This document shows, piece after piece, positions 1 through 34,445 of a stretch of 34,445 nt of DNA (positions are counted from its first letter, which is position 1; each line of letters begins with the position of its first letter). The DNA comes from Nannocystineae bacterium (lineage in GTDB: Bacteria > Myxococcota_A > Polyangia > Haliangiales > Haliangiaceae): NCBI GenBank assembly GCA_007133195.1, contig SLNH01000085.1:1-34445 (forward strand), written 5' to 3'. The position numbers and the translations under genes were made by a program. Below the pieces are notes generated by a model. It had not been told where the DNA came from. It did no database searches and saw only the letters and a program-made list of their open reading frames with translations.

Positions 1-1035
1 GAACACGAGGCCGGGCGCGGCTTCGCCGCCATCAGAGCGCTTCGGCACGCCGTTTTCGTCGAGCACGCCAAGATGGCCGACCATCCGCTCCAATCCAGGA
101 CGATAGCCGGTCGCGGCGATAACGGCGTCCACGTCGATACGGGATCCGTCTGCGAACCGGACCCCCGACTCGTCGAGGGAATCCACCGCGGCCACGATTT
201 GGACGCGTCCAGAGCGAATCGCCTCGAGCGTCCCCTGGTCCACCACGGCCGGTGCCGTTCCTTCGCTTCGGAGCTTGCTAAATGGCCCCTCGTGCGGTGG
301 CGGGAGGCCGTACTTGCTCAGGTTTCCTACGGTCACGCGACGCATCGCCGCCACCACCCAGTCGGCGACCCGCGGCGGCGCCGCGAGTAGGGCGAGGGCA
401 GCCGGATCCCCGGGCAGGCCCCCGATCGAGCGAAGGAGGATGTTCGGGGGGGTTCGTACCGACAGCCGCACCGAGCGCACAGAGGCCTCGGCGAGGTCCT
501 GGGCAATCTCCATCCCCGAAGAGCCGGGGCCCACGACGAGGACGTCCAGTCCTGCAAACGTAGATGGGTTGCGATACTCGCTCGAGTGAATGAGCGTGCC
601 CTGATAGCGATCGCGTCCGGGCCAGCGCGGGATGGTCGGCTCGCCAAACAGGCCGGTGGCGATTACGACGTGCGGTGCCCGGACCTCGCCGCGCGATGTG
701 TGGAGCACCCACTGGCCATCCACCCGCTGGACGCTGTCTACCTGCGTCTCGAAGCGTATCGGAATCGCGTAACGCCGGGCGTGCGCCTGGAGGTGGCGGA
801 TCACGTCATCCCGGGAAGGAAACAGCCCCGCGCGCAGCGGATAGCGCGTTCCGGGAAGGTGCGACAGCCATCGACTGGTGTTGAGCCGGAGCCGATCGTA
901 GTGCCTGCGCCAACTCACACCGACCGCGTTTGAGCGTTCCAGCACCACCGTGGACACCCCTGCGCGTTGAAGCAAGGCGGCGCAGCTCAGCCCCGCTGGC
1001 CCCGCACCAACCACGACCACCTCCGCGTCGCTCAT
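1..1035 (-). CDS. Flavin-containing monooxygenase-like NAD(P)/FAD oxidoreductase (C-terminus cut off by window edge)
   Basis: 345 codons are open from an ATG at 1035 down to base 1, so the C-terminus lies outside the window. Residues 5-16 (VVVVGAGPAGLS) form the FAD-binding GxGxxG fingerprint. A segment YQGTLIHSSEY near residue 160 matches the FMO signature FxGxxxHxxxY, and VVGPGSSGMEIA near residue 182 is the second, NADPH-binding Rossmann motif. An ATGYRP motif follows near residue 310. This layout is that of the CzcO/YUCCA-like single-component flavoprotein monooxygenases, which use NADPH and O2 to oxygenate small substrates in the cytoplasm. The substrate cannot be told from sequence. The next gene on the same strand ends 223 bp upstream, so it is probably its own unit. 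Confidence 0.88.
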   Translation of the reverse strand, partial: MSDAEVVVVGAGPAGLSCAALLQRAGVSTVVLERSNAVGVSWRRHYDRLRLNTSRWLSHLPGTRYPLRAGLFPSRDDVIRHLQAHARRYAIPIRFETQVDSVQRVDGQWVLHTSRGEVRAPHVVIATGLFGEPTIPRWPGRDRYQGTLIHSSEYRNPSTFAGLDVLVVGPGSSGMEIAQDLAEASVRSVRLSVRTPPNILLRSIGGLPGDPAALALLAAPPRVADWVVAAMRRVTVGNLSKYGLPPPHEGPFSKLRSEGTAPAVVDQGTLEAIRSGRVQIVAAVDSLDESGVRFADGSRIDVDAVIAATGYRPGLERMVGHLGVLDENGVPKRSDGGEAAPGLVF

Positions 1036-1258
1036 ACATCGCCTCCTTCGCCTGCCTGCCAGCCGCCGGGCTAGTTGAGACGGGCTCTAGCCCGCAGAGG
1101 CGAAAAACAGGCCTGCCTCCCGCGCGGACGAGCCTGCCACGGCAAGGCACGAGCCTGCTACCGCGAGCGCCAGTTGCCCGACGCTCGCCGCCCGGATTTG
1201 CGCGGCCACCGGGAGCCGCCGATCGCCGGGGAGATCGTAGGCCTCGGCTCGAACCTGT

Positions 1259-2080
1259 TCAAAACGACGAGCCGGGAAGCGCGAGAAACGCGGTTTCCTC
1301 GGGCGTCGAGCTTCGGCCGAGGACCGCGTTTCGGTGCGGGAACCGACCAAAGCGGGCGACGATATCGCGGTGCCGGCGGGCGAAGTCGAGGCTGTAGCCG
1401 ATCATGGCGTCGAGCTCCGGTGGGGCCTGCTCGTGCCATGACGCGAACAGCTCCACGCACCGCTTTTGGTCGGCGAGGTCTTCGCTGTGCATGAGCGGCA
1501 TGTAGAGGAACATCCGCTCCGCCGCGGCGTGGCCCAGATCCTCGCCGCGCTCGATTCCCTCCGTGGCGACGTCCCGGGCGCGCCCGTCGTGCGCAAACGC
1601 TTCGGGGAGGCCGCGGAATAGATTTCGCGAAAACTGATCGAGGACGATGATGTAGGCGAGCCGCCCGCGCGGGGATGCGAGCCACGCCTCGCGATCGCCA
1701 GACGCGAGCTCGCCGTAAAGCGCGCCGAAACGCCGCCGGATCTCATCGTCGAATTCGTCGTCTTTCGAAAACCAGCGCCGCGACATCTCCCCGCTCGCGC
1801 GCCCGTGCCCGTCGAGCTCGCCGAACCAGAATTCGAGCACATTCTCCGCCTCACGCATCGATACCTCGCTCACTGCACGGTCACGGGCGCCAAGCCGCGC
1901 CAGCGCCGCCTGAAATTCAGCCGGGCTTACCGAAATATGCTCGACCACCCGGCCGTAGAGGAGCACGGTCGGCACCGATTCGCGCCCGAGCTCGGCCCGA
2001 GCCTCGCCGAGTTGCCAAAGTAGCACCCGGTCGAGCCGCGTGAGCCCGTCGCGCGCGTCGGGAATTCGATCCTCGCTCAC
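1259..2080 (-). CDS. DUF924 family protein with an additional N-terminal segment
   Basis: 273 residues from a GTG start at 2080 (VSEDRIPDAR). From about residue 75 it is a typical DUF924 protein, beginning VLEFWFGELD and containing RGRLAYIIVLDQFSRNL, MFLYMPLMHSEDL and FPHRNAVLGR. DUF924 is an all-helical, TPR-like fold of unknown function, normally about 180-200 residues. The first ~74 residues (containing LLWQLGEARAEL and VLLYGRVVEHIS) are extra and I do not recognise them. An internal ATG at 1858, with only a weak GCGAGG ahead of it, would give a canonical-length DUF924 protein, so the start is uncertain. The upstream gene (2266) is divergent. Confidence 0.8.
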   Translation of the reverse strand: MSEDRIPDARDGLTRLDRVLLWQLGEARAELGRESVPTVLLYGRVVEHISVSPAEFQAALARLGARDRAVSEVSMREAENVLEFWFGELDGHGRASGEMSRRWFSKDDEFDDEIRRRFGALYGELASGDREAWLASPRGRLAYIIVLDQFSRNLFRGLPEAFAHDGRARDVATEGIERGEDLGHAAAERMFLYMPLMHSEDLADQKRCVELFASWHEQAPPELDAMIGYSLDFARRHRDIVARFGRFPHRNAVLGRSSTPEETAFLALPGSSF

Positions 2081-2209
2081 GGCCGAAATCTAGCACCTCG
2101 GCGCGGAGCAAATGCGATAGCCGACATCGACGCCACGGCCGCGTGACCTCGCGCACCAGCCAAGCGCCGTGACAGCACGCGCCGGCCGGTAACTGGTCCG
2201 GTGCGTGCA

Positions 2210-2241
2210 GTCACCGTGGTGGTGGCCCGTCACTGTGGCGG
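2210..2241 (+). repeat. Two 13-bp imperfect direct repeats upstream of the HdeD-like gene
   Basis: GTCACCGTGGTGG (2210-2222) and GTCACTGTGGCGG (2229-2241) match at 11 of 13 positions with a 19-bp period. They lie in the divergent intergenic region, just before the GAGGAGG ribosome-binding site of the gene starting at 2266. Two same-face copies this close could be a tandem operator, but G-rich chance similarity is possible. Confidence 0.3.
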
Positions 2242-2265
2242 GGGCCGGCAAGAGGAGGAACCGAA

Positions 2266-2871
2266 ATGACCTCGCGAGAAAGCGGCACGAGCGAGCTACA
2301 AGCCTCAGAGCTACACCGCGTCAAACACCGCTGGGGCGTGTTCGGGATTGGGGGCGCGGTCTTGATGATCCTCGGCATCATCGCGCTCGGCAGCGTCGGC
2401 ATCGCCACGCTGGCTTCCGTGTGGGTGTTCGGGATTCTGCTTATCGTTGCGGGCGTGGCGTCCATCATAAGCGCTTTCGCCGGCCAGGGGTGGAGAGGAT
2501 TTACCCTGCACGCGCTCCTCGGCGTCCTCTCGGTGGTGGTGGGATTCATGGTGATCGCGAGCCCGCTCGCCGCCGCCGTGGCGCTCACGCTGTTTCTCGC
2601 CGTCTACTTCATCGCCGGTGGGCTGTTTCGCCTCGTATCATCCGTCACCGAGCGGTTCGCCGGGTGGGGGTGGGCGGCGACAGGCGGCGTCGCCTCGGTC
2701 GCGCTGGGCCTGATTCTCGTCTCGCAGTGGCCCGAGGCCACGCTGTGGTTCATCGGGCTCCTGCTCGGCATCGAGCTCATCTTTCAGGGCGCGACGTGGA
2801 TCGCGCTGGCCATCGGCGGTCGATCCCTGGAGCGCGCCGCCGCCGAGCCTCGCTCGCCTGCCCCTGCCTGA
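2266..2871 (+). CDS. HdeD/DUF308-family integral membrane protein
   Basis: 201 residues. The ATG at 2266 is preceded by a strong AGAGGAGGAACCGAA ribosome-binding site. After a polar N-terminus of about 22 residues there are six hydrophobic segments, roughly at 25-46, 50-72, 78-98, 103-124, 132-151 and 154-176, arranged as three repeated hairpins, and then a short Ala/Pro-rich tail. This is the layout of the HdeD/DUF308 family, named after the E. coli acid-resistance membrane protein HdeD; the molecular activity is unknown. It sits upstream of small cysteine proteins and a universal stress protein, which fits a stress-related role (inference). A 455-bp gap to the next gene makes direct co-transcription uncertain. 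Confidence 0.85.
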   Translation: MTSRESGTSELQASELHRVKHRWGVFGIGGAVLMILGIIALGSVGIATLASVWVFGILLIVAGVASIISAFAGQGWRGFTLHALLGVLSVVVGFMVIASPLAAAVALTLFLAVYFIAGGLFRLVSSVTERFAGWGWAATGGVASVALGLILVSQWPEATLWFIGLLLGIELIFQGATWIALAIGGRSLERAAAEPRSPAPA

Positions 2872-3326
2872 TCAGCCGTCACGCGATGGCCGGCGGTCGC
2901 CGCGGTGGACGGCAGTCGCTGCGCGTCACGCGGGCGCGCTCGACGAGCGTACGCGCCTACGACGTCGCCCACCTTCATGTCTGTCTCACGCCTGTCGCTC
3001 GAACCCGGTCTCCGTCTGCCAGTGAAGCCGTCATGCGCTTCGCCACCGCGGGACCTCGGCCTGTGGGCGCCGGCGGGAGAGGCGCCCGCTTGGCTCTACG
3101 ACCTTCCCCGGCCCTGCGTCTCGAAGCGACAGAATTGATGATGCCCTCGGCCGAGCTGCGCAAACCGTGCACGCGCTCCGCCGCGCGCGGTGATTTTTTG
3201 CGCACACGCAACGCGCTGCGCCGGCGTTTGGACGGGTAGACGAGCGGCGCGAGCCTTGCAGGACCCTCGGACGCCGTGACCCGACCCGGGACGGCATCAA
3301 ACGCAGACCTCGGGAAGGAGGACGCG
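2872..3326. other. 455-bp gene-poor interval with one G/C hairpin
   Basis: No open frame here has a convincing start, ribosome-binding site or recognisable product; open frames on both strands are typical high-GC shadows. The one clear structure is GGGCGCC (3065-3071) facing GGCGCCC (3081-3087) with a 9-nt loop, which lacks a T-tract. A promoter for the four-cysteine/Usp genes may lie here, but I could not pick one out. Confidence 0.5.
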
Positions 3327-3506
3327 ATGCATCGATTCATGACATGCCCCGAGAGGGACGGTGAGCTCGCCGAGCTCGAGGTTCGCGTCGATCCCGCGAA
3401 CGCGCGCGTCGAGCGGATCATCAGCTGCACGCTCCTCGCCCGCTCGCCGCGGGCGCAGTGCCAGCGCTCCTGCATGTGCAAGCTCAACCGGCAACGACCG
3501 TCGTAG
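3327..3506 (+). CDS. Small four-cysteine protein, copy A (unknown function)
   Basis: 59 residues. The ATG at 3327 is preceded by GGAAGGAGG, which fixes the start; an upstream in-frame start has no such site. The protein begins MHRFMTCPERDG and contains SCTLL near residue 33 and CQRSCMCKLN at 45-54. Cysteines 7, 34, 45 and 49 align with cysteines 7, 32, 44 and 48 of the next protein, giving C-P ... C-x(10-11)-C-x3-C, with an extra Cys51 here. The two are evidently tandem paralogues. Four spaced cysteines in such a small soluble protein suggest a zinc or iron-sulfur site (inference); no named family can be assigned with certainty. It is followed 58 bp later by its paralogue. Confidence 0.75.
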   Translation: MHRFMTCPERDGELAELEVRVDPANARVERIISCTLLARSPRAQCQRSCMCKLNRQRPS

Positions 3507-3564
3507 CACCGATGGAGCGCGCGAACCCCACCGCGCGACCGACGAACAACAAGGAGAAACCGGG

Positions 3565-3768
3565 ATGCGCAAGCTAGTTACGTGTCCAGACTGGGGGCAC
3601 CTGGCCGCTATCGAGACCTTCGAGGACGAGCGCGATCGCGTCGCGTTCGTCGCCCATTGTTCGCTCTGGAAAGACGATGACATCCTCGAGAACTGCCGGG
3701 AGCTCTGCGCCGACCGCCTCAACGAGCGCCGCGCTGCGCGAAGCCGCTCGCGGGGGGAGAAAAGATGA
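3565..3768 (+). CDS. Small four-cysteine protein, copy B (unknown function)
   Basis: 67 residues. The ATG at 3565 follows an AAGGAGAAACCGGG ribosome-binding site. It begins MRKLVTCPDWGHL, with AHCSLW at 30-35, NCRELCADRLN at 43-53 and a basic tail of about 14 residues. It shares the TCP start, the acidic middle, the single central Cys and the CxxxC-(5)-LN ending with the preceding protein. Its stop codon overlaps the start of the universal stress protein gene (ATGA at 3765-3768), so the two are almost certainly translationally coupled and functionally linked. Metal or redox sensing is a possibility, not shown. Confidence 0.78.
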   Translation: MRKLVTCPDWGHLAAIETFEDERDRVAFVAHCSLWKDDDILENCRELCADRLNERRAARSRSRGEKR

Positions 3769-4682
3769 TCGCGAAGATCCTCGCTGCGACGGACTTCTCG
3801 ACGCCCGGCGACGAGGCGGCGCGCCAAGCCGAGGACTTGGCCCTGCGGCTTGGCGCCGAGCTCGTGCTGCTTCACATCACCACCCCGCCCGATCCGCCTA
3901 CGAGCACGTCCTTATCGTCCGACGCGGCCGCCAAGGTCTCTAGCCTCCTCGAGGAGATTCACGCCGAAGCCGAGCAGAAGCTCGAGGCGCTGGCCAAGGA
4001 GCTCGGCGCGAGTGGGGTTACGGTCACACAGCGTGTGGAGATCGACCACCCCGACGTCGCCATCCCGAGGGTGGCCGCCGACCTCGGCGCTGACCTCGCC
4101 GTGGTCGGTACCCAAGGGCGCACCGCCGTCCAGCGGTTCTTGATGGGGAGCACCGCCGAGCGGGTCACCCGGCTCAGCGAAGTCCCGGTGCTCGTCGCAC
4201 GACCGCCGCCTCGGGAGGGCAGGACGTTCCGGCGCGTCCTCGTGCCGGTGGATTTCTCGGACGCGAGTGAGCGAGCCATCGTCCTCGCCGCGGCGCTCGC
4301 GGCTCCCGACGCGACCCTCGACCTCTTTCATGCCGGGCAGAGCCCGTTCACGGTCGTCGGCCTCCGCGGCGCGGCGAGCACCGCGCGCGTGCAGGTGCAG
4401 GAGGAGTTGCAGGCGGAGGTGCACACCCGCCTCGAAAACCTCTGCGTCAAACACCAGCGCGGCGAGCAGACACTGCGCGCCACTTACGCCCAGGGCAGCG
4501 CGACACCTCGGATCTTGGAGCACCTCGAGAGTGGCGACCCCTACGACCTGGTCGCGCTCGGCAGCCACGGCGAGCGCGGATTCCGCCGTCGGGTCCTCGG
4601 GAGCGTCGCCGAACGCATCGCGCGCCACGCGCCCTGCAGTGTTCTCATCGCGCGCGCCACGAGCGAAGTCGAAGGCGCCTAA
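3765..4682 (+). CDS. Tandem-domain universal stress protein (UspA family)
   Basis: 305 residues with two Usp domains in tandem. The first (about 1-148) opens with KILAATDFS and ends with GTQGRTAVQRFLMGSTAERV; the second (about 152-298) opens with RVLVPVDFSDAS and ends with GSHGERGFRRRVLGSVAERI. Both carry the G-2x-G-9x-G(S/T) ATP-binding motif and the N-terminal Asp, so both halves should bind nucleotide (family knowledge). Two-domain Usps are cytoplasmic proteins tied to hypoxia, starvation and general stress. It overlaps by 4 bp the gene for the second four-cysteine protein, which argues for a shared operon. Confidence 0.93.
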   Translation: MIAKILAATDFSTPGDEAARQAEDLALRLGAELVLLHITTPPDPPTSTSLSSDAAAKVSSLLEEIHAEAEQKLEALAKELGASGVTVTQRVEIDHPDVAIPRVAADLGADLAVVGTQGRTAVQRFLMGSTAERVTRLSEVPVLVARPPPREGRTFRRVLVPVDFSDASERAIVLAAALAAPDATLDLFHAGQSPFTVVGLRGAASTARVQVQEELQAEVHTRLENLCVKHQRGEQTLRATYAQGSATPRILEHLESGDPYDLVALGSHGERGFRRRVLGSVAERIARHAPCSVLIARATSEVEGA

Positions 4683-4836
4683 CTCGGCCGCCGCTCGACC
4701 TCTGGGGCAACTGCGTCTCGGCCCGAAACGCCGGCGCTGGCCTCTACTAGCCGGTTTCCCGATTGCCATCGTGAACGCGGGGGGTGTGCCATGCAGCGAA
4801 TAGCTAATCGCATGATGTCACCGGTGAGGTTGCCTA

Positions 4837-4850
4837 CCGGGTTCGCCCGG
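4837..4850. terminator. Short G/C stem with TTCG loop between convergent genes
   Basis: CCGGG-TTCG-CCCGG forms a 5-bp stem with a 4-nt loop, between the universal stress protein gene and the stop of the DNA methyltransferase. It has no T-tract, but its convergent location suits a bidirectional transcription end point. Confidence 0.35.
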
Positions 4851-4865
4851 CTCTGATCGGCCCCG

Positions 4866-6476
4866 TCATGCAGCGTGTTCGCCCGGGGGAAGCTCGGCCA
4901 AGCGTTCGGGCGCCGGGACGAGGAGGCGCTCCATTTCGCGAGGCTCGAATTTTGTGAGGCCGCCGGCGTAGGTGCGGCCGTCGGTTCGAGCCGTGTTTCG
5001 CGCGAGATAGTGGGCGAGCGCGTCCAAGCTCGCTTCCGCCAGATCGACCCGCGGGTAGAGCCCGTGGGCGATGTTGATGTGCTTGGCTCCCGCCAGGTTT
5101 CGCACGAACGCGGGCGGACGCCGCGCCATATAGGTCGCGACGATCGGAGCGGGAGCGCGCAGCCTCACCGCCCACCAAGGCGAACGATGCCGAGCGATGT
5201 ACGACGCCTGTGCCCCCTGCGCGCGCGCCCAGCGCAAAAACGCGTCGACCAGCCGCCACGCGCGCCGATCGAGCTGGGCGAGATCCGCGGGCAGCTCGAT
5301 GACCCGCCGGAGCATCGCGTCGTCCGTGAGCACATGCCCCGCCCGGAAGAGCTCCGCAGCTCGCGTGATCGCGGGACGAAGGACGCACGAGGGGAGCGGC
5401 GGCGTATGTTGTCCGGCGATCCAAACGCGGTTTTGGCCCGTAACCTGGCCGCGATGGACGCGGCAAAGCTCTCCGAGCTCCACGAGCTTTTCCGAGCGCG
5501 CGCGGGCTCGGAAAAACAGCGGCGACCACCTCGTTTCCGCCTCGAGCCGATCGCGACCCACCCGCTTCCCTCCCGACAGCGGATGCAAAGCGCCCGCGCC
5601 CGAGACGCGGCGAGCGCGCACCGAACCACGTTCCCCGACCCGAAATCCCGCGATGACCGCCGTCGTCTGCGCGTCGGCGAACGGCATCGCCGCGGGCTCG
5701 AAAAGGTCGAGGCGGCTTAGACCAAGCGGCCCGGAGAGGAGCGCCCTCGCGAGCGCGCCGTAGTTCACGTCGAGCCACTCCGAGGCGGTAATGAAGCTCC
5801 CCACGTCGCCTTGCTTCGCGTGGCCGAGCGTCGCGAGGAAAAAGTAAAGGTGCAGGCCAGCGAGCTGGCTGACGGGCAGACCGCGCTCTCGCGCCGCATC
5901 CTTTAGCCAGCCCTTGCAGGCCGCCGAAATCTCGTGGTGCCTCACGTACGGGGGATTTCCGATAAACAGCGTTTGCCCCGGGATCGAAGGGAGAGTCACG
6001 CTGCGGTAGTCCCCGAGCATGACTTCGGCGCGGCCTGACAGCCCTGCCGCACAGATGTTCGCCCGCGCCACCGTCGCCGCCACCGGGTCGCGCTCCACGC
6101 CGATGAGTCGCGCGTTCGGAAACGCCCGGCCCGCTTCGAGCAAAAACCGCCCCGATCCCGTCCCCGGATCCACCACGCGCGCCGGCTCGCTCGCTCGCTT
6201 GGCCCACTGCACCATCGCAAAAACGATCCACGGCGGCGTATACGTCGCCCCCATCGGCCGCCGCTCCACGGCCGAGCGAATCGAACAAAATGCCTCGCCT
6301 AACGGATCCTCACCGCCCTTGACGGCCCGGCGCACCGCCGCGACGCGTTCGCCCGTGGCCTTGGTCGTCCCCGCGCCGGGCCTCGGGCGAGCCCCGAGCT
6401 CGGGCGCCCAGTCGGCGCCCAAGCGCGAGCAGGCATCCAGAAGCTCGCGTTCGCTGGTGATCCTCACGTCGGGCAT
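4866..6476 (-). CDS. N6-adenine DNA methyltransferase, apparently solitary
   Basis: 536 residues from an ATG at 6476 (MPDVRITSER); the frame stays open upstream, but that part overlaps the next gene and reads as Arg-rich shadow. GATYTPPWIV at 76-85 resembles motif X. VVDPGTGSGRFLLEAG at 101-116 is the SAM-binding motif I, and GNPPYVRHHEI at 173-183 contains the NPPY catalytic motif of N6-adenine methyltransferases. The remaining ~290 residues probably hold the target-recognition domain, as in TaqI/Eco57I-like enzymes. There is no room for a nuclease domain at the N-terminus and no restriction endonuclease gene beside it, so it is probably an orphan enzyme that modifies the host chromosome, or a relic of a restriction system. 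Confidence 0.87.
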   Translation of the reverse strand: MPDVRITSERELLDACSRLGADWAPELGARPRPGAGTTKATGERVAAVRRAVKGGEDPLGEAFCSIRSAVERRPMGATYTPPWIVFAMVQWAKRASEPARVVDPGTGSGRFLLEAGRAFPNARLIGVERDPVAATVARANICAAGLSGRAEVMLGDYRSVTLPSIPGQTLFIGNPPYVRHHEISAACKGWLKDAARERGLPVSQLAGLHLYFFLATLGHAKQGDVGSFITASEWLDVNYGALARALLSGPLGLSRLDLFEPAAMPFADAQTTAVIAGFRVGERGSVRARRVSGAGALHPLSGGKRVGRDRLEAETRWSPLFFRARARSEKLVELGELCRVHRGQVTGQNRVWIAGQHTPPLPSCVLRPAITRAAELFRAGHVLTDDAMLRRVIELPADLAQLDRRAWRLVDAFLRWARAQGAQASYIARHRSPWWAVRLRAPAPIVATYMARRPPAFVRNLAGAKHINIAHGLYPRVDLAEASLDALAHYLARNTARTDGRTYAGGLTKFEPREMERLLVPAPERLAELPPGEHAA

Positions 6477-6652
6477 CGGTCGCCGAAAGCCGCTTTTCGC
6501 TGCCCGATTGTCTCGCCCGCCCCTGACATGCTTGTAAAGCCCCGGCCAGGGCCGATGGTCGGGACTTCGCGCGTGGTTTTCAAGGGGGCCGAGCGTCTCG
6601 GCGTAGGCGGCACCGGCCGACGCGACCGGGCCCGGATCGCGGCCCGGCGTGG

Positions 6653-7531
6653 TCAGCCGAGCGAGGACGCGGTTCGGGCCAAAAAGCTCCGGTAGCTCTC
6701 CGGCGGTTTTCCGGTGATCTCGGCGACGGCGGGCGAGGGCTCGGAGGCCCAGCCCTGCGCTTTGACGCCCTCGAGAGCGACGAGGGCGTCGGCGAGCCAT
6801 GCCGGCGCGCCAGAGTCGCGAACCCCCGCGCCGAGCTCGTCTGGCGGCAAGTCGACGTAGGAAATCTGCTTACCGGTGATCTCGGTGAGCAGGCCGGCGA
6901 CCTCGGCGTCGGTGACCGCTTCTTTGCCCGTGAGGAGGTAGGTCTTGCCCGCGTGGGAGCTGGGATCGCGGAGGACTGCGGCGGCGGTGCGCGCGATGTC
7001 CGCAGAGCTTATGTAGGCGACGCGAGCGCCGCCCGACGCGCCGTAAAACGCGCCCTGACTGCGGAGCGACTCTCCGTGGATGTTGAGGACGTTATCCTGG
7101 AAAAACGTGGGCTGGAGGATCGTGTAGGAAACCCCGGACTCGGCGACCTCGACGTCGGCGTTGCCGTGCCAACGGGCGAGGGCGAAGGGGGCATTCGGAT
7201 CGGCTCCGTGGGCGGAGACGCGGACGATGTGAGAAACCCCCGCCGCCGCGGCCTCCGCGACCGCCCCAGAAACGAGCTGATCGAGATTTTCGACGAGCGG
7301 CGGGACGAACACCGCCCGGTGTACGCCCGACAGCGCCTCGCGCACGGCGGCGCGATTTTCGTAGTCGAAGGGGACGACCTCAGCGCCGAGCTCGGCCAGC
7401 GCGCGCGCCTTGGGCGCCTGCACATCTCGGGCGCCGACGCGCACCCGGGCGTCCTCGTGGTGCAGAAGCTCCACGGCGACTTGGTGTCCAACGGTTCCGG
7501 TGACTCCAGTAACGAAGTAGGTCGTGGTCAT
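6653..7531 (-). CDS. NmrA-like NAD(P)-binding Rossmann protein
   Basis: 292 residues. The ATG at 7531 was chosen because AAAGGAGC lies 7 bp upstream and the protein then begins MTTTYFVTGVTGTVGHQVA, the Rossmann fingerprint G9xxG12xxG15. It continues with ARDVQAPKARALAELGAEVV and FDYENRAAVREALSGVHRAVFV, typical of the NmrA/atypical SDR group, and YTILQPTFFQDNVLN. Members bind NAD(P) and act as redox sensors or quinone/NADH-dependent oxidoreductases; the substrate is unknown. It is transcribed divergently from a LysR regulator with a dyad operator between them, so LysR control is likely (inference). Confidence 0.85.
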   Translation of the reverse strand: MTTTYFVTGVTGTVGHQVAVELLHHEDARVRVGARDVQAPKARALAELGAEVVPFDYENRAAVREALSGVHRAVFVPPLVENLDQLVSGAVAEAAAAGVSHIVRVSAHGADPNAPFALARWHGNADVEVAESGVSYTILQPTFFQDNVLNIHGESLRSQGAFYGASGGARVAYISSADIARTAAAVLRDPSSHAGKTYLLTGKEAVTDAEVAGLLTEITGKQISYVDLPPDELGAGVRDSGAPAWLADALVALEGVKAQGWASEPSPAVAEITGKPPESYRSFLARTASSLG

Positions 7532-7603
7532 GGCAAAGCTCCTTTCACCGCCCATCGTGCGTCGCCGTTCGCAGTGAATCCAGTGCATCTTCTTCACCTA
7601 TAT

Positions 7604-7620
7604 GATGCATATGGTGCATC
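7604..7620. promoter_or_regulatory. Putative LysR-type operator (T-N11-A dyad)
   Basis: GATGCA-TATGG-TGCATC is a perfect 6-bp inverted repeat around a 5-bp spacer and contains the T-N11-A signature of LysR boxes (T at 7606, A at 7618). It lies between the divergent NmrA-like gene (start 7531) and the LysR gene (start 7664). A half site GTGCATC also occurs at 7583-7589. LysR proteins commonly bind such sites as tetramers to control both divergent genes. Confidence 0.6.
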
Positions 7621-7624
7621 TTGG

Positions 7625-7661
7625 CGTGCGCTATCCTCGGACCCGTGCGCTATCCTCGGAC
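7625..7661 (+). repeat. Tandem 18-bp direct repeat just before the LysR start codon
   Basis: CGTGCGCTATCCTCGGAC occurs at 7625-7642 and again, identical, at 7644-7661, a 19-bp period. The repeat ends 2 bp before the GTG start of the LysR gene and therefore covers its translation-initiation region. It could be a recent slippage duplication or a paired binding site. Confidence 0.8.
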
Positions 7662-7663
7662 GC

Positions 7664-8569
7664 GTGCAGCTCACCTCGATCGACCTCAACCTGCTCGTGG
7701 TCCTCGACGCCGTGCTCGACACGCGCAGCGTGAAGTCTGCGGCGACGCGGCTTTCGCTCAGCCCCTCGGCGATGAGCCACGCGCTCGCCCGCGCGCGCGA
7801 GCTCCTCGGCGATCCGATCCTCGTCCGAGCAGGCAAGGACATGGCCCTCACCGCACGCGCTGCGGAGCTCAGGCCGCGGCTTCGCGAGCTACTCGAAGGG
7901 GTCGAGCGCGTGTTGGCTACCGAAGACGAGGTAGACCCACCGGCGCTCAAGCGTTCGTTTTCCGTGGCAACGACGGACTATGTAGAGCTTTTGCTGCTCG
8001 CCGAGGTGAGCCGAGAGATGGCGCGGGCTTCGCCGGGCGTGGATGTGTACGGGCGCCGCGCGGGCGATTCGGTCGTGGACGAGCTGCGCTCGGGGGCCTG
8101 TGAAGTGGCGCTGGGTGTATTCGCGGGGCTGCCAGACGACATGATCCAAGAGCGACTGTTTCACGACAGCTTCGTGTGCCTCGTTCGCCGCAACCACCCG
8201 GTGCTCCGCCGCCGGCTCACCCCCGCGCGCTACGCCGCGCTGGAGCACATCTTGGTGTCGCCGCGGGGCGGCACCCGGGGCGCCGTGGACGAGCGCCTCG
8301 CGCGCCACGGCCTCGAAAGACGCGTGGCCCGTACCGTGACCTCCTTCTTGGCGGCCCCGTTTTACGTCGCCAGCTCCGACCACGTGCTCACGATTCCCCG
8401 ACGCGTCGGCGAAAAGCTCGCCGGCAGGCTCGGCCTCTCCACCTGCGAGCCGCCGCTCGATCTGCCATCGCTCACGGTTTCGATGGTGTGGCAGCGGCGG
8501 CATGACAGCGATCCGGTCCACGCCTGGTTCCGCGACCGAATCGCGGAGGTCGCAGCCCGCCTCGACTGA
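7664..8569 (+). CDS. LysR-family transcriptional regulator
   Basis: 301 residues from a GTG at 7664 (VQLTSIDLNLLVVLDAVL). The winged helix-turn-helix covers about residues 3-62, with SVKSAATRLSLSPSAMSHAL as the recognition region, followed by a linker helix. An effector-binding domain runs from about residue 93 (FSVATTDYVELLLL) to the end. The DLNLL start and the FSVATTDY/GRRAGD segments resemble the NodD/NahR/LinR-type subgroup, whose members often control aromatic or redox genes. The start is not marked by a clear ribosome-binding site, and the frame is open far upstream, but LysR proteins begin at this motif. It is divergent from the NmrA-like gene, its probable target. Confidence 0.9.
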   Translation: MQLTSIDLNLLVVLDAVLDTRSVKSAATRLSLSPSAMSHALARARELLGDPILVRAGKDMALTARAAELRPRLRELLEGVERVLATEDEVDPPALKRSFSVATTDYVELLLLAEVSREMARASPGVDVYGRRAGDSVVDELRSGACEVALGVFAGLPDDMIQERLFHDSFVCLVRRNHPVLRRRLTPARYAALEHILVSPRGGTRGAVDERLARHGLERRVARTVTSFLAAPFYVASSDHVLTIPRRVGEKLAGRLGLSTCEPPLDLPSLTVSMVWQRRHDSDPVHAWFRDRIAEVAARLD

Positions 8570-8611
8570 AACTACTCAAAGCCGCGTCACTTAATGACCT
8601 TCCAGTCGAGG
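8560..8611. terminator. Long-loop inverted repeat at convergent gene ends
   Basis: CCTCGACTG (8560-8568, overlapping the LysR stop codon) faces CAGTCGAGG (8603-8611), a perfect 9-bp inverted repeat around a 34-nt loop that itself contains GTCA-CTTAA-TGAC. It sits between the convergent ends of the LysR and glycosyltransferase genes. A bidirectional terminator is plausible, though no T-tract follows. Confidence 0.4.
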
Positions 8612-8648
8612 AACCGACATAGGAGGCGTTTCCCTTACCGACTCGGGA

Positions 8649-9752
8649 TCAGGAGACCGAGCTCGCTCGCTCGCCGTCGCGATCTCGTTCCCGCGCAGGG
8701 TGTCCGATCGCGTGCTTGGACGCGGGCTCGAGGCGCTCCTCGTCGGGATCCCAGTCGGGGCGGAGCGCATAACGGCACAGTCCGGCGGCAAAACCGCTCC
8801 CGTGGGCAATGTGCATGACGGGAAAGATCGACCACGTTTTCGCGATGCCCACGATGCCGAGCCGGCGAGCTACGCGGGCAGCCTCTGCACCCGCGACGAG
8901 CGAGTAAAACAGCGCAAACGCGGACGCGCCGGGCCAAAGCGGCGGAACCAGAAGCGAACCGGATCCCGCCGTCACGAGCGCGAACGGGGCGAGCGAGCGC
9001 AACGCCGGAAGCCGGCGGTGTTTGAGGAGCGTCCTCGCTCTGCCCGCGCCGTACCGGAAGTACTGCCGCGCCAGCTCACGCCTCGATCGCCTCGGGTAGT
9101 AGTAAACCTCGATGGCGCGCGACAAATAGACCCGCCCCCCGGCGCGCACGATGCGCGCGTTTAGCTCGGCGTCTTCGTTGGTGACCGCCTGGGGATCGTA
9201 GAGGCCCGCGACCTCGAAGATGCGCCGGTCGAACGCGCCCAGAAACACCGTGTCCACGTCGCCTTCGGCGTCGGCGCGCCGATACCGCGCGCCGCCCACG
9301 CCGAGCGGGCTGGCGAGCGCGGCCGCGAGCGCGCGCTGAAACGGCGTCTCCGCGCGCGGTCTTTGCGCGCCTCCCACGTTGGCGGCGCCCGTCTCGGCGA
9401 GCACGCGCACGCAGGTGCTCACGTAGTCGTGGGCGTACTCGCAGTGGACATCCATCCGCACGATGACGCTTCCCCGAGCCTCGCGGATCGCCCGATTCAT
9501 GCCGGCCGCCTGGATGCGATCGGGATTGTCGATGACCCGGATCCGCGGATCGCGCCTCGAGAGCCTGTCCAGGATGGCTCGCGTATCGTCTTTGCTCCCG
9601 CCGTCGGCGACGATGATCTCGAACTTGTCGCGTGGATAGTCCTGCGCGACGACGCTGTGCAGACAGCGCTCGATATGGCGCTCCTCGTCGAGGCACGGCA
9701 TGGCGATCGTGACGAACGGAAGCCTCGACTGCGCATTCACGACCGGCTTCAC
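8649..9752 (-). CDS. Family 2 glycosyltransferase, ExoA-like
   Basis: 367 residues from a GTG at 9752, chosen because GAAGGAG lies about 8 bp upstream and the GTGA overlaps the stop of the upstream methyltransferase gene by 4 bp. The GT-A domain begins VTIAMPCLDEERHIERCLHS and continues EIIVADGGSKDDTR (about 46-58), RMDVHCEY near residue 101 (metal-binding D-x-H), DTVFLGAFDRRIFEVAGLYD and TNEDAELNARI. A hydrophobic segment follows near residues 280-315. The whole pattern resembles ExoA, a membrane-associated glucosyltransferase of succinoglycan synthesis. It probably adds a sugar to a lipid-linked intermediate of an exopolysaccharide or O-antigen; donor and acceptor are unknown. Coupling to the methyltransferase suggests a small glycan-modification unit. 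Confidence 0.88.
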   Translation of the reverse strand: MKPVVNAQSRLPFVTIAMPCLDEERHIERCLHSVVAQDYPRDKFEIIVADGGSKDDTRAILDRLSRRDPRIRVIDNPDRIQAAGMNRAIREARGSVIVRMDVHCEYAHDYVSTCVRVLAETGAANVGGAQRPRAETPFQRALAAALASPLGVGGARYRRADAEGDVDTVFLGAFDRRIFEVAGLYDPQAVTNEDAELNARIVRAGGRVYLSRAIEVYYYPRRSRRELARQYFRYGAGRARTLLKHRRLPALRSLAPFALVTAGSGSLLVPPLWPGASAFALFYSLVAGAEAARVARRLGIVGIAKTWSIFPVMHIAHGSGFAAGLCRYALRPDWDPDEERLEPASKHAIGHPARERDRDGERASSVS

Positions 9753-10765
9753 GGCGCGGGCTCCTTCGCGTGCGCAGGTTCGGCCTTCGCGCCGCGAAGC
9801 ATCACCTGGCAGTCGTCGAAGGGCGTACGGCGAAAGCCCCAGTCGATCTCGAAGGCGCCGTCCCGCCCGGCCATGAGCCTCAGCACGCCATACCAGTACA
9901 GATTCACGCCTGGCGACAGCCGCCGCCAAAGCTCGTAATTCGAAAAGAAGCTCGTCTCGTCGAAGCGCTGCGGGCCCCCGTCCGCGCCACCGCCCTCGCG
10001 GCCCCTGCGCGCTCCGTTCACCACCCGGCGCACAGCGCTAAGCGGCCGCCACCCGAGCAGATCGGCGACTTTGGCGGCGCGCCGCGTAAGCCGCGCGGCG
10101 CCGATTTCCAGGTCGCGCAGGCCCGCCGCCCGCGCCCGCGCCTCGAGCTCAGCCTGACTGGACAGGCGCGTGATGCCGTGCATGGTCTCGGGCGGCTCGT
10201 TGGGAAAGGTGATGAGGCATCGTCCCCGTGGCGCGAGCAGCTGCGCCACCGCCTTGAAGAATGCATCCACATCGGTTACGTGCTCGACCGTGTCGCAGGA
10301 AAACACGAGGTCGAATCGGCCGGCGTAATCCGCTACGCCTCCCGCAGCGGTCACATCGGCCACCCCGAACTCGAGATTGTCGTAGCTCTGCTCGAGTGGA
10401 CGGAGTGCGCGGATGACATCGTCCGAGACATCCAGGCCCACGACCTCCGGAACGCCGAGGCGAGCGATGCGCGCGGCGGTCGCGCCACTGCCCGCGCCGA
10501 CTTCGCAGATGCGATCGCCGCGGCGTATGGGCAGGTGTTCGAGGACCAGGAGATCTCGATGGGGGAGGCTCGTCGGCGGATAGGGCACGTATTCGATGGG
10601 CTGACGCCGGCGCGCCCTCGCCCCGGACGGGCGCCCTGGCTGTGGTCGCGTCGCGGCCGGCTCGCGAGCCTCGTCGCCAGCGGGCTCGGCTCGAGCGTCG
10701 GGGGAGGCATGGGCGTGGGGGCTCGGCCGAGCGGAGCCTGATAATTCCGTGTGGGCGTCTGACAT
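9749..10765 (-). CDS. Class I SAM-dependent methyltransferase
   Basis: 338 residues from an ATG at 10765 (MSDAHTELSG); longer in-frame starts give only Arg/Ala-rich sequence. Residues 1-55 are low-complexity Ala/Pro/Arg. The Rossmann-like core starts near residue 84 with RICEVGAGSGATAARIA (motif I), then EVVGLDVSDDVI, FDLVFSCDTVEHVTD and LLAPRGRCLITFPNEPP. This is the methyltransferase-11/UbiE-like layout, often found with sugar- and lipid-modifying enzymes. A C-terminal region with NLYWYGVLRLM and IDWGFRRTPFDD is not recognised. The stop overlaps the glycosyltransferase start (4 bp), so a role in the same glycan or lipid pathway is likely (inference). Confidence 0.87.
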   Translation of the reverse strand: MSDAHTELSGSARPSPHAHASPDARAEPAGDEAREPAATRPQPGRPSGARARRRQPIEYVPYPPTSLPHRDLLVLEHLPIRRGDRICEVGAGSGATAARIARLGVPEVVGLDVSDDVIRALRPLEQSYDNLEFGVADVTAAGGVADYAGRFDLVFSCDTVEHVTDVDAFFKAVAQLLAPRGRCLITFPNEPPETMHGITRLSSQAELEARARAAGLRDLEIGAARLTRRAAKVADLLGWRPLSAVRRVVNGARRGREGGGADGGPQRFDETSFFSNYELWRRLSPGVNLYWYGVLRLMAGRDGAFEIDWGFRRTPFDDCQVMLRGAKAEPAHAKEPAP

Positions 10766-10969
10766 GTTCGCTCGCCTCGCAGCGCGGGTGGGGATCATCG
10801 GACTCGGATGCGCCCCGAAGGCGAAACGTCGCAAGCGTGCGCCGCCGGTCGAGCGCCACCGGAGTGACCGCGAGCGACGCGCGTTTCACCGGCGTGCGCG
10901 CGGCGGCGCAGAGCTCGAGCCCGCGCGCCCGACGAGCGAACGCACTGTCGCGGGGCGCCTCGTGGATAC

Positions 10970-11710
10970 TCAGAGGGCGCCGAGCGCCTGAAGCTCTCGC
11001 TCCGCGCGCTCCGCCCATCCGCGGTTCGCGATGGGGCTCGCCGGGCTCGGATGCAAAACCCGCCCGACCTTCGCATCACCGTCGCCCAGTACGGCTCGAA
11101 TACGGGCCTCGGCGAAGCCGCCGATGCCGATCACGTGGGTCGGTCGAAACAGCCGGGCCACAGCGCCGAGCGCCTCGTCGCAAATCGCGAACAGCTCCGC
11201 GCGCTCATCCGGCGACAGCTGATCGGGCGTGAGGTTCGCCCCGCTCTCCTTGACGAAACACAGCGGACAGTAGTTCCACACGAAGAACGACGCGAAGAAC
11301 GCCTCCGGCGTGCCAAAACGATCCCGCGCCCACCCCCAAAGCCGGCTGCCGCTCACCTCTTTGCGGTGACAATCGAAGCCTCGCACCGGGCGCTTTGGGT
11401 GCTCGTCGGCGGGCCGGTCCACTGGCTCCTCGATCCCCATCCACGAACGCACGAGCTCCACCTCGCCGAACGGCACGCCGGTCTGCGCCATCCCGAACGG
11501 CCCCGGGTTCATACCCACGAGGAGCGCGTGCGCACCCGAGCCGCCGAACTTTCGCAGGTAGGCCTCGTGGGGGCGCCAGGCGTACTCGAGCGGTCGATAG
11601 ACGGCAGCCACGGGCGCACCGGGGCGAAAGGGCGCCGTCCGGCGCGCGAGATCGCGACTGATCGTGAGGAGCTCCTCGACGTGCTTTCGGGCGGAGCGTG
11701 CGCGCGGCAT
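10970..11710 (-). CDS. smug1: SMUG1-type uracil-DNA glycosylase
   Basis: 246 residues. GMNPGPFGMAQTGVPFGEV at 66-84 contains the catalytic Asn68 of the SMUG family, and HPSPASPIAN at 220-229 is the second active-site loop with His220. EEPVDRP-EHPKRPVRGFDC-EVSGSRLWGW, NYCPLCF and NLTPDQL also follow the animal SMUG1 sequence closely. SMUG enzymes excise uracil and oxidised pyrimidines such as 5-hydroxymethyluracil from DNA as the first step of base excision repair. The gene starts 27 bp after the TPR gene's stop and is followed by a 204-bp gap before the methyltransferase gene. The closeness to animal SMUG1 over the whole length is notable and could mean old inter-domain transfer. Confidence 0.95.
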   Translation of the reverse strand: MPRARSARKHVEELLTISRDLARRTAPFRPGAPVAAVYRPLEYAWRPHEAYLRKFGGSGAHALLVGMNPGPFGMAQTGVPFGEVELVRSWMGIEEPVDRPADEHPKRPVRGFDCHRKEVSGSRLWGWARDRFGTPEAFFASFFVWNYCPLCFVKESGANLTPDQLSPDERAELFAICDEALGAVARLFRPTHVIGIGGFAEARIRAVLGDGDAKVGRVLHPSPASPIANRGWAERAERELQALGAL

Positions 11711-11737
11711 ACGAAGCGCCGTGTAGGAAACGCGCGC

Positions 11738-14700
11738 TCAGTGGGAGCGTGTACGGGGCGCGATCTGCTTGATCGCCGCGTCGGTGTCGTCTTGGCCTTG
11801 GCTTGGCCCACCCATCTCGTCTGCGACCAGGCGCCTCAACCTCGTGACGCGGTCGCGAACGTCGCGGTAGGTGGGATCCTTCTTCATCACTGCCTCCGCG
11901 TAGTAGAGCGCTTCGCTGGCGTCTTGAAGGTGCTCGTACGAGGTGCAGATCTCGTAGTAGAGGCTGTACTTCTCTCGCTCGGTAATCCCCTCGACGTAAA
12001 GCCCTTTTTTGAACTGCGCAATCGCGGCCGTGTGCTTGCCCTGCTCGCGATGACACAACCCAATCATCAAGTGACACGGCACACCGCGAACGCCGATCAC
12101 GTTTTCGAACGACTTGATCGCCTCGTCGTACAGCCCCATCTCCTTGTACGCGAGGCCTAGATCGTAGTGCGTGTCTGCGTCCTCGTCCGCCACCGGCCTT
12201 TCGAGCATGACCTGCGGCGACGAAGCGTGCACCGCCCCCGCCGCTGGCTCGGAGCGCGCGGTGGCCGTCGATTCAGCTCGCTCACCGCCCGCCTCCCCAT
12301 CCGCCGTGTCCCCGGCCGATCCGCCGTCGTCGGCAGCGCCCCCGAGCGCGGCCAAGTCATCGATCTTGGCCATCACGAGCGGGTGGTCGGGGTAGCGGAC
12401 CATGAGCGCGTCGAGGATCTCACGCGCCTCGTCCAGTAGACCCTGCGCAAGGAAAAACTCGGCCTCGTCGAGATCATCCTCGAGTGAGGTGCCGGCCGCC
12501 GGATCGAGCGGATCCAGGCTGTGCTGCTGCGTGGGATCGGGGGTGGCAGACAGCGTCTCTCCGGTCTCGACGACTTGGCCGCCCTGTGCCGCGAGCCCCT
12601 TGATCTCCTCGGTGTACTCCTCCGGCCCCGGCCGGTCGGGACTCGGCGCGACCGGCACCTGCGAGGTGGCGTCGCCAAGGTCGCCGCGCGGGTGCGACTC
12701 GCCTAGCTCCCGCGCGAGCGCCGCGGGATCGTCAAGCGGCGCGGCGGCGACCCGGTCCGCGGCCGGCACCTCCTGAGACGTCGGCGTCGGTTCGGCGCGA
12801 AACTCTCCGAGATCCCCGATGAAGACGGCGTTTTTGGTGTCGTCCGGGTCGTCCGGATCGGGCGCGCGCTCCTTGTGCGGCGCCGGCCGGCTTCGGTCGA
12901 GCTGGTGAGGAGCCGCGATGTTTTTGCCGGATTCGTCCAGGTCAGGGGACAGAGCGCGCGCCGCCTGTTCGTACGGCGCGTCGGCATCCGGGTAAAGGTC
13001 TGGCAGCGGCGAAAGCCCGTCCTCATCCGTGCCCAACAGGGCAGGCGGGGCGCTCCCTTCCCTCGTCCCCGACACCTCGGCGACCTCCACGTCCCCCAGC
13101 TCGAGCTCCTGGGTCCCCGTATTCGGATTGCCCCCGGCCGCGCGCTCGCTGAGGTCGTCGAGGATGAGATCCGCCTCGTCTAGCACCTCGGGCGCGTTCG
13201 GGTTTGGCCCGGGGGCCGGGCTGCCGCCCGCGAGGGCGCTGCCTGGGCGCGGGTCGAACGGGCGGTCACCGTCCTCGACCGGGACCACGTCGCCACCGCC
13301 GCCCGCGATGTGCGCCGGCCCCGGCGTCTCCTGGATGACGGCGACGTCCGGATCTGCGATGCGGAGCTGATAGTCGCGGGCCAGCTCGTAGGCCTCGTGA
13401 TGGCGAGCGTCGATCGACAACAGCTCGCGCAGATACATTTCTGCGGCCGTCGGCTCGCTCGCGGCGGTTTGACGCGCGAGGTGCAGAAGCTCGGCGACCG
13501 CCTCGGCTTCGCGCCCCTGGGAGAGCAAGATCTCCTTGAGCTGCTCGCGCGCCTCGATGTTGTGTGGATCGAACTCGAAGACTTGGCGCAAGTGGTCGAT
13601 GGCCTTTTGGTGGAGGCCATATTTCACGTACACGTCGCTCTCGGTGAGGATCTTGATGATCTCGTCCGCGTGTACCTCCTCCGACGCGGTCCCCATTCCC
13701 CCCACGCGCCCGTCTTGGTGCCCCGGGTCATTCTCGTCGCCGAAATCGAATCCCGAGAGCGGCTCCTCCACAGAGTTCGCTTGCTCGATAGCCGCCTCTG
13801 GCTGGTGCTGATCGCCGACCAGCGGAAACGCGCCGGTGGCGCGCCCGTATTGCGAGACCTGAAGGTCGTCGGCCGACAGGCGGTCCGTGGACTCGAATGT
13901 GTCGTCGAGCTCCGGCTCGAGCTCCATCTCTTGAGCGCTCTCGTCGCCGCCGCTCGCCGAAGCCTGCACGAACGCGAGAGAGTCCGCGTCGTTGGGCGCG
14001 TACTGGAGAATGTTTTGGTGAACCTCGCCAGCCTGGGCGTACTGGCCGTCCTCGGTCAGCACGCGCGCCAACTCCTTGAGCACCGACACCGTCTTGTCGA
14101 CCTGCTCGAGCTGCTCGAACGCCTGCGCGAGCATGGCCAGAACCTCGACGTCGCGAGCGTCTGCCTTGAAGCAGACCTGGAGCTTTTGCAGGGCGCGCCT
14201 GGGATCGCGCTGGCGGAGATAGGTCGCGGAGAGCTCGCGGGCGAGCGGGATATCGTCCGGCTGGTGCCAGAGCACGCGCTCGCCTACCTTGAGGAAATCA
14301 TCCTCGCGGCTTTGCTCGCGGAGGAAGTCGAGTGCATAGCGGAACTCGGCGACGGCGCTCTCGACGGATCCCTCCTTCGAATAAAGCTCCGCGAGCTTGA
14401 TCCGCGTAGCCACGTTATCCGGGTCCAAGTCGAGGAGCTGACGGATCGTGGCGAGCGCCTCGCGGGTCTTACCCGCGCGGTAGAAGAACGCCGCGACGCG
14501 CTCGAAATGCTGCGTCGCTTCCGAGTACAGGCCGATCTCGCGGTACAGCTCCGCGAGCCGGAGGTTCACCTCGATTAAGTTGGGGTCCAGCTTGAGGACC
14601 TGGCGGTACACGGCGATCGCTTTGCGATGAAAGCCCTGTTCGCCGTAAAACCGCGCCACCTTGAGGTAGGTGTCGATGGCCTCCTGCTTGGCCCCGCGCT

Positions 14701-14851
14701 TGGCGTAGAGGTCCCCGACGGTAAGCCAGACGCGAACGTCTTTGGGATCCTCACGAACGACCCGGAGATACTCGCGGATCGCCTTGTCGAGCTGTCCCTT
14801 GTCGGCCGCCCGGCGGGCCGCCTCCATGACCTTGGCTTTGTTAAAGGCCAT
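11738..14851 (-). CDS. Giant TPR-repeat scaffold protein with acidic disordered linkers
   Basis: 1037 residues, with no signal peptide and no membrane segment. The N-terminal third (about 15-295) is a run of tetratricopeptide repeats, for example AIREYLRVVREDPKDVRVWL and AIAVYRQVLKLDPNLIEVNL. A linker rich in Asp/Glu/Gly/Pro (about 300-390) is followed by a second TPR block (about 395-490), then a very long acidic low-complexity stretch (about 500-800). A C-terminal TPR block (about 805-1020) includes THYDLGLAYKEMGLYDEAIK. TPR arrays are protein-docking surfaces, so this is most likely a cytoplasmic multi-partner scaffold. It lies between accC (149 bp upstream) and the SMUG gene. Its partners are unknown; the linked pil and Roadblock genes make a role in motility or polarity possible, but this is only context. 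Confidence 0.85.
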   Translation of the reverse strand: MAFNKAKVMEAARRAADKGQLDKAIREYLRVVREDPKDVRVWLTVGDLYAKRGAKQEAIDTYLKVARFYGEQGFHRKAIAVYRQVLKLDPNLIEVNLRLAELYREIGLYSEATQHFERVAAFFYRAGKTREALATIRQLLDLDPDNVATRIKLAELYSKEGSVESAVAEFRYALDFLREQSREDDFLKVGERVLWHQPDDIPLARELSATYLRQRDPRRALQKLQVCFKADARDVEVLAMLAQAFEQLEQVDKTVSVLKELARVLTEDGQYAQAGEVHQNILQYAPNDADSLAFVQASASGGDESAQEMELEPELDDTFESTDRLSADDLQVSQYGRATGAFPLVGDQHQPEAAIEQANSVEEPLSGFDFGDENDPGHQDGRVGGMGTASEEVHADEIIKILTESDVYVKYGLHQKAIDHLRQVFEFDPHNIEAREQLKEILLSQGREAEAVAELLHLARQTAASEPTAAEMYLRELLSIDARHHEAYELARDYQLRIADPDVAVIQETPGPAHIAGGGGDVVPVEDGDRPFDPRPGSALAGGSPAPGPNPNAPEVLDEADLILDDLSERAAGGNPNTGTQELELGDVEVAEVSGTREGSAPPALLGTDEDGLSPLPDLYPDADAPYEQAARALSPDLDESGKNIAAPHQLDRSRPAPHKERAPDPDDPDDTKNAVFIGDLGEFRAEPTPTSQEVPAADRVAAAPLDDPAALARELGESHPRGDLGDATSQVPVAPSPDRPGPEEYTEEIKGLAAQGGQVVETGETLSATPDPTQQHSLDPLDPAAGTSLEDDLDEAEFFLAQGLLDEAREILDALMVRYPDHPLVMAKIDDLAALGGAADDGGSAGDTADGEAGGERAESTATARSEPAAGAVHASSPQVMLERPVADEDADTHYDLGLAYKEMGLYDEAIKSFENVIGVRGVPCHLMIGLCHREQGKHTAAIAQFKKGLYVEGITEREKYSLYYEICTSYEHLQDASEALYYAEAVMKKDPTYRDVRDRVTRLRRLVADEMGGPSQGQDDTDAAIKQIAPRTRSH

Positions 14852-14942
14852 GGTACGACCCTACCGTTACGCGCTGCATACGCGCGCACACCTCGCCACG
14901 AGTGCGAGCCTCGGGGTGTGCACCATCTCCGACAATGGGATC

Positions 14943-14972
14943 AGGTTACGGTTGCGAGCCATCTCCGGTCAA
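14943..14972 (-). promoter_or_regulatory. Possible sigma-70-type promoter for the TPR gene
   Basis: Read on the minus strand, TTGACC (14967-14972) and TAACCT (14943-14948) are separated by 18 bp, in the 149-bp gap between accC and the TPR gene, about 90 bp before its ATG. The -10 match is weak. Confidence 0.25.
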
Positions 14973-15000
14973 GTGAAGAAAGCCAGCCCATTCCAGGATG

Positions 15001-16344
<1,344 letters not shown>

Positions 16345-16375
16345 GGCGTAAGCGGAGCGGCGGCTGGGCGAGCCG

Positions 16376-17182
16376 CTACTCGGGCGCGATCTCGAACAGG
16401 GGTTGCCCGTACTCCACGGGCTCGGCGTTCTCGACCAGGATCGACCGTATGACGCCTGCCTGATCCGCCTCGATCTCATTCATGAGCTTCATCGCTTCCA
16501 CGATGCAGAGCGGCTGCCCTTTCTCCACCCGCGACCCGACATCGACGTAGGCCGGAGCGTCGGGGTTCGGCGACCGGTAAAATGTCCCGACGAAGGGCGA
16601 TGTGACCTGGTGGGCGGGCGGACGATCGTCAGCCTTGCTCTCCGCCGTGGGGGCCGCGCCGCCACCCCCCGGCTCTTTGGGCGCGGGCGCTTGAGGTGGC
16701 GCCGCGGCGGGCATGATCGGCGCCTGCGGGACAGCGGCGGTCGCGGGGATGGCCGGAGCGGCGGCCGCCGGCGCGGCGTCGCCGCTCGCAGCGCGCCGGA
16801 GCGTGAGCGTCGCCCCGGGAAGGTCGATGACGAGCTCGGACAGGCTGTGGTGTTCGACGACGCTCGCGAGCTCACGGACCATATCGACCGTCTCGGTGGC
16901 CGTGACTGAGCCGCCCCGCGCAGATCCGCGGGCCGCGCCCTTCGTGGCGGTCGCCTTGTCGGCCTTCTTGGCGGTCGCGGCCGCGCCCGTGCGCTTGGCG
17001 GAGGTCGTCTTGGCGGCGGCCTGCTTGGAGGTCTTGGCGGTCTTCCGGCTCGTCCGGCTCGTGGAAGATGAGCCCGATTTCTGGCTCGATGTTCGCTTGG
17101 CCTGGCCGCTCGCTGCGCGGGTCGCGCGCGCGCGCGAGTTGCTCGCGGTTGTGCGCTTCGAGGAGGTTCGGGAGGTGGTCAT
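16376..17182 (-). CDS. accB: Biotin carboxyl carrier protein with a histone-like N-terminal extension
   Basis: 268 residues, against about 150-170 for most BCCPs. The core begins near residue 95 ([20 protein letters not shown]), followed by an Ala/Pro linker (about 134-190) and the biotinyl domain (about 191-266) with EAMKLMNE, in which Lys232 is the biotinylation site. It carries the carboxyl group between biotin carboxylase and carboxyltransferase. Residues 1-90 are unusual: they contain 23 Lys/Arg and a single acidic residue, with Ser/Thr/Ala making up most of the rest, like a histone H1 tail. The ATG overlaps the aroQ stop (ATGA, 17179-17182), which supports this long start, although internal initiation is not excluded. 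Confidence 0.93.
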
Positions 17183-17676
17183 GATGTTGGCTCGTCCGTG
17201 GCGCGCTTAGCGTTTGCCCGCAACCCTTCCACATGAGCGAGGGCGGCGTCCAGCCCCAGCAGGTAGCTTCGGGCTCCGAACCCGCTTATCTGACCAACAC
17301 ATACGGGAGCGGTGAGCGATTGAGCGCGAAAGCTCTCTCGCGCGTGAATATTCGATAGATGAACCTCCACCGCCGGGAGATCCGCAGCCTCGATCGCGTC
17401 GCGGATCGCGACGCTGGTGTGAGTATACGCCGCGGGATTGATGACGAGCGCGTCATAGCGCGCTGCGGCATCGTGAATCGCGCGAATCAGCGCCCCCTCG
17501 TCGTTTTCCTGAACCGCATCGACCTCAGCCCCAGCTGCGCGGGCGCGCGCGGCGAGCTCGGCGTCGATCTCGGCGAGTGTGGTCCTGCCGTAAACGGTGG
17601 GGTTCCGCGTGCCGAGGAGGTTCAGATTCGGGCCGTGGAGGACGAGGACCCGGATCGGTTCGGGCGCCGTCGACAT
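17179..17676 (-). CDS. aroQ: 3-dehydroquinate dehydratase, type II
   Basis: 165 residues, close to family length. [21 protein letters not shown] carries the N-terminal active-site loop with the catalytic Tyr; [16 protein letters not shown] and [11 protein letters not shown] carry the other substrate-binding residues, and [17 protein letters not shown] closes the fold. The loop usually reading QSNHEG is QENDEG here. It dehydrates 3-dehydroquinate to 3-dehydroshikimate, the step after AroB, whose gene lies upstream in the same run. It starts 9 bp after the Roadblock gene and overlaps accB by 4 bp. Confidence 0.96.
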
Positions 17677-17685
17677 CGCCCGGCC

Positions 17686-18042
17686 TCAGAGCTCGGCGAT
17701 GAGGCGCGGAGCGGCGAGCCGCATGAAAAACCGGCCTTTCCCGAAGTTCCCGTCCGACGCGATCATGAGCGCCAGGAAGTATTCGTCGGTGAGCATGCGC
17801 ACGATGAGCGTGAGCTTCTCGGCCTTCACCGTGAACTCCTGCAGCCCGCCGATCTCGAGGATCTCGCCGGCCTTCCTCACCTGGGTGAGGATGAAGGAAA
17901 ACTCCATGCCGATCGTGGTGATGTCAGCGCTTTCATCCTCGCGCAGATAACTGTCGACGGAGATCCCGTCCAGTCCCATGATGAGACTGCCGATCCCTCC
18001 GTCGACATCCTCGACCAGCTTCTTGAGATGCTCGGTAAACAC
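17686..18042 (-). CDS. Roadblock/LC7-domain protein (MglB-like fold)
   Basis: 118 residues from a GTG at 18042, preceded by GAGGGGGG; the frame is closed by a TAG shortly upstream. The sequence runs HLKKLVEDVDGGIGSLIMGLDGISVDSY, then MEFSFILTQVRKAGEILEIG, then EFTVKAEKLTLIVRMLTDEYFLALMIASDGNFGKGRF. This is the alternating helix/strand order of Roadblock/LC7 proteins, which dimerise and often regulate small Ras-like GTPases. The myxobacterial example is MglB, the GTPase-activating partner of the polarity switch MglA, which also controls type IV pili. No GTPase gene is in the window. It lies between aroKB and aroQ, 9 bp from aroQ. Confidence 0.8.
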   Translation of the reverse strand: MFTEHLKKLVEDVDGGIGSLIMGLDGISVDSYLREDESADITTIGMEFSFILTQVRKAGEILEIGGLQEFTVKAEKLTLIVRMLTDEYFLALMIASDGNFGKGRFFMRLAAPRLIAEL

Positions 18043-18220
18043 GGGCCCCCCCTCGATGAGGTCGCTCTACCCCTCCTACGGCGCGAGGGGCCAGCGCGCC
18101 GGCTATCCTAACAACGCGCCCGTATGCGCGCAAAGTTTCCGCCTGCCGCAGCGCACCACCACGGTCTGCGCGGAGGGGGCCAAGACCGGCTCGACGCGGG
18201 AGGCGGCCTTCGCCCCGCCA

Positions 18221-19837
18221 TTACAACGCGCGAAGGTGGGTGCGCAGGTCGTCGAGGTCCAAGCGGGTGAGCCCCGGCTCGCCGATACCGCCGACGGTGA
18301 CGAACGACAGCGCGCCGCCGCTCCGCTTTTTATCGACGCCGAGATGGGCGAGCACGTCGGCCCGAGCGAGCCAGGGGCGAACGTCGGCGTCGAGCCCAGC
18401 CGCGCGGAGCGTCTCGACCACGCGGCGCTCCAGCTCGGGGCCACATGCGCCGGCTCGCGCCGACACCCCGCACGCCGCGACGAGCCCCAGGGCCACCGCT
18501 TCCCCGTGCAAAAACTGCTCGTAGCCGGTCGCCGCCTCGATGGCGTGCCCGACCGTGTGCCCGAGGTTCAAAAGCGCGCGCTCCCCGGTGGTCTCCCGCT
18601 CGTCGCGCCCGACGACCCACGCCTTGAGCGCCGCACAGCGCCGAATGACTTCATCGATGCCCTCGGGCGCTTCCCCGCGGCCGATGGCCGGTGCGAGGGC
18701 CTCGATGCGCTCGTAGAGATCGTCGCCGCCGAGGAGCCCGTACTTGACCAGCTCGCCGAACGCCGCCCGGAGCTCACGAGCGGGCAGCGTCGCGAGCACG
18801 TCCGGATCGCACGCGACGAGCGAGGGCTGCCAAAACGCGCCCACGAGGTTCTTTCCCTCCGGCAGGTTGATACCGGTCTTGCCGCCGATGGCTGCGTCGA
18901 CCATGGCCAGGAGCGTGGTCGGCGCGTGCACGACCCTCACGCCGCGGTAGAGCACCGCTGCCGCGAACCCGCCCAGGTCCCCGACCACGCCGCCGCCGAG
19001 CGTGACGACGGCCGACCGCCTATCGAGCCCCGCGCCGGCCAGCTCTCGGCAGATCCGCTCGAGCTCCGCCGCACACTTCGACGACTCCCCGGTGGGGACC
19101 GAGACGCGGGTGACGACAAAGCCCTCGCGCGCCAGCGCTCGCTCGGCCCGGTCCGCGTAAAGCGGCGCCACGTGGTCGTCGCAGACCAGGCCCACGCGCT
19201 CGCAGTCCGAGCCCAGGGTCCCGCGGGCGAGCTCGCCGAAATCGGCCAGCGCCCCCCGGCTCACGGCGATCGGGTACGTGGCGTCGTCCAGCGAGACGAA
19301 GGCGGCCTCGCGCAGCCGATCGGGCCCGAGCGCCCGGGCGCGCTCGTGGGCCCGCGCGATGAGCGCGGCGACCATAGGCGGCTCGCGCCCGGTCGTCTCC
19401 ACCGCGACGTGGGCGCGCCGGTAGGTCGGAAGCCGCTGCCTATAAAGAGCCTCCACGTCGCGGCGCGAGCGCGCCAGGAGCGGGCGCTCGGCTGCGCCCC
19501 CGGCGCGCGCGAAAACCTCGTCCAGTGGGGCGGTCAGCGCGACGACGAGCCCCGCCTCGCGCATGCGGGCGATCTGGTCGCGGACGCACGGCGTCCCGCC
19601 GCCGGTGGCGATCACGGCGGGCGGTCCGGCCAGCACGCGCTCGAGCGCCTCGGTCTCGAGCGCTCGGAACGCCTCCTCGCCGCGCTCGGCGAACAGGGCC
19701 GGGATGCTGGCCCCGGCGGCCTCCTCCACCACGGCGTCCAGATCGACGAAGGGGAGGCCCTGCTCGGCGGCGAGCCGCTCGCCCACCGTCGTCTTGCCGG
19801 TGGCCATGAACCCGATGAGGATGATCGAGGTCGTCAT
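18221..19837 (-). CDS. aroKB: Bifunctional shikimate kinase / 3-dehydroquinate synthase (AroK-AroB fusion)
   Basis: 538 residues from an ATG at 19837 with GGAGGCG about 7 bp upstream. Residues 1-165 are shikimate kinase: Walker A GFMATGKT at 9-16, LPFVDLDAVVEE, VIATGGGTP and the lid RPLLARSRRDVEALYRQRLP. From about residue 175 it is 3-dehydroquinate synthase: VTLGGGVVGDLGGFAAAV, PTTLLAMVDAAIGGKTGIN, AAFGELVKYG and LLNLGHTVGHAIE, holding NAD- and zinc-binding residues. It thus provides steps 2 and 5 of the shikimate pathway in one polypeptide. It starts 28 bp after pilQ, the same order as the pilQ-aroK-aroB arrangement of gammaproteobacteria, but with the two aro genes fused. Confidence 0.95.
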   Translation of the reverse strand: MTTSIILIGFMATGKTTVGERLAAEQGLPFVDLDAVVEEAAGASIPALFAERGEEAFRALETEALERVLAGPPAVIATGGGTPCVRDQIARMREAGLVVALTAPLDEVFARAGGAAERPLLARSRRDVEALYRQRLPTYRRAHVAVETTGREPPMVAALIARAHERARALGPDRLREAAFVSLDDATYPIAVSRGALADFGELARGTLGSDCERVGLVCDDHVAPLYADRAERALAREGFVVTRVSVPTGESSKCAAELERICRELAGAGLDRRSAVVTLGGGVVGDLGGFAAAVLYRGVRVVHAPTTLLAMVDAAIGGKTGINLPEGKNLVGAFWQPSLVACDPDVLATLPARELRAAFGELVKYGLLGGDDLYERIEALAPAIGRGEAPEGIDEVIRRCAALKAWVVGRDERETTGERALLNLGHTVGHAIEAATGYEQFLHGEAVALGLVAACGVSARAGACGPELERRVVETLRAAGLDADVRPWLARADVLAHLGVDKKRSGGALSFVTVGGIGEPGLTRLDLDDLRTHLRAL

Positions 19838-19865
19838 GCCGCGCGCCTCCGCCCCGCCCCCGGCG

Positions 19866-22268
19866 TCACTCGCATTGCAGCACATCCCGGTTCGTGATCT
19901 TGGGCGTGAGGAAGATGAGCGCCTCGCTCTGCTCGTCGCTCTCGCGCCGGCTCTTGAAGAACCATCCGATCACCGGCAGATCGCCGAAGAAGGGGACCTT
20001 GCTGTAGTCCGTGCTCGTGTTGCGGGTGTAGATGCCGCCGATGACCGTGGTCTCCCCGTCCTCGACGAGCACGGAGGTCTGCGCTTCGTTGCGCAAGATC
20101 GTCGGATCGCCGCGCGCCCCCGTGTTCGCGAAGTCGGGCTGGTTGTTCGAGACATTGACGTCCATCGAGATCGCGCAGTCGCGCTGGGAGACGTTCGGTC
20201 TCACGCGCAGACTCAGATCGGCGTCTACGAACTGGGTTTGTACGCCCTGGGCACCGATCACCGAAATCGGCACCGACACGCCGTCGCTGATCTCCGCCTC
20301 GCTGTTGTTCTTGACCGTGACCTTCGGCGCCGACACGAGGCGCACGGTGCCCTCCTCCTCGAGCGCGGACAGGCGCAGGTTGACGTTGAAGTTGCCGTCC
20401 ACCGAGCCGAGCGACAGCCCCATCGCGCCGCCGGCGCCGGTGCCCACGGCGGCGGGGAGGTTGACGGCGAAGTCCGACGGGACCGCCCCGACGCCGGCCG
20501 TCGGCGTCTCCCCGTCGTCGGCCCCGCCGGCCGCCGCGATGCTGTTCGGAAACTGAAGGCCGGTGTCGTTCCCCGTCTCCTCGCTGGCGACGAAGCTACC
20601 ACCCCACTGGACGCCGAGCTCGCGCGCGTACGTGGACCGCGCCTCGACCACGCGCGCCTCGATCTGGATCTGCGGCGTCTGCGTGTCGAGCCTCCGCAAC
20701 AGATCGATGATGCGGCGGCGGTGGGCCGATATGTCGTTGATGATGAGCGAGTTCGTGCGCTCGTCTACCTCGAGCCTGCCGTCCGGCGACAGAAGGGCCG
20801 AGAGCTGATCGCGAGCGAGGTTCGCGTCCGCGTAGTTGAGCGTGAACACCTCGGGCTCGGGGGATTCGGTCTGGGCCATCGCCCGGAGCCTCTCGGCCTC
20901 CGCCTCGTCTTCGGCGTCGAGCTCCGCGCGAGTCGCCACCCGGATCAGGGAATCCTCGCACCGGTACCAAAGGCCCTTCGAAGCCAAGATGACCTCCATG
21001 GCCTGCACCCAGTCGATGCGGCTAAGACGCACCGTCACCGAGGCGTCGACTTCGTCGGGGACCACGATGTTCACGTCTCCGACGTCGGCGATCATCCGCA
21101 TGAGGCTATGGATGTCCACGTCGCGAAAGTCGAGATCGATCGTGCGCGGCCGGTAGTTGCACCCCTGGATGGGGGAGCTGCGCGAGGCCGTAATCGCCCC
21201 GTATCCCCCCATGCGCTGCGGTGGAAAGTCTGTGCCGTCGATCTCGACGTCGGCGTCGCCCTCCCCCTGCGGCGGAGCGTCGTCCCCGAGCTCATCGTGC
21301 GAGAGCACCGCGGGCTCCTCGTCCGAGCTCTCGCCGTCCCCGGCGCTGGCCGAGCCGCCGCGCTTGGGGAAATCGAGGTAAAGATCCGTTCCCACCTCCT
21401 CGATCTCGGCGCGCGAGGCGCGGTCGAGCTGGGCCACCACGAGCACGCGCTCGGGATCATCGGGATCCCGGTACGACGACACCGCCCGCACCGGCCCCTG
21501 AAACTCGCTGGTGTCCAGCGTCCGTTCGAGCTCCTCGGGCATCGATACGCCGGCGATGGCGACCACCACGCGGCGCTGCGTGGCTTCGATGATCTCGGCC
21601 TCCGCCGGGGCCGAGAGCGCGACGATCACGCGAGCGTGCTCTCCCGTGTCGGCGAAATCGACGTCGCGCACCCGCACCGAGGCTGAATTATCGGCCTCCT
21701 GGTCTGCGGCGTCGGCCGCGCCGGCATCGTCGGAGTCGTCCGCCCCGCCCGCAGCCTCGTTCGAGCCGCCAGCAGGCACATTCGAGCCGCCCACGTCCTC
21801 ACCCGTGTGGCGCGGCGTGAGGCGAACGTAGATGTTGTCGTCCCGGGCATTGACCTCGTAGTCCGCCACGCGCGCCAGGGGGATCGCCACGCGCACGTGG
21901 CGCCCGGCGTCTCCGCCCTCCTCCCGCGCCCCGACCTGCGCCACGGCGCGCGTGCCGACATCGAACCGCGCCACGCCGCCGCGCTCGGATGGATCCGCGT
22001 CTGGGGACAGGCGAGCGCCGGCGACATCGACGATGAGCCGTGACGGATTATCGCGGGTGTAGAGGCTGTATCGCGGCGTCTCACTTCCCGCGATGCGGAT
22101 ATAGCTCGCACCGCTCGCCCGGTCCCTTCCCTCGATTGACTCGATTTGGTTGGTTCTCTGCCCCGCGCTCTGCGCTTGCAGGTGCGGCGCCGCGAGCATC
22201 GCGAGTACGCCGACGGCGACGCCTCGCAGGCGTCGCTGCGATTTCGACCGGCTCGGGGGCTTCGACAT
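19866..22268 (-). CDS. pilQ: Type IV pilus secretin PilQ
   Basis: 800 residues from an ATG at 22268 with GAGGAG upstream. Residues 1-33 are a signal peptide (GVAVGVLAMLAAPHLQAQ). Two AMIN-like domains (roughly 45-160 and 205-310), which bind peptidoglycan, are joined by an acidic Gly-rich linker. They are followed by the secretin N0 domain (IDLDFRDVDIHSLMRMIADV), the N1 domain (NSLIINDISAHRRRIIDLLR) and the beta-barrel secretin domain (about 540-800), which ends with the family signature VPFFGDLPVIGWFF. It forms the outer-membrane gate for the pilus fibre. It is preceded by pilP (101-bp gap) and followed by aroKB (28 bp). Confidence 0.97.
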   Translation of the reverse strand: MSKPPSRSKSQRRLRGVAVGVLAMLAAPHLQAQSAGQRTNQIESIEGRDRASGASYIRIAGSETPRYSLYTRDNPSRLIVDVAGARLSPDADPSERGGVARFDVGTRAVAQVGAREEGGDAGRHVRVAIPLARVADYEVNARDDNIYVRLTPRHTGEDVGGSNVPAGGSNEAAGGADDSDDAGAADAADQEADNSASVRVRDVDFADTGEHARVIVALSAPAEAEIIEATQRRVVVAIAGVSMPEELERTLDTSEFQGPVRAVSSYRDPDDPERVLVVAQLDRASRAEIEEVGTDLYLDFPKRGGSASAGDGESSDEEPAVLSHDELGDDAPPQGEGDADVEIDGTDFPPQRMGGYGAITASRSSPIQGCNYRPRTIDLDFRDVDIHSLMRMIADVGDVNIVVPDEVDASVTVRLSRIDWVQAMEVILASKGLWYRCEDSLIRVATRAELDAEDEAEAERLRAMAQTESPEPEVFTLNYADANLARDQLSALLSPDGRLEVDERTNSLIINDISAHRRRIIDLLRRLDTQTPQIQIEARVVEARSTYARELGVQWGGSFVASEETGNDTGLQFPNSIAAAGGADDGETPTAGVGAVPSDFAVNLPAAVGTGAGGAMGLSLGSVDGNFNVNLRLSALEEEGTVRLVSAPKVTVKNNSEAEISDGVSVPISVIGAQGVQTQFVDADLSLRVRPNVSQRDCAISMDVNVSNNQPDFANTGARGDPTILRNEAQTSVLVEDGETTVIGGIYTRNTSTDYSKVPFFGDLPVIGWFFKSRRESDEQSEALIFLTPKITNRDVLQCE

Positions 22269-22369
22269 GACTGACTCCTCGACAAGGCGTTCGGCGGCCG
22301 GTGCTGCGGCGCGCGGCGCGCGCTCTCGCGCGGATGGGATCCGGCGTGGACAAAAATCAGGTCTCATCG

Positions 22370-23056
22370 CTATCTCTCCGGAAGGTCGTCCGGCAGCAGA
22401 TCGGGATCTTCGGCGTCGGGGTGGAGCAAAATGGGCTTTTCCTCCGGTTCGGTGCCCTCCTCGCGGGCGTCGTCGGCGCCGAGTGCGAGCTGCACGTAGT
22501 TCGAGCCGATGTTCGTGATAAGAGCCTTGTCCGAGCCGATGCAGTCGCCGCGGTTGACGATGTGGCTCGCGCCCTGCCGATCGCGGAACAGCGCGTAGCC
22601 CCGCGTGCCGCGAAGGACGATCCCCGTGAGCTCGAGGTCCTGGTGTGGATATGCGTCGGCGGCCGAGTTGTCCGCCCCACATAGCTCGGTGCGGAAGTCG
22701 TCGTCGTCCCGGTCGCTGCGCGGGTGATCGACGATGTAAGAGCGGAAGGGGTCCCGGTTTTCGTCCCCGTCCGGATCGCTCCTGAACGCGTCTTCGGTGA
22801 AGGGTCGGCGCAGCTCACCGGGGACCTTGTCGTAGCTGGCGAAGGCGTGGGTTTGTCCGCGCGCGGCGTCGTCCGCCTCTTCGCGCGCCTCCTCGCCGCC
22901 GCCGCTGGCGCGGCGCCCCTGGCCCGTGCGGCTCGCGAGCGGGTCGTCCTCGGGAATCCCGTCAGGGCCGCTGTCGCCACAGGCCGCCAGCACCGACGTG
23001 AAGACGACGCACGTGAGGGCCGACCTGCGGCAGCGGGCTTGGATTTCGGCCATCAT
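22370..23056 (-). CDS. pilP: Type IV pilus lipoprotein PilP
   Basis: 228 residues from an ATG at 23056 with AAGGAGG upstream (a second ATG follows directly). The lipobox LAAC ends at Cys26, so it is a lipoprotein. After a charged low-complexity stretch (about 30-70) comes the PilP beta-domain, with DPFRSYIVD, LELTGIVLRGTRGYALFRDRQG and IVNRGDCIGSDKALITNIG. PilP connects the inner-membrane PilN/PilO complex to PilQ. The C-terminus is strongly acidic. It follows pilO by 5 bp. Confidence 0.95.
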   Translation of the reverse strand: MMAEIQARCRRSALTCVVFTSVLAACGDSGPDGIPEDDPLASRTGQGRRASGGGEEAREEADDAARGQTHAFASYDKVPGELRRPFTEDAFRSDPDGDENRDPFRSYIVDHPRSDRDDDDFRTELCGADNSAADAYPHQDLELTGIVLRGTRGYALFRDRQGASHIVNRGDCIGSDKALITNIGSNYVQLALGADDAREEGTEPEEKPILLHPDAEDPDLLPDDLPER

Positions 23057-23061
23057 CGTGG

Positions 23062-23820
23062 TTACTCGCCTCCTTCGCCATCGCCGGCGACGTCGCTGCT
23101 CAGATCCTCGGGTTCGAAGGTCTCCTCCACCTCGAGATCGCCCTCGGGCGCGCGCGCCTCATCCTCGGCCGGGTCTGCGCCCCCGTCGCCACCGTCTCGA
23201 TCGTCGGACACGCCCGAGGCCGCATCTAGCTCCGCAAGCAGCCCATCTCCCCGCTGCCGAAACGTCGCGGCGGTGAACTCGGCCGCGAGCTCGAGCTCGT
23301 CGTCCTCGTCCACGTCCTGCACGGTGAGGGTGAAATCCTCGATCGTGATGACCCGCTCCGTTTCGTAGATCAGGTAGAAATACTCCATGATCTCGTAAAA
23401 GGTGCCCCGCACCTCGATCTGGACGGGCACCTTCATGTAGTCGCCGGCCTCTTCTTCGTCGCGGCGGGACCACTGGTGAAGGTGCACGCCGGAGGCCGCC
23501 GCCTGCCGCTGCAGGTGCACGAAAAACGCCGACAGCTCCGCCGCGAGTGGTAGCGAGACGAGGCTCGCGCGGAGGTTTTCCTCCAGCTCGTCGCGCTGGT
23601 CGAGCAGATCGTCGTACTTGTCCGCGCGATCTAGCAAGGACTGGTTCCTGCTCTCGAGCGACTGGTTACGGCTGGTCGCCTCGTTCACGTCGTCCCTGAG
23701 CGAGGAATAGAAAAACTGCCAGTACAGGGCGCCCAGCACGACGAGCACGAGCCCGAGGAGCGCCCCCGTCTTCGCGGGAGACTGCTTGGCGAGCGTTTCG
23801 CGGATGTCCTCGCGTGCCAT
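23062..23820 (-). CDS. pilO: Type IV pilus inner-membrane protein PilO
   Basis: 252 residues: a short cytoplasmic N-terminus, one membrane helix (about 19-38, GALLGLVLVVLGALYWQFFY), a coiled coil (about 42-90) and a ferredoxin-like periplasmic domain (KVPVQIEVRGTFYEIMEYFYLI). The last ~49 residues (204-252) form an acidic tail with about 20 Asp/Glu and only two Arg. PilO pairs with PilN to align the pilus machine across the periplasm. Its ATG shares one base with the pilN stop (TGATG), so translation is coupled. Confidence 0.96.
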   Translation of the reverse strand: MAREDIRETLAKQSPAKTGALLGLVLVVLGALYWQFFYSSLRDDVNEATSRNQSLESRNQSLLDRADKYDDLLDQRDELEENLRASLVSLPLAAELSAFFVHLQRQAAASGVHLHQWSRRDEEEAGDYMKVPVQIEVRGTFYEIMEYFYLIYETERVITIEDFTLTVQDVDEDDELELAAEFTAATFRQRGDGLLAELDAASGVSDDRDGGDGGADPAEDEARAPEGDLEVEETFEPEDLSSDVAGDGEGGE

Positions 23821-24458
23821 CAGTAGCGAACCTCGCCGGTGATCGTAAACTCGTGATAACTCACGCCCGACTCCCTGTCCTCGGCCGTGTCGCCGCCTTG
23901 CGGCACCACGTCATCGAAGTAGGCCGAGGCCTCGAGGCGTAGCGCGAGCTGGGTCATATCGGCGTCGGCGTTGGCGCCGCCGTGCAGCGTGAAACTCCCG
24001 TCGCGCTCGGAGAACTCGATGATCCAGGCGCGTTTCGGATCCCACGCGTCGTTCCACACCCGGCCGATGTTTTGCGCTGCGCGCGCGGCCGACGCCTCGT
24101 CCATGGTCGGCCGAACATCGGGCGTGAGAATTCGTGACAGCTCGTTCATCAGCCACGCCGGCGTCGCCTTCGCCTCGTTCAGCGATTCGACCGCCGCCTC
24201 CCGCGCCGCCAGCGCTTCGAGCGCGTCCTGAATCTCTTCGAAGTCTTTCGTCGCCGCCTCGAGCTCGCGGTTTTCGCGCTCGAGATCCTGGTTTGCCGCC
24301 TTCGTGACCTCGAGATCCTCCGCGAGCGGCCTGTGCACGAACACGAATACGAGCGCGCCCGTGGCCACGAGCGCGAGCATCCCCAGCCCGAGGATTTCGC
24401 GCCCGCGATCGTGGGTACGTTTGACCTTCTGCTCGGAGAGGAGGTTGATCTTGATCAT
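23820..24458 (-). CDS. pilN: Type IV pilus inner-membrane protein PilN
   Basis: 212 residues from an ATG at 24458 (MIKINLLSEQ); a longer reading frame exists but gives an Arg-rich tail overlapping pilM. INLL at residues 4-7 is the conserved peptide that docks into PilM. A membrane helix spans about 23-42 (LGLGMLALVATGALVFVFVH), followed by a coiled coil (about 48-95) and a periplasmic domain ending in SYHEFTITGEVRY. The start is 11 bp after pilM and the stop overlaps pilO by one base. Confidence 0.96.
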   Translation of the reverse strand: MIKINLLSEQKVKRTHDRGREILGLGMLALVATGALVFVFVHRPLAEDLEVTKAANQDLERENRELEAATKDFEEIQDALEALAAREAAVESLNEAKATPAWLMNELSRILTPDVRPTMDEASAARAAQNIGRVWNDAWDPKRAWIIEFSERDGSFTLHGGANADADMTQLALRLEASAYFDDVVPQGGDTAEDRESGVSYHEFTITGEVRY

Positions 24459-24469
24459 GACCGCGACCT

Positions 24470-25531
24470 TTACTTGTCGTGCGGCGCTCGAAGCGCGAGG
24501 CCCAGCCCCACGACGGCCTCCGGCGCGTGCGCGGCGAGAAACGCGCCGTCGAGATTGGGATCCAGATCGACGCGCCGCCACGCGTCCGCGACCTGAACGT
24601 CGAGGCGCGACCGGCGGGCGATGGCGCGCTGCAGGGCGCCGACCTTGGCGCCCCCCCCTGCCAGCCAGACCCTGCTCACGTTCGTCTCCCCCGCCTGCTC
24701 GAGATAAAAGTCGATCGACCGCTGCAGCTCCCCCGCCATGACCTCGGAGACCTGTTCGATGATCGGCGCCACTTCTTGCGGAATGAGCCCGCGCTCGCTT
24801 TGACTGCCGCCGACCTTATAGGCCTCCGCCTCTTCCGCTGGCGCGCCGAGCTGGCGTTGGATCTCCTCGGTGAGCGTGTTCCCGCCGACGGTCATATCCC
24901 GCGTGAACAAGCTCATGCGGTCGCGAACGATGTTGATGTTCGAGCTCGCCGCGCCGATGTTGATGAGCACCGCCGTCTCGCCGAGCGCGAGGTCGTAGTT
25001 GGCCTCGAACGCGTTTTGCGCGCTGAACGCCGCGACATCCACGACCGCGGGCGATAGGCCCGCATCGCGCACGACCGCCGCGTAGTCGTGCACGATCTGC
25101 TTTTTGGCGGCGACGAGAATCACCTCCATAAACCCCGCCGGGTTTAGCTCGCTGACCACCTCGTAATCGATCTCGAGCTCGTCGCGGGACGACGCCAAGT
25201 GGTGCTCCGCCTCGTAGGGAATCTGCTCCTCGAGCTGATCGCGGCGCATCGGAGACAGGTTGTTGATGCGCTTTATGATCACCGAAGGCCCCGAGACCGC
25301 GATGGCCACCTCTTTGCTGCGAAGCCGCAGGCGCCCCCACAGCGTCCGGATCGCGTCCACCACGGCCCCCTGGTCCATGATCGTGCCGTCCACGATCGTC
25401 TGGGGGCCGAGCGGTTCGATCCCGAACGCCAAAAGCTGCGGGCCCCGCTTGGTCGACTTAATTTGAACGACCTTCACACTGCTCGACCCGATGTCGAGGC
25501 CAATGCATTGTTTACCCTTGAAAAAACCCAT
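24470..25531 (-). CDS. pilM: Type IV pilus assembly ATPase-like protein PilM
   Basis: 353 residues, full family length. The actin-like (FtsA/SHS2) fold opens with CIGLDIGSSSVKVVQIK (phosphate 1), then AIAVSGPSVIIKRI and EEQIPYEAEHHL; LINIGAASSNINIV (phosphate 2) and VWLAGGGAKVGALQRAIARR follow. PilM is the cytoplasmic ring component that binds the PilN tail and relays signals between the pilus motors and the alignment complex. It is the first gene of the pilMNOPQ run and faces the 824-bp divergent intergenic region. Confidence 0.97.
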   Translation of the reverse strand: MGFFKGKQCIGLDIGSSSVKVVQIKSTKRGPQLLAFGIEPLGPQTIVDGTIMDQGAVVDAIRTLWGRLRLRSKEVAIAVSGPSVIIKRINNLSPMRRDQLEEQIPYEAEHHLASSRDELEIDYEVVSELNPAGFMEVILVAAKKQIVHDYAAVVRDAGLSPAVVDVAAFSAQNAFEANYDLALGETAVLINIGAASSNINIVRDRMSLFTRDMTVGGNTLTEEIQRQLGAPAEEAEAYKVGGSQSERGLIPQEVAPIIEQVSEVMAGELQRSIDFYLEQAGETNVSRVWLAGGGAKVGALQRAIARRSRLDVQVADAWRRVDLDPNLDGAFLAAHAPEAVVGLGLALRAPHDK

Positions 25532-25608
25532 GAGCTCCGGCTCGCAGGAGAGCCTGCCTGAGAACTACATTCGGTGACAGAGGACTACGCCTGAGCACCT
25601 TCTCCTAC

Positions 25609-25638
25609 ATCGTACAAGACGGGCTTCAGCCGGGGCAA
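25609..25638 (-). promoter_or_regulatory. pilM: Possible promoter of the pilM operon
   Basis: On the minus strand TTGCCC (25633-25638) and TACGAT (25609-25614) are 18 bp apart, about 80 bp before the pilM ATG. The -35 box overlaps the inverted repeat CCGGGG-N9-CCCCGG at 25630-25650, which could be an operator. Matches to consensus are moderate. Confidence 0.3.
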
Positions 25639-25650
25639 AAAATTCCCCGG
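25630..25650. repeat. Inverted repeat CCGGGG-N9-CCCCGG upstream of pilM
   Basis: A 6-bp perfect inverted repeat flanks a 9-nt A/T-rich spacer (CAAAAAATT), about 100 bp upstream of pilM. The spacing and its overlap with a possible -35 box suit a dimeric regulator site; an RNA hairpin is the alternative. Confidence 0.45.
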
Positions 25651-26159
25651 ATTTGCAAGAAACCAACGCAACATCGATGATTTAAGGTCCTTCGCGCGAG
25701 CCGCTTGGCCGCGGCGCGCGGCGGCTGCTCACGATAAGTCGTGGGCACTCGCCGGGCTCCCTGCCGAGGCCGAGGTGCCAGTCGGAGATGGACCGGAGAG
25801 CGCGGCGCCGAGCGCGCACCGTATCGGCGTTGTCAGGCGCCGCGTGTCGTCAGGACGCGCGACCACACGAAAAACAGTCAAGCGCGATCAGGTTACCACG
25901 CAAACGAACGGCAAGAACCATGATCGTGTGGCCAGGTCCCGTCGTACCCGTGCGCAGTCCCGCGCGCTTCATACCCTTTGGACACACACTTTCGCACTGC
26001 GCTCATCCCCCGCGCCCCCTCGCTCAAACCGCATGAGTCGCCCCACATCCGCGCCGCGCGAGTGACACGCCGGGCCCCGCACATGCCGGGTCATCGGTGC
26101 GCGATCAAGGCACACACGAAACGCAAACCGCGGCGCCAGGCGCTCACGCCTCCCGGGCC

Positions 26160-26181
26160 GCCGGCTGAAGGCACAGCCGGC
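26160..26181. repeat. Strong 8-bp inverted repeat upstream of the vWA lipoprotein genes
   Basis: GCCGGCTG (26160-26167) and CAGCCGGC (26174-26181) flank a 6-nt loop, AAGGCA. The hairpin lies just upstream of the candidate promoter at 26205-26234. It could be an operator, or the terminator of a short transcript, although no T-tract follows at once. Confidence 0.5.
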
Positions 26182-26204
26182 CTGCCGCGGCGCCACCATC
26201 GCGA

Positions 26205-26234
26205 TTGTTTTGCGGCACCGCCGCGCGCTAGAAT
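26205..26234 (+). promoter_or_regulatory. Candidate sigma-70-type promoter of the first vWA lipoprotein gene
   Basis: TTGTTT (26205-26210) and TAGAAT (26229-26234) are separated by 18 bp. The -10 box matches TATAAT at 5 of 6 positions and sits in otherwise very G/C-rich DNA. It would give a leader of about 115 nt before the ATG at 26356. Confidence 0.4.
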
Positions 26235-26355
26235 GGCCCTCGCAACATCGCACAGCGCCGCGAAGTTGCCAGCGGCCATGAGCCGCGAGCGGAAGCCGGC
26301 TTTTCCCTCGGGCCCGTTATCACTGCCGCCGCTCGATTCAACCGGAGCACATTCC

Positions 26356-27816
26356 ATGCGCGAACATTTTCCAAACCGGATCGCGAAGGTCATTATTCCC
26401 TTGTGCGCGCTCGCCGTGCTCGCCGCGTGCCCGAGCCGCGACGTCTCGTCGGTGGATCCCGAAACGGGTCGCGAGACGAGAACCAATATCGACATTTCGC
26501 TCGAGCGCAAGCTCGACCTGCTGTTCGTCATCGACGAGTCGATCGCGATGGAAGCGATCCAAGAACAGCTCGCCGACAACTTCCCCTTGTTCATGGACGA
26601 GCTGGCGAGCATCGAGGGCGGGCTGCCCGACTTGAACATCGGGGTCATCTCGGTGGACGTGGGCGCCGATCCGTCCCCGGCGGCCGATCCCGCGGTCGGC
26701 TGCGAAGGCGACGGCAAAGACGGACGGCTCATCGTCGGCGAAGACGACAGCGGCTGCCCGGGGCTCGACGGGCAGTGGATCGAAGCTCGGCAGACGGGAG
26801 ACGGCGTCGAGTTCAACTTCGACGACAGCGAAGAGCTCGATGATGTGTTTTCGTGCATGGCGAGCTTGGGCGCGGAGGGGTGCGGCTTCGAGATGCCGCT
26901 CGAGGCGCTGGCGCGCTCGTTCGAGCACCCGAACAACGAAGGCTTTTTCCGCGAGGACGCCCACCTCGGCGTCGTCATCCTCACCATGGAGGACGACTGT
27001 TCGGCCCACGACATGGACATGTTCGCCGGCGATCCGTTCGGCGACCTCGAATCGGAGCGCGGGCCGCTCGCCTCGTTCCGCTGCACCGACTACGGGATTA
27101 CCTGCGATGACGACGTCCAGTGCGATCTCGACCGGAACATGCGCTGCGAGGGCGTGCGCGAAAGCTGCGAGCCGAACTACGACTCGCCCTACATGTACCC
27201 GCCCGAGCACTACGTCGATATCGTTCGCCAGTTCAAGGGTGGGGACGATAGCCGCATCATCGTCGCGGGCATCTGGGGGGACATGGGTCCCATCGAAATC
27301 GCCCAGGAGCCAGCCAACCAGACCGAGTACGCGCGCTCGCTGCCCACCTGCGAGCTGTCCCATCCCGACGCCGACCCGCCCGAATTTCCCGAGGAGCGCG
27401 ACGTTTACCCGCCCAACGCGCCGGTGAGGCTCGAGGTCTTCCGTAGCGCGTTCCAGAACACGCAGACGCAGTCGATCTGCGAGGAGAGCCTGGTTGACCC
27501 GATCCGGAACATCGCGGCGGAGTTCGTCGTGGTGCTCGGCACCCCCTGCGTGCAGGGCAACCTCCTCGACACCGAGCCCGACGAGCCGGGCGTTCAGCCC
27601 GAGTGTTCGGTGTCAGACGTGCGCAACCCCGGCCAGGACGACGAGGAAGAGTTCATCATCCCCGAGTGCGACGACGACCACACGAACACCCCGTGCTGGA
27701 CCATGGAGCCCTCCGACGACTGCAACACCCCGTCGGGCCTTCAACTCGAAGTCGACCGCGATGGAGACTCGCCGCCCTCCAACACGGAGATCCGCATCCG
27801 CTGCGTAGGAGCGTAG
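26356..27816 (+). CDS. vWA-like lipoprotein with degenerate metal site (paralogue 1)
   Basis: 486 residues from an ATG at 26356 with CGGAG about 9 bp upstream. Residues 7-25 are a lipoprotein signal ending in the lipobox LAAC (Cys25). A vWA-like fold starts at DLLFVIDESIAM (about 54-65), where the usual MIDAS DxSxS reads DESIA, and continues to VVILTMEDDCSAHDMD, where the expected Asp after the beta-strand is Met. The rest is cysteine-rich and acidic, with FRCTDYGI, MRCEG, CEPNYDSPYM, RIIVAGIWGD and a C-terminal SDVRNPGQ domain. It is probably anchored in the outer membrane. The next gene is a full-length paralogue, 81 bp downstream. I know similar proteins only as uncharacterised myxobacterial lipoproteins. 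Confidence 0.8.
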   Translation: MREHFPNRIAKVIIPLCALAVLAACPSRDVSSVDPETGRETRTNIDISLERKLDLLFVIDESIAMEAIQEQLADNFPLFMDELASIEGGLPDLNIGVISVDVGADPSPAADPAVGCEGDGKDGRLIVGEDDSGCPGLDGQWIEARQTGDGVEFNFDDSEELDDVFSCMASLGAEGCGFEMPLEALARSFEHPNNEGFFREDAHLGVVILTMEDDCSAHDMDMFAGDPFGDLESERGPLASFRCTDYGITCDDDVQCDLDRNMRCEGVRESCEPNYDSPYMYPPEHYVDIVRQFKGGDDSRIIVAGIWGDMGPIEIAQEPANQTEYARSLPTCELSHPDADPPEFPEERDVYPPNAPVRLEVFRSAFQNTQTQSICEESLVDPIRNIAAEFVVVLGTPCVQGNLLDTEPDEPGVQPECSVSDVRNPGQDDEEEFIIPECDDDHTNTPCWTMEPSDDCNTPSGLQLEVDRDGDSPPSNTEIRIRCVGA

Positions 27817-27897
27817 CGGCGGCTTCGCGTGTCGAGGGCCCACCCGCCCTCGACGCGCCGGGCTCGGCCGCGCGGGACCGTCCAAACGAGCGCTTAG

Positions 27898-29346
27898 ATG
27901 GGAGAGACCAAGGGCCAGACGCACGCTGTCACGGGCTTGGCGCTGGCCGGCGCGCTCGCCTCGCTGGCCGCGTGCCCGGATCGCGACATCGCGGCGGTCG
28001 ATCCGGTGGCGGAGCGAGAGCAGCGCGCCGAGATCCCAGTCGAGATCCAGCGCGATCTCGACCTCATCTTCATCGTGGACGACTCGAGCTCGATGACGCC
28101 GAACCAGCGCGCGCTCATCCAGAACTTCCCCCGGTTCATGAACGTCCTCGCGAGCGTCGACGGCGGGCTCCCCAATGTCCATATCGGCGTCATTTCCACC
28201 GACGTGGGCGGGGATCCGACCCCGCTGGGCCACAATTTCGTCGCCGACGAGTGCGTGGGCGACGGCTACGACGGGCGCTTCATCGTCGGCGAGGGCGACG
28301 AGGGCTGCCCCGGCCTGGATGACCAGTGGATCGTCGACGTCGCGAACGAGGAAGCCGACGACGGGGAAGGCGATGACGACGAGCGTATCCGCAACTACCA
28401 GGGCGAGCTCGGCGAGCTGTTTACATGCATGGCCGAACTCGGCACGGACGGGTGCGGCTTCGAGATGCCGCTCGAGTCGCTCCGCCGCGCCCTCGAGCAC
28501 CCCGATAACGAGGACTTCTTCCGCGACCACGCCTACCTCGGGGTCGTGATCCTCTCTGACGAGGACGACTGCTCGATTCACGATCTCAACATGCTGGGCG
28601 AAAGCCCCGTGGCCCCCCTTGGGGAGAGCTACGGGCCGCTCGCCTCGTTCCGCTGCACCGACTACGGCATCCGCTGCGATCCCGTCGATTGCGACGAGTA
28701 TCCGCGCGACATGCGCTGCGAGGGCGAGCGGCAAAACTGCGAGCCCGACTACGACTCTCCGTATATGCACCCGCCCGAGTACTATGCCGACGTGCTGCGG
28801 GAGTTCCGGGACGAAAACCGGATCATCGTCGCCGGCATCATCGGTGATCCCGAACCGGTCGAAGTCTTCCACGAAAGCGACGGCCTCACGACGTTCGCGC
28901 GGCTCGCCCCGTCGTGCGCGACCCCCGCCGGCGACGCCGACCCCGGCGTGCGACTCTCCGTCTTCCTCGATCAATTCGCGGAGAGCGAGCAGGCCTCGAT
29001 TTGCGACGGGGATCTGTCGGGTCCCGTGGACGACATCGCCCAGCGGTTCGCCGAGATCCTGGCGAGTCCGTGCGTCGGCGGGAACATCCGCGACATGCAG
29101 CCCGATCAGCCGGGGATCCAGCCGCAGTGCTCGGTCTCCGACGTGGAGCACCCGGGCACAGACGCCGAGCAAGAATACCCGCTCCCCGCGTGCGACGGCG
29201 GACAAGCCAACGCCCCGTGCTGGTACATGGAGCCGTCCGAAGAGTGCGAGGGCGTCACGCCCACGGGCCTTGCCCTCGAGGTCGAGCGCGCGGACACGGC
29301 GCCGCCGCCGGGCACCCGGATCCGCGCCCGCTGCGTAGCCGACTAG
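27898..29346 (+). CDS. vWA-domain lipoprotein with intact metal site (paralogue 2)
   Basis: 482 residues. A signal peptide ends in LAAC (Cys26), although the ribosome-binding site is weak. The vWA domain opens with DLIFIVDDSSSM, an intact MIDAS DxSxS (residues 61-65), and includes VVILSDEDDCSIHDLN, where the MIDAS Asp is present. It aligns with the preceding protein over its whole length, sharing GLPN(D)VHIGVIS, GCPGLD, GCGFEMPLE, SFRCTDYGI, YDSPYM, PPEYY, RIIVAGI and CSVSDV. vWA domains bind divalent metal and protein ligands, so surface adhesion or complex assembly is a reasonable guess. Its neighbours are the divergent pil operon on one side and a YhhN gene on the other. Confidence 0.85.
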   Translation: MGETKGQTHAVTGLALAGALASLAACPDRDIAAVDPVAEREQRAEIPVEIQRDLDLIFIVDDSSSMTPNQRALIQNFPRFMNVLASVDGGLPNVHIGVISTDVGGDPTPLGHNFVADECVGDGYDGRFIVGEGDEGCPGLDDQWIVDVANEEADDGEGDDDERIRNYQGELGELFTCMAELGTDGCGFEMPLESLRRALEHPDNEDFFRDHAYLGVVILSDEDDCSIHDLNMLGESPVAPLGESYGPLASFRCTDYGIRCDPVDCDEYPRDMRCEGERQNCEPDYDSPYMHPPEYYADVLREFRDENRIIVAGIIGDPEPVEVFHESDGLTTFARLAPSCATPAGDADPGVRLSVFLDQFAESEQASICDGDLSGPVDDIAQRFAEILASPCVGGNIRDMQPDQPGIQPQCSVSDVEHPGTDAEQEYPLPACDGGQANAPCWYMEPSEECEGVTPTGLALEVERADTAPPPGTRIRARCVAD

Positions 29347-29418
29347 CCAGCGCCCGCGCCACCTGCGTGCGGCGCGGCAAGCCCGCCCGGGCGCCCCGGT
29401 GCCAAGCCCGCGATCGCT

Positions 29419-30159
29419 TTGATCATCCTCGACCTGCTTGCGCGCGCGCCCCTGGCGCGTGACACTTCCGCCGTGGCTTTCGCGGCGATAGCTACGGCCG
29501 CCTGTGCATTGTTCGTCGCGCTCCTCGTCGTGTGCGACTACCGCGGGGCGCGAGTCGGCGAGCGCGTTAGTAAGCTCGGCGCTTCGGCCGCCTTCATCGC
29601 CTGCGGCGTCGCCCTGGCGCTCAGCCAGGCGCCCGGAGCGTTCGCCGGCTTCGTCGTCGCGGGCCTCGTCTTCGCGGCTGCGGGTGACGCCTGGCTGCTC
29701 GGCCGAGGTCAGCGCGCCTTCGCGTTCGGTCTCGGCCACTTCCTGTGCGCGCACCTCGCCTACATCGCTGCCGCCGCCTCGGTCCTACCGCCGACCTCGT
29801 GGATGACCCCGCTAACCGCCGTGCCCGTCATCAGCGCGCTGGCGGCCCTCACCTGGCTGAGCCCGCACCTCACGTCGATGCGGGCGCCCATCTGCCTTTA
29901 TGTCGCGGCGATCACGACGACGGCCATCGCCGGCCTCGCGCTGGTGTGGTCGGTTCCGGTGCCCGTCCTGGGCACGGGCGGAGCCATCCTGTTCGCGGCC
30001 GGCGCGCTTTGCTTTTTCGTCTCGGACTTGGCCGTCGCGCGAAACCGCTTCGTCGCCCCCGGGTTCGTAAACCGCGCCTGGGGACGGCCCACCTACTACA
30101 CCGGCCAGCTCCTCATCGCGTGGAGCACGGCGTTCGCCTCCGCCGGCCCCGCGGCCTGA
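29419..30159 (+). CDS. YhhN/TMEM86-family membrane protein (lysoplasmalogenase-like)
   Basis: 246 residues from a TTG start at 29419 (MIILDLLARAPL); the start is uncertain because no strong ribosome-binding site is visible. There are about eight hydrophobic helices. GDAWLLGRGQRAFAFGLGHF, GAILFAAGALCFFVSDLAVA and RPTYYTGQLLIAWS are the conserved YhhN blocks with the acidic residues thought to be catalytic. Characterised members hydrolyse the vinyl-ether bond of lysoplasmalogens. Myxobacteria are known to make ether lipids, so such an activity would fit (inference). It is 72 bp downstream of the second vWA gene and may be read with it. Confidence 0.87.
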   Translation: MIILDLLARAPLARDTSAVAFAAIATAACALFVALLVVCDYRGARVGERVSKLGASAAFIACGVALALSQAPGAFAGFVVAGLVFAAAGDAWLLGRGQRAFAFGLGHFLCAHLAYIAAAASVLPPTSWMTPLTAVPVISALAALTWLSPHLTSMRAPICLYVAAITTTAIAGLALVWSVPVPVLGTGGAILFAAGALCFFVSDLAVARNRFVAPGFVNRAWGRPTYYTGQLLIAWSTAFASAGPAA

Positions 30160-30174
30160 GCGAACACGCGCCGC

Positions 30175-31059
<885 letters not shown>

Positions 31060-31080
31060 CGGACCCTCGCCGCCCGCTTT

Positions 31081-31110
31081 GTTGTATTCTCGCTCTCATA
31101 TCCCTGTCAA
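31081..31110 (-). promoter_or_regulatory. Sigma-70-type promoter of the FHA-GGDEF gene
   Basis: On the minus strand a perfect TTGACA (31105-31110) and TACAAC (31081-31086) are 18 bp apart, in the 80-bp divergent gap. The start point would lie about 15 nt before the ATG at 31059. Confidence 0.5.
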
Positions 31111-31139
31111 TGTAAGCGCCAGTATGATAGGAGCGTATC

Positions 31140-31943
31140 GTGCTCGGTGACGCGACGCCCTTCTCCTACGCGGGCGACGGCCGCGGCGTGCTGCTCCTGC
31201 ACGGTTTTACCGGCACCCCGTTCGAGATGCGCCACCTCGGCCGCCGCCTCCACGAGCGCGGCATGTCGGTGGAGTGCCCGCTTTTGCCCGGCCACGGCGG
31301 CAGCGCCTCCGAGCTGTCCCGAACCACCTACCACGACTGGTACGGCGGCGCCGAACGCGCGTTTTTCGAGCTGTCGCGCCGCTGTGACCGCGTGGCGGTC
31401 GCCGGCCTGTCCATGGGCGGGCTGCTCGCGCTGCACCTTTGCCGCTACTGGCGCGGGGAGATCGCCGCCGTCGCCGCCCTGTCCACACCCCTGTGGCTGC
31501 CCCCGACCGCCGCGCGCGCCGCGCGCCTCGCCGAAAGGCTCCCCCTTGTGCCCGCGGCCATCCCGGGGGTCCCCAAGCTCGCGGGGTCCGACTGCCGTGA
31601 CAAGGCGATGCGCCGCGCCAACCCGAGCACGCCGTCTTTCCCCGTGGCCGGCATCCTCGAGCTCCTCAAGCTCATGCGCGTCGTGCGAGGCGAGCTGCCC
31701 CAGATCGACACGCCTGCGCTCATCGTCCACGCGCGCAAGGACCACACGGCCCCATTCGCGTGCTCCGAGCCGCTGGCCCGCGAGCTGGGCAGCAGCGTCG
31801 TCAAGCACCGCCCTCTGGAGAGGAGCTATCATCTCGTGACGATCGATGTGGAGAGGGACCGGGTGGCGGCCGAGGTCGCCGCGTTTTTCGAAGAGCACCT
31901 CGGCAGCTCACAGCCCGCGGCCAGTTCCTCGCACACCGCCTGA
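31140..31943 (+). CDS. Alpha/beta hydrolase, Est30-like carboxylesterase
   Basis: 267 residues from a GTG at 31140 with AGGAG about 8 bp upstream. LLLHGFTGTP (18-27) is the oxyanion loop, GLSMGG (89-94) the nucleophile elbow with Ser91; HARKDHTAPF carries the catalytic Asp and SYHLVTID the His. This is the order and size of bacterial carboxylesterases and monoacylglycerol-lipase-like enzymes acting on short or medium acyl esters. Glycerol kinase follows 95 bp downstream on the same strand, so the pair could release and then phosphorylate glycerol from acylglycerols (inference). Confidence 0.92.
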   Translation: MLGDATPFSYAGDGRGVLLLHGFTGTPFEMRHLGRRLHERGMSVECPLLPGHGGSASELSRTTYHDWYGGAERAFFELSRRCDRVAVAGLSMGGLLALHLCRYWRGEIAAVAALSTPLWLPPTAARAARLAERLPLVPAAIPGVPKLAGSDCRDKAMRRANPSTPSFPVAGILELLKLMRVVRGELPQIDTPALIVHARKDHTAPFACSEPLARELGSSVVKHRPLERSYHLVTIDVERDRVAAEVAAFFEEHLGSSQPAASSSHTA

Positions 31944-32038
31944 GCCCGCGCCGGGCGCCGCACGGCGCAGGTAGGCGAGTCTGCAACAGGGCGGCTCCCG
32001 CGGCCGCACAGCCGGCCAAAGCCCCGAAGGAGGCATCC

Positions 32039-33529
32039 ATGCGCCACGTTGTCGCCATCGACCAGGGAACCACCGGAACCACCGTGCTCGTCGTGGATGA
32101 GGAACTCCGCGTCGTGGGCCGCAGCACCCGCGAGTTCGAGCAGATCTACCCACAGCCCGGGCAGGTGGAGCACGATCCGCGCTCGATCTGGAAGTCGGTC
32201 ACCGAGGCGCTCGGCGGCGCCCTCGGCGAAGCGAACATCGCGCAGAGCTCGATCGCCGCCGTGGGCATCACGAACCAGCGGGAAACCGCAGTGCTGTGGG
32301 AGCGGCGCTCGCTCGAGCCGGTGAGAAACGCCATCGTCTGGCAGGATCGGCGGACGGCGGATCGCTGCGCGGAGCTGGAGCGCGCCGGTCACGGTCCTCG
32401 CCTGCGCGAGCTCACCGGGCTCGTCATCGACCCTTACTTCAGCGCGACGAAGCTCGAGTGGATGCTCCGCGAAGACCCGGAGCGCCGCCGCCGCGCCGCC
32501 CGGGGCGAGCTCGGATTCGGGACCGTAGACAGCTATCTCGTCGCCAAACTCACCGGCGGTGAGGCGTTCGTCACCGACGTCACGAACGCATCTCGCACCC
32601 TTTTGTTCGATATTCGGCGATGCGAGTTCAGCGACGAGCTCTTGTCATTGTTCGACGTGCCGCGCGAGATGCTGCCCCGCGTGGCGAGCTCCGCCGAAGT
32701 TTACGGCGTAACCCGCGACGTCCCCGGGCTCCCAAACGGCATCCCCGTGGCCGGAATCGCCGGCGATCAGCAGGCGGCGCTGTTCGGGCAGGCCTGCTTC
32801 GAGCCCGGCGCCGCGAAGGTCACCTACGGCACGGGCGCGTTCGTGCTGGCAAACCTCGGCGACACGCCCATACTCTCCGAATCGGGGCTCCTTACCACGA
32901 TCGCGTGGCAGATCGGCGAGGGGAGCGAACAGGGTGAGCTGCGCTACGCGGCCGAAGGATCGGCGTTCGTGGCCGGCGCCGCCGTCCAGTGGCTCCGCGA
33001 CGGCCTCGGGCTGATCCGCACCGCTGCGGAAGTCGAAGCGCTCGCGGCCGGCGTCGACGACTCGGCCGGGGTCGTGGTCGTTCCGGGATTCGCAGGGCTC
33101 GGCGCGCCCCACTGGCGCCCGGAGGCGCGAGGGCTCATTTGCGGGCTCACCCGGGGCACCACGGCCGGCCATATCGCGCGCGCCACGCTGGAGGGCATCG
33201 CGCTGCAGAACACAGACATCCTGCGGGCGATGGAGCGCGACGCGGGCCGGGCCACCACCGAGCTGCGCGTGGACGGCGGCGCAGCGGCAAACGACCTGCT
33301 CATGCAGTTTCAAGCCGACGTCCTCGGCACGCCGATCGTGCGACCCGAGGTTCTCGAGACCACGGCGCTCGGGTCCGCGCTCCTCGCCGGGCTCGCCACC
33401 GGCGTGTGGCGCACGAAGGCCGATATCGCCCGTCAATGGCGCGAGGAGCGGCGGTTCGAGCCCAGCGCCGAGCGCGCCGACATCGAGACCCACCTCGAGC
33501 GCTGGCGCCGCGCCGTCTCCATCGCCTAG
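32039..33529 (+). CDS. glpK: Glycerol kinase
   Basis: 496 residues from an ATG at 32039 with GAAGGAGG upstream, family length. VAIDQGTTGTTVLVVDEE is the phosphate-1 loop, followed by AVGITNQRETAVLWER and AIVWQDRRTAD. Substrate-binding SATKLEWML, GTVDSYLVAKLTGG, GIAGDQQAALFGQ, VTYGTGAFVLAN, GLGAPHWRPEARG and the adenosine motif RVDGGAAANDLLMQFQAD are all present. It converts glycerol and ATP to glycerol-3-phosphate. No glpF or glpD lies in the window; the hydrolase gene is upstream. Confidence 0.98.
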   Translation: MRHVVAIDQGTTGTTVLVVDEELRVVGRSTREFEQIYPQPGQVEHDPRSIWKSVTEALGGALGEANIAQSSIAAVGITNQRETAVLWERRSLEPVRNAIVWQDRRTADRCAELERAGHGPRLRELTGLVIDPYFSATKLEWMLREDPERRRRAARGELGFGTVDSYLVAKLTGGEAFVTDVTNASRTLLFDIRRCEFSDELLSLFDVPREMLPRVASSAEVYGVTRDVPGLPNGIPVAGIAGDQQAALFGQACFEPGAAKVTYGTGAFVLANLGDTPILSESGLLTTIAWQIGEGSEQGELRYAAEGSAFVAGAAVQWLRDGLGLIRTAAEVEALAAGVDDSAGVVVVPGFAGLGAPHWRPEARGLICGLTRGTTAGHIARATLEGIALQNTDILRAMERDAGRATTELRVDGGAAANDLLMQFQADVLGTPIVRPEVLETTALGSALLAGLATGVWRTKADIARQWREERRFEPSAERADIETHLERWRRAVSIA

Positions 33530-33568
33530 GTCCTCCTCGGGCAGTGCGCGTGAAGGCCCCCCTCTAGC

Positions 33569-33592
33569 GGCGCCCCGAACCCTGGCGGCGCC
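33569..33592. terminator. G/C inverted repeat between convergent genes
   Basis: Two GGCGCC copies (33569-33574 and 33587-33592) around a 12-nt loop lie between the convergent ends of glpK and the helix-hairpin-helix gene. No T-tract follows, so assignment as a terminator rests on position. Confidence 0.3.
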
Positions 33593-33602
33593 GGAGGCGG
33601 GC

Positions 33603-33806
33603 TCAATTGCGCCTGGCGAGGGCGCTGTCCAGCGTCTCGAGCGCCTTGGGGCCCAGGCCGCGGAGCTTGGCCAGGTCGTCTCGGCGATATTTCTGCGCGT
33701 CGGCAAGAGTGTGAATTCCCGCCCCGTGCAGCGCCCGCCGCGCCGACTCGCTGAGCTCCCTCGGCAGCTCGTTCGACTTCGGCTCGGTTCTCGGTTTTGC
33801 TCCCAT
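33603..33806 (-). CDS. Small helix-hairpin-helix protein resembling the RNA polymerase alpha C-terminal domain
   Basis: 67 residues from an ATG at 33806 with GGAG 8 bp upstream. After a polar N-terminus, LSESARRALHGAGIHTLADAQKY and RDDLAKLRGLGPKALETLDSALAR form two helix-hairpin-helix motifs. This is the fold of the alpha C-terminal domain, which contacts DNA minor grooves; the family also occurs as free-standing small proteins. It probably binds DNA or RNA polymerase, target unknown. It is convergent with glpK and divergent from the IF-2-like gene. Confidence 0.75.
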   Translation of the reverse strand: MGAKPRTEPKSNELPRELSESARRALHGAGIHTLADAQKYRRDDLAKLRGLGPKALETLDSALARRN

Positions 33807-33838
33807 ATGTCGACTCCAGCCGCGATCCTGGAGGAGGC

Positions 33839-33865
33839 ATGACGAATACGCAGTTCAACGAATAA
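33839..33865 (+). other. Possible 8-codon leader peptide ORF before the IF-2-domain gene
   Basis: A GGAGGAGG sequence directly precedes ATG (33839) of an open frame of only eight codons (MTNTQFNE, stop TAA), 125 nt before the larger gene. The ribosome-binding site is far better than that of the gene itself. Such mini-ORFs can control downstream translation, or the site may be chance. Confidence 0.25.
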
Positions 33866-33990
33866 AGGGCTGCTCGTACCTGGTTCGCGCGTACTGTCCC
33901 GACCGCGCACGGCCGCGAGCCTGCGCACTGGCACTGGGATTGCTCCTAGCTATTCCGGGAAACCAGAGCCAGGGCGCGTTCAAGATCGCG

Positions 33991-34445
33991 ATGAAGCCGG
34001 AACCGACATCCAAACGCGTATACGAGTTGGCGCGAGAGCTCGGCGTCCCGAGCCGGGACGTCGTGCGCCGCGCCCACTCGCTCGGCGTGGCGGTCAAAAC
34101 GCACATGTCGATGCTGAGCGCCGGGGAAGCGGAACGGGTGGGACGGGCTGTGCAAGCGACCAGCCGTCCTGAGCGGCGCGCCGCTGGTCGCCCGGCCGTG
34201 ATTCGGCGACGGGGTCACGGCGAGCAGGCGCGCGTCGAGGCGCCGGAGCCGGTGGATAAGGGGCCGCCGCGCGACGAGGAGCGCCCCGGCGAGCCGGCGG
34301 CGAAACCGGCCGCGCAGCCAGCTCGCGAGCCTGCGGCGCCTCGCGCCGCGCCCGCCACCCCTCGGCATTCGGCTTCTCCGCACCCGCCGCGACGCGAGGT
34401 GACGCCTTCGCAGCCAGCTCGCCCCCCGCGCAGGCGGGGACCGAC
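33991..34445 (+). CDS. IF-2 N-terminal-domain protein (infB or paralogue; 3' end cut off by window edge)
   Basis: 151 codons open from an ATG at 33991 to the end of the window. KRVYELARELGVPSRDVVRRA and GVAVKTHMSMLSAGEAERV are the IF-2 N-terminal domain. The following Arg/Pro/Ala-rich disordered stretch with VIRRRG is also typical of IF-2 from this lineage. If it runs on, this is initiation factor 2. However, infB normally follows nusA in one operon and nusA is not here, and the start has no clear ribosome-binding site. A paralogue or stand-alone IF2_N protein is therefore possible. Confidence 0.7.
   Translation, partial: MKPEPTSKRVYELARELGVPSRDVVRRAHSLGVAVKTHMSMLSAGEAERVGRAVQATSRPERRAAGRPAVIRRRGHGEQARVEAPEPVDKGPPRDEERPGEPAAKPAAQPAREPAAPRAAPATPRHSASPHPPRREVTPSQPARPPRRRGP

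Follow-up and report, generated by a model that had tools for sequence, protein, structure and literature searches.

Two adjacent genes facing the type IV pilus operon pilMNOPQ in a Nannocystineae genome encode paralogous vWA lipoproteins, here termed P1 and P2, of which P2 carries an intact MIDAS metal site and P1 a degenerate one. The reading we prefer, to which we assign a probability of about 0.5, is that P2 is a metal-dependent surface adhesin and that P1 is a duplicated, metal-dead pseudo-adhesin retained beside it, in the context of attachment with type IVa pili. Both proteins would be secreted, MIDAS-adhesin-like lipoproteins comprising a lipobox, a vWA domain with large disulphide-bonded insertions and a small C-terminal cysteine-rich β-region, and would most likely be anchored in the outer membrane. 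With its metal site intact, P2 is probably a metal-dependent surface adhesin, as judged by its family. P1 would have been born by duplication within the lineage and then have lost MIDAS metal coordination, while purifying selection would keep it as a full-length pseudo-adhesin. It is most likely a partner, modulator or metal-independent binder beside P2, although a direct P1–P2 partnership is a guess, and a heterodimer or decoy, as raised in the sequence-only reading, is likewise hypothetical. The family's old neighborhood beside pilMNOPQ in 10 related families makes surface attachment, in concert with type IVa pili, the most likely cellular context.

The gene pair and its metal sites

The window analyzed is a stretch of 34,445 nucleotides. 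P1 (486 residues; 26356–27816, plus strand, ATG at 26356 and stop at 27816) and P2 (482 residues; 27898–29346, plus strand, ATG at 27898 and stop at 29346) were assigned from their open reading frames and translations, and P2 additionally from a low-confidence fold match and the NCBIfam MIDAS adhesin model. The genes lie on the same strand, 81 bp apart, and their products are 54% identical over the full length. Common to both are a cysteine framework and, after the signal peptide, the lipobox LAAC (26419–26430 in P1, 27964–27975 in P2, both plus strand), the Cys of which is invariant across the family. An intergenic region of 824 bp (25532–26355, from the open reading frame positions) separates P1 from the divergent pilM (24470–25531, minus strand; Pfam PilM_2, E 1.8e-66), which is followed downstream by pilN, pilO, pilP, and pilQ in that order (19866–24458, minus strand). 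The latter four names derive from similarity and position, following the blastp order in relatives, and the start codons of pilN and pilQ are approximate. On the other side, P2 is succeeded by a YhhN-family membrane protein (29419–30159, plus strand; Pfam YhhN, E 4.6e-31), an FHA-GGDEF diguanylate cyclase (30175–31059, minus strand; Pfam FHA and GGDEF, same position in relatives), and glycerol kinase, glpK (31760–33529; from similarity and gene order). A promoter scan of the intergenic region found no sigma-70 consensus, and terminators were at the level expected by chance; both results are uninformative.

The metal site of P2 is complete, comprising the DDSSS loop (28078–28092) and Asp221 in LSDEDDCS (28558–28560). 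In P1, the corresponding motifs, read from the translation and the family alignment, are DESIA (26533–26547), in which the first Asp and first Ser are retained and the second Ser is replaced by Ala, and LTMEDDCS, in which Met (26986–26988) replaces the Asp. The sequence-only reading had described two full-length paralogues side by side, divergent from pilMNOPQ over a shared intergenic region, with the MIDAS intact in P2 and the lipobox and conserved cysteines kept in P1, all of which is borne out here. Its statement that P1 has lost both MIDAS motifs holds for the later Asp, but the DxSxS motif is only partly lost. A third copy, P3, is found in the same genome on another contig and outside the pil locus (L033; G000 C416, 3794–5440). 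Its site, EESSV and VTVEDDCS, is also degenerate (D61E, S65V, E189K, and D221V in P2 numbering), with more MIDAS residues altered than in P1. By the pattern DxSxS…D, P2 has a complete metal site, whereas P1 (Ser to Ala, Asp to Met) and P3 do not.

The losses are concentrated at the metal site. A column counted as family-invariant if its conservation among intact members from genomes other than that of the window reached 90% or more, which gave 60 columns (four MIDAS and 56 others). P2 keeps 57 of the 60, and P1 and P3 keep 54 each; all invariant cysteines are retained in the three proteins. P1 has lost 2/4 MIDAS columns versus 4/56 others, and P3 3/4 versus 3/56. Pooled, 5/8 MIDAS positions are lost in P1 and P3, against 7/112 other invariant positions (Fisher p 2e-4). 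In the alignment of the family at large, which is present in 36/36 related genomes with 1 to 16 matches per genome, the MIDAS is intact in 70 of the 84 members with readable motifs. That the motifs were read by chance is ruled out by these 70 full sites and by the clustering of P1 and P3 losses at the MIDAS.

A further residue, Glu189 in loop 2 (28462–28464 in P2), is a candidate family-specific MIDAS residue. All 72 members with Asp221 have Glu here, and 9 of the 12 members without Asp221 have lost it; Ser65 is lost in 2/72 of the former and 9/12 of the latter. These counts are of related members and not of independent events. vWA domains elsewhere usually have Thr at this position. Its invariance alongside Asp221, and its usual loss together with that residue, make Glu189 a probable component of the family's metal site. 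The matching Glu is kept in P1 (26890–26892, by alignment), and is replaced by Lys in P3.

Linkage of the family to pilMNOPQ

The neighborhood was surveyed by searching first for pilM in 144 genomes of the class and then reading the DNA upstream, which avoids choosing loci by the vWA gene; a few extra pilM loci from the window's own family were taken from the vWA search. A vWA gene lies upstream of pilM at 31 of 31 decidable loci, the window included, in 10 families of the class (f1–f4 of the same order, f9, f13, f15, f18, f22, and f23). None is present at the 55 loci of 11 further families in the class, nor at the 40 loci fetched from outside it, of which 39 had enough upstream DNA to be decidable. 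At loci without the vWA gene, the longest open reading frames upstream of pilM were listed, and none encodes a MIDAS protein. The vWA gene is divergent from pilM at all linked loci save two, both in family f23 (L081 and L089), where it lies upstream of pilM in the same direction. Beyond the array, in many families, the usual next genes are the FHA-GGDEF diguanylate cyclase followed by glpK.

The link to the pil genes proposed from position in the sequence-only reading is thus established as synteny, while as function it is suggestive. Because pilM and glpK, for which a functional connection is improbable, stay neighbors also in families lacking the vWA gene, this chromosomal segment preserves its gene order for no apparent functional cause, and synteny alone is no proof of a pilus role. 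The own genome encodes PilB and PilT over the cut-off, from which a working type IVa pilus machine is likely in this organism.

The neighborhood may instead have been inherited passively: the vWA gene would have been inserted between pilM and the FHA-GGDEF and glpK genes in a common ancestor, and its products would be general surface adhesins, directed at prey, particles, or cells and unrelated to the pilus. This is a credible account, to which we give about one chance in three. The persistence of pilM–glpK adjacency where the vWA gene is absent is as expected from it, as are the family copies remote from pil that also exist in most genomes and the co-directional vWA genes of the two f23 genomes. 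Against it, the all-or-none distribution by family and the amplification in place to two to four copies in many genera are better matched by selection acting at this position than by neutral retention, without amounting to proof.

Retention of P1 and degenerate members in other arrays

P1, P2, and P3 group together in a single clade (support 100) with no members from other genomes, P3 being sister to P1. The duplication is therefore lineage-specific, and the pair is independent of the degenerate copies of other lineages. Most relatives hold intact copies alone. An ancient, conserved pair of intact and dead proteins, the conservation of which the sequence-only reading had put forward as a check, is ruled out by this clade. 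P1 and P3 share 66% amino-acid identity (34% of residues differ) with no frameshift. Their dN is 0.24 and their dS 0.92, a dN/dS of about 0.26 (NG86) that serves as an upper guide, dS being near saturation in GC-rich DNA. Within this genome, neither the frameshifts nor the neutral drift that had been raised against P1 are seen, and 52 of its 56 non-MIDAS invariant positions are kept. Given losses concentrated at the MIDAS, the low P1–P3 dN/dS and the lack of frameshifts, P1 is thus probably a retained, site-specifically altered protein and not a pseudogene, as judged from copies within its own genome.

Synonymous divergence is lower between P1 and P2 (dS 0.76) than between P1 and P3 (0.92), though P1 and P3 are sisters at the protein level (window 27613–27816 versus 28078–29343). 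Base composition or weak gene conversion may account for this; the P1–P2 synonymous difference is below expectation, yet a search for gene conversion between the two found no standout tract.

Degenerate members also occur in other arrays. The 29 divergent pil-linked arrays comprise 15 with a single gene and 14 with two to four genes. A degenerate member is present in 6 of the 14 multi-gene arrays versus 1 of the 15 single-gene arrays (L100, in which the only change is Asp to Asn). All six of these multi-gene arrays also hold an adjacent intact copy, and in five of them the degenerate copy is the one nearest pilM. The tree requires at least four separate MIDAS losses, with the caution that long branches join within a group of eight degenerate members (genus g6 and G006). 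Four tandem vWA lipoprotein copies stand beside pilM in G006 (L036, 5597–11880), the third without the MIDAS Asp and Glu189. In genus g6 (L046, L054, L057, L076, L051, and L045), the pilM-proximal members are shorter and MIDAS-dead, with many cysteines gone, and differ from P1 in the degree of change. A tandem vWA pair off the pil locus in G023 (L060, 4048–6509) has an altered MIDAS in both copies and no C-terminal cysteine region.

An alternative is that P1 is a functionless duplicate in slow decay, the MIDAS having been the first part to go. The lineage-specific duplication, the greater MIDAS loss in P3, the shortened, cysteine-poor, MIDAS-dead members of g6 and the apparently repeated loss of the MIDAS from in-array copies while an intact copy stays are all in keeping with such a course. 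However, the 66% identity of P1 and P3 with an open frame, the dN/dS of about 0.26 and the full set of invariant cysteines speak for constraint, and free decay would not cluster losses at the MIDAS; we consider decay unlikely.

Equally improbable in our estimate is that the site is changed and not dead, P1 still binding metal through altered coordination by Asp, Ser, and Glu, or binding a changed ligand without metal. P1 does keep the Asp and Ser of DxSxS and the equivalent of Glu189, and vWA-type domains that work without a MIDAS have precedents, such as vWF A1. Yet the changes of Ser to Ala and Asp to Met both remove coordinating side-chains, and P3 is changed further (Glu for Asp, Lys for Glu189, and Val for Asp221). 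A more elaborate version of the preferred reading, in which the pair forms a two-part surface adhesin, the metal-dead P1 being dedicated to regulating or structurally supporting P2, and acts with the type IVa pilus machine, and in which this arrangement evolved several times in the pil-linked arrays of the class, strikes us as speculative, with perhaps one chance in six.

Relation to known MIDAS proteins

AlphaFold2 models of P1 and P2 place the core strands and helices in vWA order, and their best PDB matches are integrin β-I and vWF A domains. These are low-confidence models (mean pLDDT 50 for P1 and 47 for P2) from thin alignments of four sequences, and are used here for fold topology only; at that level they predict a vWA fold for both proteins. 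Strands are also predicted after the vWA part, at the C-terminus, with a pLDDT of about 50. Among 39 scanned members, Pfam VWA_2 matches 29 (best E 1.6e-5), with P1 and P2 under the Pfam cut-off, and the NCBIfam MIDAS adhesin model NF052240 matches the vWA part of all 39 (best E 3.2e-12). P2 scores 24.5 bits against the latter (E 1.3e-5); like those of all the members, this score is far below the curated cut-off, set at 700 bits. The P1 model also gives a weak structural match to the I-domain of Pactolus (PDB 2iue), an integrin-β-like protein, which shares the vWA-type fold but is a vertebrate protein with no sequence relation to P1. The MIDAS of the Pactolus I-domain is changed.

The closest described likeness is to Bd0875 of Bdellovibrio bacteriovorus, a lipobox-bearing MIDAS protein at the predator–prey junction, in which replacing the MIDAS Asp abolishes function (PMC11003981). 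In common with Bd0875 and Bd1483, the P1/P2 family has a lipobox, a vWA domain with a DxSxS MIDAS, and predicted disulphides, and may have a small β-rich terminal region. In contrast to Bd0875, whose role is prey invasion, its members are about 100 residues longer with more cysteines, and stand in tandem arrays beside pilMNOPQ that include MIDAS-dead paralogues. CglD and CglB, outer-membrane proteins of gliding motility in Myxococcus xanthus, are likewise vWA lipoproteins, from a related phylum; CglB is likened to P1 and P2 by description. The CglD model NF033765 spans 1124 positions with other domains, and matches the vWA part of 6/39 members far under its curated cut-off. There is no CglD match in the own genome and none of 23 genomes exceeds the model's cut-off (400 bits); membership of CglD is ruled out, all matches being under the cut-off.

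The comparison with PilY1, a type IV pilus tip and priming protein whose vWA domain is N-terminal, made in the sequence-only reading is upheld for the fold, with a MIDAS-bearing vWA domain in a type IV pilus context. It fails for the remainder of the protein, as the PilY1 C-terminal domain PF05567 is absent from P1 and P2 (Pfam, E up to 1). Unlike PilY1, P1 and P2 carry a lipobox in place of a plain signal peptide and have no minor-pilin cluster: minor pilins are not among the neighbors identified by Pfam (pilM, YhhN, FHA-GGDEF) or by similarity and order (pilNOPQ, glpK). PilY1 has a weak match under the Pfam cut-off in the own genome, and weak to clear matches in many genomes that carry the vWA gene. 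A 2026 survey of myxobacterial PilY1, in the text of which the word “lipoprotein” does not occur, found Haliangiales and Nannocystales to be without a linked pilY1 cluster (PMC13190605). That weak match and the lack of a linked cluster could suggest that P1 and P2 are the pilus-tip adhesin of these bacteria, standing in for PilY1, but this is very improbable: PilY1 and the vWA gene co-occur in relatives and are not mutually exclusive, so that replacement is not supported, the lipobox anchors to the membrane and not to a pilus tip, and neither a pilin-type signal nor the PilY1 C-terminal domain is present.

No description of this pil-linked lipoprotein family was found in the open-access literature searched. 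As far as can be judged from sequence, these pil-linked MIDAS-adhesin lipoproteins, whose MIDAS-dead paralogues recur and are retained, appear to be a new variant, for which function is predicted. Predatory and social bacteria use PilY1, CglB, and Bd0875 to hold on to surfaces and prey, and the adhesive part of each is a vWA domain with a MIDAS. With a lipoprotein family of this adhesin type fixed in ten families next to the core operon of the type IV pilus, its part in surface attachment can be put to the test. Copy number has changed in place, and one copy has repeatedly and specifically lost its metal site; the resulting natural set of intact and metal-dead proteins shares one scaffold and permits direct tests of what the metal site and any pseudo-adhesin partners do.
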